Part shown: positions 1-64,000 of the stretch, piece by piece
Layout of the letters: each line of letters begins with the position of its first letter
Position numbering within the stretch: position 1 is the stretch's first letter
Assembly (NCBI RefSeq): GCF_001983935.1
Contig: NZ_CP017641.1
Coordinates: forward strand, 3,720,001 to 3,784,000
Reading direction: 5' to 3'
DNA from: Fuerstiella marisgermanici
GTDB lineage: Bacteria > Planctomycetota > Planctomycetia > Planctomycetales > Planctomycetaceae
DNA: 64,000 bases
The notes under the pieces: generated by a model
The model's database searches: none
The model's input: the letters and a program-made list of their open reading frames with translations, nothing else
Told to the model about the DNA's origin: nothing
Position numbers and translations under genes: made by a program

Positions 1-250
1 CGGCCAGTCGGTTCGTGTCGGTTTCGCAAAGGTACTTCACTTCGACGTTCGGCGTTTCCGCAAATGTGGTCGCCAGCGACATACCTCGACTTAGCCCCAT
101 GACGCCCACGACGACTTTGTCCTGCGCACTGCGAGGGCCTGCCGCTCGCGATGGTGCTGCAGCACCGATGGCCGTTAACGCGGCTCCGGAAGCCGCCACA
201 AAACTTCGGCGAGAGACAGACGAAGGTTGATCGTTCTGATTTTCGGACAT
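1..250 (-). CDS. Gfo/Idh/MocA-type oxidoreductase, N-terminal part (runs off window start)
   Basis: The reverse strand from the ATG at 250 reads 83 codons and leaves the window open, so only the N-terminus is visible. It begins with a Tat-type signal (SRRSFVAASG at about residues 13-22) followed by an Ala-rich hydrophobic stretch. The mature part starts with VVVGVMGLSRG, which resembles the first strand and glycine turn of a Rossmann NAD(P) fold, and then continues with a stretch ending in YLCETD, where the acidic residue expected at the end of the second strand lies. This arrangement is typical of the secreted Gfo/Idh/MocA dehydrogenases that planctomycetes carry in many copies; the substrate is usually a sugar or polyol and cannot be predicted here. 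The gene lies 69 bases downstream of the SelW-like gene on the same strand and may be cotranscribed with it. The family call rests on a short segment. Confidence 0.7.
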   Translation of the reverse strand, partial: MSENQNDQPSSVSRRSFVAASGAALTAIGAAAPSRAAGPRSAQDKVVVGVMGLSRGMSLATTFAETPNVEVKYLCETDTNRLA

Positions 251-319
251 GTAGATATTCCTTAGGGCAGGAGAGTTGCAGGAGGGAAATAATTCGGGCA
301 GAAGGATGATGAAGGTGCA

Positions 320-532
320 CTACAGCTGAGTCAGGATTTCTTCATCCGTGGGAAACCGGTGAGTTTTTTGCTTGCTGAAAATCAGGCGGCCGTCGACTTC
401 GACGTCAAACACACCACCTTTGCTCTTCACAAGTTCAGCATCGACGCCATTCTTGTTCTTGATCGCAGCCGCCAGACTGGTGGCTTGGGGCGTGTAATTT
501 CACATCACGCAGTAGGTGATCCTGATCTTCAT
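320..532 (-). CDS. SelW/Rdx-family selenoprotein (CxxU), UGA at codon 11
   Basis: Read from the ATG at 532 with the UGA at 502-500 as selenocysteine, this gives a 70-residue protein ending at TAG 322-320. The motif is YCVMU (residues 7-11), the position of the CxxC/CxxU redox motif in the Rdx (SelW, SelT, SelH) thioredoxin-like family. The rest also fits the family: NYTP after the motif, a helix, KGGVFDVEVDG, then the LIFSKQ segment and an HRFPTDEEI end. The reading frame after the UGA stays open to a natural stop, and conservation of the family pattern continues on both sides, which argues against a decayed gene. A ribosome site GGAG lies at 542-539, six bases before the ATG. A hairpin of the bacterial SECIS type follows the UGA. 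Rdx proteins are thought to act as thiol/selenol oxidoreductases. Without selenocysteine incorporation only a 10-residue peptide would be made. The selenoprotein reading is an inference from sequence pattern. Confidence 0.85.
468..484 (-). promoter_or_regulatory. candidate bacterial SECIS hairpin
   Basis: On the reverse strand, bases 16-32 after the UGA form GCC-A-CCA, loop GUC, UGG-C-GGC: two three-pair stems around one A/C mismatch. The loop G is base 23 after the UGA and begins a GU. Bacterial SECIS elements lie within the coding region just after the UGA, with a short stem and a G (often GG or GU) at the loop about 16-37 bases downstream, and SelB binds them. Outer CGC and GCG triplets could extend the stem. 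The fold was judged by eye, with no energy calculation. Confidence 0.55.
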
Positions 533-739
533 TGTAAACTCCGTGGTGCAGGTTTCGTCGGCCAACCATATTATGCGCTCGCGAAACGGAAGGCAACCGG
601 CGGGCGATGGTCAGCCTGGGCAATTTGCACGATGAATCGTCTGCAGCAGTTTTCCTTATGCCGGTCCACTGAAATCGGCGATGACTGCCGACATTTATCA
701 GCCAATTCTGCAAATTGTGACGAGGCAATTTCGCGCACG

Positions 740-775
740 AAAAAGTCCCACGCGCCGAGGTCGGAGCGTGGGACT
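740..775 (-). terminator. rho-independent terminator after the Cys-rich exported protein
   Basis: A perfect 10-base inverted repeat (744-753 AGTCCCACGC with 766-775 GCGTGGGACT) is followed on the reverse strand by a run of five T. It lies 25 bases after the stop of the gene at 800-1270 and would end its transcript before the SelW-like gene, which therefore probably has its own promoter in 533-739. Confidence 0.8.
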
Positions 776-799
776 ACTAAGGGGCGTCTGTCAGCCGAA

Positions 800-1270
800 T
801 TACTCCGCCTTTTTCTCTTTCACTTCATAACCCTTTTTGAATGCATCTTCGCTGAAGACCAGTTCAAGCTGTTCGTCGCCTTCGGCACCCGCAACCTTGG
901 CTTTGCATTTGCCGCAGCAGAAGCCGACTTTGACGCCAGCGACCTTCACATTTTGTTCCGCGTTAACGGATCCACCAGACAGCGGGCACTTCACCTGCTT
1001 TGCCTGCTTGGTCTGGATCAGTTGATGATTCGCTTTCGTCGCAAACTTCTTGCTGTCCTTTTCCATGGCGGCTTTGCACTTGCCGCAGCAAACGTAGACG
1101 TTGGCCTTCTTGTAGCTGACGGTTTTTGCGTCAGCAATTTTGATTTCTTTGCCGGCGACCGGACACTTCACTGTGGTGACTTTTTCTGCTGCTTCTTCGG
1201 CGTTGCCAACAGAAACGATGGCAACCATCGCGGCCAGTAGTACAGAAGCTGCTGTTGTGAAAGACTTCAT
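800..1270 (-). CDS. exported protein with two Cys-rich CCGKC repeats
   Basis: The product is 156 residues. Residues 1-24 form a signal peptide (MKSF..., hydrophobic core, ending near GNA). The mature part contains two copies of the same unit: VKCP...G, about 20 residues, then a hydrophobic strand ending in (V/F)CCGKCKA. The first copy covers about residues 34-70 and the second about 92-124. Each unit thus has one Cys near its start and three clustered Cys, like the small YHS- or TRASH-like metal-binding modules. A role in binding copper or another soft metal in the periplasm is an inference. The C-terminus is charged (EVKEKKAE). A strong terminator follows. The gene sits between a second Cys-rich exported protein and the SelW-like gene, but nothing shows that the three act together. 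Confidence 0.85.
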   Translation of the reverse strand: MKSFTTAASVLLAAMVAIVSVGNAEEAAEKVTTVKCPVAGKEIKIADAKTVSYKKANVYVCCGKCKAAMEKDSKKFATKANHQLIQTKQAKQVKCPLSGGSVNAEQNVKVAGVKVGFCCGKCKAKVAGAEGDEQLELVFSEDAFKKGYEVKEKKAE

Positions 1271-1407
1271 AAATGTTTCCTTTAACGATTCGATTGTGTG
1301 GTGTGTGATTTGGAAATCTGAAAGTTCAGATCTGCGCGAGGGTATTCGCAGGCCGAAGCCTCGGCCTGGTGTTTGCGCATGCGTGAGTGTTGCAGTGTTG
1401 CCGGAGT

Positions 1408-1854
1408 TTAAATCCGCCAGACACTGGTCACGGTGCGCGTCGGCGGCGGCCGCCGGACCGTTCCAGGCGAATGCGATCGCTGTGGTTGCTCACACAAGTC
1501 CAGTGAGTACACGTGTGCCGCAGCTGCGTTTTTGCATTGCGCCGAATCGAGCGACACGGTCTGAGCCGTCACAATGGCATTCTGCCGATGTAGGGTCCGG
1601 CAGTGGCACGGTGTGCTCGTTGGTTGATCGGGTTCGGATTCCGATCTGACAGCTGCGACATCAGCGCAGCACGACGGCTTTGATGAAGATGTTCCGCAGC
1701 AGCTGGGACCTGGCTCTTTCTGGCGAATGTTCTTTCCACTCGCCTGGCTGCAACACGAGGTCGGTCCTTTGCAGCAACAGTTCCCCAATGCCGCATTGGG
1801 GATCAACATCCCCAGCGTCATACAGAAAACCAGTATGTTGCGGCTCCAGTTCAC
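1408..1854 (-). CDS. small Cys-rich exported protein
   Basis: I do not recognise a family. From the GTG at 1854 the product is 148 residues: a signal-like start (NWSRNILVFCMTLGMLIPNA), then a very Cys-rich segment with NCCCKG, SCCSQ, SCCGTS and PSCC within about 45 residues, then a low-complexity tail ending in VWRI. An upstream TTG at 1944 would add 30 residues before the signal and seems less likely; the ATG at the internal CMTLGM is another choice. No strong ribosome site decides the start. CC pairs of this type occur in secreted planctomycete proteins of unknown role. It lies between the DUF1501 gene and the CCGKC-repeat gene, both on the same strand. That the frame is coding is likely but not certain, because the C-terminal half has no recognisable pattern. 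Confidence 0.5.
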   Translation of the reverse strand: MNWSRNILVFCMTLGMLIPNAALGNCCCKGPTSCCSQASGKNIRQKEPGPSCCGTSSSKPSCCADVAAVRSESEPDQPTSTPCHCRTLHRQNAIVTAQTVSLDSAQCKNAAAAHVYSLDLCEQPQRSHSPGTVRRPPPTRTVTSVWRI

Positions 1855-1946
1855 GTGTGGCACACTTTCGGCAGCGTTAGACGATGCGTTCGAGAACCAC
1901 GAATTGTACGGACATTTCACTGGTTTGGGAAGATGAGTCCCCAAAA

Positions 1947-3248
1947 CTAAGCAAACACGTTCTGCAGCGGAGTGCCTTCATGAGCAATGTGGAAGGGACG
2001 ACCGTTGGGCGCCAGAATCTCTTTTTTGATCGGCAGACCGCAGCCGTAGGCGATTGTGGCGTTCAGATCCTGAGGGTAGCAGTGGCCTTCTTCGACCGCC
2101 TTTCCGATTTCGTCGGTGCTTCCCACCACGTGGCCGCCTTTCACGCCGGCTCCCGCCAGCATCGCACTAAAGCAGCCGGGGTGATGGTCGCGACCGGCGT
2201 TGGCGTTGATTCTTGGCGTGCGTCCAAATTCGGTGCTCAACACGATCATCGTTTTACTTAACAGGCCTCGCTGTTTCAGGTCGTCGATCAGTGTGGCGAT
2301 GGCAATATCCAGTTGGCCCGCTCGACTGCTGAAACTGTCGTAGATGTTGTTGTGGTTGTCCCAGCCGCCGTGTTCGATTTCGACGAAGCGAACGCCTTTT
2401 TCCACCAGGCGGCGAGCCAGCAAGCAGCCCTGGCCAATCTTGTTCTTGCCATAGCTCTCTTTGACGCTGTCTTCTTCTTTGCTGATATCAAACGCCACCA
2501 AATCGGGACTCTTCAGCAACCGCACGGCCTCGGTGTAGTAGTCAGTGTACGCTTCTACTTCGGTTGTTTGATACTTACGACGGAAGCTGGATTCGAACTG
2601 ACCGATCAGGCGGCGGCGCTTTTCGAAGTTCTTTTCGTTCAGGTACTTTGGTGGCTTCGTGTTTTGCAGCCCCGTGGCCGCATCGCCCACCGGTGCCGGG
2701 GCCAGTTCGGCCGACAGGTAGCCCTGTCCCGGATGACGACTGCCTCCGCCGATGATCACGCTGCCGGGCAGATTTCTGTTTTTGCGGCCTTCGAAATGAG
2801 TCAGCCAGGAACCGAGAAACGGATGGCGAATGGAACCGATCAGCTTGTAACTGGTTCTCATCAAATACCGGCCCTGCTCGTGAGCCCCGGTTTCGGTGGC
2901 CATGGATCGGATCACGGTCAGTTGGTTCATCTTTTCGGCCAGGCGCGGCAAGTGTTCGCCAATTTGTATGCCGGAGACTGAAGTCTGAATGGCCTTGGTT
3001 TCACCGCCTTCTTCTTTATCGGGCTTTGGGTCGAACGTGTCGATGTGACTCATCGCGCCGTTCATCATGAGATAGATGACGTGTTCAGCCTTCTTAGCCG
3101 GCGCGAGTGACGAATTGGCGGCTTGAGCGGCAGAACTAAACAGCGATTCTGCGACCGGCAATATGCTCAGCCCAAAGGCTGTTTTGGCCAGCGACTCCAC
3201 AAAGTTGCGGCGGTCAATTTCGTCCAGGCGTGAGATGGGCTGCGGCAT
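1947..3248 (-). CDS. DUF1501 family exported protein
   Basis: The product is 433 residues. The N-terminus MPQPISRLDEIDRRNFVESL carries the twin-arginine start and hydrophobic stretch usual for DUF1501. Family signatures are visible: HVIYLMMNGAMSHIDTFDPKPD near residue 60, an HGGWDNHNNIYD segment near residue 300, TEFGRTPRINANAGRDHHP near residue 345, and a C-terminal segment around LNATIAYGCGLP. DUF1501 proteins are sulfatase/phosphatase-fold proteins of unknown substrate, found in large numbers in planctomycetes. The gene starts 84 bases after the end of the DUF1549/DUF1553 gene on the same strand. That gene order is the usual one for this pair, whose products are believed to work together at the cell surface or in the periplasm; their reaction is not known. 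Confidence 0.9.
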   Translation of the reverse strand: MPQPISRLDEIDRRNFVESLAKTAFGLSILPVAESLFSSAAQAANSSLAPAKKAEHVIYLMMNGAMSHIDTFDPKPDKEEGGETKAIQTSVSGIQIGEHLPRLAEKMNQLTVIRSMATETGAHEQGRYLMRTSYKLIGSIRHPFLGSWLTHFEGRKNRNLPGSVIIGGGSRHPGQGYLSAELAPAPVGDAATGLQNTKPPKYLNEKNFEKRRRLIGQFESSFRRKYQTTEVEAYTDYYTEAVRLLKSPDLVAFDISKEEDSVKESYGKNKIGQGCLLARRLVEKGVRFVEIEHGGWDNHNNIYDSFSSRAGQLDIAIATLIDDLKQRGLLSKTMIVLSTEFGRTPRINANAGRDHHPGCFSAMLAGAGVKGGHVVGSTDEIGKAVEEGHCYPQDLNATIAYGCGLPIKKEILAPNGRPFHIAHEGTPLQNVFA

Positions 3249-3332
3249 ATTTTTTGGACCTCAGATTTCTGGTGTTGCAACTTCAAGTTGAGCGGTCATC
3301 GCGCGACGGCCTTTGGTCGATCGCTTTCCGTC

Positions 3333-5246
3333 TTATTGAATGAACAGGAATTCCTTCGTGTTGATCAATGCCCAAATCACGTTGCCGTATCCGGCACTGC
3401 CCGCTGAATTGATTTCTCGCTTCGCCACGGTCTGTTCCGGCGTCCTCGGTGGGCGTGACAGAATGGAATAGAAAATCGCGTCGACTCGGTCTTCAAACGT
3501 GGGAGCTCGCAGAACGGTGTCGTAGATCACACTGCCGCGTTCCAGCATCATGTGAGTGATCTCGCCGTTAAACATTGTCAGAATCTGACTCACGCTGCCG
3601 TCGCGTCCGGAACTGGCTATTAGCTCACGGTCGCTCTGGCCGAATTGTCGCAAGAAATGATTCGGCGGCAATGGCGATGATAATTCGGACGCTCGTGCCA
3701 GCGTCATGCCTTTGTACGAATTGCGTTTTCTGGTGATCGTGCGCTGAGCCCCCGACGAGAAGTTCTTGTTGTATTCGTCGGCAATGGTCTGCACTTCAAT
3801 CACGGTGGCTTTGTCCAGATCCATATCGATGACCTGACCAAGTTCGTCGGTTGACGGACGGGTAAACGATTGAGGGTTGTAAACCGCCAGCGTAAGTAGC
3901 GAATCCCAAATCTGCTCGGCCGTCATGCGCCGTAGCACGGGGCCCGGAAAGTAGTAGGGCTCAGAAAGGTCAACATCTGAGGCCGTGGCTTCTCGCTGCC
4001 AAGCTTTGGTGTAGAAGATCGTGCGTTGCAGTCGACGAGTGTCAAAGTTGCTGCGGATCAACTCGGAGGTTAGAAAATCCAGCACGTCCGGGTTGCTGGC
4101 CACGCTGTCATCGCGAATATCGTCAACCGGTTCGATCAGCCCGATTCCAAAAGCCTTCTTCCAGAGTCGGTTGGCCATGTTCTTTGCGAAGCGAGGATTC
4201 TTCTGGCTGGTCATCCAGTCGGCCAACACCTGCCGTGAAGACTTTCCTTTTGTCACGGTTTCCGCGTCGCCGAAGATGGGTTTCATCTTCACGACCTCTT
4301 TAGGTTTCGCGTCTTCATACTGGTAGTCGTGAGGCAGGCGCAGGCTGCGAGGTTGTTCCCAGACTTCAAACAGATTGGCGTTGATGACTCGGCTAAAGTT
4401 TCCGCCCGTGTTGGCGTCCGGGTCCATCTTCTTGAGCTCGTTACGCAGACGGCTTAACGGGTTGCCTTTGGTGAATCGCTTTTTGTCGCCCGCGTAGGCT
4501 CGCGTGCGAACGCCGTACCAATACGCAGACATCTCGTAGTATTCACGTTGCGTCCAGTGATCGAACGGATGGTCGTGGCACTGAGCGCACCCGATTTGAG
4601 TGCCCAGAAAAACCTGCACCATGTTGTCGACCGCGTCGAGTTCCATATTGGAATCGCGCATCGCGAAACCGACGGCTGGATTCTGCCAGATACGACCTTC
4701 CGCCGTCAGCATTTCGCGAACCCATTCGTCGTACGGCTTGTTCGTGCGAATGCAATCCTTGATCCATTCGTGATACGGCTGAGCCAACTGGTTGCCGTTG
4801 ATCGGGTGGTCCTGCAACCGAAGAATGTCGGCCCAGTAGTTGAACATGTGGCTGACGTGATCGTGAGAACCTAAGAGATCGTCGATTAGTTTTTCGCGGC
4901 GAGTCCGATCGCGGCTTTGAACGAAGACGCCGATTTCGTCCAGGCGAGGAATGCGGCCGCCGATTTCCAGATACGCTCTTCGGCAGAATAACGAATCGCT
5001 CAAAGTCGCGTTCGGCGTGATCTCATGGCGACGGTAGCCGTCCTCAAGCATGCGATCAATCTTGGCTGCGGCGTCGCGGACTGCGGCGGTGCTGGCGGCA
5101 TCGACCGGTGCGACTGGGCCCCAGTCTACGGTCCCGGAACCGCGTGGCACTTTGCTGACCGGTTTCTTCTTCTTTTCGTCCGCCATTAGAAATGTGCATT
5201 GCAGAATCAGCACAATGACGAAAACGGATCGAACGATCTTTCGCAT
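3333..5246 (-). CDS. DUF1549/DUF1553 (PSD-type) exported protein
   Basis: The product is 637 residues from the ATG at 5246, which has AGGAG six bases upstream; a longer open frame to 5318 lacks such a site. Residues 1-23 (MRKIVRSVFVIVLILQC...) form a signal peptide. DUF1549 follows, with RRAYLEIGGRIP near residue 85 and a CAQCHDHPFDHW segment near residue 220 that contains a CxxCH cytochrome-like motif. DUF1553 makes up the C-terminal half (NRLWKKAFGIGLIEPVDDIRD..., then LRRMTAEQIWDSLL). The protein ends with the usual ALINTKEFLFIQ. Such proteins are exported and typical of planctomycetes and verrucomicrobia; their activity is not established. Longer relatives carry an added N-terminal cytochrome domain, which this one lacks. 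It is followed by the DUF1501 gene. Confidence 0.9.
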   Translation of the reverse strand: MRKIVRSVFVIVLILQCTFLMADEKKKKPVSKVPRGSGTVDWGPVAPVDAASTAAVRDAAAKIDRMLEDGYRRHEITPNATLSDSLFCRRAYLEIGGRIPRLDEIGVFVQSRDRTRREKLIDDLLGSHDHVSHMFNYWADILRLQDHPINGNQLAQPYHEWIKDCIRTNKPYDEWVREMLTAEGRIWQNPAVGFAMRDSNMELDAVDNMVQVFLGTQIGCAQCHDHPFDHWTQREYYEMSAYWYGVRTRAYAGDKKRFTKGNPLSRLRNELKKMDPDANTGGNFSRVINANLFEVWEQPRSLRLPHDYQYEDAKPKEVVKMKPIFGDAETVTKGKSSRQVLADWMTSQKNPRFAKNMANRLWKKAFGIGLIEPVDDIRDDSVASNPDVLDFLTSELIRSNFDTRRLQRTIFYTKAWQREATASDVDLSEPYYFPGPVLRRMTAEQIWDSLLTLAVYNPQSFTRPSTDELGQVIDMDLDKATVIEVQTIADEYNKNFSSGAQRTITRKRNSYKGMTLARASELSSPLPPNHFLRQFGQSDRELIASSGRDGSVSQILTMFNGEITHMMLERGSVIYDTVLRAPTFEDRVDAIFYSILSRPPRTPEQTVAKREINSAGSAGYGNVIWALINTKEFLFIQ

Positions 5247-5484
5247 GAGGACTCCTGGTGAGCATTCGACTTCTGGCGATTTTTTCCCAACAACGTATTG
5301 TCTCGTGCGAGTAGACAACTTGCAACTGCGTTAATAGAAGGGAAACCGCGTGTTGGCCACACAATCTGTCTGGCGACCGTTGCGATGAATTGAAATCGAG
5401 TTTGAGGTACCATCCGACTCCACGCGATGGAAACTCGCACTCGCGTCGCTTTCTTTAGAAAACCGTCTTCGGAAAACCCTTCAA

Positions 5485-6051
5485 ATGAACAAAGTGCTGA
5501 TCGTGGTGGGCGATGCCACGGAAACTCTGGACACCATGTACCCCTACTACCGGTTGATCGAAGCCGGATTCCAGCCGGTGGTGACGGCTCCCGAGAAACG
5601 GGTGTATCAAATGGTACTGCATGAAGTGAAGCCGGGCTGGACAATCACAAAAGAATGGGAAGGTTACACCATTCCATGCGACGTGCCGTTTAGTGAAGTG
5701 AAAGAAGAGGAATACGCCGGCATCATGTTCAGCGGCGGACGAGCTCCCGAATATATTCGGTATGACGAGGACCTTGTCCGGATCACCAAACACTTCTTCG
5801 CCACCAATAAGCCTGTGGCGAGTGTCTGCCATGGTGTGGAAATCCCGGCATACGCAGATTGCGTGCGAGGCCGAAAAATGGCGACGGTCGGCAAGTGCAA
5901 ATTCGACCTGGAAGTCTGCGGTGGCACGTTCGTCGACGAAGCGTGCGTGATTGACGGCAACCTTGTCAGCGGCCGCACCTTCCACGACAACGGCCACTAT
6001 GTTGGTCCGTGGATTAAGCTGCTTGAAGAAGCTCGGGATAAGGCGTCGTGA
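5485..6051 (+). CDS. DJ-1/PfpI family protein
   Basis: The product is 188 residues, the usual length for a single-domain DJ-1/PfpI protein. It starts with MNKVLIVVGDATETLDTMYP, the first strand and loop of the flavodoxin-like fold. GIMFSGGRAPEYIR at about 78-91 is the second conserved segment. The nucleophile elbow ASVCHGVEIPA places Cys at about 114 followed by His, as in this superfamily. The C-terminal part GNLVSGRTFHDNG matches the end of the domain, including the conserved turn before the last helix. Members include proteases, chaperones and glyoxalases, so the reaction cannot be assigned. No signal peptide is seen, so it is probably cytoplasmic. Its stop overlaps the start of the next gene by one base, implying coupled translation with the penta-heme protein, an odd partner for a cytoplasmic DJ-1 protein. 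Confidence 0.9.
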   Translation: MNKVLIVVGDATETLDTMYPYYRLIEAGFQPVVTAPEKRVYQMVLHEVKPGWTITKEWEGYTIPCDVPFSEVKEEEYAGIMFSGGRAPEYIRYDEDLVRITKHFFATNKPVASVCHGVEIPAYADCVRGRKMATVGKCKFDLEVCGGTFVDEACVIDGNLVSGRTFHDNGHYVGPWIKLLEEARDKAS

Positions 6052-8498
6052 TGAAGTGTTTATCGTGCCGATGGTTTGCTGCATTGTTGACGTGCAGCGC
6101 GGTTCTCGCCGACTGGGACTCGCATTCGAAGTTGGTTGCGGCAGAAACCACGCCGCCATTCGTCGCAGGATTTGACCGCTTTGGGCGGCATGACGAAATC
6201 AGCGACGTTCACGCCGGCAGGTTGCTGCTGACGGAACTTAGCTGTACCGCATGCCACGCGCCATCAGGTGCCGGGCTGACTCCTAAACGTGGACCAAAGC
6301 TGGATGCCGTTGGCAGCCGCGCGAATCGAGATTGGGTTCAGCGGTATCTGATGAACCCGCAGTCGGTAAAGCCGGGGACGACGATGCCTGATGCTTTGGC
6401 AGGATTGCCGACGAAGAAGCGTCAGGAAGCGGCGCTGGCGTTGGCCGCTTTTCTTTCCGAACAGGTGCAGCCGTTTCCTGAAATTAGAGCCACGGGAGCC
6501 AATCCGGTTCCTTTTGAATTTTGGAAGCACGGGAACGCAAAACAGGGGCGAATCCTGTATCACCGCATCGGGTGCGTGGCTTGTCATGCTGCCGACGAGG
6601 ACTACGAAGTGGCCGAGATGAAGGCGTCGCCCATTGACGCGATGCTGGAACAACTGGATCCTGAAGAAATCAAAGAATTGGGACTCCTGTCGGCTGCAAG
6701 ACGCGTTGAATCCGTGCCTCACGGTGACCTTGCGGCGAAGTACTCTCACCAATCACTGACGCACTTCCTGCTGAAGCCGGAAGCCGCGCGGCCCGCCGGA
6801 CGCATGCCCGATTTTGACCTGAAGGCTGTCGATGCTGCGGACATTGCCGCGTGGTTGCTAAGCAAGCAAACTCAGGCGTCCACTTCTGGCGACGGTGATG
6901 AACAACTTGTCGCCGCTGGTCGAACACTTTTCACAAGCATCGGTTGCTCGAATTGTCACGACATCAAGGGGCTGCAGTCGCAACATAAAGCGAAGCCTCT
7001 GGCAGTTCTTCATGCAAACGCCGCGACTTCCTGCTTCGTCGCCGAGCAGCAAACGTCCGGCCAGCCGTTCTACCCGCTGGATGATGTTCAGAAGCAGACT
7101 ATCAATGCCGTGCTGGCTTCCGTCAGAGAGAACACCGCATTGGCGGATCACGATTCGGTACAGCTGACACTGCTGCAACTGAATTGTTATGCGTGCCACA
7201 CGCGAGACAAACTGGGCGGCGTCGGGCGGTTTCGCAAGGCGTACTTCGAAACAGTCGGGCATGTTGATATCGGGGACGAAGGCCGCCTGCCTCCGGCATT
7301 GACCGGCGTCGGCGGTAAGTTAACGACGTCGGCTATGAAAAACGTCTTCAGCGGCAAGGGACGCATTCGGCCACATATGTTCGTCCGCATGCCCGGTTTT
7401 CCGTCCAGGCTATTGGAACCTCTTCCCACGCTGTTTGCGAAAACCGATCAGATTGCAAATCCGCTGGCGGCGGATGCAGTTTTTAAGGTTCAGAAATCTG
7501 ACCGGTTGGTTGCCGCCGGGCGAGCCCTTATGGATTCCGGCTGCGTGCAGTGTCATTCGTTTAGCGGCGAGGCGCTACCGGGCACGGTGGGCACTGACCT
7601 ACGAGGAATGGCTGCTCGAGTGCATCCGCAGTGGTTTCATGACTTCCTGCTAAACCCAGGCAAGTTGAAGGCTCGCACGCGCATGCCGACCTTCTTTCCG
7701 AACGGCGAAAGTCAGAACAAGGATATTCTGGAAGGTGACACCGAGCAGCAGATCGCGGCGATGTGGGCGTACCTGTCAGACCTGAATCGCCAACCGCTTC
7801 CGGAAAAGATCCTGAAGGCGCGAGCTCAGGACTACGAACTCACACCGACCAAACGTCCCATTGTGCTGCGGACCTTCATGCAGCGCGCGGGGACTCATGC
7901 GATTGCTGTCGGCTTTCCGCAGAAAGTGCACTACGCGTTCGATGCGGAGACGCTATCGCTGTCGGAAGCCTGGCGCGGTCGATTTGTGGACGCAGAAGGG
8001 ACTTGGTTTGTCCGAGCGGCTCCGCCCGCTAAGCCGCTTGGCGAAACCGTGATTCCACTGCCCTCTGGTGTCGTTCTTGCCGCACTGCCGAACAGTGGAG
8101 CAGCATGGCCGACAGATGCGGAGGCAGCGAATGCAAAGTTCTCCGGCTATCGATTGGATGCCAGAGGCGTGCCCACAATGCTGTATGAAATCGGCGGAGT
8201 CACAGTAGAAGATCGAATCGAACCGCTGGAATTGCAGGGGCTAAAGCGAACGCTGACTTTGGTCCGCCGACAGCCGGATTCGCAATCGTCGACACTCTGG
8301 CTGCGACCACTCACGGGCGCGTCGTTGACGAAAGTCGGTGAAGCATCGTACCGCAACGAAACCGGTCTTGCGGTTGAAGTTGCCGTCAATGGAGGCAGTG
8401 TGAAAGGTGAGTCTCGCCGCAATGAGGGAGTCAGTGAATGGTTAGTTTCGGTCGATGTTGCAGAACAGTCCGTGATCGAGGTGCGATACTCATGGTAG
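6051..8498 (+). CDS. exported penta-heme cytochrome c-like protein
   Basis: The product is 815 residues. After a signal peptide there are five CxxCH heme c motifs: CTACH (about 65), CVACH (about 175), CSNCH (about 299), CYACH (about 379) and CVQCH (about 498). Each lies in a cytochrome c domain with later Met-containing segments (TTMPDAL, GRMPDF, RMPGF, TRMPTF) that could supply axial ligands. The last 250 residues have no heme motif and look beta-rich. The start is the ATG at 6051, overlapping the previous stop as TGATG; a GTG at 6048 is directly upstream. The gene overlaps the next one by seven bases. It would act in the periplasm, probably passing electrons from a dehydrogenase; the downstream propeller protein is a candidate partner. 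Substrate and redox partner are unknown. Confidence 0.9.
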   Translation: MKCLSCRWFAALLTCSAVLADWDSHSKLVAAETTPPFVAGFDRFGRHDEISDVHAGRLLLTELSCTACHAPSGAGLTPKRGPKLDAVGSRANRDWVQRYLMNPQSVKPGTTMPDALAGLPTKKRQEAALALAAFLSEQVQPFPEIRATGANPVPFEFWKHGNAKQGRILYHRIGCVACHAADEDYEVAEMKASPIDAMLEQLDPEEIKELGLLSAARRVESVPHGDLAAKYSHQSLTHFLLKPEAARPAGRMPDFDLKAVDAADIAAWLLSKQTQASTSGDGDEQLVAAGRTLFTSIGCSNCHDIKGLQSQHKAKPLAVLHANAATSCFVAEQQTSGQPFYPLDDVQKQTINAVLASVRENTALADHDSVQLTLLQLNCYACHTRDKLGGVGRFRKAYFETVGHVDIGDEGRLPPALTGVGGKLTTSAMKNVFSGKGRIRPHMFVRMPGFPSRLLEPLPTLFAKTDQIANPLAADAVFKVQKSDRLVAAGRALMDSGCVQCHSFSGEALPGTVGTDLRGMAARVHPQWFHDFLLNPGKLKARTRMPTFFPNGESQNKDILEGDTEQQIAAMWAYLSDLNRQPLPEKILKARAQDYELTPTKRPIVLRTFMQRAGTHAIAVGFPQKVHYAFDAETLSLSEAWRGRFVDAEGTWFVRAAPPAKPLGETVIPLPSGVVLAALPNSGAAWPTDAEAANAKFSGYRLDARGVPTMLYEIGGVTVEDRIEPLELQGLKRTLTLVRRQPDSQSSTLWLRPLTGASLTKVGEASYRNETGLAVEVAVNGGSVKGESRRNEGVSEWLVSVDVAEQSVIEVRYSW

Positions 8499-10051
8499 TT
8501 GGAAACTACGTTAGGCTGATTGGCCAACTGTCACTGGTGCTGGCAATGATCTGCAGCACGGCCGTCGCCGACGAGGACGACTTCTACAAGTTGATCTCGG
8601 TATCCACGTCACAGGCTCAAACGGATTCACGGTCGGCCAACTGGAAGCCTGCACCCGATGGCCTGGCTTTGGAAATCAGTGGCATGACGGTGCTGGACGA
8701 CCGCCGAGTCGCGGTCGCGATCCGCAAAGGCGAAATTTGGATTCTGGACGGCGTGTACGATCAGCCTCCGAAAAACGTCACCTATAAAAAGTTCGCAACA
8801 GCTCTGCACGAACCGCTTGGCCTGCTGCAGCACAATGACGCTCTGTACACATGCCAGCGTTCAGAACTGACCAGGATTCGCGATACTGATAACGACGGCA
8901 CCGCCGACGAATATCTGACCGCGGCCAAGGGCTGGGGCGTAACGGGGCACTACCACGAATACGCCTATGGGCCAAAACTCGATGGCGACGGCAACCTGTG
9001 GGTCACACTGAACATCGGACTCGGCCTGAAGGGCGATCAGCTAAAGCGAACCGTCCACCAACGTTCGCTGAATCTGCGACAGGGCCGATGGCGCGGCTGG
9101 GGCATGAAAATCACTTCGGAAGGAGACATGATTCCCGTTTGCGCAGGTATGCGTAGCCCGAGCGGTCTTGGGGCGAATGCGGCTGGCGACATGTTCTATA
9201 CGGACCAGCAAGGCAACTGGGTCGCCACCAACACGCTGCACCACATGCGGGAAGGTGCCTTCTTTCATCATGCTGAAGCGCTGGCTTCGATGGATCAGCC
9301 GGGCTCACCAATTCACGGCGTCCACAAAATCCCCAATGGCGTTCCGTTTCCACAAGCGCTCACTCAGTTTCCTCAACTGAAACCACCGGCCGTATGGTTC
9401 CCGTACAAAAAGATGGGGCAGTCAACGACCGACATCATGTTGGACGACAGTGGCGGAAAGTTTGGCCCGTTTGCCGGCCAGCTGTTCGTCGGCGAATTCA
9501 CTCAGGCATCCGTCAGCCGCGTGTTTCTGGAGAAAGTGAACGGCGAATATCAGGGAGCCTGCTTTCCATTTCGATCAGGCTTCGCGTCGGCGGTGCTAAG
9601 GCTGGCTCAGGGAACGGACGGCAGCATGTTTGCCGGGCTGACAAATCGTGGCTGGAGTAGCCTGGGTACGGCGTCGTACGGTTTGCAGCGTCTGGTGTGG
9701 ACGGGCCGAATGCCGTTTGAAATCAAAGAAATGAGAGCCCAGCCGGACGGTTTCGAACTGGTGTTTACCAAACCTGTTTCGCGAGAATCCGCCGCGAACC
9801 TGAATTCATGGGCCATGAGCAGCCACACGTATCTGTATCATTCCGCCTATGGCAGCGACGAAATTCAGAAGAAGAAGCTGGCCATCAAAGATGCGGTTGT
9901 GTCAGACGATGGGCTAAGCGTTCGTCTGACCATCGATGGACTGCGACCGTTGTTTGTGCACGAATTGCACGCGGAAGGACTTCGCAGTCAGGACGACGAA
10001 CCATTGCTGCATCCCCACGCCTATTACACGTTAAATCAGATACCGCAATAA
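8492..10051 (+). CDS. exported beta-propeller protein (membrane-bound dehydrogenase type)
   Basis: The product is 519 residues from the ATG at 8492, which overlaps the previous stop (ATGGTAG). Residues 1-27 form a signal peptide (LIGQLSLVLAMICSTAVA). The body resembles the soluble sugar dehydrogenase/propeller proteins frequent in planctomycetes: GLALEISGMTVLDDRRVAVAIRKGEIWIL near residue 60, HEPLGLL, then DTDNDGTADEYLTAAKGWGVTGHYHEYAYGP, WGMKITSEGDMIPVCAGMRSPSGLGAN and FYTDQQGNWV. The C-terminal 110 residues form a separate beta domain starting near FELVFTKPVS. No CxxCH is present, so electrons, if transferred, would go to another protein, and the penta-heme protein encoded just upstream is the obvious candidate. 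Cofactor and substrate are not shown by the sequence. Confidence 0.8.
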   Translation: MVVGNYVRLIGQLSLVLAMICSTAVADEDDFYKLISVSTSQAQTDSRSANWKPAPDGLALEISGMTVLDDRRVAVAIRKGEIWILDGVYDQPPKNVTYKKFATALHEPLGLLQHNDALYTCQRSELTRIRDTDNDGTADEYLTAAKGWGVTGHYHEYAYGPKLDGDGNLWVTLNIGLGLKGDQLKRTVHQRSLNLRQGRWRGWGMKITSEGDMIPVCAGMRSPSGLGANAAGDMFYTDQQGNWVATNTLHHMREGAFFHHAEALASMDQPGSPIHGVHKIPNGVPFPQALTQFPQLKPPAVWFPYKKMGQSTTDIMLDDSGGKFGPFAGQLFVGEFTQASVSRVFLEKVNGEYQGACFPFRSGFASAVLRLAQGTDGSMFAGLTNRGWSSLGTASYGLQRLVWTGRMPFEIKEMRAQPDGFELVFTKPVSRESAANLNSWAMSSHTYLYHSAYGSDEIQKKKLAIKDAVVSDDGLSVRLTIDGLRPLFVHELHAEGLRSQDDEPLLHPHAYYTLNQIPQ

Positions 10052-10057
10052 TCATTG

Positions 10058-10954
10058 ATGTTCGGTAACCAAACAATCATCGTCCTCGCAGGCACTTTGC
10101 TGCTGGGAGTCGCGGCCGGCATGGTCGGCACCTTCGCCGTGTTGCGCCGTCGAGCACTCATGGGGGACGTGATCGCTCATTCGGCCCTCCCCGGCTTGTG
10201 CATCGCATTTCTGGTGTTTCATTCGCGTGCGATTCTTGTGCTGTTGGCCGGCGCGTTGCTAAGCGGACTGCTGGGAGCGTTTGTGGTGTCGTTAATGAAG
10301 CGACACACAGCGCTGCGTGAAGATGCCATTCAGGGAATCGTGCTGAGCGTATTTTACGGCGGCGGCATCGCTTTAACTCGATCCATCCAGAATCGCTATC
10401 GCAACGAATCCGGTGCCGACCTGGAAGCGTTTATCATCGGCCGAGCAGCCACAATGTTGCGCAGCGATGTCTATCAGATTGCGGCTGTCACCATTGTGAC
10501 GGCGGTGATCGTGCTGTTGTTGTACAAAGAACTGAAGCTGGTCAGTTTTGACGAACAGTTTTGCCGAGTTCAGGGCTGGTCGGCGGGTGGTCTCGACCTG
10601 CTGCTGATGGTCTTAACGGCCGTGACCGTCGTGGTTGGCCTGCCGTCGGTAGGTGTCGTGTTGACGGCCGCTTTGCTGATTATACCTCCAGCCGCAGCGC
10701 GGTTCTGGACCGATCGACTGTCCAAAATGATGATGATATCCTGCACGTTCGGCGGATTGTCCGGCGTGACCGGTACGTTGATCAGTGCTCGATTTGACGG
10801 TCTGCCGACTGGCCCACTCATCGTGCTGACGTCGACGGCAATCTTCCTGCTGTCATGGCTGCTGGCACCACATCGCGGCGTGCTGTGGAACTCTAACGAT
10901 GTGCAGGATTTAGTGCTTGATGCCACCATGCCGGACCACGGAGGCAAGTCATGA
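10058..10954 (+). CDS. metal ABC transporter permease (ABC-3 family)
   Basis: The product is 298 residues, the normal length of ZnuB/MntB/TroC-type permeases, and has about eight hydrophobic segments. Family signatures include VLRRRALMGDVIAHSALPGLCIAF (about 28-50), EDAIQGIVLSVFYGGGIAL (about 88-107), and VVVGLPSVGVVLTAALLIIPPAAARFWTDRL near 190-222. It imports manganese, zinc or iron together with an ATPase and a binding protein; the metal cannot be told from sequence. The start is the ATG at 10058; a TTG at 10055 is directly before it. The stop overlaps the next permease gene as ATGA. The partner ATPase and solute-binding protein are not encoded next to it: the gene just upstream is the propeller protein. 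Confidence 0.9.
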   Translation: MFGNQTIIVLAGTLLLGVAAGMVGTFAVLRRRALMGDVIAHSALPGLCIAFLVFHSRAILVLLAGALLSGLLGAFVVSLMKRHTALREDAIQGIVLSVFYGGGIALTRSIQNRYRNESGADLEAFIIGRAATMLRSDVYQIAAVTIVTAVIVLLLYKELKLVSFDEQFCRVQGWSAGGLDLLLMVLTAVTVVVGLPSVGVVLTAALLIIPPAAARFWTDRLSKMMMISCTFGGLSGVTGTLISARFDGLPTGPLIVLTSTAIFLLSWLLAPHRGVLWNSNDVQDLVLDATMPDHGGKS

Positions 10955-12369
10955 CACTGAACCATTTCGGTGCAGGTTTTACCTCCCTCGCGGCGCGGAC
11001 TCCGATTCCATTTCAGCAGCAGACAGATGCGGTTGCTCAGTGGATGAATCTTCCCGCATCTGACGTACAGAACGCCTTCTGGACGATCGCGGTGGGTTCG
11101 CTGTGTGCCGCGTGCTGTGCATTGGTGGGATGTTTTCTGCTGCTGCGAAGAATGAGTCTCCTTGGCGATGCGTTAAGTCATTCCGTCCTGGCGGGTATCG
11201 CCGGTGTGTATCTGGTGACAGGAAATGTCGAACCAGTTCCCATGCTGATCGGCGCGCTAATCGCCGGGATAACGACCGCCGTGTTGACTCAGTTCGTTCA
11301 CAAGTCGGCCGCCGTACCGGAAGATGCCAGCATTGGAATCGTCTTCACATCGATGTTCGCTTTTGGTGTTGTGGTCGTGTCACAAGCGGAGCACGTCCAC
11401 CTTGATCTCGACTGCGTCCTGTTCGGCGACCTCGCCTTCGCCGGCGTTGATCTAAGTCCAAACTTTGGCTGGCTGCTTCCGGATTCCTTTCGCAGCCTGA
11501 TCCCAGCCTTGCTGGTCACGCTCACGTTTTTGGCCGTCTTCTGGAAAGAACTACGACTTACGTCCTTCGACCCAACGCTCGCGGTCACACTCGGCTTCAG
11601 CGCGGGCATGATGCATTATCTGCTGACCACGGTCGTAGCTGTGGTGACGGTATCAGCCATGCAGGTTGTCGGCCTGCTGGTGGTGGCGATGCTGATTGTG
11701 CCAGCCGCGGTGGCCCGCCTTCTGACAGACCGGTTATCCACGATGTTATGGCTGGCTTGCACAATCGGCGTGGTCTCGACCACGGGCGGTTACCTGCTGG
11801 CTGTGCGTTGGGATTCATCAGCGGCCGGGTTGATGGCTGTGGTCGCCGGATTGCTGCTGGTCACCGCGATCATTGTGTCGCCAAAGAATGGCTTACTGGG
11901 CCGCGCTTATCGTTCGGCCAAACTGCGAGTTCGTATTTGCGCAGAAGACGTTTTGGCGGGCCTTTTCCGTCGCCAGGAACGCAGCAAGTCGCCAACGGAA
12001 TTTGCGAACGCCTCATTTGCCGAATGCCACGCGATGGCAGGTAACGGCTTACTGGCCGGTGCCGCCGTCCGCTGGCTGCGTGGTCGGCGCCTGCTTAAAC
12101 AGGACGGATCGCTGCTTTCGCTAACTGATCGAGGGGCCACGTACGCTCAATCGCTGGTCCGATCGCACCGTCTTTGGGAATCGTACCTTCAGGAAAAGTT
12201 TGACCTGCCGGCCGACCATCTTCACGACCCGGCGGAAACGATGGAACACTTTATCGGCCCGGACATGCAGCAAAAAATCACCAAAGAACTGGCCGCTCCC
12301 GCCAAAGACCCTCACGGCCGGGCCATCCCCGGTACGCACCGGGAGGCGGATGGCGTGGCTGGCGAGTGA
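10951..12369 (+). CDS. metal ABC permease fused to DtxR/MntR-like regulator module
   Basis: The product is 472 residues, about 170 longer than a simple ABC-3 permease. Residues 40-315 are the permease (LLLRRMSLLGDALSHSVLAGIAG at about 63-85, EDASIGIVFTSMFAFGVVVV, MQVVGLLVVAMLIVPAAVARLLTDRL at about 237-262). After the last membrane segment, residues about 326-396 look like a winged helix (ending LLSLTDRGATYAQSLV), and about 400-460 match the DtxR/MntR metal-binding and dimerisation domain: RSHRLWESYLQEKFDL, then HDPAETMEH and DPHGRAIP. In free DtxR/MntR proteins the same His/Glu segments bind Mn or Fe and trigger DNA binding. Here the module would sit in the cytoplasm at the transporter, perhaps sensing metal and gating transport. 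Similar fusions exist in other bacteria, but their function is inferred. The last 12 residues are unmatched. Confidence 0.9.
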   Translation: MTLNHFGAGFTSLAARTPIPFQQQTDAVAQWMNLPASDVQNAFWTIAVGSLCAACCALVGCFLLLRRMSLLGDALSHSVLAGIAGVYLVTGNVEPVPMLIGALIAGITTAVLTQFVHKSAAVPEDASIGIVFTSMFAFGVVVVSQAEHVHLDLDCVLFGDLAFAGVDLSPNFGWLLPDSFRSLIPALLVTLTFLAVFWKELRLTSFDPTLAVTLGFSAGMMHYLLTTVVAVVTVSAMQVVGLLVVAMLIVPAAVARLLTDRLSTMLWLACTIGVVSTTGGYLLAVRWDSSAAGLMAVVAGLLLVTAIIVSPKNGLLGRAYRSAKLRVRICAEDVLAGLFRRQERSKSPTEFANASFAECHAMAGNGLLAGAAVRWLRGRRLLKQDGSLLSLTDRGATYAQSLVRSHRLWESYLQEKFDLPADHLHDPAETMEHFIGPDMQQKITKELAAPAKDPHGRAIPGTHREADGVAGE

Positions 12370-12499
12370 GCGGAACGCGCGCGGAATCGCCGGCGGTGCT
12401 CTCGTTGTTCGCTGTAGGTGAGAGCAAGGTGAAAAGTGGTTGCCGGTCATTGGGGTCCGCAGCTGAGGCAGCTTCCGCTTCACCCACGCGGCGACGGAT

Positions 12500-13450
12500 T
12501 CAGATTCCGGGATCCGTCTTTTCCAGGTGCGTTTTGATTTCTGAAATCGCCGTAACGGCTACGCTGCGCAGGCGGTCCATTTCGTCGATGGTTGCCACCA
12601 TTTCTTCAAACTTGGCGGGCGCTTCTCCACGAGCATCTTTTTGAGCCACGGCGAGATCCATGATATGCAGCTGCTGTTGCAATCGCGTACTCGCCAGTTC
12701 GACCAGTGGTCGCGTGCTGCGGCGAATCTTCTTGCCCAGGTCCTGCAACGTTTCCCGTTCGTGGATTCGGACGGCAGAACTAAGGCCGCGGCGAGTAGTC
12801 CGAATTTGCTTCTTCGCAAGTTCTTCTTCGTTAACCAGTCGCCCCAGGGGCGCGTCGACTCGGCGAGTCCCCGATTTCGCAACGCGCGCTTTTTCCAGCA
12901 CAGCAGCCACTTTTTTCGATTGCGGGCACTGCTCAACACCCTTTTCCAGCAGCTTGATGGCCTGCGTCAGGTTATTCATTTCAATGTACATGTTGCCGAG
13001 ATTTGTATAAGCCTCAGCCATTGCCGGATCCAGCTTGATGGCTTCCTTATACGCGGAGACCGCCATCGAATTCATTTTGAGTGCCTTCTGAGCGATCGCC
13101 AGGTTGTAGTAGCCTGACGCGGATTTCTTATCGCGGTGGATGGCCTTGCGCAGCGATTTCGTCGCGCCGTGGTGATCGCCTAACGTATTTTGAACCGCGC
13201 CTAAATTGGCCCACGCTGTCGCGTTGGTGGGGTCCATGCGAGTCAACTGTTCGAAGGCCGCTTTGGCTTCTTCAAACTTCTTCGACATGAACAGAACCAT
13301 GCCCAGCAATTCCTGACCTTCGCGATTTTCGACGTTTTGCTCCATGAATGTGTGGAGTAGCTTCGATGCGTCGGCGACTTTGCGTTCTCGCAGAAGTTGG
13401 CGAGCGACCTGGAGTGGTTGAGCGGCGGCAGAATCTGAAGTCATCTTCAT
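12500..13450 (-). CDS. TPR-repeat protein
   Basis: The product is 316 residues from the ATG at 13450 (MKMTSDS); an ATG at 13444 is an alternative, and an upstream TTG at 13534 would add 28 unlikely residues. About five tetratricopeptide repeats occupy residues 15-190. Clear ones are EGQELLGMVLFMSKKFEEAKAAFEQLTRMDP, ATAWANLGAVQNTLGDHHGATKSLRKAIHRD, ASGYYNLAIAQKALKMNSMAVSAYKEAIKLDP and AEAYTNLGNMYIEMNNLTQAIKLLEKGVEQCP. The remaining 120 residues are basic and helical (KKQIRTTRRGLSSAVRIHERETLQDLGKKIRRSTRPLVELA), possibly a coiled-coil or binding segment. No signal peptide is visible. TPR arrays mediate protein-protein contacts; the partner is unknown. The gene is divergent from htrA. Confidence 0.85.
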   Translation of the reverse strand: MKMTSDSAAAQPLQVARQLLRERKVADASKLLHTFMEQNVENREGQELLGMVLFMSKKFEEAKAAFEQLTRMDPTNATAWANLGAVQNTLGDHHGATKSLRKAIHRDKKSASGYYNLAIAQKALKMNSMAVSAYKEAIKLDPAMAEAYTNLGNMYIEMNNLTQAIKLLEKGVEQCPQSKKVAAVLEKARVAKSGTRRVDAPLGRLVNEEELAKKQIRTTRRGLSSAVRIHERETLQDLGKKIRRSTRPLVELASTRLQQQLHIMDLAVAQKDARGEAPAKFEEMVATIDEMDRLRSVAVTAISEIKTHLEKTDPGI

Positions 13451-13807
13451 TCGTCCCGAAGGCGGTTGAAGCGTCCGATCCTGCAGCAAATGTTGCCGAT
13501 GAGGCGCTGCTGCAGGAGTTTCCTGCGGGCGCAAGGTCAGTTTTCAAGGCCTGGATGTCGCTGGCGACTTGCCCTGATTGTTTCAATTTAGCCATCTGCC
13601 AGGACTGCGTCGACCGCAAACAGACAAAGTTAGCCTTACAGGACAAAGCTACCTAAGTTAACGCCATAGCAACATAGTTAAAGTTTGCGTCGCCCTACAC
13701 CAGTGTTCAAGCGGCATTTTCGTGACTGCCGAAACTTCACCTGTCCATCCGACACAACCGGATGTCATTGCTTCCAGAGACATAGGTGAAGAAGGCGCAG
13801 GTTCTGC
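13451..13807. other. divergent intergenic region, TPR gene / htrA
   Basis: This stretch of 357 bases lies between the divergent starts of the TPR gene and the htrA-type gene and must hold both promoters. I see no tRNA, strong hairpin or repeat in it. Open frames here lack any family pattern. Confidence 0.5.
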
Positions 13808-15235
13808 ATGTATCCAAATCGGCAAAGACTTGGCGCATTTCTTCTGATTTGCTTCATCCACTCACTGACCGTCAGCGCGGTCAATGCCTCTGACGACGCG
13901 CGCCAAACACCGCTGGTCAAGGCGGTGCAGAAGTGTCAGGAATCCGTGGTGAACATTCACACGGAAAAGAACAGCAAGGAAGACACCGAGTCGCGTTTCT
14001 TCACTCCGAAGCCCAGGCGAGTGACCGGAATGGGCACGGGGATCGTCGTCGACGAACGCGGCTACATCGTGACAAACTATCACGTGATTCACGACGTGGA
14101 TCAAATCACCGTCACGCTTCGAAATGGCGACCTGCTGGATGCCAGCCCGGTGTCCTTCGACCGCAAACAGGATCTGGCAATCATTCGCGTCAAGTCGCCA
14201 AAGCCACTTCCCGTGATGGACATGGGAGTGTCCTCGGACGTCATGCTGGCCGAACAAGTCTTTGCGATTGGCAACGCTTTCGGATACGAACACACGGTCA
14301 CTGACGGCATCGTGAGTGCCATTGGTCGCGATGTGGAAGTGGACGAAACTCAGTCTTACGAAAATCTGCTTCAAACCAGTGCGGCAATCAACCCCGGTAA
14401 CAGCGGTGGCCCACTGCTGAACTTGAACGGCGAAGTCATCGGCATCAACGTGGCCATTCGCGCCGGAGCTCAACGAATCGGGTTTGCCATTCCCATCGAC
14501 GACGCTCGACGCACGGTCGCCCGCCTGCTTAGCACCGAACGTCTGAATGGTCTTTCGCACGGCGTGTTCGCCACCGATGTTCAGGTGAACAACGAAAAGC
14601 GTCTGGTGATCGATACCGTCACACCAGGCAGTGCGGCGGCAATCTGCGGTCTGCAAAAGGGCGATACCGTGACGACTGTGCGAGGTATCAACATTGCCGA
14701 TAACGCAGACTGGGAACGCAGCCTGCTGGACATACCTGTCGGACGAAAGCTGGATGTCGAACTGCTTCGCGACGGACAACCCGTGTCGCTGACGTTTACC
14801 GTTGGCGGCGGTACGAATTCTCGCAATGTCGCGAGTAATTCAAATTCATCGACCGCCGTGAAGACGGTCTCAACCGCCCGGCCCGCAAACACTTCGACCG
14901 CACGGACCACGTCCGCTCGTCAGAAAACACGACAACTGCTGGGTCTTCAACTGGCACTGCTGACACCAAACGAAACAGCCGCTCTGGTTTCGACCTACAT
15001 CGGCGGAGTGAAATACAGCGGCGGGATGAAGATCGTGGGCGTCGATCGAGGCAGCAAAGCCGAACGACATGGCATTCGCAAAGGCGATCTGCTGCTGGGT
15101 CTGGATCGATTCGAAACACTGAACGATCGCAACCTGACATACATTCTGCAGGACAGCCGCCTGGCGAAGATGAAGACTCTGGAATTTCAGATCTTCCGAG
15201 ACGGCAAGGCACTGGAAGGTCAAATCGACCTGTAA
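13808..15235 (+). CDS. HtrA/DegP-type serine protease with two PDZ domains
   Basis: The product is 475 residues. Residues 1-27 form a signal peptide. The trypsin-like domain carries the catalytic triad: His92 in TNYHVIHDVD, Asp122 in RKQDLAIIRV, and Ser199 in NPGNSGGP. A first PDZ domain follows at about 250-335 (VIDTVTPGSAAAICGLQKGD) and a second at about 385-475 (GVDRGSKAERHGIRKGDLLLGLD), joined by a Ser/Thr-rich linker (about 338-375). This is the layout of periplasmic DegP/DegQ quality-control proteases, which degrade or refold damaged exported proteins. It ends 15 bases from the convergent DUF805-SRPBCC gene. A heat- or envelope-stress promoter is plausible in the 357-base gap upstream, but I saw no defined motif. 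Confidence 0.93.
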   Translation: MYPNRQRLGAFLLICFIHSLTVSAVNASDDARQTPLVKAVQKCQESVVNIHTEKNSKEDTESRFFTPKPRRVTGMGTGIVVDERGYIVTNYHVIHDVDQITVTLRNGDLLDASPVSFDRKQDLAIIRVKSPKPLPVMDMGVSSDVMLAEQVFAIGNAFGYEHTVTDGIVSAIGRDVEVDETQSYENLLQTSAAINPGNSGGPLLNLNGEVIGINVAIRAGAQRIGFAIPIDDARRTVARLLSTERLNGLSHGVFATDVQVNNEKRLVIDTVTPGSAAAICGLQKGDTVTTVRGINIADNADWERSLLDIPVGRKLDVELLRDGQPVSLTFTVGGGTNSRNVASNSNSSTAVKTVSTARPANTSTARTTSARQKTRQLLGLQLALLTPNETAALVSTYIGGVKYSGGMKIVGVDRGSKAERHGIRKGDLLLGLDRFETLNDRNLTYILQDSRLAKMKTLEFQIFRDGKALEGQIDL

Positions 15236-15250
15236 GCCGCACGGCAGCAC

Positions 15251-16711
15251 TTAGTTGCGATCCCGCGACGAGGACTCACTGCTTTCTGCAACCTTCTGAA
15301 TGTGCTGCAACACCCGCAGGTGGATCCGGTGAACCAGTTCATCGGACCACAACGTCCAATAAGCCTGCGGATGCATTTCCAGCACGTACCATGTGGTGCC
15401 GGTTAGCCGAGTGCCGCCATTCGGCAGCGGCTCCAGGAGGAACCCACCGCGAGTCGACCGGAACGATGTGTCCAGGTGCGGCGGATGGATGTGGCGGTAC
15501 GGCGTCAATTCGAACATCGGATGCGGCTGCTCGGTCACGTCGAAGGCCAGACGATGGTTCTCGTCCCACACCGTGATCGGTTCCACAAACGTGCCGGTGG
15601 TGAATTCACAATAACGAATCGCGCCAACTCCGCTGCCGTCAATGTGAGCTCTCAATGGCGACGCGATGCCCATCTGGAAAAACCAGGCGGGCTTGTCGGT
15701 GATGTCCGGGAATGCGATCACCTGTTTCCAGACCTCCGCCGGACGTGCCTGAATATCGATGCTGGTTTTCACGGCGTAGGTTGGTTCTGGTGTCACGGTG
15801 CCTTCGATTGCCGCCAACAGCGGAAGCCCGGCCAGACACCACAGCATGCGGTTGGCTTCCTTTTTCGGCCGCGTTGTTCCGACAGCAATCGATTGCCCGA
15901 CGACAGCTCCCATCATCGCCAGCGGCAGCATGATCGGCAGCGCCATAAGTATGCAGATCGCACCTTCAAGGCCAACCAGCAGAAAGCCGAAGCAGCATGC
16001 GAAAATCATTGCCGCTGAATGCATCAAGGTCAGCAGTAGCGACCGACGTACAGGGTTGTTATACATGAAACCACTCACAGCACCGGCGACGATTGGCGTC
16101 CCGAAAAACAGGGCCGATCCGTAGCTTTGCAATGCGTAAATGGTCAGAAACGTCGTCGCCATCGCATAAGCCGCGCCAGCCGCGCCGCCTGCGATCGCGG
16201 CCATCACGCCGGAAGATTCTCGCTGGTCAAAAACCGGATCGGGAACGCTGTGGACGCCCGACGGTTGAAAGATTTCGGCCAGTTCGACTTCCTGCTGGTC
16301 GGATTCGGCCGCTGGTTCGTGCGTCGAGCGGAGCCCCGCCAGCACGATCATCGTCAGATAGTTGACGGCAGGAACCAGAATCAGCAATGCCAGCCACGGT
16401 GTACAGCCCGCATCGCGGCAGCGGCGAACGCTCATCGCGACCGCCACCCACACAAATGGCATGGTCCACAACACCAGGCCAAGCCCCAGCCACTGCGGCG
16501 CGCCTTCGGTAAAGGTCGCTCGAGTACTCAGCAGCGGACTCAGGAAGTCCAGCGGCGAATAAAACTTCCCCGTGTAGGCTCCGATCACCGCTGCTTCGGC
16601 AACGTACTTAAGAACTGCAAGGCCAAAACCCACCACGGAATACCAATACCGTCCGACGCTGCCTTCCAATCGAAAGCACCAGGCAAAATCGAACTGTGTC
16701 GTGGTGTTCAT
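15251..16711 (-). CDS. DUF805-like membrane protein fused to SRPBCC domain
   Basis: The product is 486 residues from the ATG at 16711 (MNTTTQFDFAW); a longer open frame to 16975 has no family pattern and crosses the probable promoter. Residues 8-120 resemble DUF805: FRLEGSVGRYWYSVVGFGLAVL, then VAVAMSVRRCRDAGCTPWLALLILVPAVNYLTMIVLAGL. A middle section (about 160-315) contains several further membrane segments. The last 160 residues form a soluble SRPBCC-type (polyketide cyclase/START-like) domain: TSIDIQARPAEVWKQVIAFPDITDKPAWF near 320 and a C-terminal long helix. SRPBCC domains bind hydrophobic ligands. Combining it with a polytopic membrane part suggests lipid or hydrophobic ligand handling at the membrane, which is only an inference. 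Confidence 0.8.
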   Translation of the reverse strand: MNTTTQFDFAWCFRLEGSVGRYWYSVVGFGLAVLKYVAEAAVIGAYTGKFYSPLDFLSPLLSTRATFTEGAPQWLGLGLVLWTMPFVWVAVAMSVRRCRDAGCTPWLALLILVPAVNYLTMIVLAGLRSTHEPAAESDQQEVELAEIFQPSGVHSVPDPVFDQRESSGVMAAIAGGAAGAAYAMATTFLTIYALQSYGSALFFGTPIVAGAVSGFMYNNPVRRSLLLTLMHSAAMIFACCFGFLLVGLEGAICILMALPIMLPLAMMGAVVGQSIAVGTTRPKKEANRMLWCLAGLPLLAAIEGTVTPEPTYAVKTSIDIQARPAEVWKQVIAFPDITDKPAWFFQMGIASPLRAHIDGSGVGAIRYCEFTTGTFVEPITVWDENHRLAFDVTEQPHPMFELTPYRHIHPPHLDTSFRSTRGGFLLEPLPNGGTRLTGTTWYVLEMHPQAYWTLWSDELVHRIHLRVLQHIQKVAESSESSSRDRN

Positions 16712-17149
16712 GGAGTTGCCTTCTGTAGCATTCCGGCAAACGCGAGTCCCGCCGAGGCAGCTGCGGCGGAACTGAATTTGTAGCACACCGGCCGAATATC
16801 TGGCGGCTGGCGAGGATATCGTCGCACATAAGCCGTGCAGCTCACAAGTCAAACGCGAGTGACCTGTCGCGCGGTGACGCCGAAAAACACGGACACCCGA
16901 TTGGCCGCCGATGCAGATCGCAGGTAGTGTCTCGTGATTGCAGATTGGAACCGTCCGGCGACAGAAGCCGCACATGGGGCTCGATTAGCGCGATGGGGGG
17001 AGCCTCAGACCTGCAGCGTGCCGCGAGCGAGAAATCTCGTCCCGTGCTTCGGGGTTTGTCAACTGAAAGTGCGAAAGTCGTTGCGTCCGTGTCGGTCGCC
17101 CGCTAAACACCAGTCCGCTCTGCATCCCAACTGCTGACTGGAGTCCCTT
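16712..17149. other. divergent intergenic region, DUF805-SRPBCC / antiporter
   Basis: This stretch of 438 bases lies between the start of the DUF805-SRPBCC gene and the GTG of the antiporter gene. It should contain both promoters. I see no RNA gene, repeat or clear hairpin. The antiporter ribosome site GGAG is at 17140-17143. Confidence 0.5.
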
Positions 17150-18958
17150 GTGGCCCGCTTAAACAATAATCGAAAATCTCAACGTCGAACGATCTCATGG
17201 AAGGCCGTTTTCGTCGTTTTCATGATGACACTTTTCGCATGGGGACAGCAATTTGTCGCTCTTCCCAGCGGCGCTTCCCAGGTGGTTGCTGACGAAATCA
17301 GCGAACCCAGTGAGTCGCAAGCGACGACGGAGCCTGCTGATTCTGGTGCCCCGGCAGCAAGTCACGACGCCGAAACGTCAACAGATGCCGGACATCACAA
17401 CGGGGGGAGTCACGGAGATTCTGAGCACTCCGGTGGGCACACGGACCCTGTCGCTGAGGTTCTGCTGGCGATTTTGATCATCCTTTTTCTGGCCAAAATA
17501 TCGGGAGACCTGTTCGAACGAGCGGGAATGCCAGCCGTGTTGGGGGAACTGACGGTCGGCATCGTTCTTGGCAACTGGGCGCTGTTCACGGGCTCTCACG
17601 CCCTGGACTTTTTCAAACCGGTCCCAACGCCGTACGTGATTAGCGGCGAAGTGATCGACACATGGAAAAACCCGCAACATCCAACTCAGGACGAACTATG
17701 GTCAGCCTTCGAAACGGTCACTGAGGAATCCGAACGCAAAGTTGGCGAACGAATTGAAGTGCAGGCGAGCGACGTTGCTGGTCCCGTCGGCATGGTGTGG
17801 CAGTGGTATCGCGAACAGGATGGAACTGATGTCTGGCATCTCCAAAACCCTCACGCCACGCCCGAACATTTAAATCTAACAGGCACCATGCTCGACATGC
17901 TGGCACGCATTGGCGTGGTGCTGCTGCTGTTTGAAGTCGGTCTGGAATCACGCGTCAAAGAAATGGTGCGCGTCGGAGTATCGTCGCTGCTGGTGGCGCT
18001 GCTGGGAGTGCTCGCTCCGATGCTGTTGGGCTTTGGTGTCGGCTATCTGTTGGTCAGCGAAACCAGTGCCGATTGGCAGGTCCCCGCATTCCTGGGCGCC
18101 ACATTGTGCGCGACCAGCGTGGGAATCACGGCTCGAGTATTGAAAGACCTTGGCTGCAGTCAGGACAAAGAATCCAAGATCATTCTGGGCGCTGCAGTGA
18201 TCGACGATGTGCTGGGCCTGGTCGTGCTGGCGGTGGTTTCCGGCGTGATCATGGAAGGTGCCAACTTCCACGTGATGGCATTGGTCAAGATTGTGGGCCT
18301 GTCCGTGGCATTTCTGGCTGGAGCGTTGATTCTGGGAGCCCTGCAGTTTCCTCGTATGCTGTTCCGAGCCGCCAGCTTTCTGCGTGGACACGGATTATTG
18401 GTAACGACGGCACTGACGATCTGCTTTCTGTTTTCCTGGGGAGCCAACAAGGCCGGGCTGGCCACCATCATCGGTGCGTTTGCGGCCGGACTGATTCTGG
18501 AAGGAGCTCACTACCAGGAAGCCGGTGAGAAGTGGAAGAACCGGCGCCTTGAAGATGCGCTGGCCCCGTTGTCTGCTCTGTTGGTACCGATCTTCTTCGT
18601 AGCCACCGGTATCGCCGTGGACCTGTCTCAATTCAGTGGCGGAGCCGTTTGGGTCTTAGCGATCGCCTTGACCATTGTGGCGATCATTGGAAAACTAGTG
18701 TGTGCGTTTGGCGTACGCGAAGCCGGGCTGAATCGCCTGGCGGTCGGGTTTGGTATGATTCCGCGGGGCGAAGTCGGACTGATCTTCGCTCAGGTGGGAC
18801 AGGGCCTGCAGACGCCGGACGGCAAAAGCGTTGTCGACAACGGGACGTATTCGGCAATCGTGGTGATGGTGATGGTCACCACGATGATCACTCCGCCGCT
18901 GTTGAAGTGGGCGATGTCGAAGAACGGCAAATCTACAGAATCGGTAGCGAAAGCCTGA
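17150..18958 (+). CDS. CPA2/Kef-type cation:proton antiporter
   Basis: The product is 602 residues, starting at a GTG with GGAG six bases upstream. It begins with a basic stretch and a hydrophobic segment (about 18-45), then an exported or lumenal region of about 60 residues rich in His, Ser and acidic residues (DAGHHNGGSHGDSEHSGGH). The Na+/H+ exchanger domain starts near residue 100: ILFLAKISGDLFERAGMPAVLGELTVGIVLGNW. A soluble insert of about 75 residues interrupts it (about 160-235). Later signatures are LLLFEVGLESRVKEMVRVG, TLCATSVGITARVLKDLG, ILGAAVIDDVLGLVVLAVVSG and GMIPRGEVGLIFAQVG. It would exchange K+ or Na+ for protons at the cytoplasmic membrane. It lacks the RCK/TrkA-N domain found in KefB/KefC. 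The His-rich segment might bind metals. Confidence 0.9.
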   Translation: MARLNNNRKSQRRTISWKAVFVVFMMTLFAWGQQFVALPSGASQVVADEISEPSESQATTEPADSGAPAASHDAETSTDAGHHNGGSHGDSEHSGGHTDPVAEVLLAILIILFLAKISGDLFERAGMPAVLGELTVGIVLGNWALFTGSHALDFFKPVPTPYVISGEVIDTWKNPQHPTQDELWSAFETVTEESERKVGERIEVQASDVAGPVGMVWQWYREQDGTDVWHLQNPHATPEHLNLTGTMLDMLARIGVVLLLFEVGLESRVKEMVRVGVSSLLVALLGVLAPMLLGFGVGYLLVSETSADWQVPAFLGATLCATSVGITARVLKDLGCSQDKESKIILGAAVIDDVLGLVVLAVVSGVIMEGANFHVMALVKIVGLSVAFLAGALILGALQFPRMLFRAASFLRGHGLLVTTALTICFLFSWGANKAGLATIIGAFAAGLILEGAHYQEAGEKWKNRRLEDALAPLSALLVPIFFVATGIAVDLSQFSGGAVWVLAIALTIVAIIGKLVCAFGVREAGLNRLAVGFGMIPRGEVGLIFAQVGQGLQTPDGKSVVDNGTYSAIVVMVMVTTMITPPLLKWAMSKNGKSTESVAKA

Positions 18959-18993
18959 TCCAGCTTTGGCGGGCCGTCGTTTGAAGCAACACG

Positions 18994-19698
18994 ATGACCT
19001 CCAACCCTTACGCACCGCCAGAATCGAATTCTCAGTTTGCAGGACTGCCGTCGGATACGGAATTCCTGATTTCCGACACATGCATTCTGTGCGCCGATGA
19101 AGTGGCGTTGCCGAAGGTCTGCATCTACACCGGTAAGTCTGAGGACGTGATTCCTCAGCAGTCAACGTTGAAGTGGACGCCCCGGTGGCTGCACAACATC
19201 CAGGTGATCCTGGTCTTTCTGATGTTTCCTGCGATGTCCATTCTGCAGTCTGGAATGTTGCGGAGCCTCGTACCTACCCAGCTTAAAATTCCCTTTCTGG
19301 ATGCCACTTCTGCATTCTTCATTGGGATCATAGCCCTGTCGTATCTTGCGATTCGTTTGAAGCGCAATGTGATGGTGACGTGGTACGTTAGCCGGCAGCA
19401 CGATGTTGAGCAGCAGCGGCGCAGGCGTTTTTGGCAGCGTGTCAGGTTAGTGGGACTCGGTGCTCTTTGCCTCGTTTTATTGGCCAGCTCCGTTTTGGTC
19501 GGTCGGCGGCTGGGATTCGCTTTTCCAGTCTTAGTCCTGACGTTTCTTGCGGTTGGCATCTTCAAAAGAAAAGGCCAGCTGACAGTTGCAAAACCAAACC
19601 TGACCATCGCGGGACAACACGAAGGATTGAATATCCTGACCGGTTTTTCACCTGCGTTTCTTCTGGCTGTGAATGCGATGATCGAAGAGCAGCGGTAG
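18994..19698 (+). CDS. membrane protein of unknown function (paralogue 1)
   Basis: The product is 234 residues. I do not recognise a named family. It starts with a NPYAPPES segment, a Pro-rich N-terminus seen in many planctomycete membrane proteins. A soluble segment holds the motif CILCADEVALPKVCIYTGKSEDVIP (about 33-57), followed by two hydrophobic hairpins (about 70-125 and 148-190). The C-terminus FSPAFLLAVNAM is amphipathic. The next gene encodes a paralogue with the same order of elements (NPFEAPKS, YIVCREKVELPKICIKYGETDDMAP). The pair lies just after the antiporter on the same strand, 35 bases from its stop, and could be in its operon. The two-Cys motif with a conserved LPK(V/I)CI core suggests a small ligand- or metal-binding site. 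Confidence 0.75.
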   Translation: MTSNPYAPPESNSQFAGLPSDTEFLISDTCILCADEVALPKVCIYTGKSEDVIPQQSTLKWTPRWLHNIQVILVFLMFPAMSILQSGMLRSLVPTQLKIPFLDATSAFFIGIIALSYLAIRLKRNVMVTWYVSRQHDVEQQRRRRFWQRVRLVGLGALCLVLLASSVLVGRRLGFAFPVLVLTFLAVGIFKRKGQLTVAKPNLTIAGQHEGLNILTGFSPAFLLAVNAMIEEQR

Positions 19699-19715
19699 AG
19701 AGCGGTATCTCACGC

Positions 19716-20390
19716 ATGACGTCGACAAACGAAGAGTACAACCCGTTCGAGGCCCCCAAGTCGACCGAACTCACCGAACTGCGATTGCACGACGGTCAGG
19801 ATTTGTTGGTGACGAAGCGGTATATCGTGTGCCGTGAAAAGGTTGAGCTGCCGAAGATCTGCATCAAGTACGGCGAAACCGACGACATGGCACCGCGTCG
19901 CAAAGTGTTGCGAACACTGTCGTTTTCCGCCGTGCTGAAAATCGCTGTGACAGCAACATTGGGCGTGATGGGGCTGGTTGGGTTGTCGAACTCATCAAGT
20001 CCCGCTGTCGCCTCCGGCGTGGGCCTCTACCTGGTGATGTTCCTGTTAGCGATGGGCATCCTGATCTGGAAGGTGGCGCCGAACGGCTACATGGCGGTCG
20101 ATACCACGTGGTATATTTGCGGTCGTTATAAACGGCAAATCCGTCGGTCCCGGATGATCGTTGGAAGCGTGGTCTTTGTCGGATTCACGGGGTTGGGGGT
20201 TTGGTTGTCGTGGGAAACAAATTCACTTTGGCCACTGAGTTTGCTCGTATGCGCAGCTGGCGCCAGTGCCGGTTACGAGCCCGAAGTACCTCTGCGGCTA
20301 AAACGCCAGCACAATGATGTATTCCTGTTGCAGGGCCATTCGAAAAAATTTCATCAGGCCTGGCTGCGGCACGTGTCCGATGCTGAGTAA
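19716..20390 (+). CDS. membrane protein of unknown function (paralogue 2)
   Basis: The product is 224 residues from the ATG at 19716, 17 bases after the stop of its paralogue; the longer open frame that begins at 19431 overlaps that gene and is rejected. It repeats the layout of the upstream protein: NPFEAPKS at the start, then YIVCREKVELPKICIKYGETDD (about 36-57), one hydrophobic pair near 75-115, a short soluble segment (DTTWYICGRYKRQIRRSR, comparable to VTWYVSRQHDVEQQRRRR in the paralogue), and a second hydrophobic pair. The final segment HSKKFHQAWLRHV is amphipathic. The two proteins have diverged strongly, so the duplication is old. The function is unknown. Confidence 0.75.
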   Translation: MTSTNEEYNPFEAPKSTELTELRLHDGQDLLVTKRYIVCREKVELPKICIKYGETDDMAPRRKVLRTLSFSAVLKIAVTATLGVMGLVGLSNSSSPAVASGVGLYLVMFLLAMGILIWKVAPNGYMAVDTTWYICGRYKRQIRRSRMIVGSVVFVGFTGLGVWLSWETNSLWPLSLLVCAAGASAGYEPEVPLRLKRQHNDVFLLQGHSKKFHQAWLRHVSDAE

Positions 20391-20422
20391 TGCATGCCCG
20401 CACGCCAGTCTGAATTCAGCCA

Positions 20423-23041
20423 TCACTTCGTCTGAAACACGAACCCGTCGGTCGCTGCGTCGATCATGATGGTCGAACCTTCCGGGAAATTGCCCGCCAG
20501 CATTTCGTTGGCCAACGCATTCTGCAGACGCTGCTGGATCACTCGCTTTAACGGTCGAGCTCCATATTTCGGGTCGTAGCCTTCATTAGCCAGCAACTGT
20601 TTGGCATTGTCGCTGATTTCCAGCTTGAAGCCGTTGCTCTCCAACTGACGATTCAGATGCTGCACCTGCAAGTCGACGATCTCACGAATTTCTTCGCGAC
20701 CCAGAGGGTGGAACACGATGACTTCATCAATGCGATTCAGGAATTCGGGCAGGAAGTGCTGCTGCAGTGCATCCATCGCTCGGTTGTGAATTTCGTTGCT
20801 GTCGGCTTTCTCCGTGCTGAGTTCCATGATTGCCTGGCTGCCGATGTTGGACGTCATCACGATGATGCAGTTGCTGAAGTCGACCGTTCGGCCCTGACTA
20901 TCGGTCAGGCGCCCGTCGTCCAGAAGCTGCAGCAGAATGTTAAAGACGTCGCGATGAGCTTTCTCAACTTCATCAAGCAGGATCACACAGTAAGGATTGC
21001 GTCGTACGGCTTCGGTTAGGCGACCGCCTTCTTCGTAGCCAACATAGCCGGGAGGAGCACCAATCAGTCGGGCGACCGAATGGCGTTCCATGAATTCGCT
21101 CATGTCGATGCGGACCATGCTGCGTTCGTCGTCGAACAAGAATTCAGCCAGCGCTTTACACAGTTCCGTCTTCCCAACGCCGGTCGGGCCGAGAAACATG
21201 AAACTGCCGATGGGCCGGTGAGCGTCCTGCATGCCGGATCGAGCTCGACGCACAGCGTTGGAAACAGCTCCGACCGCTTCGTGCTGATCGATCATGCGTT
21301 TGTGGATTTCGGTTTCCATCCGCAAAAGCTTTTCGCGTTCGCCCTGCATCATGCGAGACACGGGCACGCCCGTCCACAGACTGACCACTCGAGCGATGTC
21401 TTCTTCGGTCACTTCTTCACGCAGCAGACGGCTTTCCGGATCATCGTTCAGTTCCGCCGACTTCTGCTCCATGGTGGCAAGTTGAGCTTCTGCGGTTTTC
21501 AATTGCTGTTCGGCTTCGTACGCTCGCTGGTATTCTTCGTTGCTGTTGGTTTTTTGAGCGTTCGAGAACGCCTGCGTATACGCCGTCCGCAGCTTTTCGA
21601 TTTCTTCTTTCAGTGGCTTCAACCCGGAAATTGCCGACTTTTCGGCTTCCCATTTGGCTTTTAACTGGTTGGTCGTTTCCTCGTTTTCCGCGATCTGACG
21701 ACGCAGGTCCTCCAGGCGTTCTTTACTGTCGGCGCTGCTTTCTTTTTCCAACGCTGCCGCCTCGATCTGCATGCGAGTCAGCGTGCGAGTCGCTTCGTCG
21801 ATTTCGGCCGGCATGCTGTCGATTTCCATGCGCAGCCGACTGCCCGCTTCATCAACGAGGTCGATGGCTTTGTCGGGCAGAAAGCGATCGCTGATGTAAC
21901 GATCTGACAGAGTCGCTGCGGCAATCAGCGAATCGTCGGTGATACGGATGCCGTGGTGACTTTCGTAACGATCTTTCAATCCGCGTAGAATGCTGATTGT
22001 GTCTTCGACGTTGGGTTCCTGCACAATGACCGGCTGGAAACGGCGTTCAAGAGCCGGGTCTTTTTCGATGTGTTTGCGGTATTCGTCCAGAGTCGTGGCG
22101 CCCACGCAATGCAGTTCGCCTCTAGCGAGTGCAGGCTTCAGCAGGTTCGACGCGTCCATCGATCCTTCGCTTGCTCCGGCTCCCACGACCGTGTGCAATT
22201 CGTCGATAAACATGATGATCTGACCATTGGCCCCCTGCACTTCTTTTAGCACGGCCTTCAGACGATCTTCGAATTCGCCTCGGTATTTGGCACCGGCCAC
22301 GAGGGCTCCCAGGTCGAGTGCGAAGACGCTTTTGTCTTTCAGGTTTTGAGGCACGTCGCCCAACACGATACGTTGAGCCAGTCCTTCGACGATTGCTGTT
22401 TTGCCGACGCCAGGCTCGCCGATAAGAACGGGGTTGTTCTTGCGACGGCGAGACAGCACTTGAATGACTCGGCGGATTTCCGTGTCGCGTCCGATCACCG
22501 GATCGATTTTGCCATCGCGCGCGGCCTGGACCAGGTCGATGCCGTATTTTTCAAGAGCCTGGTATTTTTCTTCGGGGTTTTGATCGGTCACGCTTTGTCC
22601 TCCTCGTACTTGTTTGAGTGCTTCCAGAATGTCCTGCTCACGGATCGCGTTCAGTTCCAGCAGACGCTTGGCCTGGTCGTCGATCTGAGTCAGTGCCAGA
22701 AGCAGATGCTCGGTGGACATGTACTCGTCGCCCATGTCGCGAGACTGTTTCTCGGCGGCGTTCAGCACTTTGACCGTTTCCGGACCGGCTCCCACCTGCT
22801 CGTCTCCACCGGACGATTGCGGCAGCCGCTGCAGTTCGCTGTCGACCATGTTGTTCAGCTGGCCGATGTTGGCTCCCATGCGCTGAAGCACGGGCTTCAT
22901 AATCCCCTGATCTTCTTCCAACAATGCCTTCAACAAATGCAGTGGGCGAATAAAGCGGTGGCTGCTGTTCTCGGCCAATTCCTGAGCGTTACGAATCGCC
23001 TGGCTGGCTTTGACGGTTAGTTTTTCTGGATTGAAGGCCAT
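20423..23041 (-). CDS. clpB: ClpB disaggregase
   Basis: The product is 872 residues, the normal ClpB length, with an AGGAG site upstream of the ATG. The N domain ([21 protein letters not shown]...) contains a double Clp-N repeat. The first AAA+ module has Walker A GEPGVGKT near residue 207 and Walker [10 protein letters not shown]. The coiled-coil M domain spans about 405-530 (rich in Glu/Lys/Ala). The second module has Walker A GPTGVGKT near 612 and [11 protein letters not shown], and its C-terminal domain includes [15 protein letters not shown]. ClpB is a cytoplasmic hexamer that threads aggregated proteins through its pore with DnaK. dnaK is the next gene upstream on the same strand, 189 bases away, so the two probably share heat-shock control. 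Confidence 0.97.
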
Positions 23042-23149
23042 GTGGAATTCTCCTTTCCCGAGGTGAAAGCGCAGCAGCGAACACAGAGGTAACTGTTAAC
23101 GTTGAAGAAAGCAGAAACGCGTTGATGTATAGCCACTGGCACCAGGTCC

Positions 23150-23171
23150 CCTGCTGAGCGAACTCAGCAGG
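23150..23171. promoter_or_regulatory. stem-loop between dnaK and clpB
   Basis: CCTGCTGAG (23150-23158), loop CGAA, then CTCAGCAGG (23163-23171) form a perfect nine-pair stem. There is no T run on either side, so it is not a standard rho-independent terminator. It could be a partial terminator, a processing or stability element in a dnaK-clpB transcript, or an operator. Confidence 0.45.
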
Positions 23172-23230
23172 AAGCCTGATTATCCAATGTGTCTCAACGC
23201 GGCCAGCACGCGCGGTTAGGCGCGTTGCCG

Positions 23231-25135
23231 CTACTCTTTCTTCTCAAAGTCCGCATCAATGATGTCGTCATCGCCGCCGCCTGCAGTCGCTCCGGCGGTT
23301 TCCGGCTCACCATCACCACCGGCTTCTGCGGCCGCCTGCATGTGCTGGAACAATGCCTGACTAGCCTGCGCCAATTCTTCTAATGCTGTGCGAATCGTAG
23401 CTGGATCGTCGCCTTCTGCGGCCTTCTTGACTTTGTCGCAGGAAGCCGTGATAGCATCCTTGGAAGAATCGTCAAGCTTGTCTTCGTGTTCCTTCAGCGT
23501 CTTTTCTGTCTGGTGCACAAGAGTCGACGCTTCGTTGCGTGCCTTGGCCAGTTCTTCCTTCTGCTTATCTTCTTCGGCGTGAGCTTCACCGTCTTTTCGC
23601 ATACGTTCGATCTCTTCGTCCGACAATCCACTGGACTGCTTGATCTGCACGCTATGCTCTTTGCCCGTCGCTTTGTCCTTGGCAGAGACACTCAGAATGC
23701 CGTTCACGTCGATGTCAAACTTCACCTCAATCTGAGGCACGCCGCGTGGAGCGGGCGGAAGATCGGTCAGATCGAACTGGTCCAGCAGTCGGTTGTCTGC
23801 CGCCATACGACGTTCGCCCTGGAAGACGCGAACGGTTACCGCTGGCTGATTGTCGGCTGCGGTTGAGAACGTTTCGGACTTCGTGGTTGGAATCGTTGTA
23901 TTGCGTTCAACCAAAGTCGTCATGATGCCGCCTTCGGTTTCGATACCCAGCGACAGCGGAGTCACGTCGAGCAGGACGACGTCTTTGACATCACCGGAAA
24001 TAATTCCACCCTGGATCGCCGCTCCCAGAGAAACCACTTCGTCTGGGTTCACACCCTTGTGTGGTTCCTTGCCGAACATTTCTTTGACGAAGGCCACAAC
24101 CTTTGGCACTCGAGTCGAACCACCGACCAAAACGACTTCCGCGATGTCGCCAGACTTCAGCTTGGCGTCCTTCAGTGCGTTTTCGACCGGGCCGCGACAG
24201 CGTTCGACCAACGGGTCGATCAGCTTTTCGAATTCAGCTCGACCAATCGACATCTGCAAGTGCTTCGCGCCGCTGGCATCGGCGGTGATAAACGGCAGGT
24301 TGATGTCAGATGTTTGAGCGGTCGACAGTTCCTTCTTCGCTTTCTCAGCGGCTTCACGTAGTCGCTGCAAAGCCATGGCGTCGCCACGAAGGTCGATACC
24401 GTCGGTCTTCTTGAATTCTTCCGCGATGTGGTTGATCAACACTTCGTCGAAGTCGTCGCCACCCAGATGCGTGTCGCCGTTGGTGCTGAGCACTTCGACC
24501 AGTTCGTCGCCGACTTCCAGGATAGAAACGTCAAATGTACCGCCGCCGAGGTCGAAGACGACAATTTTTTCTTCCTGCTTTTTGTCCAGACCATAAGCCA
24601 ATGCGGCTGCTGTCGGTTCGTTGATGATACGCGACACTTCGAGTCCCGCGATCTGGCCCGCGTCTTTTGTGGCCTGTCGTTGAGCGTCGTTGAAGTAAGC
24701 CGGGACCGTGATGACTGCTTTGTTAACCTTGTGACCGAGGTAGCTTTCTGATGCTTCCTTCAGCTTTCGCAGCACGAGTGCAGAGATCTCAGGCGGCGTG
24801 TGCTCTTTGCCGTTGACGTTTACTTTGACGTAGTCGGCTTCGGCACCGATGACTTCGTAAGGGACGATCTTTTCTTCCGACTTCACTTCGCTATGGCGTC
24901 GGCCCATGAATCGCTTGATCGAATAGATCGTGTTTTTCGGGTTGGTGACCGCCTGCCGTTTGGCCGGGTCGCCGACCAGAGTTTCGCCCTTGTCTGTGAA
25001 GGCAATGACGCTGGGAGTTGTGCGGCTACCTTCCTGATTGGCGATTACTTTGGGCTCGCCGCCCTCCATCACTGAGACAACGGAGTTGGTTGTGCCGAGG
25101 TCGATGCCAATAATTTTTTCGCCGGAAACTGCCAT
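23231..25135 (-). CDS. dnaK: DnaK (Hsp70) chaperone
   Basis: The product is 634 residues, standard for DnaK. The ATPase domain starts [18 protein letters not shown] and contains [34 protein letters not shown] and [13 protein letters not shown]. The linker [16 protein letters not shown] is followed by the peptide-binding domain and the helical lid. The C-terminus is the acidic [13 protein letters not shown] tail with glycine-rich lead-in. AGGAG lies seven bases before the ATG. It acts in the cytoplasm with DnaJ and GrpE, which are not encoded here. clpB lies downstream on the same strand. No perfect CIRCE element is present in the 504-base upstream region; a different palindrome lies there. 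Confidence 0.97.
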
Positions 25136-25639
25136 GAGGGAACTCCTGAATGATTTTCGCTAATTGTTCTACTTAGTGCTTCCGGTGAATCTACCGGCTT
25201 GAAGTTTTTCCTTGATCGGAAATGGCATACGACTGCCGCTGCCACACTCTTTGCATATCGCGCGCCAAAACTCCGGAATCCGCCATAGGTAGTGGTTTTG
25301 CAACACTTTACGACCGACCAGTTCGCTCAACGTGGCTTAGCGCGAGTCAAACTGGCAGACGCCACTACCACATTCCAGTGAAATGTGCCGCCACTTTGGC
25401 AATTCTGACGCGGTGCCAAATTGGCACCCTTCGGGGCTGGGTTTGAACACATGAGGCGACTAGGGAGTGGGTTTATGTGAACCTTTCAGAACGGAAGAAT
25501 GGCCTGCTTGAATTCGGAAAACAGCCCATGTACAAGGTCGCCTCGGGCCTGACGTTATTCTTGATAGCAAATTCGCGTCCGAATCCCACCGGTAGTTTTA
25601 CCCTCCCTCCCTTTCATTCTCCACTGGCCGACGAGGTCC
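25136..25639. other. divergent regulatory region, dnaK / prephenate dehydratase gene
   Basis: This stretch of 504 bases lies between divergent starts and must hold the dnaK promoter and that of the plus-strand gene. I found no CIRCE inverted repeat. Symmetric elements are present: a 17-base palindrome at 25412-25428, an inverted TTTGGCA/TGCCAAA pair (25395-25401 and 25414-25420), and GGTAGTGG (25288-25295) inverted at 25362-25369. I see no gene in the region. Confidence 0.55.
25412..25428. promoter_or_regulatory. 17-base palindrome, candidate operator
   Basis: GGTGCCAAATTGGCACC is symmetric about its central A/T position with eight-base arms. A further TTTGGCA half-site lies 17 bases away on one side (25395-25401). 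A dimeric regulator could bind here and control dnaK, the plus-strand gene, or both. The regulator is unknown. The TGGCAC it contains resembles part of a sigma-54 site, but no matching -12 element is present. Confidence 0.4.
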
Positions 25640-25642
25640 ATG

Positions 25643-26821
25643 ATGGCAAAAAAGAAGGCCACCCGGCCCGTCAAGAAAAAGGTCGCTAAGAAGGCGTCGT
25701 CGAAAAAAACGGCTGCAGCCAAGAAATCGCCTGTCGCCAAGCAGGCGTCAGCGAAGAAAACGACCCCGGATCAGCGACTCACTGCGATCGACAAAGAACT
25801 TGTGGATCTGCTGAATCGTCGAGTCGAAGTGTTTCTGGAAAAAGTCGCTCAGGCCGAATCGCCGCGCAAGGCGGTTTTCGACGTGCAGGACGACATTAAG
25901 CTGTGGTCGCTGCTGGAATCGTCCAGCAAAGGACCAATGGATGCTGAGGAGCTGAAGGCCATTTTTCGGCCGCTGCTAAACGCAGGTCGTCAGCGAGTCC
26001 GCAATGACCGAGTGGCCTATTTGGGACCGGCTTACAGTTTCACTCACCTTGCCGCCATCAATCGGTTTGGCGAGTCGGCCGATTTGGTTCCTGTCAGCAC
26101 CATCGCGACCGTGTTTGAAGAAGTGAACCGTGGGCACGTCGATTTCGGTCTGGTGCCGATTGAAAACAGCACCGACGGCCGCATTGTGGACACGCTGGAC
26201 ATGTTCACGCGGTTGCCACTACGCATCTGCGGCGAAGTGCAGTTGCACGTGCACCACAATCTGTTGGCTCGATGCGATCGTAGCGAGATCACAGAAATCT
26301 ACAGTAAGCCTCAGGCGCTGTCACAGTGTCGAGACTGGCTGGCCAAGAATCTGTCGCACGCTCGGCTGATCGAAGTTACCAGTACCTCAACGGCCGCTCA
26401 GCTTGCTCGCGATAAGCCGGGAGCCGCAGCGGTTGCCAGTCAGCAGGCCGCCAGTCAGTACGGCATTCAGATTGTTGCCGATTGCATCGAAGACAACCGC
26501 AACAATATCACGCGGTTCGCCATCATTGGCGATGCGATTGCCGACGCGACGGGTCACGACCGCACGGCCATTTTGCTGCAGATTCCGCACCAGCCTGGTT
26601 CACTGTCGGACGCTTTGCAGATCTTCAAACGCTGTAAAGTGAACCTGACGTGGATTGAATCCTTCCCACTGCGATCGCCGGAAGTCGGCTACCTCTTCTT
26701 CCTTGACTTTGAAGGCCACGTGTCTGACGCGAAGATCAAGAAGACGCTGAAGGAGCTGGAGAAAATGGCGGATCGGCTGGAAATTCTGGGCTCTTACCCA
26801 CGCAGCGAACCACTGAACTAA
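25643..26821 (+). CDS. pheA: prephenate dehydratase (P-protein type) with H1-like basic N-terminal tail
   Basis: The product is 392 residues. The enzyme makes phenylpyruvate from prephenate in phenylalanine synthesis. Residues 1-40 are almost only Lys, Ala, Ser, Thr and Pro, as in histone H1-like tails. Residues about 43-115 look like a chorismate-mutase-type helical domain ([21 protein letters not shown]). The dehydratase domain follows ([17 protein letters not shown] near 124, [15 protein letters not shown] near 175, and NNITRFAII near 290 with the catalytic TRF motif). The ACT domain is C-terminal ([18 protein letters not shown], then [11 protein letters not shown], where most relatives have ESRP). 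An ATG at 25640 is directly before the chosen start. The family call is firm; the tail is unusual and its role is unknown. Confidence 0.92.
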
Positions 26822-26916
26822 GCTGCCTCGATGGGCCCAACGTCGAACGCTTCAGTCAGCACGGACGAAAGCGTTCATCACCACATTTTCTCTTCTCAAC
26901 GATCAGGTGGCCCCGC

Positions 26917-27957
26917 GTGAAAGCTCTCCTTCTTTCGGAATACAAGAAACTCGAACTGACCGACATTCCGAAACCGGAAATTGCGGCGGACGAAGTGCTG
27001 GTACAGATCCAGGCCTGTGGCATCTGCGGCAGCGATATCCACGGCTGGGACGGCAGCAGCGGTCGACGAGTTCCTCCGTTGGTGATGGGGCATGAGGCGG
27101 CTGGCATCGTGGCGGCCGTCGGCAAGAACGTGCAGGGTTACACCGAAGGCGATCGCATCACCTTCGATTCCATGGTGTGGTGTGGCGACTGTCACTTTTG
27201 TCGCGCTGGCCGCACAAACCTGTGCGACAACCGCACGGTGCTGGGTGTCAGTTGCGGCGACTACCGACGCTATGGCTGCTTCGCCGAGTACGTCAACGTA
27301 CCAGCCCGCATCTGCTGCCACCTTCCGGAATCACTTTCCTTCGAGCACGCGGCATTGATTGAAGCGGTTTCTGTGGCCGTGCATGCGGCCAACCGAACTC
27401 CGGTTTCGCTGGGTGACACAGCCGTCGTGGTCGGCAGCGGGATGATCGGCCTGCTGGTCATTCAGGCGATCAAGCAAAAAGGGTGCAGTCGAGTCATCGC
27501 GACGGATTTGAATTCCAGCCGTCTGGAAGTAGCGAAGAAGCTGGGAGCCGACGTGACGATCAACGTGGGCGAAGAAGACGCAGCGGCTCGCGTAAAGGAA
27601 CTTACCAATGGTCGGGGTGCAGACGTGGCGTTGGAAGTCGTCGGCGCGACGGCGACGATTCAATCTGCCATCGATTGCACTCGCAAAGGCGGCAGCGTCA
27701 CAATCGTCGGCAACCTTGCTCCGACTATCGAATTGCCACTGCAGTCCGTTGTGACTCGCGAACTGAACGTTTTCGGCAGCTGTGCCTCCAGTGGCGAGTA
27801 CCCCGCGTGCGTGGACCTTCTGGCGTCGGGGCAAATCAGGGTCGAAGACATGATCACCGCGCGAGCTCCACTGGAACAGGGGCATGACTGGTTCAACCGG
27901 CTGTACGAAGGCGAAGCGAACGCCATGAAGGTCCTGCTTTGCCCGACGATGACTTAG
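26917..27957 (+). CDS. zinc-dependent alcohol dehydrogenase (MDR family)
   Basis: The product is 346 residues, beginning at a GTG with AGGTGG about seven bases before it. Catalytic zinc ligands are Cys37 (ACGICGSD) and His59-Glu60 (MGHEAAGIVAAVG). The structural zinc loop has Cys89, Cys92, Cys95 and Cys103 (WCGDCHFCRAGRTNLC). The nucleotide fold has VVVGSGMIGLLVIQAIK near 162, then ATDLNSSRLEVAKKLGAD, whose Asp favours NAD over NADP. The pattern is closest to sorbitol, galactitol-1-phosphate or threonine dehydrogenases. A polyol or sugar-alcohol substrate is likely but cannot be fixed. It is cytoplasmic, and begins 95 bases after the prephenate dehydratase stop on the same strand. Confidence 0.93.
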   Translation: MKALLLSEYKKLELTDIPKPEIAADEVLVQIQACGICGSDIHGWDGSSGRRVPPLVMGHEAAGIVAAVGKNVQGYTEGDRITFDSMVWCGDCHFCRAGRTNLCDNRTVLGVSCGDYRRYGCFAEYVNVPARICCHLPESLSFEHAALIEAVSVAVHAANRTPVSLGDTAVVVGSGMIGLLVIQAIKQKGCSRVIATDLNSSRLEVAKKLGADVTINVGEEDAAARVKELTNGRGADVALEVVGATATIQSAIDCTRKGGSVTIVGNLAPTIELPLQSVVTRELNVFGSCASSGEYPACVDLLASGQIRVEDMITARAPLEQGHDWFNRLYEGEANAMKVLLCPTMT

Positions 27958-28128
27958 TGTTTTTGTTGCTCGCCCCTCTGAGTTGAGCACCGTCCGCTCC
28001 GCACACCGCAAACCCCACAACTGATCTACAAATGGTGACAAAGCTGTGCCAGCATGCCGTGTCGAATCTTCTCGACTCGAAGGGCCGAGCCACGATCGCA
28101 GGCCAGATAATCATAGAAAGTGGTAAGT

Positions 28129-28296
28129 ATGAACGGCGAAGACGTTGCGGAGTTCGAAGCGGCCTGTGAGCGAGCGTTGCGGCCCTTCATCGAAGAGCAT
28201 ATCGATGACCTGCCGGAACATGTTGTTCACCTGATGGCCAAAGCTGCCGTTGCCGTATTGGAAGCGGCTCTGGCTGAAGACGAAGAACAGGAATAA
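28129..28296 (+). CDS. small acidic protein, head of addBA cluster
   Basis: The frame encodes 55 residues: MNGEDVAEFEAACERALRPF, then a helical EEHIDDLPEHVVHLMAKAAV and an acidic end AEDEEQE. It is Glu/Asp/Ala-rich, with a predicted single long helix or helical hairpin and no signal peptide. No family is recognised. The stop is six bases before the addB ATG, so the two are very likely cotranscribed. No strong ribosome site is seen before the ATG at 28129, and that is the main weakness. Reasons to call it: codon use like its neighbours, a sensible amphipathic protein, and tight spacing to addB. Confidence 0.6.
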   Translation: MNGEDVAEFEAACERALRPFIEEHIDDLPEHVVHLMAKAAVAVLEAALAEDEEQE

Positions 28297-28302
28297 TGAC
28301 AC

Positions 28303-31161
28303 ATGGCTGTCACACGGAGGTTTCTGGATTGGCGTCAGCCCGCGTTGCCAGCAGCAGCTGAGTACCTGATTTCAACGTATGCGATGCTCGAAACCGTCGA
28401 CCTGTCCGGCGTGGTTGTCGTTGTGCCGGGGCGTCGCGCGGGAAGGCGTTTGCTGGAACTGTTGGTCGAATCGGCCGATCGAAAAATGCTAAGGCTGACT
28501 CCGCCCACCATCGAAACGGCCGGATGTCTGCCTGAGTTGCTGTACGAACCGAAGCTAAAATTCGCCAGCGACCTGATCAACAAGTTCGCGTGGACCGCTG
28601 CGTTAAGAGAACTAAACGACGCATCGATCCGCAGCATTATTCCGGATCCGCCGAAAAGCCACGACATCAGCCGCTGGCTTTCGTTTGGCGAATTGCTGTG
28701 GAAGCAACATCGCGAACTGGCGGCTGAGGGATTCGACTTCCAGGACGTGGCAACGCGAGGCCCCGAAGTCGACGCTTTTGATGAAGCCGAACGCTGGGAG
28801 GTTCTGCGAACTGTTCAGGAAGCCTGTCTGCAGAAACTGGACGCCGTGGAATTGTGGGATCTGCAGTCGGCGCGGCTGTTTGCCATCAAGCATCAGGAAT
28901 GTCGCACCGACAAGGACATCGTGCTGGTCGGCACATCCGATCTGAACACGGCGACGTGCGAAATGCTGGAACAGGTTTCCGATCGCGTCACGGCGCTCGT
29001 TCACGCTCCACCGAAGCTGGCGAAGCGATTTGATGACTATGGCTGCATCGTCCCGGATGCGTGGAGCAACGTGACGATCGATCTGGACTCCGAAAAGATC
29101 GCCGTTGCGGAAGGTCCGGTGGACCAGGCGGAAGCCGTCGTGGCGACGCTGGCTGGTTACCAGGGCCGATACCGCATGGACGAAGTTACCATCGGGATGA
29201 CCGATGAGCGGCTCGTTCCCGAAATCAATCGGCACCTTGCAGCCGAAGGCGTTGCGTCACGGTGGGTGGTCGGGCAACAGCTAAACGAATCGCGTCCGTA
29301 TCGCCTATTGGCGGCCGTCGCTGAGTTCCTCGAAACAAAAAGCTTCGATTCCTTCGCGTCACTAATCCGTCACTCCGACCTCGACGCGTGGCTGTTTCGT
29401 CAGCCGGTGGAAGTTGTTGAAGATGAAATTCCAGCCGACGCATTCGAGCCTGACAGCGACATCGCGATGCCGGCAACCGTTCACCAATCGACGGAATGGC
29501 TAAGGCAGCTGGACGACTACTTCAACCGGCATCTGCCTTCTGTACCTGGCGACTGGATTTTCACAGAAGCAAAGCGGGCCGAGGTCAACCGCATTCAGCA
29601 CGTCCATCAATGTATCAGTTCGCTGTTGGAAACGTTGTCAGAAAAGAAACGACCGTTAAGCGAATGGGTGCAGCCTTTGAACAGCTTGTTATTGACGGTT
29701 TACGGCGACGTCGAATTCGATCTCGAAGCAACTGACGATTCGTGCACACTGGCGGCGTGCACAAAAATTCATGATCTGCTGCTGACTCATTCCGACATAC
29801 CGCCCAGTCTGATTCCGACGGTGGAGTCCGCTCAGGCCATTCGGCTGCTGTTAAAAGAACTCACCAACGAATCCGTGCCGCCGCCGCCCAACGATGAGGC
29901 CGTGGAACTGCTGGGCTGGCTGGAATTGCCGCTCGATGATTCGCCCGCGTTGGTCGTCACGATGTTTAACGAAGGCTACGTACCCAGTTCGCTGAACTCC
30001 GATGCCTTTTTGCCCAACGAACTGCGTCGGCACCTGGGACTGCTCGACAACCGCCGCCGATACGCTCGCGATGCGTATGCGATGAGCGTCCTGGCCGCAT
30101 CGAGATCGGACCTGCAGCTGATCGTCGGTCGGCGGGATATGCGAGGTGACCCACTGCGACCGAGCCGTCTGCTGTTTGCCGCACAACCAACGGAGATCGC
30201 TCAGCGGATTCTGACGTGCTTCGGAGACGTCGATGCGGCGGAGGCTATGCAACCAACCAGTTCGGCGGAGAGCAACGATGGGAATGGCTTCACTGTTCCG
30301 CGTCCGGTTCCGCTGCAAAGCCCGATCGAACGGATCGGCGTGACATCGTTTCGGACCTACCTTGCCTGCCCGTATCGCTTCTACCTGCGGCACGCTTTGT
30401 ACCTGAAAGACGTCGACGATTCAGCCAGCGAACTCGACGCACTGATGTTTGGCAACCTGATGCACGAAGTGTTAAATCGCTTTGGGCATAGCCGCGCGGC
30501 CGCGTCGCTGGACGTCAACGATATTCGCAGTGAATTGAACGCCCAACTGTTGGCCACCGTGAACGACATGTTCGGCAAAGAACGTGTGGCCGCCGTCGAC
30601 GTGCAGGTCATGCAGATTCAGGCGAGGCTGTCTGCATTTGCCGAATGGCAGGCCAACTGGGCGGCGGAAGGTTGGCGAATTCAGTACAGCGAAGCGTCGT
30701 TTCGAGACAAAGGTGTGAAGCTGGAACTCGACGATGGCCGGACCGTGGAACTCGATGGCCGCATTGACCGTATCGACCGACTTGGCAGTTCCAATCAGTA
30801 CGTGATCTTCGATTATAAAAGCAGCGAGAACGTACGGCCGCCGCGAGCCGCTCATCAAAAGAAGGATGAATGGGTGGATTTGCAGTTGCCGCTGTATCGA
30901 CACCTGGTGAAGGGGCTTGGCCTGAAAGGTGACATCAAGCTGGGCTACATCGTGCTACCGAAGGACACCAAGGAGGTCAAAAGTTTGATGGCAGATTGGA
31001 CAGACGAAGAACTGAAAGACGCCGACGCCAAAGCCATCGAAGTTGCAACTAAAATTTTGGACGAACAGTTCTGGCCGCCAGCCGATGTGAACCCGATGTT
31101 CTTTCAGGAATTCGCCGCCATCTGCCAGGACAACGTTTTCGATCGTGAGGTCATCGCATGA
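28303..31161 (+). CDS. addB: AddB-like subunit of helicase-nuclease AddAB
   Basis: The product is 952 residues. The N-terminal helicase-like part is inactive: at about residue 39 VVVVPGRRAGRRLLELL sits where Walker A would be, without GxGKT. The C-terminal nuclease domain is of the PD-(D/E)XK (Cas4-like) type: YLACPYRFYLRHAL near 686, MFGNLMHEVLNRF near 714, DGRIDRID near 820 and IFDYKSS near 835. Cys689 matches the first iron-sulfur Cys of AddB, but only one Cys (ICQDN) is seen near the C-terminus, so the cluster may be missing. AddAB processes double-strand breaks and produces 3' ends for RecA. It overlaps addA by four bases (ATGA), which indicates coupled production of the two subunits. 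Confidence 0.85.
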   Translation: MAVTRRFLDWRQPALPAAAEYLISTYAMLETVDLSGVVVVVPGRRAGRRLLELLVESADRKMLRLTPPTIETAGCLPELLYEPKLKFASDLINKFAWTAALRELNDASIRSIIPDPPKSHDISRWLSFGELLWKQHRELAAEGFDFQDVATRGPEVDAFDEAERWEVLRTVQEACLQKLDAVELWDLQSARLFAIKHQECRTDKDIVLVGTSDLNTATCEMLEQVSDRVTALVHAPPKLAKRFDDYGCIVPDAWSNVTIDLDSEKIAVAEGPVDQAEAVVATLAGYQGRYRMDEVTIGMTDERLVPEINRHLAAEGVASRWVVGQQLNESRPYRLLAAVAEFLETKSFDSFASLIRHSDLDAWLFRQPVEVVEDEIPADAFEPDSDIAMPATVHQSTEWLRQLDDYFNRHLPSVPGDWIFTEAKRAEVNRIQHVHQCISSLLETLSEKKRPLSEWVQPLNSLLLTVYGDVEFDLEATDDSCTLAACTKIHDLLLTHSDIPPSLIPTVESAQAIRLLLKELTNESVPPPPNDEAVELLGWLELPLDDSPALVVTMFNEGYVPSSLNSDAFLPNELRRHLGLLDNRRRYARDAYAMSVLAASRSDLQLIVGRRDMRGDPLRPSRLLFAAQPTEIAQRILTCFGDVDAAEAMQPTSSAESNDGNGFTVPRPVPLQSPIERIGVTSFRTYLACPYRFYLRHALYLKDVDDSASELDALMFGNLMHEVLNRFGHSRAAASLDVNDIRSELNAQLLATVNDMFGKERVAAVDVQVMQIQARLSAFAEWQANWAAEGWRIQYSEASFRDKGVKLELDDGRTVELDGRIDRIDRLGSSNQYVIFDYKSSENVRPPRAAHQKKDEWVDLQLPLYRHLVKGLGLKGDIKLGYIVLPKDTKEVKSLMADWTDEELKDADAKAIEVATKILDEQFWPPADVNPMFFQEFAAICQDNVFDREVIA

Positions 31162-34100
31162 CCGACGCTGCTGTTGCTGACACGAACTCTCGCGGCAAAA
31201 AACGCACACCGCGCAACGTTGTGATTCGAGCGTCTGCCGGAACGGGCAAGACGTTTCAGCTTAGCAACCGGTACCTTGGCCAGTTGCTAAGCGGTTCTGC
31301 GCCGGACGAAATTCTGGCGACCACTTTTACCCGGAAGGCCGCTGGCGAGATCCTCGAGCGCAACATGGTGCGGCTGGCTGAAGCCGCGTTGAACGCCGAA
31401 AAATGCGCTGAGCTGGCCGGCTTTCTGGAAGACCCCGCGCTAACCTGCGAACAATGCCTGAAGCTGGTGCAGAACCTCACACGCGGTTTGCATCGAGTTC
31501 GCATATGCACGCTGGACAGCTTCTTTTCGCAAATCGCGTCCAGCTTCGGTTTCGAAATGGGGCTGCCTCCGGACTGGACAATCGTCGACGAAATTGACGA
31601 CGTCCGTCTGAAGAATAAAGCTGTCGAAGCAGTCCTGCGGAACGAATCAACGAAGACCGCCGTGCAGCTGATGCACCTTCTGACCAAGGGCGAAACCGGC
31701 CGCTCGGTCAGCGAACTCATTCGGCAAACCGTGAGTGCTCTGTATCCGATTTTTCAGGAAACCGATGCGGCGGCATGGACGTCGTTCCCGAAGCCAAAGA
31801 AGTTGGCAGCAAAGGATCTGGACGCTGCGATTGAGAACCTGCGGACGGCTGCAATTCCAAAACACAAGAGCATTGAGAAGGCTCGGGACTCCGACTACCA
31901 GATGGCGTTGGACAACAACTGGGAAGGTTTCGTCAGCAGTGGCATGGCAAAGAAAGTTGCTGCCGGCGAAACAACGTTTTACAAAAAGGAACTGGATGAA
32001 GGCACGGTTCTGATTTACCAGCGGCTGCTGATTCACGCGAAAGCCGTACTGGTCGACATGGTCGCTCAGCAGACGGAAGCCACATACCAGTTGCTGTGCC
32101 GTTTTGATTTCCGCTACAGCCAGCTCAAAGATGACGCCCGCGTCCTGCAGTTTGACGACGTGACTCGACTGCTGGCCGATGTCGCCGCCAACAATAACGT
32201 GGGGCGGTTGTCGTTTCGCATGGACGGCAACATTTCGCACATTCTGCTGGATGAGTTTCAGGACACCTCACTGGCACAGTGGCAGGTCATCCGTCCCTTC
32301 GCTCAGCAGGTGACTGGTCGGAAAAAAGGCAAATCGTTTTTCTGCGTCGGCGACGTCAAACAGGCGATCTATGGCTGGCGTGGCGGCATCGCTGAAATCT
32401 TTGACGCGATTGAAGACGAACTGTCCGGCCTTCAGCGAGAAGCTCTGAACAAAAGTTACCGTTCTTCACCGACCGTCGTCGAAACGACCAATCACATTTT
32501 CAATGGACTCAGAAACCGCACCGATCCGGACGACGATGGCAGCAGCGTGCGGCAGTGGTGCCAGAAGTTTCAGGATCATTCCACCGCGCGCGACGAACTG
32601 GCGGGCTATGCGTGTTTAGAAACGTCGCGGTTGGCCGACGAAGACGAAACTCCCGCCGACATTACGATTGCGCACGCAGCGGCTCGAGTTGCGGAACTGA
32701 CGCGAAAGGCTCCGGGCATGAGCGTCGGCGTGCTGACTCGGTCGAATCGCGTCGTTGGCAAAGTGATTTTCGAACTTCGCAAACTGGGCATCACCGCCAG
32801 CGAAGAAGGAGGCAACCCGCTGACCGACAGCGCGGCGGTGCAGATCATTATGTCTCTGCTGAAGCTGGCCGATCATCCCGGCAACTCAGTCGCCAGATTT
32901 CACGTTGCCACATCGCCGCTGGGCAAGGCTCTACAGTTCACACCGACCGATGGCTCGTACCGCGCCGAACAGCTCGCGAGAAGCGTGCGGCGACGATTGC
33001 AATCGGAAGGCTATGGCCCAGTGCTGCAGGAATGGGCCGGCATTCTCACTCACCATTCTGGCCCACGCGGGAAGCGGCGGCTGTCGCAATTGGTAGAACT
33101 CGGCTACGTCTGGCAGACTCATGCCACACTACGGACAGTCGACTTCCTCAACTTTCTGGATCTGCGAAAAGTCCCCGACCCGACGTCCGACAACGTGCGA
33201 GTGATGACCGTGCATCAGTCGAAGGGCCTTGAATTTGACATCGTGGTATTGCCTGACCTCGACACAAAGCTGGTCGGGCAGCCCAGCCAGTTTGTGGCGA
33301 ACAAGCCGTCGCCAACCGAAAGAATTGATCGCGTGTGTCGCTATCGGAATTCGGATATTCGCGAACTGCTGCCCGCCGATTTCCAAAAGATGTTCGACGA
33401 CGCTCGCCGAACGGAAATCTCCGAAGCTTTATGCGTGCTGTACGTGGCCGTTACGCGGGCCGTCCACGCGTTGCACATGGTGATTGCACCGTCACGGAAG
33501 AGTGAGAAGAAAGTCCCCAAGACGATCTCCGGTCTGTTGCGATCCGCGTTAACAAATGGGGCTCCGGCAGAACCAGAACAACAACTGTACGAACACGGAC
33601 AGCCGGATTGGTGTGCCGGCCACTCAGACGCGGCTCGAACCAGCAGCGATACGGACGCGACAGCTGTCGCTTCGGCCGTGCCACCGGCGCCGGTTACGAC
33701 TTCCGGAATTCGGTTCGCCACCATGCCTCGCGGGCGCGAACGCGGACTGCAACGTACGGCTCCGTCAAAGCATGCCGCTCATCGAAAGGTACGGCTGTCA
33801 AGCGTCATCCGCCATGACAATCTGCCAGCCATGGATCGCGGCACCGTCATTCATGCGTTTTTTGAGATGATCGAATGGCTGGATTCAGCGGCCGCTCCAT
33901 CAGAAGCAGCGTTGCTGGCGAAGGCCGAAGAACTAACGACCGGCGGCCTCGACCCGCAAAGGATGGTGGACGACTTTCAGGAGATGCTGCGACAGCCGGA
34001 CATTGTTCGTGGCCTGACCAGCACCTCCTACCGCCCGCCGCGAGACCTTCCGCTATCGGCCGACGTGCAGCAGGCGCTGGCCGCCGTGAAGCCGGAACAG

Positions 34101-34406
34101 ATTCGGCTGGAAGTGCACAACGAGCACCCGTTTGCAGTCCGAGATGACGGCCAGATTGTTTCCGGATTTGTGGATCGCCTCGTGTTGATCTATCTTGATA
34201 ACCAGCTTGCCGCGTGCGACGTCGTAGACTTCAAAACCGATACGTTGGATATCACGAACCCGTCTGCCGTGGCGGAAAAAGTCGAATACTACCGCAGTCA
34301 GCTGGATTCTTATCGCCGAGTCGTCTCACAGCTGTACCGCCTTCCGGTCAATCGCATTTCGACGCGACTGTTCATGGTGGGTGCAGGAACGATCGAAAAT
34401 GTCTGA
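31158..34406 (+). CDS. addA: AddA-like UvrD-family helicase-nuclease subunit
   Basis: The product is 1082 residues. Superfamily 1 helicase motifs in order are Walker A RASAGTGKTFQLSNRY (Lys31), a Q-motif-like TTFTRKAAGEI, motif II LLDEFQDTS (about 364), motif III GDVKQAIYGWRGG (about 397), motif V TVHQSKGLEFDIVVLP (about 684), and motif VI LYVAVTRA (about 760). A C-terminal PD-(D/E)XK nuclease domain is present: DRGTVIHAFFEMIEW near 895, VSGFVDRL near 1000 and VVDFKTD near 1022. It is the motor and one nuclease of AddAB, acting on double-strand DNA ends. It begins inside the addB stop and its own end overlaps the next gene. The length is a little shorter than Bacillus AddA (about 1230). Confidence 0.93.
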   Translation: MTDAAVADTNSRGKKRTPRNVVIRASAGTGKTFQLSNRYLGQLLSGSAPDEILATTFTRKAAGEILERNMVRLAEAALNAEKCAELAGFLEDPALTCEQCLKLVQNLTRGLHRVRICTLDSFFSQIASSFGFEMGLPPDWTIVDEIDDVRLKNKAVEAVLRNESTKTAVQLMHLLTKGETGRSVSELIRQTVSALYPIFQETDAAAWTSFPKPKKLAAKDLDAAIENLRTAAIPKHKSIEKARDSDYQMALDNNWEGFVSSGMAKKVAAGETTFYKKELDEGTVLIYQRLLIHAKAVLVDMVAQQTEATYQLLCRFDFRYSQLKDDARVLQFDDVTRLLADVAANNNVGRLSFRMDGNISHILLDEFQDTSLAQWQVIRPFAQQVTGRKKGKSFFCVGDVKQAIYGWRGGIAEIFDAIEDELSGLQREALNKSYRSSPTVVETTNHIFNGLRNRTDPDDDGSSVRQWCQKFQDHSTARDELAGYACLETSRLADEDETPADITIAHAAARVAELTRKAPGMSVGVLTRSNRVVGKVIFELRKLGITASEEGGNPLTDSAAVQIIMSLLKLADHPGNSVARFHVATSPLGKALQFTPTDGSYRAEQLARSVRRRLQSEGYGPVLQEWAGILTHHSGPRGKRRLSQLVELGYVWQTHATLRTVDFLNFLDLRKVPDPTSDNVRVMTVHQSKGLEFDIVVLPDLDTKLVGQPSQFVANKPSPTERIDRVCRYRNSDIRELLPADFQKMFDDARRTEISEALCVLYVAVTRAVHALHMVIAPSRKSEKKVPKTISGLLRSALTNGAPAEPEQQLYEHGQPDWCAGHSDAARTSSDTDATAVASAVPPAPVTTSGIRFATMPRGRERGLQRTAPSKHAAHRKVRLSSVIRHDNLPAMDRGTVIHAFFEMIEWLDSAAAPSEAALLAKAEELTTGGLDPQRMVDDFQEMLRQPDIVRGLTSTSYRPPRDLPLSADVQQALAAVKPEQIRLEVHNEHPFAVRDDGQIVSGFVDRLVLIYLDNQLAACDVVDFKTDTLDITNPSAVAEKVEYYRSQLDSYRRVVSQLYRLPVNRISTRLFMVGAGTIENV

Positions 34407-35694
34407 GATCAAATTTATCCACGCCGCCGACCTGCATCTAGACAGTCCCCTAAAAGGACTGGAGCAATACGAAGGTGCGCCCGTCGCTGAAATTCGTGAA
34501 GCCGCTCGGCGAGCTCTGGAAAATCTGGTGGAACTGGCAATCGAGCAGGAGGTGGACTTCGTCCTGATTGCCGGCGACGTGTACGACGGAACCTGGGAAG
34601 ACCAAAACACGGTTCTGTTTTTCGTGAAGCAGCTAACCCGACTGCAAGCCGCAGGCATTTGTGTGTATGCCATCAGTGGCAACCACGATGCGGAAAGCAA
34701 ACTGAAGAAATGGCTGAAGCTGCCGGCCAACCCCACCGGCACGAACGTAATGCTGTCATCAAAGAAACCGCAGACGGTGTTGTTGGAAGATCTCGGAGTA
34801 GCCATTCACGGGCGAGGTTTCTCGAAGCCTGCTGAGACCGCGAACCTTGTGCTGGATTATCCGGTCGCTGTTCCCGGTTGTTTCAATATCGGCCTGTTGC
34901 ACACAGCTTTGGATGGAGCCGAAGACCACGCCCCTTACGCACCGTGCAGCGTGGCTGATTTGGAGGCCAGGCAGTACCAGTACTGGGCACTCGGTCACGT
35001 GCATAACCGGCGATACGTTCAGGCCGCCGGAGAAACGCACATCGTGTTTCCAGGCAACATCCAAGGACGGCACATTCGTGAAACCGGGGCCAAGGGCTGC
35101 GAACTGGTCCACGTCGATGCAACGGGAAGTTTGACCTCGCAGTTTATGCCATTGGACGTGTTTCGATGGGAGCACTGCCGCGTGGATGCCACCGGTTTGG
35201 AAAATGCTTCGCAGGTTCAGGATCGCGTCGGGGATGAGCTTCAGAAGCTGGCCGATGACGCTAAGGGGTTGCCGCTTGCTGTGCGAGTTCTCCTGACAGG
35301 GGCAACCATGGCTCACGCGGAACTGGCGGCCGATGCAGCTCACTGGGTTCAGCAGTTCAGAATCCAAGCGATGACCGTCTCTGGCAGCGACGTGTGGCTG
35401 GAAAAAGTCGTCGTGCGAACAACACCGCAACGAGCACTATCGGCTGAGGAAACAGAGAGCGACCCGATTGCGGAACTTTTGAACTATTTCAGTGATCTGC
35501 AGAATGATGAAGAGCTTCTGCATGAAGTGAGCCGCGAGCTGGACGACCTGCATCGCAAGTTGCCAGATGAATTAACACGGGGCAACGATACAGTCATCCC
35601 AACCGCCCCGGACCAATTGCAGGATATCCTCGCGGAAGTGCGGCCCATGCTGTTACAGCGGCTGATAGGGCAAGACGGCGCTGAGGCCTCGTAA
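34399..35694 (+). CDS. SbcD/YhaO-like metallophosphoesterase DNA exonuclease
   Basis: The product is 431 residues from the ATG at 34399, which overlaps the addA stop by eight bases; a longer frame from 34381 is possible. Metallophosphoesterase motifs are DLHLDSP (about 10), AGDVYDG (about 57), SGNHD (about 92) and GHVHNRR (about 198). Length and C-terminal region resemble the YhaO branch of the SbcD/Mre11 family, which trims DNA ends or acts on hairpins with an SMC-like ATPase partner (SbcC/YhaN). That partner is not encoded downstream; the next feature is a tRNA on the other strand. Position directly after addBA suggests a shared role in break repair. Confidence 0.85.
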   Translation: MSEIKFIHAADLHLDSPLKGLEQYEGAPVAEIREAARRALENLVELAIEQEVDFVLIAGDVYDGTWEDQNTVLFFVKQLTRLQAAGICVYAISGNHDAESKLKKWLKLPANPTGTNVMLSSKKPQTVLLEDLGVAIHGRGFSKPAETANLVLDYPVAVPGCFNIGLLHTALDGAEDHAPYAPCSVADLEARQYQYWALGHVHNRRYVQAAGETHIVFPGNIQGRHIRETGAKGCELVHVDATGSLTSQFMPLDVFRWEHCRVDATGLENASQVQDRVGDELQKLADDAKGLPLAVRVLLTGATMAHAELAADAAHWVQQFRIQAMTVSGSDVWLEKVVVRTTPQRALSAEETESDPIAELLNYFSDLQNDEELLHEVSRELDDLHRKLPDELTRGNDTVIPTAPDQLQDILAEVRPMLLQRLIGQDGAEAS

Positions 35695-35799
35695 CACAAA
35701 ACGCAGCAGGAACGCCAACCGCTGGAGATCCGACCGCTTAATCTCTTCAGCATTCGAGCTTCCCATTGAAGCTGTGTCGTGTGGCATTCACGTGCGCAC

Positions 35800-35833
35800 A
35801 AAAAAACCTCGCTCCGAATTTCTCGGAGCGAGG
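35800..35833 (-). terminator. rho-independent terminator after tRNA-Glu
   Basis: On the reverse strand an 11-pair stem (35823-35833 with 35807-35817) with a five-base loop is followed by seven T (35806-35800). It lies 10 bases after the tRNA 3' end. Confidence 0.85.
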
Positions 35834-35842
35834 TTCGTTGAC

Positions 35843-35917
35843 TGACCCCAGGGGGATTTGAACCCCCGTTACTGGAATGAAAATCCAGTGTCCTAGGCCT
35901 AACTAGACGATGGGGCC
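35843..35917 (-). tRNA. tRNA-Glu (anticodon UUC)
   Basis: The reverse strand folds as a tRNA of 75 bases. The acceptor arm GGCCCCA pairs with TGGGGTC (one G-U), then discriminator A. The anticodon arm CTGGA/TCCAG encloses the loop TTTTCAT, with TTC at 34-36. The T arm CGGGG-GTTCAAAT-CCCCC is canonical. CCA is not encoded. A terminator follows, and csrA lies on the same strand upstream. Confidence 0.97.
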
Positions 35918-36077
35918 GAAGTCTTTTTGGTGGTAGTCGACAACTAAATGCTGTCGACTTCACTCTGTTCTTTTCAGTACGTGATGTTTCGCAGAAACCG
36001 TGTCGAGGCGAATTCTAAGTCAGTTACTTAAGGTAATCACAGGAAAAAGCGTCAACGAATGCCATTTTATTGGACGG

Positions 36078-36272
36078 CTATTCCGGAACCGAATCGGCAG
36101 CCGCACCACGCTCACGCATAATTGCGTCCAGCACTTCTTTACGATGCACAGGAACTTCGCGCGGAGCCTGAATGCCAAGACGAACCTTGTCGCCTCGGAC
36201 CTCGACTACCGTGACAACAATGTCATCGTTGATGACGATGCTCTCACTCTTTTTCCTTGATAATACTAACAT
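36078..36272 (-). CDS. csrA: CsrA-family RNA-binding regulator
   Basis: The product is 64 residues from the ATG at 36272, with GAAGGG about eight bases upstream; an upstream frame to 36308 is not needed. The sequence MLVLSRKKSESIVINDDIVV is the classic CsrA start, and it continues VTVVEVRGDKVRLGIQAPREVPVHRKEVLDAI. The conserved Leu4, Arg6 and VHRKE of the RNA-binding faces are present. CsrA dimers bind GGA motifs in mRNA leaders and change translation or stability, for example of motility genes (often with FliW). Neither partner is seen here. It is read toward the tRNA-Glu. Confidence 0.95.
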   Translation of the reverse strand: MLVLSRKKSESIVINDDIVVTVVEVRGDKVRLGIQAPREVPVHRKEVLDAIMRERGAAADSVPE

Positions 36273-36541
36273 AATTTGCCCTTCATGCGACACTCCCCGA
36301 AACAGCATCCCTGAAAAAATAAAGACCAGGGCCCGGAAACCGGGTTCGGATTAGAATGTGCCTTTGCCGGTCAATTGGCAATATTCGGAACATTCTACGC
36401 AAGAATGTCGCAGGGTCAACCAGTGGAAGTTTGCCAAATCTCGTGATTCAGCTGATCTTTATGAAGCTACCAACCCGGCCATCCACAGAAGGTCTCACCA
36501 CCAAGCGGCTTTTCCGCTTTACGTGGCATCCACGAAACGAG

Positions 36542-36856
36542 TTAGATCATTTCCTTCAGTTTCTTCAGAGGACGCACTTTAACAACCTTTGAGGCTGGTT
36601 TTGCTTTAATGGTAATGGTTTCGCCGGTCGCAGGATTGCGGCCTTCGCGCTCTTCGGTGGCCTTTTTGCTATGGACATATATCTTCATAAGTCCTGGCAG
36701 ATTGAAGATGCCGCTTCCTTGAGTCAAATTCTTTTCGATCAGTTCTTCGAGTGCTTCAAGCACTGAAGAAACATCCTTACGGCTCAATTCGGTTGCTTCG
36801 GCCAGTTCGTTCAGTATCTCGGACTTGGAAAGTGGTTTGTCCTTAGATATTGCCAT
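36542..36856 (-). CDS. HU-family DNA-binding protein
   Basis: The product is 104 residues, slightly longer than HU or IHF. Family pattern: LSKSEILNELAEATELSRKDVSSVLEALEELI at the N-terminus (helical dimer part), then IFNLPGLMKIYVHSKKATEEREGRNPATGETITI (the arm region, with RNPATGE typical of HU), and a basic end KPASKVVKVRPLKKLKEMI. The HU-type protein bends DNA and helps compact the nucleoid. The loop SKKATEEREGRNPATGE has a small change from the common GRNPxTG arm but keeps the core. The gene lies 269 bases upstream of csrA on the same strand and is divergent from rsmD. Confidence 0.93.
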   Translation of the reverse strand: MAISKDKPLSKSEILNELAEATELSRKDVSSVLEALEELIEKNLTQGSGIFNLPGLMKIYVHSKKATEEREGRNPATGETITIKAKPASKVVKVRPLKKLKEMI

Positions 36857-37195
36857 CGGCGTAGAGCTCCTTATTGTCTGCTCAAATAAAGAATCTCGGG
36901 TTGCCGACCACGCGGGTATTGAGCAACGACGAGTTGAAATGCTGACGTTCTGAAGCGGAGATTAAGGGCAAGGGGCAACATGTCAATGTCATCAAAGCCA
37001 GCAAATGCGCAAATTGCTGCCTTTTTCAGCGTTTGGAGGCGAAATCGCCTCAGGTTCCCGCGTCAGATGGTCTAATCGCCGCGTCCTGACACCTTCAGGA
37101 TTCCGGTTTCCTCTGTTTTTCACTGCTCAGTCTCGTCGACCGACGCATATCTGAGCACGCCGGACATCCTCTTCCTAACCTCAATTGGTTTTTCA
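36857..37195. other. divergent intergenic region, HU gene / rsmD
   Basis: This stretch of 339 bases holds both promoters. The only notable structure is a perfect inverted repeat GAGGCGA-AA-TCGCCTC at 37036-37051, which could be an operator or a small hairpin. I see no gene. Confidence 0.5.
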
Positions 37196-37840
37196 ATGAG
37201 CCTGCGGATTATTGGCGGCGAGTATGGTCGTCGGCGGCTGAAAACGCCGCCAACCCAAACGACACGTCCCTACACAGAACGTGTACGCCAGGGCGTGTTC
37301 GATCGTATTAGCCCGATTATCGAACAGTCACGGGTCGCGGATGTCTTTTCCGGCGTGGGCACAATGGGGCTGGAAGCACTCAGCCGAGGCGCGGCGTCGT
37401 GTGTGTTTATCGAAGGTGATTCGGTGGTACACGAAGCACTTTCAAATAATGTCTCCACCATCGCTCCCGACCGGAAGACCGTGTGCTGGAAGACAAACAT
37501 TCACCGAACCTCTTTTTGCCCGAATGGCGGTGAGGAATGCCTGCCGTATTCGCTCGTATTCTTCGACCCGCCCTACGATCAGTGTCCGCTGCTGAAACCT
37601 CACGCCGCCCTGGGAAAATGCCTGAGTCGCCTCGCCAAGCCACGTGTAACATCGGACGACGCTATGATCATTTTGAGAACTCCTGGCCGGTTCGAATTTT
37701 CAGAATGTTCGGCCTGGCGAATTGACGACTGCTGGCGTATATCGACGATGAATCTGTGGATCCTGAAAAAGCCAAACACTGGACCCGATGCTGAGCCCGT
37801 TGAACCGGACGCTGGCAGCGCGGGCGAAACGAATGAATAG
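37196..37840 (+). CDS. rsmD: 16S rRNA (guanine(966)-N2)-methyltransferase RsmD
   Basis: The product is 214 residues, slightly longer than Escherichia coli RsmD (198). Its start MSLRIIGGEYGRRRLKTPPTQTTRPYTERVRQGVFD is the conserved RsmD opening (RIIGG...RPT..RVRE..FD). The SAM-binding motif VADVFSGVGTMGLEALSRGA is at about 46-65, and the catalytic motif VFFDPPYDQC near 122 corresponds to the DPPY-type active site. It methylates G966 of 16S rRNA. The last 20 residues are an acidic tail with PDAEPVEPDAG. htpG follows 73 bases later on the same strand. Confidence 0.93.
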   Translation: MSLRIIGGEYGRRRLKTPPTQTTRPYTERVRQGVFDRISPIIEQSRVADVFSGVGTMGLEALSRGAASCVFIEGDSVVHEALSNNVSTIAPDRKTVCWKTNIHRTSFCPNGGEECLPYSLVFFDPPYDQCPLLKPHAALGKCLSRLAKPRVTSDDAMIILRTPGRFEFSECSAWRIDDCWRISTMNLWILKKPNTGPDAEPVEPDAGSAGETNE

Positions 37841-37913
37841 CAGTGCGATTGCCAGGCAGCTTCCCGCCTGTATCGCCTGATGCCGTAACAATTCAGACAA
37901 GGAACAAATCACA

Positions 37914-39827
37914 ATGACCGTCGAAACTCCCCAGGAAAAGTTCACGTTTCAGGCCGAAATCAGCCGCCTGCTGCACATTCTGTCTGAGTCGCTTTATCAG
38001 AATCGTGAAATCACGGTTCGCGAACTGGTGTCGAATGCATCAGATGCGTTAGACAAACTCCGCCACGCGGCATTGACCGATACGGACATTGACGCGTCCG
38101 ACCTGCTGATTTCCATCGAACCTAACAAAGACGAACACCAGCTGGTCATTCGCGACAACGGCATCGGCATGACACGGGACGAGCTGGTTCAGAATCTGGG
38201 CACGATTGCTCACAGCGGTTCGCTTGAGTTCATCGAAAAGCTGCAGAAGTCAGACACGAAAGACGACGTCTCACTGATCGGTCAGTTCGGTGTGGGTTTC
38301 TATTCTGCCTTCATGTTGGCTGAACGTGTCGAAGTTCGCACTCGCAGCTATAGCGAAGAACAGGGCTGGGTCTGGGAATCCACCGGCGACGGCTCTTTTA
38401 CGATCAGCGAACCAGCAGAAAAGCTCGAACGTGGCACAGAAATTCGGCTGCACCTGAAGAAAGATCTGGGCGAATTCACGGACCCTGCGCGGCTGAAGTA
38501 CATCCTGCGGAAGTACTCAACATTTGTGCCGCACCCGATCAATGTCGATGGTGAGCACATCAACGACCAGCCGCCGATCTGGGTTGAGCCCAAAAGCAGC
38601 GTCACCGAAGAACAGTATCAGAACTTCTTCGAATACCTCACCCACTTCCCTGGCCAGAAAGCTCAGTGGCACCTTCACCTGACGGCGGATTCCCCGTTCC
38701 AGTTCCACAGCATTCTGTACTGTCCGGACGCCAATCTGGAACGAATGGGCTTCGGAAAATCGGATCACGGGCTGCATCTGTGTGCCAAGCGGATTTTGGT
38801 GCAGAACGATAACCGCGACCTGCTGCCGGACTACTTGCGTTTTCTGCGAGGCATCGTTGATTCGGCCGACTTGCCGCTGAACGTGTCGCGAGAAGCTTTG
38901 CAGGACAATACGGTGTTCCGCAAGATGCAGAAAGTCATCACGAAGAAGGTGCTCGACCATCTCGACACCATCGCCAGCGATGACTCGGCCGCTTATGGCA
39001 AGTTTTACGGCGAATTCGGATCTGTCCTTCGTGAAGGCATTGGCGAAGACTTCGACAACCGCGATCGGCTGGCAAAACTACTGCGATTCAAGTCCACAAA
39101 CACGTCTGCAGAAGATGGCCTTGCTTCACTCGCGGGGTACTGCGAACGAGCTCCCGAAGATCAGAAACAGATCTATTTTGCGACCGGCGCCGACGAGACG
39201 TCGATTCTGCGAGATCCGAATCTGGAGATTTTCCGCGAACGAAATCTGGAAGTCCTACTACTGACCGATCCTGTGGATGAGTACGTGCTGTCGACATTGG
39301 GTGAATTCGACGAACACAAGCTCGTGCCGATCGACTCCGCCGACCTGGAACTCCCGGGTAGCGAAGCAAAAGATTCGGAAACAGACGACGAGAAAAAAGA
39401 AGACGAGAAAGACGCAGCCGATTTACCAAACGGCTTCGGCACGGTGCTTTCAATTTTCAAAGAAGCTCTTGGCGACCAGGTGGAAGACGTCCGAAAGTCA
39501 GAACGCCTGACCGAGAGTGCCTGCTGTCTGGTAAATGCAAAGGGAGCTCAAAGCACCACCATGCAAAAGGTGCTGCAGGTCAACATGCCGGACTTCGAGA
39601 TGTCGAAGATGATTCTGGAAATCAATCCCAAGGCTCCACTAGTGCAGCGGCTTTGTGAACTGTCCGTCAACGACGACAACAAAGACTTCGTCCGAACCTG
39701 TGGTCAGCAGCTGTATTCCAACGCCCTCATCATGGCCGGCCTCGCCCCCAAAGCAGACGAAATGTCCAGCCGAGTCCAGGACTTCATGATGCAATTGGCC
39801 CAACAGAAGTCTTCGATCAAGGTGTGA
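37914..39827 (+). CDS. htpG: HtpG (Hsp90) chaperone
   Basis: The product is 637 residues, standard for HtpG. The N-terminal ATP-binding domain includes [48 protein letters not shown] and [18 protein letters not shown]. The middle domain carries [10 protein letters not shown]... and [21 protein letters not shown]. An acidic charged linker (about 480-505, [13 protein letters not shown]) precedes the C-terminal dimerisation domain, which ends [15 protein letters not shown]. HtpG is a cytoplasmic ATP-dependent chaperone. It is not adjacent to other chaperone genes; dnaK and clpB lie 13-17 kb away on the other strand. Confidence 0.97.
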
Positions 39828-40026
39828 CGAACAACGACGCTATTGGCTACAAAAGCAGCGTCGCGTAAGTCTCGACGCGCTGGCGTTGGTGCAGACCTCT
39901 GGCAACAGTGGAGCATGCGCCCGCGCCATCGGGGTATGGCTGCGGACGAATGATGATGCGTGCGTCAGTATGGTTGCTGAATGTTGCAAAGCAGTTCTTA
40001 ACCATTCGCTTCTGGTGCATCACCCC

Positions 40027-41433
40027 TTACGCCAGAATTTCTTCGATCACGTTTCCGTGGACGTCGGTGAGTCGGAAGTCTCGGCCGGCGTAGCGGTAGG
40101 TTAGTTTTTTGTGATCCAGACCAAGAGCGTGCAGCATGGTGGCGTGGAGGTCGTGGACGCTGCAGGGGTCCTCGGCGGCTCGAAAGCCTAGTTCATCGGT
40201 TGCTCCGTAGACCGTTCCGCCCTTGATGCCGCCACCGGCCAGCCATACAGTGAAGCCGTAGTGGTTGTGGTCGCGGCCCAGTTTGGGAGCTCCGTCGCCT
40301 GATAGCTCGACCGTCGGCGTTCGACCGAACTCACCGCCCCAAACCACCAGCGTGTCGTCCAGCATGCCTCGCAGCTTCAAGTCGGTCAGCAGCGCCGCGA
40401 TCGGTTGGTCAATCTGGTTTGCCAGCCTGCGATGATTGTCGGCGATGTTTTCGTGATTGTCCCACGGCTGACCAGCTCCGTGCCACAACTGAATATAGCG
40501 AACACCTCGTTCTGCCAACCGCCGAGCGATTAACGTTTGGCGGCCGTGTACGCCGTCACCGTACAGGTCGCGGATGTATTGAGGTTCGTTGGCGATGTCG
40601 AATGCTTCGCTGGCGTCTGTCTGCATGCGAAACGCGAGTTCATACGACTGGATGCGAGCTTCCAACCGCCGATCGAATCGTCCGGCCTGGTGCTGTCGGT
40701 TCCATTTCGCCAGGAGCTCAAGCTGTCGTTTTTGATCGGGCGTGCTGATCTGAGGATGTTCGATGTTTTCAATCAGCCGACTAAGCTGAGTATGTTGCGT
40801 GTCGATATGAGTTCCCTGATAAGCACCGGGAAGGAAGGCCGATTGCCAGTTCTCGGCATCCTTAATCGGCAGCCCGCCGGGGCACATGGCGATAAAACCT
40901 GGCAGGTTTTGGTTTTCAGCGCCGAGTCCATACAGCACCCACGCTCCGGCACTTGGGCGAGCCTGAACGGAATCACCGCAGTTCATCAGCATGAGCGACG
41001 GTTCGTGGTTTGGAACCTGAGCGTACATCGACCGAATAACGGCGATGTCATCAATGTGCTGAGCTGTCCGTGAAAACAGATCGCTGACTTCAATCCCGGA
41101 TTCGCCGTACGGCCGAAACTTAAACGGCGAAGGAAAAGCGGCTCCTGTCTTGCGTTCGGTCGTTAGATTTTCGCCCATGCTTTGCCCGGCATACTTTGCC
41201 AGCGCAGGTTTGTGGTCGAAGGTATCTACGTGAGAAGGCCCGCCATTCAGAAAGAAGTGGATCACGCGCTTGGCCGTCCCGCCAAAGTGCGAACCGGCTG
41301 CAGCGGCGTTGATGCGTCGATCGTCGTCGGCAAGCACAGCATTCAGCCCAAGTGCTCCCAAACCGAGGCCTGATCGCAACAGAACGTCGCGACGGTTCAT
41401 GTGTTCGTTTCGATATTTGCTGTGGGATTTCAT
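40027..41433 (-). CDS. DUF1501 family exported protein
   Basis: The product is 468 residues from the ATG at 41433; the ATG at 41400 (MNRRDVLLRSGLGLGALGLNA, a Tat-type signal) gives 457 and is also plausible. Family marks are RVIHFFLNGGPSHVDTFDHKP near residue 55, QLWHGAGQPWDNHENI near 330, VWGGEFGRTPTVELSGDGAPKLGRDHNHYGF near 380 and the C-terminal HATMLHALGLDHKKLTYRYAGRDFRLTDVHG. The DUF1501 fold is related to sulfatases and alkaline phosphatases. Unlike the copy at 1947-3248, this one has no DUF1549/DUF1553 partner beside it in this window. It is divergent from the ceramidase-like gene. Confidence 0.9.
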   Translation of the reverse strand: MKSHSKYRNEHMNRRDVLLRSGLGLGALGLNAVLADDDRRINAAAAGSHFGGTAKRVIHFFLNGGPSHVDTFDHKPALAKYAGQSMGENLTTERKTGAAFPSPFKFRPYGESGIEVSDLFSRTAQHIDDIAVIRSMYAQVPNHEPSLMLMNCGDSVQARPSAGAWVLYGLGAENQNLPGFIAMCPGGLPIKDAENWQSAFLPGAYQGTHIDTQHTQLSRLIENIEHPQISTPDQKRQLELLAKWNRQHQAGRFDRRLEARIQSYELAFRMQTDASEAFDIANEPQYIRDLYGDGVHGRQTLIARRLAERGVRYIQLWHGAGQPWDNHENIADNHRRLANQIDQPIAALLTDLKLRGMLDDTLVVWGGEFGRTPTVELSGDGAPKLGRDHNHYGFTVWLAGGGIKGGTVYGATDELGFRAAEDPCSVHDLHATMLHALGLDHKKLTYRYAGRDFRLTDVHGNVIEEILA

Positions 41434-41643
41434 TTTGTCGGTCCAGACCAATCGGGAAGTCACATGCATCGACGCGGCACTCAGGCCGCTAATTGTACCA
41501 GACACCGCACCGTTTGCCTCGTCTAACTTTGCTTGAACGTCCGCGCGAGCCGTGGTACCGTCTGATCGCTTGTTGGGATGCTTGTGTTCACGCGAGATCG
41601 CATCCGGACGGCCTGTCGCCCACCGAAATTATGAACGAGGAAC

Positions 41644-43065
41644 ATGATGACAAGATCGTTATCCGCCGCTTTGCTGTTTTCTTTGCTGACTAATTTTGCT
41701 GTGGCCGACAACGCCACGTGGAAGGCGGGGACAGCGAAAGCCAACATCACACCGGAACAACCGTTGTGGATGGCGGGCTATGGAGGTCGTGACAAACCGG
41801 CCGAAGGAACGTATCACGATCTGTGGATTCGAGTTGTTGCATTGGAAGATGCGAACGGTCATCAGGGGATTGTGCTCAGCAGCGACACGCTCGGCATCCC
41901 TCAGTCGATCTACAACAACACGTGTGCTGCATTAAAGGAGAAGTTTGGTCTGGATCGCAGCCAGATCATGCTGCACAGCTCACACACGCACACCGGCCCG
42001 GTTTTGCGAGGTGCTCTATACGACATCTATCCGCTGGACGACGAGCAACGGCAGATGATCGAAGCCTATTCTGACGACCTGGAAAAGAAGATCGTCGCGA
42101 CGATTGGAGAGGCTCTGGCCAAGTTAGTGCCAGCAAAAGTATCGGGCGGACAGGGGATTGCGACCTTCGCTGTCAACAGACGAAACAATGTGGAAGGCGA
42201 AGTGCCAAAGCTGCGTGAAACCGATGGGTTGCAAGGGCCGATTGATCACGATGTTCCCGTGCTGTCTGTGCGTTCGATGGATAACGAACTGATGGCCGTT
42301 GTGTTTGGCTATGCGTGCCACAATACAAATCTTAGCTTCTATCAGTGGAGCGGCGACTACGCCGGCTTCGCTCAATACGCTCTGGAAGACGTTCATCCGA
42401 ACGCGGTCGCCATGTTTTATATGGGGTGCGGAGCCGACCAGAATCCGATTCCGCGACGCACGGTCGAACTGGCCAAAGGTTACGGCTTGCGTCTTGCGGC
42501 GGCCGTCGAACGAGTGCTCGCTGAGCCGATGCAGGAGTTCACGCCTTCGCTGCAGACAGAACACGAATTCGTGACACTCAACCTTGGCAAAGAACCGACT
42601 CGTGAAGAACTGGCGACCATGGCCGGAGCCGGAAGTTCCTACGTTAATCGCTGGGCGGCACGCCTGCTGAAAGACGTCGAAGCCGGCAAACCTCTGGAAC
42701 ATACGTATCCGTATCCACTGCAGGCATGGAAGCTGGGTGAGAAGCAGAAGTGGATCACAATGGGTGGCGAAGTGGTTGTCGACTACGCTCTGGGCTTCAA
42801 AAAGAGCTACGGCGACGACACATGGGTCGCCAGCTACTGCAACGATGTGATGGCCTACATACCGTCGTTGCGAGTTCTCGACGAAGACATCCCGCCCCGC
42901 AAGTCAGCTCGCTGGGGCTACGAAGGCAACCGATCGATGATGGTTTACGGTCGAGCCGCGCACCGATGGGCGGACGATATCGAAGAACTTGTTGCCGACA
43001 CGGTTGAACGCCTGATGGAACGATTGAAAACCAAAAAGCAGAAGCCCGAGCCGGTTTCGAAATAG
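41644..43065 (+). CDS. ceramidase-like (neutral/alkaline non-lysosomal type) exported protein
   Basis: The product is 473 residues, starting with a signal peptide (MMTRSLSAALLFSLLTNFAVA). The neutral/alkaline non-lysosomal ceramidase N-terminal domain is indicated by AGTAKANITPEQPLWMAGYGGR near 28, LEDANGHQGIVLSSDTLGIP near 72, and the zinc-site-like segment IMLHSSHTHTGPVL near 110. GDYAGFAQYALE near 230 and FYMGCGADQNP near 258 also fit the family pattern. The protein lacks the usual extra C-terminal domain of long ceramidases, and relatives in planctomycetes act on unknown amide substrates. GAGGA is just before the ATG. The sulfatase gene follows 12 bases later, and both are probably one transcript. 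Confidence 0.87.
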   Translation: MMTRSLSAALLFSLLTNFAVADNATWKAGTAKANITPEQPLWMAGYGGRDKPAEGTYHDLWIRVVALEDANGHQGIVLSSDTLGIPQSIYNNTCAALKEKFGLDRSQIMLHSSHTHTGPVLRGALYDIYPLDDEQRQMIEAYSDDLEKKIVATIGEALAKLVPAKVSGGQGIATFAVNRRNNVEGEVPKLRETDGLQGPIDHDVPVLSVRSMDNELMAVVFGYACHNTNLSFYQWSGDYAGFAQYALEDVHPNAVAMFYMGCGADQNPIPRRTVELAKGYGLRLAAAVERVLAEPMQEFTPSLQTEHEFVTLNLGKEPTREELATMAGAGSSYVNRWAARLLKDVEAGKPLEHTYPYPLQAWKLGEKQKWITMGGEVVVDYALGFKKSYGDDTWVASYCNDVMAYIPSLRVLDEDIPPRKSARWGYEGNRSMMVYGRAAHRWADDIEELVADTVERLMERLKTKKQKPEPVSK

Positions 43066-43077
43066 ACAAGGCCCCCC

Positions 43078-44469
43078 ATGAACCTGATTAAGCTCTTTGC
43101 GGTGACGCTGCTGTTCTGCGGCGTCACCTTTCTGTGCGCCGAATCCACCGCCGCCGACCAGCCACGAAAGCCGGACGTCGTCTTGATCGTGGCCGACAAC
43201 TTGGGGCACGGTGATCTTTCCTGTTATGGCTGCCCGGACATCAGCACGCCAAACATCGATCGCATCGCGGCTCAGGGAGTTCGCTTCACAAATTTCTATT
43301 CCAACGGTCCGGAATGTTCGCCGACTCGAACCGCCTTGCTGACCGGACGATATCAACAACGTATTCCGGGTCTGGAATGCGCGTTGGGAACGGGAAATGT
43401 CGGTCGCTATGACGACGCGATTGCTTTAGCCGAACAGCACAACCTTGGCTTGCCACCGAAGGAAAACATCCTGATCCCCGCGTTGAATGATCAGGGTTAC
43501 AAAACCGTGGGGCTTGGGAAGTGGCATCTCGGCTACGAAAAGCATTTGCTGCCACCCCACCACGGCTTCGACTATTTCCTGGCGGTGCTCGGCGGCACGA
43601 TGGATTACTTCTACCACAACGAACCCACCGGCGAGCACGTGCTGTATGAAAACCTAAAGCAGGTTCGGCGCGATGGCTACCTGACCGATCTGATTACAGA
43701 TGGCGGCGTGCGGTTTCTGAAGGAACAACCGGCCGACGAGCCCATCTTTCTGTATCTGCCATACAACGCGCCCAGTGCTCCATTTCAGCATCCGGACCAC
43801 AAACCGGACCAGCCCAAAGTGGCGAAGAAATGGGACGCGAAGGACTGGCAGAAGGGCGACCGAGCGACTTTGAAGTTGATCATCCAGCGGCTGGACGAAG
43901 GCGTTGGCAAGATTATGCAAACGCTGGAAGAAACACGGCGAGCCGATAATACGCTGCTGATTTTCTGCAGCGACAACGGCGCGTATCCGATCGCCGCCAG
44001 CAACGCTCCGTTTCGAGGTCACGCCTCCGAATTGTTCGAAGGCGGCATTCACGTAGCCTGCATGGCTCGCTGGCCAGGACGACTTCCCGTCGGCCAAACA
44101 GACGGCCGACCGATGCTGACCTTCGACCTTACCGCGTCAATTATGTCAGCAGCGGGCTGCAAACTGCGAAAAGATCGGCCACTGGACGGCACCGACGTGC
44201 TTGGCCAGATCGCTGCCAACAAACCCGCCAAACCTCGCACGCTGTTCTGGCGTGCGAGGCGAGCCGATCGAACGTGGAAGGCTGTGCGGGACGGCAATCT
44301 GAAATATGTGTGGCGCAAGGACGATGGAGGGCTCGATGAGTATCTGTTCGACCTGGCAATAGACCCGGCCGAATCCAATAACCTGCTGGCCAGCCGGCCT
44401 GATGAGGCAGCTTCCATCAAAGCACAACTGGCAGACTGGGAAGCAGACGTTCGGCCGTCGACAAAGTAA
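43078..44469 (+). CDS. sulfatase
   Basis: The product is 463 residues with a signal peptide (about 1-25). Near the start is VVLIVADNLGHGDLSCYGCPDISTPNIDRIA, where most sulfatases have DDLG; here the first of the two acidic residues is Asp followed by Asn. The active-site motif is CSPTR (Cys80), the type that is changed to formylglycine, in the context CSPTRTALLTGRY. LGKWHLG near 150 and FCSDNGAYPIAASNAPFRGHA near 300 supply the metal-binding and active-site residues. It hydrolyses sulfate esters, probably on algal or other polysaccharides or glycolipids, in the periplasm or outside. It lies 12 bases after the ceramidase-like gene and is convergent with the DMF-hydrolase-like gene. Confidence 0.93.
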   Translation: MNLIKLFAVTLLFCGVTFLCAESTAADQPRKPDVVLIVADNLGHGDLSCYGCPDISTPNIDRIAAQGVRFTNFYSNGPECSPTRTALLTGRYQQRIPGLECALGTGNVGRYDDAIALAEQHNLGLPPKENILIPALNDQGYKTVGLGKWHLGYEKHLLPPHHGFDYFLAVLGGTMDYFYHNEPTGEHVLYENLKQVRRDGYLTDLITDGGVRFLKEQPADEPIFLYLPYNAPSAPFQHPDHKPDQPKVAKKWDAKDWQKGDRATLKLIIQRLDEGVGKIMQTLEETRRADNTLLIFCSDNGAYPIAASNAPFRGHASELFEGGIHVACMARWPGRLPVGQTDGRPMLTFDLTASIMSAAGCKLRKDRPLDGTDVLGQIAANKPAKPRTLFWRARRADRTWKAVRDGNLKYVWRKDDGGLDEYLFDLAIDPAESNNLLASRPDEAASIKAQLADWEADVRPSTK

Positions 44470-44481
44470 GCCCGCAGAAAA

Positions 44482-45873
44482 TCACTTGCTCAACCGGTCC
44501 AGCACATTCTTCGTGATTCTGATGACTGTCGGATCGTTGCCCCGCAGTCCGTGAGCCCAGTCTGTTGAGCCAGCAGTGACGACAGTGCCGCCCTGAGTGT
44601 ACGTTCCCAACACGGCCGCCCCAACGCGGTCCTTGGGAAAGCGGTCGTACCACAGGCTGTCGCCAGGCGCCCAGCGTGCCGGACAAGTGCCGACGATTGT
44701 GAACGACTTGGGCGTGCCGTCCTTGTGAGTTGGAAACGGCAGCCCGTCTTTCCACGTCATTTGGCAGCCGTCGCATTCGTAACCGACAATCGTGTCTTTA
44801 CCGCCGAATCGGTCGCCGCTTTTTAATTCCGTTCCTTGTAACAGCCAATGATCGGGGCGATGGACAATGAACGAAGCCGCTCCATCCATAAATTGCCCGT
44901 GACTCTTGTGATAACCGCCCCAAAGAAAGCCCACGCCCGTCAGTTGATTTTCAGGGCGTCCAATAAGGTGATGACTCCATGCGGTGCTTAGCAGCTTGTG
45001 ATCTCCCTGCCGAAACAACGGGTCGACGTTGTACCATTGCTTCCAACAGGTCAGAGCTCGCCCGTTGTCTTCACTACGAACCTGCCAGCAGCAAGTATTT
45101 CCGCTGAAAAACGCGACGTTGCCACCGTCTGCAATGTACTTTTCCAGATTGTCTCGCATCGGTGCCGACCAGTATTCGTCGTGGCCAACACTCAACACCA
45201 GCCTGTAGCCTTTCAGGATCTCGGGATGGAATTCCAGGTCGCTGTTAACGGCGTAGTCCAAAACGTAGCCGTTATTTTCGGCCCAGCGAACGAATGGCAG
45301 TTCCCAGTTGGCGTACTGAGACTGCAACGGGCGATCGAAGGAAACCCGGTGCCCCTGAAGCCCATCGCGATCGTGATACGAATACAGACTGTGACCGCCC
45401 CAGTTGGTGTAGGCGTTGTAAGTGTTGGTCGACAACTGCAGAAGGATCTTCGTGTCCTGCCCCGGCTTTGCAGACCTCACGACAAACTGCAGGGTACTGC
45501 GAATGTCTTTGCCGTCATGTTTCGCAGTCAATGTCGCGACGTAGCAGCCACTTTTCCATTCCGCCGGTATCGTCATCGCAAACGCCCCAGGCCAGTTACA
45601 TCCGTCAGAAGACGCTCGATCGGGAATCGGCTGGACGGAACATTTGATCGCGTCTTTCTCGAACACAGTTTCGTTCTTGCCGCCCTGCCGCTCAATGACC
45701 ATCCGCACGCTGTCCGCGGTAGACGAAAGGTGGAACGAGATCTCTTCGCCTGCAACGCAGCTAAGCCTGTTTGCATAGCCCAGCACAAATGGCGAGGCTG
45801 GCTGCTGCTGCTCTGCGAAGGCAGGCTGGGTGGCCAGCAGGGTCAAAAGCGTGAAACGACAGACTGAATTCAT
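44482..45873 (-). CDS. N,N-dimethylformamidase large-subunit-like exported protein
   Basis: The product is 463 residues from the ATG at 45873 (MNSVCRFTLLTLLATQPAFA, a signal peptide); an extended frame to 45957 is not needed. An Ig-like beta domain fills about 30-140 (GYANRLSCVAGEEISFHLSS). The larger C-terminal part matches the N,N-dimethylformamidase large-subunit fold: NTYNAYTNWGGHSLYSY near 180, then VLSVGHDEYWSAPMRDNLEKYIADGGNVAFFSGNTCCWQVR near 250-290, a class I glutaminase-like segment. In dimethylformamidase this domain and a small subunit hydrolyse the amide; no small subunit is seen here. The protein may act on a carbohydrate or amide linked to its neighbours, the sulfatase and ceramidase-like genes, but that is only suggested by position. 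Confidence 0.8.
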   Translation of the reverse strand: MNSVCRFTLLTLLATQPAFAEQQQPASPFVLGYANRLSCVAGEEISFHLSSTADSVRMVIERQGGKNETVFEKDAIKCSVQPIPDRASSDGCNWPGAFAMTIPAEWKSGCYVATLTAKHDGKDIRSTLQFVVRSAKPGQDTKILLQLSTNTYNAYTNWGGHSLYSYHDRDGLQGHRVSFDRPLQSQYANWELPFVRWAENNGYVLDYAVNSDLEFHPEILKGYRLVLSVGHDEYWSAPMRDNLEKYIADGGNVAFFSGNTCCWQVRSEDNGRALTCWKQWYNVDPLFRQGDHKLLSTAWSHHLIGRPENQLTGVGFLWGGYHKSHGQFMDGAASFIVHRPDHWLLQGTELKSGDRFGGKDTIVGYECDGCQMTWKDGLPFPTHKDGTPKSFTIVGTCPARWAPGDSLWYDRFPKDRVGAAVLGTYTQGGTVVTAGSTDWAHGLRGNDPTVIRITKNVLDRLSK

Positions 45874-46198
45874 TGCGTTGTTGTCTTTCGTGTTGAACGA
45901 AGCTTCAAGTGAGCGACCTGATTGAGCATAACTGTTTTCTGATGATGTCGAAGTCAACTGAGTCTGTTCAACATAGACAAAGCTCTGGTCGGATCTGCAG
46001 CCGACTGGCCAGTTGCAGCGAATTTCACTGACTTGTTGCTGCGTGGCAAGAGTATCGGACTATGAAGGCAGTTTTCCACGAGCCCGAATGGTCCGCAACA
46101 AAAGGTCCACCGCTCCAAGCCGAGACGTACGATCATTGAATGATAGATTGGCAATCGGAGTCCAGCCGTCGCAGCCGCAAGTCAGATAGTCATTCCAT
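45874..46198. other. intergenic region
   Basis: This stretch of 325 bases lies between two minus-strand genes. I see no RNA gene, repeat or conserved frame in it. It should contain the promoter of the DMF-hydrolase-like gene. Confidence 0.5.
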
Positions 46199-47062
46199 CT
46201 ACTCACTAGCTATAGCGGTCAAAACTGCGGGTTCCTGAGGTTCGATGGCTTCTGCAGCAGTCAGTAGGTTTAGGAGTTCGACGATTTTGCGATGCCCGTT
46301 GTAATTTTGCTTCACAACCATCGTGTGGCCCACCATCAGAATCGTACCACCAGCCAAGTCGTCGGGGTGCGATTGGGCTGCGGGCTTTCTCCACTTCAAC
46401 TCGCCGTCTGTCGCTTCGACAAGAAAGTTGGTTAAGCTGTGTGACTCGACGGCCCCGAAACTGAGGCTGGCATTGGCTGCGGCGATTGACCGCTGCAAAG
46501 CGTCTACGCGATAGGCACGCGTGTACATTGGACCGCCGGAGCGTACCCGATCACGCGTTGTGATCATGATTGCTTCGTTGACGACGATGTAATCCAAGGG
46601 AACTGGTGATGCCTTCCGATCCTCGGTCTGGCTTAGAATTTGAGACAGTACTGATCGCAGCTTTGCTCCTTCGGCTTTGACGTCGAAAACCTTGATGTCG
46701 TCAAGAGTGTCAATTCCGACTACTCCAAGCTGACCCCGATCGGGAACAAAGACCATGCTGAACTGGCCGCTATGGGTTAAGCCGTGCCGAGTGTCAATTT
46801 TTTCAGCCAGTTTCTTGAGAACAACCTTCAGCGACACCTCGCCCGGAATATCGATGGCAGGTACTGGCTTATCCAACACCTCGTGCAACCACTTTTGCGT
46901 TGGCGTGTCATTGATCGCTTGTAATGTGTACGGTCCGTCTAGAGGGCTGGGGCGGACAGTTGCGTGCTGGTTTCGACAGCTACTCTTTTCTTGTGCCTGG
47001 CATGGCAACAGCAATGCTGCGGCTACGATCGCAACGGTCAACGCAAAGAAATTCTGACGCAT
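46199..47062 (-). CDS. exported protein of unknown function
   Basis: The product is 287 residues with a signal peptide (MRQNFFALTVAIVAAALLLPCQA). The mature part has a segment VPAIDIPGEVSLKVVLKKLAEKI... near 68-90, which resembles the short secretin/TonB N-terminal-like (STN) half-domain, where a protein is meant to be processed in steps of two short beta-alpha units. A second unit is visible near DDIKVFDVKAEGAKLRSVLSQIL (about 122-145). The end contains HRKIVELLNLLTAAE. No enzyme motif is seen. Similar proteins are common in planctomycetes, where they are called hypothetical. It is on the same strand as the flanking genes but is 324 bases away from the next one downstream. Confidence 0.75.
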   Translation of the reverse strand: MRQNFFALTVAIVAAALLLPCQAQEKSSCRNQHATVRPSPLDGPYTLQAINDTPTQKWLHEVLDKPVPAIDIPGEVSLKVVLKKLAEKIDTRHGLTHSGQFSMVFVPDRGQLGVVGIDTLDDIKVFDVKAEGAKLRSVLSQILSQTEDRKASPVPLDYIVVNEAIMITTRDRVRSGGPMYTRAYRVDALQRSIAAANASLSFGAVESHSLTNFLVEATDGELKWRKPAAQSHPDDLAGGTILMVGHTMVVKQNYNGHRKIVELLNLLTAAEAIEPQEPAVLTAIASE

Positions 47063-47197
47063 GGCGGACCTCCAATTCAGCTTTCAGGGGAATTCGACAG
47101 GTAATATGGTGATTGTCGTTGGCGACGGTGTCAACCTGATAAACTCTACTAGCATGCGCAGTAACTTTGCATAAACGCCGCGTGTCGGTACGTGGCT

Positions 47198-49897
47198 TTA
47201 CCGTTCCCACACAGCGGGCAACGTTTCCGATGCCGCTCCGTAGGTTTGCGAAACGACGAAGCCGCTGGCTTGTGACATGTAGAAAATGCGGCCGTTGGAA
47301 ACGACGGCTCCCAGGCATTCGCGGGAATCAATCGCCGGGCCAGTGGATACTAACTTGCCGTCCTGCGACAGGTCGATCATGTCCATGTTGGCTCCCAGAA
47401 CATAGGGTTCCGACAACGTAAAGCGGCAGCATGCGTAGTTGTGTCCAATGCTATTCACGACTTTTCCGGTGCTGCGATCGAACACGTTGCCTTTGCCTCG
47501 AAGAGCGTTAGAAAAGACGTACTTTTCTCCCACCGTCACCACGTTAAGAGCCGACGTGACCGGATCAGACTTCCATTCCAATGAACCGTCCTCAGCTTTT
47601 AGGCACCAAACAAAACGATCATCGGTGCCTTCTTTGGCTCGATTGAACCCGCCGATAAAGATGCGTCCGTCGCGCGAACTAAGAGTACACTTAGACGTGA
47701 CGTAGTAGTCTGTCGTCTTCCAGATCACGTCGCCGGTGGCGGGATCAAGGCACGCCGTGAGGCCGTTGTTTTCGACGGGCAGTCCTCGCCGTTGCCGCTG
47801 ACTGGCGGCGTATCCGAAGAATACCGAGTAATAAAGTTTTCCATCCAGAACACAGATGCCGCAGTCATTGCCGCCGCGGCCGAATTCGGAAAAGTCCTTC
47901 TCCCAGACCACCTTGCCAGTCTCCAGATCCCACGCCCAGATTCGTGGGCGATGGTCCTGAGGGTAGTACGGATTGTCGTTGGAATAAATCCAGCTCATCA
48001 CTTCACGACCATCGCGTTCGACGGGTTCGCCTTTAAACACGAACGGTTTCTCCGTGCCTTGAGCCGCGTATTCGCCAGAGCCGGAAGCGTAGATCGCAAC
48101 GTTGCCGTGGACGACGGGCGGAAACTGGCGACTCCAGCTTGGCGAGCCGGTGAACGGAGCTTCCCAAAGCAGTTCTCCAGTGGCCGCGTTCAGACATCGC
48201 ATCCGCGACTTCTTAATTCCGCCCTGAGGCACGATCAGTTTTTCAACGCCGGTTGTTGATTTAATGTAGAGCGGCGACGTAAACGACAGATACACGTCCG
48301 GCCAATAGCGTCGCCATAGCAAGCGCCCCGTGTCCTGTTCGACGGCCAGAATCTGCCCCTCCGCCGTGTGCATATACATCCGCCCGCCGCCGCAAACAGG
48401 AAGATGTTTGACGGTGCCTTCCAGCCGCCGCGCCCATCTCATTCGCAAAGGCGGCTTCAGATCTTGGTCGTTCGCATTCGTGCCACCGAAGTCGCCGTAG
48501 TTCGTATACCAGTTGTACTTCGCTGCAGCGAATCGTCCCGTCAACGAACTTCGCAACTCCGAAACCTCCAGATCCTCTGTCGGCAGTTCCGCATTTCCTT
48601 TTGGCCCCAGAATGTAAAGATAGCCGTCTTCGCAGCCAGCAAAGACACGCCCGTCGACCACGGCGAGCGGTGCAGAAATCGGAGCACCAAACGCTGTGGC
48701 GAAGGTAAAGTGCTCACGTCCATCCCCCGCTACCCCATCGCCCGCTAAAGGCACGACGTGAATCTGCCCATCAAGGCCGCCGTACACGGCATGATCGAGA
48801 GTCAGCACTGGCGGACAGATCGCACCCGCGTCGCACAGCACCTCAGGCTGTTCGACGCCGATAGTGTGTCGGCACAATCCAAGCCCGTGTTCCGGCCGCA
48901 CCCGATAGACGTCCTCGCCGCGCACGCTGACCGGCGCGAAACTCAGCAGGCCATGCTGCCCGATGGACGTTTCCGTGCCGTGTACGACGCTTGTCTCCAG
49001 GTCGTCGCCGTTCAGTTTTAGCACTTCAACCCGGCCCGCATTGTCGCGCCGATGCCACTGCACATAGACGTTGCCAGCCGCGTCGGCACTCTGACCGAAC
49101 GTCGCCGGAAACTCCTTACCCGCGAACGAAGGGATTTCGCCCACTTTCTTCAGTGTGGGCCTATCACCGGAGTCTTCCAGAAAGATCGTGCGACCGCCGG
49201 CAGGCATCACAATCGTGTTGTCCACGAGGCAGATGTCTCGCGAACACACAAAATGATCGCGCCACGTGACTCGATCACCACGAAACTTCAGCCAGTCCGC
49301 GCCCTTCCACCTATCGCCATCAAAGTCGACAACTTCTTTGACAAAATCCCACGTCCAGATCACGTCACCGTTTGGCTTGAGGGCGTAGAGTTTCGCGCCC
49401 AACGTGGCGCAGTAGGCGCGGTCTTTCCCAGCCGCTGGCGCCGCGAAGATTGGTTCACCGCAGTCAATTTCGTTCACGACTTCGCCGGTTTCACGATTCA
49501 ACACGTAGTAAAACCCGGCCATCGTGCCGATGTGCAGAAAGTCGCCAATGACGGTCGGCGCGGCCACGTTGTTGCAGTTGCCGGGGCCGCCGCGAGTCGC
49601 AAACTTCCAAGCCACCCGCTGTGTGGCGATATCGATGGCCACAACAACGCCCGATCCATCAATAACAAATACCTTGCCGTCGCTAACGACGGGCGAAGCC
49701 AAAATGGCGTCGGTCATTGGAATCGCAGCGACCAGTCCTAACGACTTCTGCAGCGTTTGTGTGGACGCGTTGCCGGAACGAAGTGCGTCTCCCTGCACCT
49801 GTGGCCAGTCTGCAGCCGGGGCGTTGGCGACGACAAGGCTGCACGTTGTAACGGCGATCGCAAGCGTTGCTTTTTGCCGAATCAATGAGTTCATCAT
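47198..49897 (-). CDS. PQQ-repeat (quinoprotein-like) exported protein
   Basis: The product is 899 residues, with a signal peptide (about 1-29, LAIAVTTCSLVVANAPAA). Numerous PQQ-like blades follow the DG(K/R)(V/I)F...D..TG pattern, such as VVSDGKVFVIDGSGVVVAIDIATQRVAWKF near 70 and LDGKLYYSVFFGY. Two propellers are likely: about 30-430 and 470-880. Whether PQQ is actually bound cannot be told; many planctomycete relatives are only structural propellers. There is no CxxCH motif and no transmembrane segment beyond the signal. The stretch VPQGGIKKSRMRCLNAATGELLWEAPF shows the typical A-T-G-E/K-blade ends. Its role, oxidation or binding of a ligand outside the cytoplasm, is not known. Confidence 0.88.
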   Translation of the reverse strand: MMNSLIRQKATLAIAVTTCSLVVANAPAADWPQVQGDALRSGNASTQTLQKSLGLVAAIPMTDAILASPVVSDGKVFVIDGSGVVVAIDIATQRVAWKFATRGGPGNCNNVAAPTVIGDFLHIGTMAGFYYVLNRETGEVVNEIDCGEPIFAAPAAGKDRAYCATLGAKLYALKPNGDVIWTWDFVKEVVDFDGDRWKGADWLKFRGDRVTWRDHFVCSRDICLVDNTIVMPAGGRTIFLEDSGDRPTLKKVGEIPSFAGKEFPATFGQSADAAGNVYVQWHRRDNAGRVEVLKLNGDDLETSVVHGTETSIGQHGLLSFAPVSVRGEDVYRVRPEHGLGLCRHTIGVEQPEVLCDAGAICPPVLTLDHAVYGGLDGQIHVVPLAGDGVAGDGREHFTFATAFGAPISAPLAVVDGRVFAGCEDGYLYILGPKGNAELPTEDLEVSELRSSLTGRFAAAKYNWYTNYGDFGGTNANDQDLKPPLRMRWARRLEGTVKHLPVCGGGRMYMHTAEGQILAVEQDTGRLLWRRYWPDVYLSFTSPLYIKSTTGVEKLIVPQGGIKKSRMRCLNAATGELLWEAPFTGSPSWSRQFPPVVHGNVAIYASGSGEYAAQGTEKPFVFKGEPVERDGREVMSWIYSNDNPYYPQDHRPRIWAWDLETGKVVWEKDFSEFGRGGNDCGICVLDGKLYYSVFFGYAASQRQRRGLPVENNGLTACLDPATGDVIWKTTDYYVTSKCTLSSRDGRIFIGGFNRAKEGTDDRFVWCLKAEDGSLEWKSDPVTSALNVVTVGEKYVFSNALRGKGNVFDRSTGKVVNSIGHNYACCRFTLSEPYVLGANMDMIDLSQDGKLVSTGPAIDSRECLGAVVSNGRIFYMSQASGFVVSQTYGAASETLPAVWER

Positions 49898-50245
49898 GCG
49901 ACCTGCTTTCGTTCTGGCGCGAGAGGAGGGTTGGTTTGCGTCTGTGGCGGGGCTGCAGTGAGGCTGATCGTTCCTGTGGTCACGTAAGTGATACCCGCCC
50001 GCCGACAGAAGTGCAATCTGCCAAACTGCGGCGAGCTGAAACGCGTGGGCTCATGGAGTTCTGTTTTTAGGGGTGGCCGGTGTTGGACTGAACGAAGTGA
50101 AGGAAACGCGGGGTTTTCGCTCGGCCCGAACACCGTCCCCAAACCAGCAATCGCCGATGAACGCACTTGCCGAAATGTCAGAGTGGACTTGCGCAACTGT
50201 GTCCGCGATATCCGATTGGGCGATGCTCGATCGCGCCGGGGCTCT
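49898..50245. other. intergenic region
   Basis: This stretch of 348 bases lies between the AI-2E-family gene and the PQQ-repeat gene, both on the reverse strand. It should contain the promoter of the PQQ-repeat gene and the end of the upstream transcript. I see no RNA gene or conserved frame, and no strong terminator. Confidence 0.5.
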
Positions 50246-51700
50246 TTACGCCGCGCTGTCCGCGTTGCCCATCAGCGTTGCAATCCACTTTGTGTCGTCG
50301 AAGCCGTCCATCGCAATGCGGGCGGTCATGGTGAGCGGCACGGACAGAAGCATGCCGATTGGGCCAAGCACCCAGCCCCAGAAGATCATCGAACAGAAGA
50401 CGACCAGCGGTGACAGGCCAAGGCCTCGTCCCATTAATCGCGGTTCGATAAAGTTGCCGATCGCTCCGTTCACCACAATGAAGCCGATCGCGCAAGCGAC
50501 GGCTGGCAGCGTCGTCAGTTCCAGCCACGCAATAAGAACGGCTGGAATTGCTGCAATGAATGATCCGACGTTGGGAATGAAGTTGAAGAGAAATGCCAGC
50601 AGCCCCCACAGCGGAGCATACGACACACCCAAAAACTTCAGCCAGACCACGACTAATACTCCCGTCGCAAGACTGACCCACGTCTTGATCACAATGTAGT
50701 GTTGAATGCTCTCAACAATCTGCTGAGCTCGCTGCGTCATGTCGTCCGTGCGGACAAAGGCGTCCTTCAACTTTGTGGTGAAGGTACCGGCTTCCAAAAG
50801 AATGAAAATGACCGTCAGCAATACCAGAAACGTATTGCCCAGCAACTGGCCGAGTCGTTCAACAACGACGCTGGCCATGGTGAGTGCCGTTCGAAGGCTG
50901 AACTGTTCCGACCAGTATTCACGCCAGCTTTGTTCGTTGTTAGGCAAAGGGCTTGTCGGCTTCGCAAAAAGTGTGTCACCAGCTTTATGAGCGGCACTTT
51001 CCGTGTCGGCCTGAGGCGAAACGGTAACCAATTTGCCCGCCGCCAATTCTTCGACCGCTGTTTCAGCAGCCGCGATCTCCGTTTGCGCGTCAGCTAAATC
51101 GGCCTCAATTTCAGTAGCGGCTTCAGAAGCCTCAGTTGTATTAAGATCCGCTACAGGTTCCTCCGTGCCATTTGCGACGAGGCTTGCTTCAGAAGTTTCT
51201 TCCGGTCGAACGACTTCTTCAGCCGCCGGTTCCTGCGATGCCACGTCGCCCTCGTCCGGCACGATTTGGTCGGTTACCACTTCAGATTCTGCGGGGTCGA
51301 CCGGTACATCTTCCGCAGGAGGCGCATCCTTCAACCAATCCGGAACCCACGCTTCTAACTGTTTTTGTATGCCGCGCGTACGGTCTTCGATCAAGCCCCG
51401 ATAGTGATCCTGTTGCGACGAAAAACGGCCGATGGAATCCATGACGACATACGCCACGCCGAGTACAACAATCGACAGCACGCCGATCACGATCAGCAGA
51501 GCCAGCCAGTTGGCCACGCCTTTTTTCAGCAATCCGAAGTACGCAGGCGCGCTGATGACGGAAAGAAACACGGCCAACAGCAACGGATTCAGAATTCCTT
51601 CTGCAGCCCTCATCCCTGCGACGACGACCACAAAAGCAGCGGCCATGTACAGGTAAGAAACGCCAGCGGCAGCGGAGTTGGAAGTCGTGGGTTCGGCCAT
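50246..51700 (-). CDS. AI-2E family transporter with long acidic insert
   Basis: The product is 484 residues from the ATG at 51700; a frame extended to 51787 overlaps the ABC permease gene and is rejected. The family layout is clear: a first hydrophobic hairpin (about 18-60), a second (about 62-88), and a C-terminal block of five or six segments beginning LTMASVVVERLGQLLGNTFLVLLTVIFILLEAG (near 275) and ending with VVVNGAIGNFIEPRLMGRGLGLSPLVVFCSMIFWGWVLG (near 420). Between them is an insert of about 140 residues (125-265) rich in Glu, Ala, Pro, Asp and Thr, which is unusual for the family. Members export small molecules such as AI-2 or act as Na+/H+ antiporters; the substrate here is unknown. 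It lies 25 bases after the ABC permease gene in the same orientation. Confidence 0.87.
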   Translation of the reverse strand: MAEPTTSNSAAAGVSYLYMAAAFVVVVAGMRAAEGILNPLLLAVFLSVISAPAYFGLLKKGVANWLALLIVIGVLSIVVLGVAYVVMDSIGRFSSQQDHYRGLIEDRTRGIQKQLEAWVPDWLKDAPPAEDVPVDPAESEVVTDQIVPDEGDVASQEPAAEEVVRPEETSEASLVANGTEEPVADLNTTEASEAATEIEADLADAQTEIAAAETAVEELAAGKLVTVSPQADTESAAHKAGDTLFAKPTSPLPNNEQSWREYWSEQFSLRTALTMASVVVERLGQLLGNTFLVLLTVIFILLEAGTFTTKLKDAFVRTDDMTQRAQQIVESIQHYIVIKTWVSLATGVLVVVWLKFLGVSYAPLWGLLAFLFNFIPNVGSFIAAIPAVLIAWLELTTLPAVACAIGFIVVNGAIGNFIEPRLMGRGLGLSPLVVFCSMIFWGWVLGPIGMLLSVPLTMTARIAMDGFDDTKWIATLMGNADSAA

Positions 51701-51725
51701 TGAGAACGTCCGTTGTTGTGGAAAG

Positions 51726-52520
51726 CTATACGTCGGTTTCCTGCGCCGCCGTGAACTCGCGCACTTGAACGGTTGCCAATGCGACACTTAGAAAGATCGC
51801 GGTGAACGACGCCAGCCACAGCAACTGTAGCAAAACGCCCTCCGTCGACGCCACATACTTCAGCACGTCAGAATCTCGGAACGCTTCGCTTTGAGTCGTC
51901 CAGTGAAACAGCAACGATCGCAGTCGATACTGCACCGTTAGCCGATTGATCACCGCCGGGAAGAAGCCCATGAATAACTCAACCGCTCCAGTGTACGCCA
52001 CGCAAAACACCATGGCTCGTTGAGGAAACAGGGTCCCGATCATGATGTATAGCGCTGAGTAACCGACTGAAGATAATAGAGCCACCAGCAGCAGCGCCAT
52101 GCCTGCTTCGCCCGTGCTTTGAATTCGTGAGATCGGCAGCGAAAGGGCAACGCCAAGCAACGAGGCCGATGCTGTCCACGTGACCGCGACAAAGAACTTG
52201 CCCATCACCAGATGGAAAAGTCCATTCGGCCGCGTCGCAAAATAGATCCAGCTATGTTGTTCCAGTTCAGAAGCCACCGACGGAGCAGCCGTCAGTAACG
52301 CTCCTAACATGCAGGCGATCGACGGCCCCAGAAAGTACAACGCGATCGTGAACGCGGTATCGATGTCCTGCGGATCTGCCCCTTGCGGCGCGGGAATAAA
52401 GCTTTCCATCAGGATCGTGATTGAAACGGGAAACGCCACGACCAACAGCCACCACAGCGACCGACCGGGCGTGAGGATTCGCTTCATTTCGAACCGATAA
52501 ACAGCCAGCAGTTTGTTCAT
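51726..52520 (-). CDS. ABC-2-type transporter permease
   Basis: The product is 264 residues with six hydrophobic segments, of the ABC-2 permease type (LLAVYRFEMKRILTPGRSLWWLLVVAFPVS at the start, then AYTGAVELFMGFFPAVINRLTV). A soluble loop is present near 40-55 (FIPAPQGADPQDIDT). The start overlaps the stop of the ATPase gene as ATGA. It forms a likely exporter or membrane remodelling complex with that ATPase. The substrate is unknown. Confidence 0.85.
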   Translation of the reverse strand: MNKLLAVYRFEMKRILTPGRSLWWLLVVAFPVSITILMESFIPAPQGADPQDIDTAFTIALYFLGPSIACMLGALLTAAPSVASELEQHSWIYFATRPNGLFHLVMGKFFVAVTWTASASLLGVALSLPISRIQSTGEAGMALLLVALLSSVGYSALYIMIGTLFPQRAMVFCVAYTGAVELFMGFFPAVINRLTVQYRLRSLLFHWTTQSEAFRDSDVLKYVASTEGVLLQLLWLASFTAIFLSVALATVQVREFTAAQETDV

Positions 52521-53473
52521 AGCTCACCCCGATGAATTCGCAGCAGCGAGTTGAACAGTGTTTGCAGTGAGTTGTCTGCCGAATGCAGCCGCGTGACCGT
52601 CAGCCCGTTTCCTGCGATCAATTCCGGCAATTCTGTACAAAGCTTCCCGGCACTGACGGTCTGCAAGTGAACCCGCTGCACACCGTGCGGTCGCTGTTGG
52701 ATGGCAATTGATGTGGCCAGTTCCGTTTTCATCAGCAACGCTGCGAGTTCATGAGGTTGGTCGCAATCGATGTCGATTTCGGAAGGCGTGTCGAACAGCA
52801 GTTCGTTCACTTCCGCTGCAGTACCTGACGCCAGCAATCGCCCGCCGCAAATCAGCAAAAACGAATCGGTAAGCGCCTCGATTTCGTGCAGTACGTGGCT
52901 GGCGATGATCAGGCTGTTGCCCATTTTGATCCACTCGCGCAGCACGGCCGTCATTTCTGCTCGCCCGATCGGGTCTAGCCCGCTGAAGGGTTCGTCAAGA
53001 ATCAGTAACGTGGGTTCGTGGGCGATCGCCTGAGCCAGCTTGGTACGTTGTCGCATGCCGCGTGAATACGACGCGATCGGACGAGCCATGTCAGCCGCCA
53101 TTCCAACCAGTGCCATGCATTCTTCAGCTCGTTCGCGAGCTACCGCCGGCGCGGTGCCGTGCAACTCAAGCAGGAACGTGACCCAGTCATGGCCGGTAGT
53201 GCTGGCGTACAAACCTTCGAACCCGGGACAGAAACCGATTTTCGACATCAGCTTCGCATTGTTGCGCGGCTTCTGCCCGAGTACGCGGACGGTTCCGCGT
53301 GTCGGCACGAGCTGCCCGATCAACAGATTCAGCAGCGTGCTTTTGCCAGCTCCGTTGGGGCCCAGCAAACCGTAAGCGCCCGGCTTCAGCTGCATGCTGA
53401 AGTCGTTGACGCCGATCACCGTGCCGTACAGCTTCGTGACCTTGTTGAGTTCGATGAGGTATTCGGAGGACAT
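52517..53473 (-). CDS. ABC transporter ATPase
   Basis: The product is 318 residues, with the nucleotide-binding domain in residues 1-220. Walker A is LGPNGAGKSTLLNLLIGQL near 35-53; the signature motif is SYSRGMRQRTKLAQA near 135 (a variant of LSGGQ, as in many ABC-2 exporters), Walker B LLILDEPFSGLDP near 157, and the His switch ASHVLHE near 190. About 95 extra residues follow and are common in this ABC-2 class. It pairs with the permease just downstream. The upstream neighbour is the permease of a second ATPase-permease pair. Confidence 0.93.
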   Translation of the reverse strand: MSSEYLIELNKVTKLYGTVIGVNDFSMQLKPGAYGLLGPNGAGKSTLLNLLIGQLVPTRGTVRVLGQKPRNNAKLMSKIGFCPGFEGLYASTTGHDWVTFLLELHGTAPAVARERAEECMALVGMAADMARPIASYSRGMRQRTKLAQAIAHEPTLLILDEPFSGLDPIGRAEMTAVLREWIKMGNSLIIASHVLHEIEALTDSFLLICGGRLLASGTAAEVNELLFDTPSEIDIDCDQPHELAALLMKTELATSIAIQQRPHGVQRVHLQTVSAGKLCTELPELIAGNGLTVTRLHSADNSLQTLFNSLLRIHRGEL

Positions 53474-53486
53474 AAGTTAACCGGCA

Positions 53487-54467
53487 CTACGCTCGCAGAG
53501 GGGCCGACACCTTTCTAAAAATGATCGCCGTGCAAATCACCGTCAGCGCGATCGCGAACGCGATTTGAGTATCCCGAAACGGAACTCGAGCCGGGATATC
53601 CAGAATCCATGTCGACAAATCGCTGAACAGCAAAAACAGAAATCCGATGCGAAGCACAATCTGCGAAGTGCCTGCATCAAAATTTGAAATCACGGCGAAG
53701 GCCGCCAGGCCAAAGATCCAAATCAGAAACCAGCCAAACGTCGCAAACCGAGTCTCTGTTGTCAGTGACGACAACATCAACGCCAGCATCGTCGTCGGAA
53801 TGATCGTCACGCAGGACGCGACGATCGCTCGCAAAGGCAGATCCCACGTATACGCGACCACAGAAATATCAGGAGACAGCAGCACGGCAAAGACATACAG
53901 CATCAGCTGAGGCAACGTGCAAATCAGCAACAGAAACGCCGCGACAGTCGCGAACTTTCCGGCGATGTACTGCAAGCGAGTCAGTGGCCTCGAAAAGTAC
54001 AGCAGAAACGCGCGCGAGCGCACATCCTGAGAGATCAATGGTGGCGCAACCAGCCCGACAACCAGGATCAGCCCGATCGTCTGCGAACGCTGCAACTGCA
54101 GCAGCACACTCTTCCAGAAAATCGGTCGAGCCACCGTCAGTAGTTCGTCGCCGACCGCCGTATTCGCAGCATACAATCCTGCTCGCACGGCATTCATTGA
54201 TTCACTCGGCAGGAAAAAGGTGAGGACATCCAGAAACGTGCTGCGTTCGCCCTGCCGAGTCGCAATTTCGCCGGTCAGCACCTGTTCGAACAGAAAGATC
54301 AGAATGCCGTAGGCCAGCGGTGGTGCCCAAACAACGAATGCGATTCTGCGCAACCATTTGCTTTGCCAGGCACGTCGAATACCGACGCCTGCAATCACCG
54401 ACCAGCGACTGTTTCCAGACTCACGCTGCCCCTCCCATTCTCGATAACCGAGATTATGTATCGGCAC
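53487..54467 (-). CDS. ABC-2-type transporter permease
   Basis: The product is 326 residues from the GTG at 54467, which overlaps the upstream ATPase stop by 14 bases and has GGGGAG seven bases before it; a TTG at 54482 is less likely. It has about six hydrophobic segments (for example RRIAFVVWAPPLAYGILIFLF near 40, TIGLILVVGLVAPPLI, FATVAAFLLLICTLPQLMLYVFAVLL). A soluble loop is near 80-130. It matches the ABC-2 permeases that pair with the ATPase encoded just upstream. The other pair of ABC genes follows 13 bases later, so all four probably form one operon. Confidence 0.85.
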   Translation of the reverse strand: MPIHNLGYREWEGQRESGNSRWSVIAGVGIRRAWQSKWLRRIAFVVWAPPLAYGILIFLFEQVLTGEIATRQGERSTFLDVLTFFLPSESMNAVRAGLYAANTAVGDELLTVARPIFWKSVLLQLQRSQTIGLILVVGLVAPPLISQDVRSRAFLLYFSRPLTRLQYIAGKFATVAAFLLLICTLPQLMLYVFAVLLSPDISVVAYTWDLPLRAIVASCVTIIPTTMLALMLSSLTTETRFATFGWFLIWIFGLAAFAVISNFDAGTSQIVLRIGFLFLLFSDLSTWILDIPARVPFRDTQIAFAIALTVICTAIIFRKVSAPLRA

Positions 54468-55404
54468 TGAGTTGCTCCCCAATCGCGCGTTTTTCTCGGA
54501 CGGCGTTTAGAAAAACTTCTTCCAGCGAAGACTGCGACGGAATCAGATTTTGCACAGCAACATTCGCATCACGCGACGCCGTCCAGACCGATTCCGCAAT
54601 CTCAGACACGTCACCGGCGACTCGCAGTTCTGTATCGCTGATCACTTCGCAAGAATTTCGGTGCCGCTTCAATTCCGCCGCCACGCGGTCTGCACCATCG
54701 GCAACCTGCAACGTGACTTCCGGATTTGGTGACTTCAACACGTCTTCCAGTTTGGCCGCAAGCCGCACCTGACCAGCGGCCAGAATGGTGACTCGATCGC
54801 ACACGACTTTCACGTCTGGCAGAATATGAGTGCACAAAATCACGGCCTTGCCGAACTTGCGGGCGAGCACCTGGATGCGGTTCAGCATAGCTTCACGCTC
54901 TTCCGGGTCCAGCCCCGAAGTCGGTTCGTCCAGAATCAGCAATTCCGGATCGTGGACAATCGACATGGCGAACCGCAGTTTCTGTCTCATGCCGGTCGAG
55001 AACGTTTCGACGTTGCGATAGCGTTCCTGCCCCATGCCGCAGAAGTCGAGGATTTCATGGCCGCGACGCAGCCCTTCGGTCGCAGGCAGGCAGGACAATC
55101 GAGCGGCCACCTGCACGCTTTCGATGCCTGAAAGCCCATGCATGTAGCAGTCGTCTTCCGGCATGTAGCCCACTTTGGCCCGAATCGCGGCCGCTTCTTT
55201 GCGAATGTCATGCCCCAGCACAAAGCCTTCGCCAGAAGTAATGCGAACCAGCCCTAACAGCACCTTAATCAGTGTGCTCTTCCCCGCGCCGTTCGGTCCC
55301 AGCAGCCCCGTTACACCGTCGCCGACCGTCAGATTCACCTGATCCAGCGCACGGAAGCTCCCGTAATCTTTGGTCAGATTCCGCAGTTCAATCAGGGCAG
55401 GCAT
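54454..55404 (-). CDS. ABC transporter ATPase
   Basis: The product is 316 residues from the ATG at 55404 (MPALIELRNLTKDYGSFRALD). Walker A is GLLGPNGAGKSTLIKVLLG near 33-52, the signature is TFSTGMRQKLRFAMSIV near 133, Walker B ELLILDEPTSGLDPEER near 154, and the His switch CTHILPDVK near 188. The C-terminal 100 residues are an extra domain seen in ABC-2 ATPases. It pairs with the following permease, whose start overlaps its stop. The gene starts the likely ABC operon; a promoter should lie in the 90 bases before it. Confidence 0.93.
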   Translation of the reverse strand: MPALIELRNLTKDYGSFRALDQVNLTVGDGVTGLLGPNGAGKSTLIKVLLGLVRITSGEGFVLGHDIRKEAAAIRAKVGYMPEDDCYMHGLSGIESVQVAARLSCLPATEGLRRGHEILDFCGMGQERYRNVETFSTGMRQKLRFAMSIVHDPELLILDEPTSGLDPEEREAMLNRIQVLARKFGKAVILCTHILPDVKVVCDRVTILAAGQVRLAAKLEDVLKSPNPEVTLQVADGADRVAAELKRHRNSCEVISDTELRVAGDVSEIAESVWTASRDANVAVQNLIPSQSSLEEVFLNAVREKRAIGEQLSADT

Positions 55405-55494
55405 TAAAGTGCTTGGGCTTCGCTTTGTGAAAATAATTCGAATACTTGGCAATAGCCGCTGACGCGTTATTGGTCGTTCGCCGGCCGTCCGAAT

Positions 55495-56430
55495 TTATTT
55501 GCCAATTGAATTGTCTTTCGTCGGCGAGCATTGTGACAGCATCTGCCGGGCCAGAACAATCGTGTGGAACTGTATATCGACAATATCGCTTATATCTTCC
55601 GCGTAACCGCCAGCCAGCGTGATCACGAGGGGAAGGTGGGAATCACCGCAGAAGCCCATTACCATGCGGTCGCGCTCCAGCAGACCACCCTTCGTAACCG
55701 CAAGCCCTCCCAACGTGTCTTTCTCAAACGGATCGGCTCCCGCCAGATAACAGACCAGGTCGGGTGTCGGTTGCCCTGCGGCCCAGTCAAGTCCCGCCTT
55801 CACAGCAGCAAGGTAGTCCTCATCGTTGGTCCCAATGGGCAGCTCGATGTCCAGATCGCTGCGCTGCTTTCGAGCGGGAAATGCTTTCTTCGCGTGCAGC
55901 GAAAATGTTGTGACGCTCGTATCGTCTGCAAAAATCGCGGCGGTTCCGTCGCCCTGATGAACGTCAAGATCGATGACCAATGCCCGTTCGATTCTGCGTT
56001 CACTCTGCAGGCAGCGGATCGCCACCGCCACATCGTTGAACACGCAATAACCTGCACCTCGATCGGCAAACGCATGGTGAGTACCACCCGCCAGGTTTGC
56101 GGCCACGCCATCAGTGAGTGCACAGCTCGCCGCCGCAATGGTTGCTCCGGCGGAACGCCGACTGCGTTCCGCCATTTCCAGCGACCACGGAAATCCAATC
56201 CGACGCTGTTCAACCTCCGTCAATCCGCCCGTCGCAACGCGCTCAACCCAGTCGGCTGTATGCACCAACCGCAGTTGCTCATCTGTCGCCGCAGGCGGCA
56301 TACACATCTGTTCCGCAGCAAACAAACCCGAATCTTCCAACCGCTCTCGCAGCAGCCGATACCGCTGCATCGGAAACCGATGCCCCTCCGGCAACGGCAG
56401 CACAAACAGATCGGTATGGAAGAGTTTCAT
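55495..56430 (-). CDS. histone-deacetylase-like (acetoin utilisation/HDAC family) protein
   Basis: The product is 311 residues from the ATG at 56430; a frame to 56619 adds 63 residues without family pattern. The start MKLFHTDLFVLPLPEGHRFPMQRYRLL is the usual HDAC-like opening. The active-site segment ANLAGGTHHAFADRGAGYCVFND has the His-His pair (118-119). Zinc ligands are Asp156 and His158 in LVIDLDVHQGDGTAAIF, and an Asp in AGADPFEKDTLGG near 240. Bacterial members remove acetyl or related acyl groups from proteins, polyamines or acetoin-related substrates. The substrate here is unknown. It is on the same strand as the ABC operon. Confidence 0.9.
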   Translation of the reverse strand: MKLFHTDLFVLPLPEGHRFPMQRYRLLRERLEDSGLFAAEQMCMPPAATDEQLRLVHTADWVERVATGGLTEVEQRRIGFPWSLEMAERSRRSAGATIAAASCALTDGVAANLAGGTHHAFADRGAGYCVFNDVAVAIRCLQSERRIERALVIDLDVHQGDGTAAIFADDTSVTTFSLHAKKAFPARKQRSDLDIELPIGTNDEDYLAAVKAGLDWAAGQPTPDLVCYLAGADPFEKDTLGGLAVTKGGLLERDRMVMGFCGDSHLPLVITLAGGYAEDISDIVDIQFHTIVLARQMLSQCSPTKDNSIGK

Positions 56431-56655
56431 GTTGTTTACGATTCCGGCCGAGCCTGTTACTTTCCAGTCCTGTTCAGTATCGGCAAGCGATCCCGCACGG
56501 CACGAACAGCATGGCACCGAAGGCACCAGCAACGCCAGCGGCTGGACCGCACTCCTGCTGCGTTTCCCGACATTTCCCCGGAAACTTTCGTCGGCGGTAT
56601 CCTCAAGTTGCTGTAACAAAACGCATCGAGGTTCGCTTAGAGCAGTTTACTCATA

Positions 56656-56850
56656 TCATGCGGTCAGACATCCACAATGGTTATAGTAGGCTTGAATGTC
56701 TTCGTTCCTGATGAGGCTGAGGTCTGTGCCAACTGCTTCGGCAATCTTTGAAAAACACCTCGGCCGCTGTGATCGAAAGAGTTGTTTGAGTTTAGAGAAG
56801 ACCATCTCGATGGGATTAAGGTCAGGCGCTGGGTGCGGGACGAATCTGGC
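56656..56850 (-). pseudogene. remnant of an IS630-type transposase, C-terminal part
   Basis: The reverse strand encodes FVPHPAPDLNPIEMVFSKLKQLF and continues to the natural-looking end QAYYNHCGCLTA. PDLNPIE...W/FSKLK is the C-terminal signature of IS630/Tc1-type transposases, the region of the last catalytic acid. Only about 60 residues remain; the upstream boundary, near 56850, meets the integrase-type remnant on the other strand. The first catalytic residues are missing, so this is not functional. Confidence 0.7.
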
Positions 56851-57039
56851 GAGCCGAGAAAGAAACAAGCAAAGGGCGGACGCCGCAAGCCCAGAAAAAC
56901 ACGAGAGCTCGTCGTCGAAATTGCGAAACAAACAGGCTTTGGATATTTCCGAGTTGTCGGCGAGTTGAGAAAAATGGATATTAAGAGGATCCGTCGTCAG
57001 ATAGTCCGAAACATCCTCAAGGAGGCAGGCATTGCCCCT
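56850..57039 (+). pseudogene. remnant of an integrase-type (rve) transposase, N-terminal part
   Basis: The frame reads KGGRRKPRKTRELVVEIAKQ, TGFGYFRVVGELRKMDIKRI, RRQIVRNILKEAGIAP. This matches the DNA-binding or linker region before the rve core of IS3/IS481-like transposases (GY..R..GEL.KLGI....V.N.LK...I.P). The frame is cut at its 3' side exactly where the ISAs1-family inverted repeat begins (57040). Its remainder is not found on the other side of the insertion sequence. Confidence 0.6.
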
Positions 57040-58328
57040 AGGGCCAGCGCGCACTTTGGGCAATTTAGGCTGGCGCGACAAGTGAGTATTGGTTAGTCTT
57101 TTCGTGTCGTAACATCGGACTTCACGAGGAGAGGACAAGAGATGTCGACAGTTGAACTGGCGGTCACCCAGGAGCTGACAGGAAACATTGTTCATTACTT
57201 TGATCAATTGAAAGACCCGCGTTCCAACATCAATCGTCTGCATCTGCTTGGTGATGTGATTGTGATCGCCATTTGCGGAGTGCTGGCCAACGCCGACGGC
57301 CCCAGTGCGATTGCGGAATGGGCGCGACTGAATGCCGATGGCCTGCAGAAACACCTGGCACTTCCGCATGGCATTCCGAAAAAAGATACGTACCGGCGCG
57401 TCCTTTCTCTCCTGAAGCCGAACGACTTTCAAGCGTGCTTCGTGCAATGGATTGAATCGCTGGAAGGACTTTCCGACGAACAGAAAGAAGGCTACAGAAA
57501 ACAGATTGCGATTGATGGCAAAGCACTCCGTCGATCACATGACAAAAAGAATGGGCTGGGTGCGTTGTTCATCGTGAGTGCGTGGGCTTCTGATCAGGGG
57601 ATTTCTCTGGGACAGGTGGCGACGGAAGAGAAGTCGAACGAGATCACCGCGATCCCGAAATTACTGAACGAAATCAATATCGATGAGGCGATCATTACGA
57701 TTGACGCAGCGGGTTGTCAAAAAAACATTGCGCAGCAGATCGTGTCTGGCAATGCAGACTATGTGTTAGCCCTGAAAGGCAACCAACCGAAACTCTATGA
57801 GGTCGTGCAGAAGTTTTTTCTCGATCACCTGGAGGATGACTTCGCTCGCTGTCCCGTCAGTCGCTATGAAGAAACAGAGAAGGGACACGGTCGGCAGGAA
57901 CAGAGAATCTACTATCAGGCGACCGTGCCTGTCGATTTTGACGTGGGCCACAAATGGGCCGGACTCAAGACCATCGGAACGGCGATCCGAATGTACGAGC
58001 AGGACGGCATTCATCATTCTGACGTTCGCTACTACATCAGCAGTCTGCGTCGCAAAGGCGAGCTGTTCGCAACAACGGTTCGTGGTCACTGGGCCATAGA
58101 AAACACGCTGCACTGGAGTCTCGACATGACCTACCGCGAGGATGAGAGTCGAGTCCGAAACCGAATCTTCGCGAACAATTTGTCATGGCTCAGACGACTC
58201 ACACTCAGCCTCATCAAGAAACATCCTGGCAAACAAAGCAACGTCATGAAAAGAAGAATGGCCGGATGGAACATTGACTATTTGATGCAAATCCTTACCG
58301 GCAAAACAACTTAGTATGCGCTGGCCCT
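57040..58328 (+). mobile_element. ISAs1-family insertion sequence
   Basis: The element is about 1.29 kb. The left inverted repeat AGGGCCAGCGC is at 57040-57050 and the exact complement is at 58318-58328. The single gene inside is an intact ISAs1-type transposase. The repeat begins with GGGCCAGCGC as in other ISAs1 elements. I do not see a matching target duplication outside the ends: the left flank reads CATTGCCCCT and the right GGGGCCATCA. The ends may therefore have been rearranged, or the true border differs by a base or two. Confidence 0.85.
57142..58314 (+). CDS. ISAs1-family transposase
   Basis: The product is 390 residues, typical for the family, with GAGGAG before the ATG. The N-terminal DDE_Tnp_1-associated part reads HYFDQLKDPRSNINRLHLLG, DVIVIAICGVLANADGPSAI, then the DDE domain: AIDGKALRRSHDKKN near 125 (first Asp), ITIDAAGCQKNIAQQI near 186 (second Asp), LALKGNQ near 209, and HWAIENTLHWSLDMTYREDESR near 315 with the Glu. 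All three catalytic positions appear present, and the frame is intact. It would cut and paste the element. The last residues end just before the right inverted repeat. Confidence 0.95.
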   Translation: MSTVELAVTQELTGNIVHYFDQLKDPRSNINRLHLLGDVIVIAICGVLANADGPSAIAEWARLNADGLQKHLALPHGIPKKDTYRRVLSLLKPNDFQACFVQWIESLEGLSDEQKEGYRKQIAIDGKALRRSHDKKNGLGALFIVSAWASDQGISLGQVATEEKSNEITAIPKLLNEINIDEAIITIDAAGCQKNIAQQIVSGNADYVLALKGNQPKLYEVVQKFFLDHLEDDFARCPVSRYEETEKGHGRQEQRIYYQATVPVDFDVGHKWAGLKTIGTAIRMYEQDGIHHSDVRYYISSLRRKGELFATTVRGHWAIENTLHWSLDMTYREDESRVRNRIFANNLSWLRRLTLSLIKKHPGKQSNVMKRRMAGWNIDYLMQILTGKTT

Positions 58329-58477
58329 GGGGCCATCACAGGTTGCTTGTGGAATATAGATCAGGTGGGAGTGAATGGAACTTTCAACATAACGTGATCA
58401 GGAGTGCATTGCTTCTGTTGACAACGCTTTGCATGTAGTCTGCTGACCTCAAACTTCAAATGCTAGTGAGACCAGAC

Positions 58478-59440
58478 ATGGCCAAGTTCCTGAACCGTCG
58501 AGAATTCGCCTCAGGCATTACCCTCGGGTTGGCGGCAATGAAGTGTCCGTTGGAATCGTGTGCTGATGAACAGAAACCTGAATTGCCTCCGACATGGCTT
58601 GTTGAACATGGAATCAACGCACTGGCTCGGGCCGCATAGCGTAACTACTTTGCTGACGGGCATCGCGGGGCCGCGATGATCTCTGCTCACTTGATGTGTG
58701 TGGACAACAATTTCAAACCACCCGCGCGAAGTCGCATCGCCGAGCTGTTTAGATTGAACTGGGGACAATCGTCACTGTGCGCCGCATTTCCTGAAGATGA
58801 TCAGGTTCAGGATGCAGTCGACCGAGTTGGTCAGTCACTGGCTCAGGGCGGCGGCGTGCTGAGAGAGGTAGGCCACGATGCGATATTCGCGATGCATGCA
58901 ATCAAAGGCTTTCGAATGCTACCGGCAACCGCTACGAAGCAGCGAGTCGATGGCATTTGCAATCTGATTCGATCATTCAAGCCGTGGCGCGATGAAAATC
59001 CAGATAACAGCATCGAAGTACCGCCGTTTACAGACGAAGTCGCGGCATCTCGATTTGTACTGAGAGAAGCGAGCACTGCCATAGATCAATTCAAAGGGTT
59101 CGGACAGGGGTTTGCCGGACATATGCTAACTTACGGACAGTCGCTCATCGAATTGGCGGCTATCGACGGCGCTGAGTGGGCAGAGAGTTGCCGGACCGCA
59201 TTTCACAAGTACGTCACTGTGACGAGAAAGGGACCTCAGTCTGGCGACCGAAGAATTAAAGACCATCAACCCACCACCCTGCGTCCGGACGACTCGGACT
59301 ACTGGCAGCAGCGAGGCAACAACACACTCGGCCTGGGCCATGTGTTCAAATACCCGTACGCCTATTACGACCTGATTGCCCGCGCCGAGGATGAGCAACT
59401 TGCTAGAGAACTCAACTCCAAAGCCTGGCATCTGTTTTAA
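58478..59440 (+). pseudogene. Tat-signal protein of unknown function, broken by in-frame TAG
   Basis: From the ATG at 58478 the frame reads MAKFLNRREFASGITLGLAA, a Tat-type signal, then a Cys-containing segment and PELPPTWLVEHGINALARAA, where it meets TAG at 58637-58639 (codon 54). The same frame continues without further stops for 266 more codons to TAA at 59438-59440. The downstream part RNYFADGHRGAAMISAHLMC has coding character and no frameshift, so the stop looks like a single CAG- or AAG-to-TAG type change. The intact product would be 320 residues. I recognise no catalytic motif; helical segments such as WRDENPDNSIEVPPFTDEVA are seen. It lies 149 bases after the insertion sequence. A sequencing error or readthrough cannot be excluded. 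Confidence 0.75.
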
Positions 59441-59957
59441 CGCGACGCGATTAATTGACACTCTGACCTGCTGACGAATCGTAAGTGCAGTTGTCCTTAA
59501 ACGCGGCCTCATACACAGACTCTCGTCTGTCTCGACACAGCCCAGTCAACTTCTGGCACTCCGAGATCGTCTGGGCTCAGTGGCGTCAGACAACATTTGA
59601 TCGTCGTGAGTGTGCTCCAGCCGAGCTGGTTTCGCCTGCTTCCACACGTCCTGACTTGAAAGCTGCTGCGGCATTACACCGGCCAAACTTGAGCCCGCTG
59701 AAAAGTGGGTGGCTTGTGCACCGACTTGTGCCGATTGTTAGTCGGCTTCACTGCACACTTTTGCTTGAGGTTTTATCGAAGCTGTTTCGCCGCTGGCGGA
59801 CTGGACCGAATTGTTCACAAAATGCAACACGACGTCAGAACGAGCAGTTTTTTCTGCTTGCTGTAATGTTGCGTCGAACAATGGGTCCTGATCGGACGGG
59901 GCACGCATATGGCACGGGAGTATTCAGACTTCTATTGCCTATCCAGAAACACACCTG
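59441..59957. other. gene-poor region
   Basis: This stretch of 517 bases lies between the broken Tat-signal gene and the glycosyltransferase gene. One open frame (59485-59958) covers most of it but begins at a TTG and has no family pattern. A short perfect hairpin, ACAGAC-TCTC-GTCTGT, lies near 59515-59530. I see no RNA gene. Confidence 0.45.
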
Positions 59958-60944
59958 ATGAACAACAGCCAAGTGACCGTGGTGATGCCGGTGTACAACG
60001 GCGAATCTCACCTCGCGGAAGCAATCGACAGTGCCTTGGGGCAAATCGCGTGCACCGTCGAGATTATCGTAATTGATGACGGATCCACAGATGCGTCTGC
60101 GTCAATAATTCAGGCCTACGGTGCGCCGATACGGTACATCAAGCAGGCGAACGCCGGGCCAGCGGCTGCCAGGAATCTGGGTGTTTCCATGGCCAGCTAT
60201 CCCTGGATCGCGTTTTTGGATGCGGATGACATTTGGGAACCCAACAAACTGCAACTTCAGTTGAAGGCGGCTCAGGACTCAGGCTCTCCCTTCATCTATA
60301 CGAACTGCAGGAATTTTGGCGACGACCGAGTATCTGAAGAAAGACCACCGGACACAGGTTCTCGCGACCTTTCAACCTTAGAGAGACTTTTGCTGGACAA
60401 CTTTATTACCCTGTCCAGCGTTCTTGTCCGAAGGGACTTACTGCAGTCTGTGGGCGGATTTCGGACAGACCATCATGGAACCGAAGACTGGGATCTGTGG
60501 CTTAGAATTGCCCAAATCGAGACACGAATGGCATTTGTAGCGGAGCCATTGACTCGGTACCGTTGGCAACCCGAATCACTCTCAAAAGACCACTTGCATA
60601 TGGCAAGTTGTCGGCAACAGACGTTGGAGGAAGCGATCACGAAGTCGAGTGACAGTTCAACGGGCTGGAAGCTACTCCGGCAGGCGCGAGCGAATGTGAT
60701 GGCTACGTCGGCCTGGTTCGCAGAGGATGAGCTGCCACGACAATCGTTGATCTGGTACTGCCAGTCTTTGCTTCAATGGCCTTTTTGTGCAGCTCGTTGG
60801 AAGGCGACAATCAAGACGGCAGTCAAAGCAGTCACTCGGACAAAGACAGGGGCCTGTAGAGTAGGTGGAGTTTTCAAAGGCAGGATCGCAGCTGATATGA
60901 AACCCGGTAACGCCGACGTGTCAACAGGTCTTCCCACCGCTTGA
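59958..60944 (+). CDS. family 2 glycosyltransferase
   Basis: The product is 328 residues. GT-A fold marks are VTVVMPVYNGESHLAEAIDS at the start, IIVIDDGSTDASASII near 36-51 (nucleotide-sugar site), AGPAAARNLGVSMASYPWIAFLDADDIWEP near 70-100 with the DAD metal-binding motif, and TEDWDLWLRIAQIE near 175, whose ED pair corresponds to the usual catalytic acid position. It transfers a sugar, probably to a surface glycan, in the cytoplasm at the membrane. No membrane segment is visible. The C-terminal 90 residues are less conserved. The gene appears alone between the broken gene and the sigma factor gene. Confidence 0.9.
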   Translation: MNNSQVTVVMPVYNGESHLAEAIDSALGQIACTVEIIVIDDGSTDASASIIQAYGAPIRYIKQANAGPAAARNLGVSMASYPWIAFLDADDIWEPNKLQLQLKAAQDSGSPFIYTNCRNFGDDRVSEERPPDTGSRDLSTLERLLLDNFITLSSVLVRRDLLQSVGGFRTDHHGTEDWDLWLRIAQIETRMAFVAEPLTRYRWQPESLSKDHLHMASCRQQTLEEAITKSSDSSTGWKLLRQARANVMATSAWFAEDELPRQSLIWYCQSLLQWPFCAARWKATIKTAVKAVTRTKTGACRVGGVFKGRIAADMKPGNADVSTGLPTA

Positions 60945-60950
60945 TGGATG

Positions 60951-60968
60951 CCTCGCAGCGGGGCGAGG
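60951..60968. terminator. weak hairpin after glycosyltransferase gene
   Basis: CCTCGC (60951-60956) and GCGAGG (60963-60968) could form a six-pair stem with loop AGCGGG, seven bases after the glycosyltransferase stop. There is no T run, so termination is uncertain. Confidence 0.3.
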
Positions 60969-61171
60969 TGACCTGTCGGCTAGCTTCGTCAGACATCTCG
61001 CTCCGCCGCTTTTTGTATCGATTCAAAGAGTGTATTCCGTCGTTGGATCAGAAAAATGAGGTTCAACCCGTTTGTTGCAGAAAATCAACGTGTTGCTGAT
61101 CGTTTCTGGTGTGCGCCATCGTGTTCTGGGGAGAAGGGCGAATGTAAGCTGGCCAAACGGAGGATCAGGTT

Positions 61172-61807
61172 ATGGCACAACAGCAAGAATATACTTCGCT
61201 GAGCGAAGCGTCCGACATTTGTCGATTGCGGACTGCAGGTGTGACGGCACTTGCTGAACAATTCGTTGAGCAACAATCGCAGCTCAAACGACTTATTCGC
61301 GGAGGCGTTGGCAGACAACTGCGCCGCCGCCTCGATGCTTCGGACGTGCTGCAGGATGTCTACCTCGAAGCTTCGCGATCCCTTTCTCAATTCCTGCTGA
61401 ATCCCGTGTTCTCGGCGAAGAACTGGTTGGTTGCTCTAACTACTCAGCGATTAAGGCAGTTACTTCGTCGGCACTTTCTCGCAAAGTGCCGATCGCTCAG
61501 CTGCGAGTTGGACAACAATAACGCCGAGGATGCGGACTTCAGTCCGCTTGCTGAGATTGCCGACAGACAGTCGTCGCCCTCAGCGCGAGTAATGCGAAAG
61601 GAGTCAAGCCATGTCGTTGTGACAGCGGTCCGCCGCCTTTCAGCTGACGACCAGACCATTTTGCAGCTTCGGACACACGACGGGATCAGCAACGTCGAAG
61701 CTGCCGAATTACTTTGCATCACACCAGCGGCCGCGACGAAGCGTTACGTCCGAGCTCTGGACAGGCTGAATTCAGAACTCCGTAATCTCGGCTGGAGTCA
61801 GGAATAA
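61172..61807 (+). CDS. ECF-type RNA polymerase sigma factor
   Basis: The product is 211 residues, with GGAGG about 11 bases before the ATG. Region 2 is visible near LRRRLDASDVLQDVYLEASRSLSQFL (about 49-74), which matches the D.eDl.Qe.fl pattern of region 2. Region 4 is at about 152-202: LSADDQTILQLRTHDGISNVEAAELLCITPAAATKRYVRALDRL, a helix-turn-helix for the -35 element. The type with this long spacing and a neighbouring Ser/Thr kinase is typical of planctomycete ECF-kinase pairs, in which the kinase is thought to control sigma activity. No anti-sigma factor is encoded beside it. It precedes the kinase gene by 282 bases on the same strand. Confidence 0.9.
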   Translation: MAQQQEYTSLSEASDICRLRTAGVTALAEQFVEQQSQLKRLIRGGVGRQLRRRLDASDVLQDVYLEASRSLSQFLLNPVFSAKNWLVALTTQRLRQLLRRHFLAKCRSLSCELDNNNAEDADFSPLAEIADRQSSPSARVMRKESSHVVVTAVRRLSADDQTILQLRTHDGISNVEAAELLCITPAAATKRYVRALDRLNSELRNLGWSQE

Positions 61808-62089
61808 CACAGCCAGGAATCAAGATTTCTTGTGATTGCCGACACAGTGAACGATGTTCAGTTGTTTATGCGTCGTGACGATTACACGGGCCATATTCGA
61901 GGTTGTGGGTTTTGCAACCGCGAAAAACGACCACGCAGAATTCGTAATAGCGGCCAATTGCCCCGGACGAAGTCCCTGCTCGCGATTACCGACCTAGCTT
62001 TGAGCGAGCGTAGCCTCCCGATAGTAAAACTGCAGGCCTGACAAAAGCCGGCAGACGTATGCCCGTACAATTACAGACACGTCATCACC

Positions 62090-64000
62090 ATGCCCGGCGA
62101 ACTGGATCAACATCACGCCCTTCTCGAAGACGTCTGTGACGAATTTCAGCGGAAGTTGCTCGCCGGTGAAAAAGTCACGATCTCCTACTATTGCGACCAG
62201 TACCCAGAGATGTCTGCAGAGCTTGGAGCCGCTCTGACGGCACTGCAGGCACTTTTCAGGACCGCTCAAGCCGATGCCATTCCGGACTCCATCAACGGGT
62301 GTCAGATCCTGCGCTCAGTCGGCAGTGGGGGGATGGGCGTTGTCTACGAAGCAAGACATCCGAAAATTTCCCGACGAGTTGCGATCAAGGTTCTGCACGA
62401 CAGTCGGCAGGCGCCACACGAACAAAAGATAAGATTCGTGCGAGAGGCGGAGGTCGTCTCGCGGCTGGATCACGATCACATCGTTCCGCTACTGGATGTC
62501 GGGGAAGACGACGGTGTAATGTTCCTGTCAATGCCGTACATCCATGGGACGAGTCTCGATCGAACCCTGGAAGTCTCCGAAGGTGCCACACACGACAAGC
62601 ATATCGCAACGTTAGACACTCTGCTCCCATTGGTTGAAGACGGTGACGCAGATATCTATCGAAGGGTGGCGGTCACGGGAGCCGTGATTGCGGATGCACT
62701 TCAGCATGCTCATGACAAGGGGGTCATTCATCGAGACATCAAGCCTGCGAACCTGTTGATTGATGAAAATCGTCGGGTCTGGGTCACCGACTTCGGCCTG
62801 GCAAAGCTTAATAGTGCTACGGACGACCTGAGTCTGGGACCTCAAACGATCGGCACACCGCGATACATGGCTCCTGAGCAAATCCGCGGGCAGGCCGACG
62901 AGCGAAGCGATGTCTATTCGTTAGGGGTGACATTGTTTGAGCTTCTTGCGGGGACCAGGGCGTGGCCGACAAAAGATTCAGGGCAACTCACAAGCGAACG
63001 GAACGGCCTGGATCTGCCGGATCTCAATCAGCAGTGTCCGGCTGTCCCTCGTATTCTTGCAGATATCGTCATGACAGCCTGTGCTTCAAACCCGGCAGAA
63101 AGGTTTCAGTCTGCTGGCGAACTTCGTGACGTATTGCAGCGATACGTCGACGGTTGTGCTGTGCCGGATCGCAGAATTAACCGACGCAACAGGGTAGGCC
63201 GGGTTTTTCTAAGGCGAAGTCATCTGCTACTTGGATGTGTCGTTGTGTTTCTGGCTGGCGGCATTGTCTCGTCAACTCATTGGAGCCCCGATAAGCAGCC
63301 GATCAAACTGGTTACGAGCTCACCCCCGGTTGAACTGCGTGCGGCGGAGTTAACCGCCACCGAGAACCAAACGCATGTAGGTTCAGTCATTCCAATCATG
63401 CATCGCCATGCAGGGCTGATTATCTGGGCAATCGTCGGTGGCCCTGATTGCGAGCAGTTTGACATCGACCGTTCCAATGGTGAGCTCAGGTTTGTCTCGC
63501 CGCCGAACTACGAAGCCCCTCGGGATTTCGACACCGACAACCGGTATGAAGTAGATATCTCCGTCGCATCGTCTGGATGCCACGAAACGGTGGCAGCTAC
63601 AGTTCGTGTAAGCGATGCGAATGAGCCGCCAGTGATTCAATCTGTCAGAGATGTTCTCACTTTGGAACTCAATGAGGACTTCACTGTGCGAGGGCTTCCG
63701 CTCCCCGCAACTGATCCGGAACATGATCTGTTGTGCTGGGCACTGTCAGGGCGTGACCACGAGAAATTTCAGCTGCACCGACTTAGCGGTCGCATCAGCT
63801 TGTTGCCAGCCGGCGCGAACCCGGTTCGCAATTACGAATTTGAAATCATGGCCACTGATCAGGCAGCGCCTCGACTGCAATTGGTCGGAGTCAATGCTGA
63901 CAGCGAGAAACTGGTATTGATCTCGCCTGAAAGCGACGGGATTTTACACACAGGGATTTCAGCTACCGGTTTGCGAGCTGTCGCCACTCCAGACGGTCGA
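62090..64000 (+). CDS. Ser/Thr protein kinase with extracytoplasmic cadherin-like domains (runs off end)
   Basis: The frame is open for 637 codons to the end of the window. An N-terminal segment of about 70 residues resembles those of planctomycete ECF-linked kinases. The kinase domain follows: Gly-loop SVGSGGMGVVYEA (Gly78-83), VAIK Lys100, catalytic HRDIKPAN (His214, Asp216), DFG at 234-236, APE at 261-263, and DVYSLGVTLFELLAG. A transmembrane segment is at about 379-394, after a basic stretch. The external part has repeats with AVVG...D...FDIDRSNGELRF and DANEPP, like cadherin or Calx-beta-type domains: FQLHRLSGRISLLPAG at the second. It would sense outside signals and phosphorylate targets, perhaps the ECF sigma factor or its partners. 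The C-terminal end is missing. Confidence 0.92.
   Translation, partial: MPGELDQHHALLEDVCDEFQRKLLAGEKVTISYYCDQYPEMSAELGAALTALQALFRTAQADAIPDSINGCQILRSVGSGGMGVVYEARHPKISRRVAIKVLHDSRQAPHEQKIRFVREAEVVSRLDHDHIVPLLDVGEDDGVMFLSMPYIHGTSLDRTLEVSEGATHDKHIATLDTLLPLVEDGDADIYRRVAVTGAVIADALQHAHDKGVIHRDIKPANLLIDENRRVWVTDFGLAKLNSATDDLSLGPQTIGTPRYMAPEQIRGQADERSDVYSLGVTLFELLAGTRAWPTKDSGQLTSERNGLDLPDLNQQCPAVPRILADIVMTACASNPAERFQSAGELRDVLQRYVDGCAVPDRRINRRNRVGRVFLRRSHLLLGCVVVFLAGGIVSSTHWSPDKQPIKLVTSSPPVELRAAELTATENQTHVGSVIPIMHRHAGLIIWAIVGGPDCEQFDIDRSNGELRFVSPPNYEAPRDFDTDNRYEVDISVASSGCHETVAATVRVSDANEPPVIQSVRDVLTLELNEDFTVRGLPLPATDPEHDLLCWALSGRDHEKFQLHRLSGRISLLPAGANPVRNYEFEIMATDQAAPRLQLVGVNADSEKLVLISPESDGILHTGISATGLRAVATPDGR

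Follow-up and report, generated by a model that had tools for sequence, protein, structure and literature searches.

A SelW-like gene with an in-frame UGA in Fuerstiella marisgermanici is best explained as an intact selenoprotein gene

The best explanation of a short minus-strand frame in the analyzed window, a stretch of 64,000 nucleotides (C1:3720001-3784000) of the single-contig, 8.92-Mb genome of F. marisgermanici, is an intact SelW-like selenoprotein gene of the Rdx family, and we hold this explanation to be nearly certain. The selenoprotein reading was drawn from the family matches of the product, the sel gene set of the genome, the co-occurrence with selA in relatives, purifying selection on the frame, conservation of the SECIS hairpin and a second gene with an in-frame UGA. 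The gene is a SelW-like selenoprotein gene of an already known kind. The positions of the features are summarized in Table 1.

Table 1. Features of the selW-like locus and of the selenocysteine genes (window positions, unless preceded by C1, the genome contig).
Feature	Position	Strand	Remarks
selW-like CDS	532..320	minus	70 residues with UGA as Sec; ATG start, TAG stop
Shine-Dalgarno-like GGAG	542-539	minus	6 nt before ATG; read by eye
ATG start	532-530	minus	frame translation
CxxU redox motif	511..500	minus	codons TGC GTG ATG TGA
In-frame UGA (Sec codon)	502-500	minus	residue 11
SECIS hairpin	485..467	minus	stem 485-478 with 474-467, loop 477-475; fold and conservation
Stop TAG	322-320	minus	frame translation
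Terminator-like hairpin and T run	774..740	minus	3' of the 156-aa gene; 9-bp stem, 12-nt loop; by eye
tRNA-Sec	C1:1515309-1515400		79.7 bits, gathering score 47; ARAGORN anticodon UCA
selA	C1:1590006-1591346		505.8 bits, above cut-off
selB	C1:2822687-2824543		336 bits, above cut-off
selD domain	C1:1587774-1588730		263 bits, above cut-off
FmdB	C1:5981147-5982400 (L091)	minus	probable second selenoprotein gene; UGA in SLUHGP, begins C1:5982076

The initial annotation had described a SelW-type gene at 320-532 as a 70-residue frame with a UGA at the second redox position of the motif, a ribosome site and a natural stop. This description proved to be correct: the gene is real, its coordinates were exact, and translation of the frame placed the UGA at the last position of a C8-V-M-U11 motif near the N-terminus, with a GGAG in front of the ATG and a TAG at the end. 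The annotation had not given the strand, which is minus; read by eye, the plus strand of the same interval encodes an unrelated peptide. It is also plausible, as had been claimed, that generic gene callers overlook this gene, but the product scores above the cut-off of an NCBI model, NF041051, that has '(seleno)protein' in its name.

For the profile programs, the UGA was replaced by Cys. The product matched the Pfam Rdx family (PF10262) with 64.6 bits against a cut-off of 22.6, TIGR02174 (CXXU_selWTH) with 56.1 bits against 34.2, and NF041051, which NCBI named 'SelT/SelW/SelH family (seleno)protein', with 92.3 bits against 88. These matches extended over both sides of the UGA, and because the Rdx/SelW scores exceeded the curated cut-offs through the UGA, the frame is not a product of chance. 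Additionally, a profile of the SelW alignment matched solved chains of the SelT/W/H type by sequence, with values of 4.9e-11 for 2fa8 and 0.0022 for 2npb (Selenoprotein W). The fold of the Rdx/SelW family is thioredoxin-like, and the product of the window gene probably has this fold as well. The bacterial SelW-like selenoproteins represented by TIGR02174 and NF041051 (Campylobacter type) agree with the window product in length, in the CxxU motif and in where the UGA stands; viewed through the family models, on which the likeness rests, we saw no difference in kind from the Campylobacter-type proteins, the host here being a planctomycete. A member of this family in C. jejuni is translated past its UGA, according to Ribo-seq and proteomics data in excerpts of a 2025 report (PMC11955535).

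Full-length copies were present in four of the seven other genomes of the genus (L035, L037, L043 and L044), and Nei-Gojobori comparisons with these genus-mates gave pN values of 0.12-0.19 and pS values of 0.62-0.73 for the codons after the UGA. This result indicated that the part behind the apparent stop is under purifying selection at the protein level. For the nine codons before the UGA, pN was 0.05-0.18, and the approximately five synonymous sites there are too few for a rate. The same strand-specific evidence bears on a plus-strand ORF of 293 aa (window 359-1240; L011 7360..8241) that covers most of SelW, and of which the SelW frame could be regarded as a shadow. This ORF exists mechanically; however, it begins with GTG, is antisense to SelW as well as to the neighbouring 156-aa protein and had no Pfam match at E 1, and it is on the minus strand that the Rdx match and the selection on codons are found. 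We therefore consider it most improbable that the SelW frame is its shadow.

To place the gene among its relatives, we compared the Rdx matches of 170 genomes of the order. Such matches were found in 51 genomes (69 in total); one internal TGA was present in 38 of the 69 matches, a TAG in one and no stop in 30. Thirty-six of the 38 TGA-bearing genes were of the SelW type with the UGA in CxxU, one per genome. Whether relatives carry Cys or UGA at position 11, as the initial annotation had asked, is thus answered by UGA at the same CxxU codon in 36 order genomes. These relatives also bear on the view that the window gene is a pseudogene or a sequencing error, namely an ordinary CxxC Rdx gene whose Cys codon turned into a stop. 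The suspicion that relatives might be disrupted elsewhere found some footing in a partial SelW copy with a TAG in G103 (L075) and in a Cys form in G001 (L080; CRQC, with 77.3 bits below the cut-off of 88 set for NF041051), a genome that has selA and tRNA-Sec; it did not refute the selenoprotein reading, the UGA being conserved. Eleven of the 30 stop-free matches were translated, including a fragment from G017, and L080 was the only one of these 11 that looked close to SelW. Within the genus of eight genomes, G019 and G020 had selA and tRNA-Sec and no SelW match, and the SelW fragment of G017, its only one, starts at base 25 of its contig, that is, at a contig end.

Two further Rdx genes with a TGA were observed in the order. 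A diverged CxxU paralogue (CTDU; L072:1501-1704, plus strand) was found in G080, which also has a standard SelW, and a Cys-type Rdx gene in G081 (C190; L073:820-999, minus strand) carries a TGA at a position that is Trp in its kin (F-W-G-T-F). The latter TGA may reflect an error, decay or something else.

A second collection of 84,980 species yielded 308 relatives, and the best 80 of these had TGA at the Sec position in 80 of 80 cases and Cys in none; 21 of the 80 were the same genes as the order loci and 59 were additional. Conservation of the UGA codon in 36 order genomes and in relatives outside the order loci, together with the low pN/pS behind the UGA, weighs strongly against a pseudogene or an error. 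The record titles of these 80 relatives named Planctomycetota, Acidobacteriota, Myxococcota, Pseudomonadota and others. In a tree of 81 SelW proteins, which was built from few columns, the window copy grouped with a Planctomycetaceae bin (98/88), and phyla were intermixed in places, which is no proof of transfer. A plasmid collection contained one Rdx match, 42% identical, from Thermomicrobium roseum.

The initial annotation had pointed out that a selenoprotein would need the selenocysteine machinery elsewhere in the genome, and we found selA, selB, selD and a tRNA-Sec with the anticodon UCA, all above their cut-offs. The tRNA-Sec folds well (z -5.2), and the other 12 matches were all below the gathering score. 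Among 14 control genomes, matches above cut-off were found for selA in one, selB in two, selD in two and tRNA-Sec in five. Next to selA and on the same strand lies the gene for a fusion protein of 760 aa (L012:1387-3669, minus strand), in which the selD domain makes up the C-terminal half and a pyridine-nucleotide-disulfide oxidoreductase domain is N-terminal. This fusion protein counts as SelD because it scored above the cut-offs of TIGR00476 (selD; 260 against 125) and TIGR03169 (338 against 310) and below that of TIGR04369, 'oxidoreductase/SelD-related fusion protein' (fusion_not_SelD; 412 against 700). Its sequence contains GCGCK, in which we take the active-site residue to be Cys. The surroundings of the tRNA-Sec gene (L010:1-20000) contained two kinds of transposase (ISL3 and ISAs1), a resolvase-like gene and a large protein; the antiphage-type matches of this protein were weak and fell far short of the cut-off. 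Full gene sets for Sec insertion, as found here, were described in 2016 for Planctomycetes P1 and P2, G. obscuriglobus and I. pallida in passages of PMC4807772; unlike the present case, SelW has no occurrence in the main text of that report.

The machinery also accompanied the gene across the order. All 36 UGA-SelW genomes, which were chosen for a UGA in an Rdx gene, had selA above cut-off, in comparison with 34 of the 134 other order genomes (Fisher p 1.1e-17, uncorrected for relatedness). At E 1e-9, 59 of the 170 genomes gave a tRNA-Sec, among them 27 of the 36; all nine UGA-SelW genomes in which this search found none are multi-contig drafts, and the stricter search filters are liable to lose matches. 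These findings are relevant to the idea that the UGA is decoded as a residue other than Sec, through leaky read-through or a recoded tRNA. Such decoding would need no SECIS, and we found no support for it; it is at odds with the presence of tRNA-Sec (UCA), selA, selB and selD, with the alignment of the UGA position to Cys in the translated Cys homologues and with the conservation of the SECIS described below. We consider it very unlikely.

A second gene with an in-frame UGA was found in the same genome. Its frame scored 492 bits, above the cut-off of 327.8, with the TIGR03129 model of formylmethanofuran dehydrogenase subunit B, and a 7-bp hairpin with the loop AGUU lies behind the UGA. A search with the formate dehydrogenase alpha model (TIGR01591) gave six matches, none above cut-off, and the UGA-bearing one was FmdB itself. 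An FmdB-family match with one UGA was present in at least 29 of the 170 order genomes, the placement of the UGA being established for the F. marisgermanici gene and the other genomes being counted by the one UGA. Of the 29 genomes among the matches listed, 28 had selA above cut-off; in the remaining one, G062, a tRNA-Sec was found together with an incomplete selA located at the end of a contig. Planctomycete P2 likewise has an FmdB selenoprotein, as stated in a portion of PMC4807772. In 20 of the 70 selA-positive order genomes, neither a UGA-SelW nor a UGA-FmdB was among the matches listed; possible reasons are Sec use in other genes, incomplete genomes or ongoing loss of the trait.

Behind the UGA of the selW-like gene, the predicted fold revealed a hairpin with a 3-nt loop (GUC), seven pairs and one A.C mismatch, located 22 nt after the UGA and with an energy of -11.5 kcal/mol. 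The bacterial SECIS consensus listed in part of PMC13188914 comprises a loop of 3-9 nt, a stem of 4-16 bp, a G in the first two loop positions, a distance of 16-37 nt from the UGA and an MFE of at most -7.5, and the hairpin conforms to every rule listed there. Its stability alone was not above that of shuffled sequences (z -0.2 to -1.0); conservation, not stability, is the evidence for the SECIS. In an alignment of 37 genes (the 36 UGA-SelW genes and L072; 35 distinct rows), the first two loop bases, G and U, were invariant in 37 of 37 rows, as was the U-G-G that follows the loop, and the third loop base was C or U. Over the 35 distinct rows, 85.4% of cells were paired. In particular, pair 21-33 was unbroken in all 35 (C-G in 27, G-C in five and U-A in three) and lies at the third positions of Ala codons, with the exception of L072, which has Val on one side; this one pair thus changes compensatorily at synonymous sites. 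Pair 18-36 was G-C in 13 rows, A-U in eight, G-U in one and unpaired in 13, and pairs 19-35 and 22-32 were each unpaired in 14. The firm helix consists of columns 20-25 with 29-34, minus 22-32.

Three of five measures exceeded all 500 shuffles: the cells paired, the cells with a change on both sides (16, as opposed to 5.7 in shuffles) and the covariation score (0.254 versus 0.161, reached by 0 of 500, with slid partners giving at most 0.080). The other two were not above the shuffles: there were 2 pairs with two-sided change, compared with 2.0 in shuffles, and 7 pair types, compared with 6.7. The loop codons were also strongly restricted: Ser was encoded by AGT in 22 of 22 cases and Gly by GGT in 15 of 15, whereas in the rest of the genes the figures were 13 of 93 for Ser and 33 of 203 for Gly (L072 lies outside this background). 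In the best 80 of the 308 relatives, the loop codon was AGT in 45, GGT in 25 and an Arg codon in 10. The hairpin with its compensatory change also speaks against a decayed or misread CxxC gene, and, together with the evidence from the relatives, it leaves the pseudogene or error account with hardly any probability. When the genome was searched with a covariance model built on the SelW SECIS, only SelW itself was a clear match (66.6 bits), and three weaker matches (L084-L086) were rejected as they had no convincing UGA gene; 150 of 6431 first-look candidates were scored in this search, and other selenoproteins may be missed.

The surroundings of the gene were inspected as well. Upstream of selW lies a gene for a 156-aa protein (window 800-1270, minus strand) that looks secreted. 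The protein starts with a signal-like segment and carries the CCGKC motif twice; Pfam gave no match to it at E 0.001, and none of the NCBIfam models scored above cut-off. The terminator-like hairpin after this gene suggests that selW has its own transcript; with its 12-nt loop, the hairpin is absent from the list of the terminator scan, whose loop limit was 8. The scan also found no sigma-70-type promoter, and an Rfam scan of window positions 1-5000 gave one irrelevant match below its gathering score. Downstream of selW, at the window end, lies a gene for a 437-aa oxidoreductase of the Gfo/Idh/MocA type. Across 116 SelW loci (21 of them duplicates across both collections), no neighbour was common to more than 10 loci, and the neighbours therefore give no functional clue.

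The frame and its conservation, the machinery, and the hairpin and its conservation were observed by computation; we infer Sec insertion in F. marisgermanici, a redox cycle and partners of the product. During translation, SelB with Sec-tRNA-Sec would bind the SECIS hairpin behind the UGA, and selenocysteine would go in at residue 11 in place of termination. As a small thiol/selenol oxidoreductase, the product would most likely cycle between a Cys8-Sec11 selenylsulfide and a reduced form, and low-molecular-weight thiols may be coupled to this cycle. The proposed role, thiol/selenol redox chemistry at Cys8 and Sec11, is taken by analogy from the family. For SelW-like proteins, sections of PMC1088965 call the function unclear and mention a glutathione interaction in addition to the CXXU motif.

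The same sections report 48 SelW-like Sec genes from the Sargasso Sea with bacterial SECIS elements and the CXXU motif, and the window gene resembles them in both respects. The Sargasso Sea genes are environmental and, as presented there, belong to no known species, whereas the window gene resides in a single-contig genome together with the machinery. Bacterial SelW-like proteins with Sec, together with the scarcity or absence of Cys homologues in organisms that use Sec, were already described in 2005-2006, as seen in parts of PMC1088965 and PMC1794560.

A further reading, which we offer as a tentative and rather unlikely one, is that the SelW subfamily is locked to Sec, with its SECIS held in nearly fixed codons, so that the gene forms a movable, self-contained unit that is lost rather than converted to Cys. 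This reading is based on the AGT or GGT loop codon in 70 of the 80 best relatives, with Arg in the other 10, and on a SECIS that varies little between phyla, unlike the neighbouring genes; the 10 Arg codons make it less likely. If it were true, the gene and its SECIS could move to, and work in, any genome with Sec machinery.

The selW-like gene is a clean case of a gene that is easily mis-annotated, since reading the UGA as a stop cuts it after codon 10. Our findings add a lineage whose use of Sec is well supported, its single-contig planctomycete genome containing at least two probable selenoprotein genes. In addition, the order set, with 36 UGA-SelW genomes and 34 selA genomes without such a gene, provides data for the question of how the Sec trait is retained or removed.
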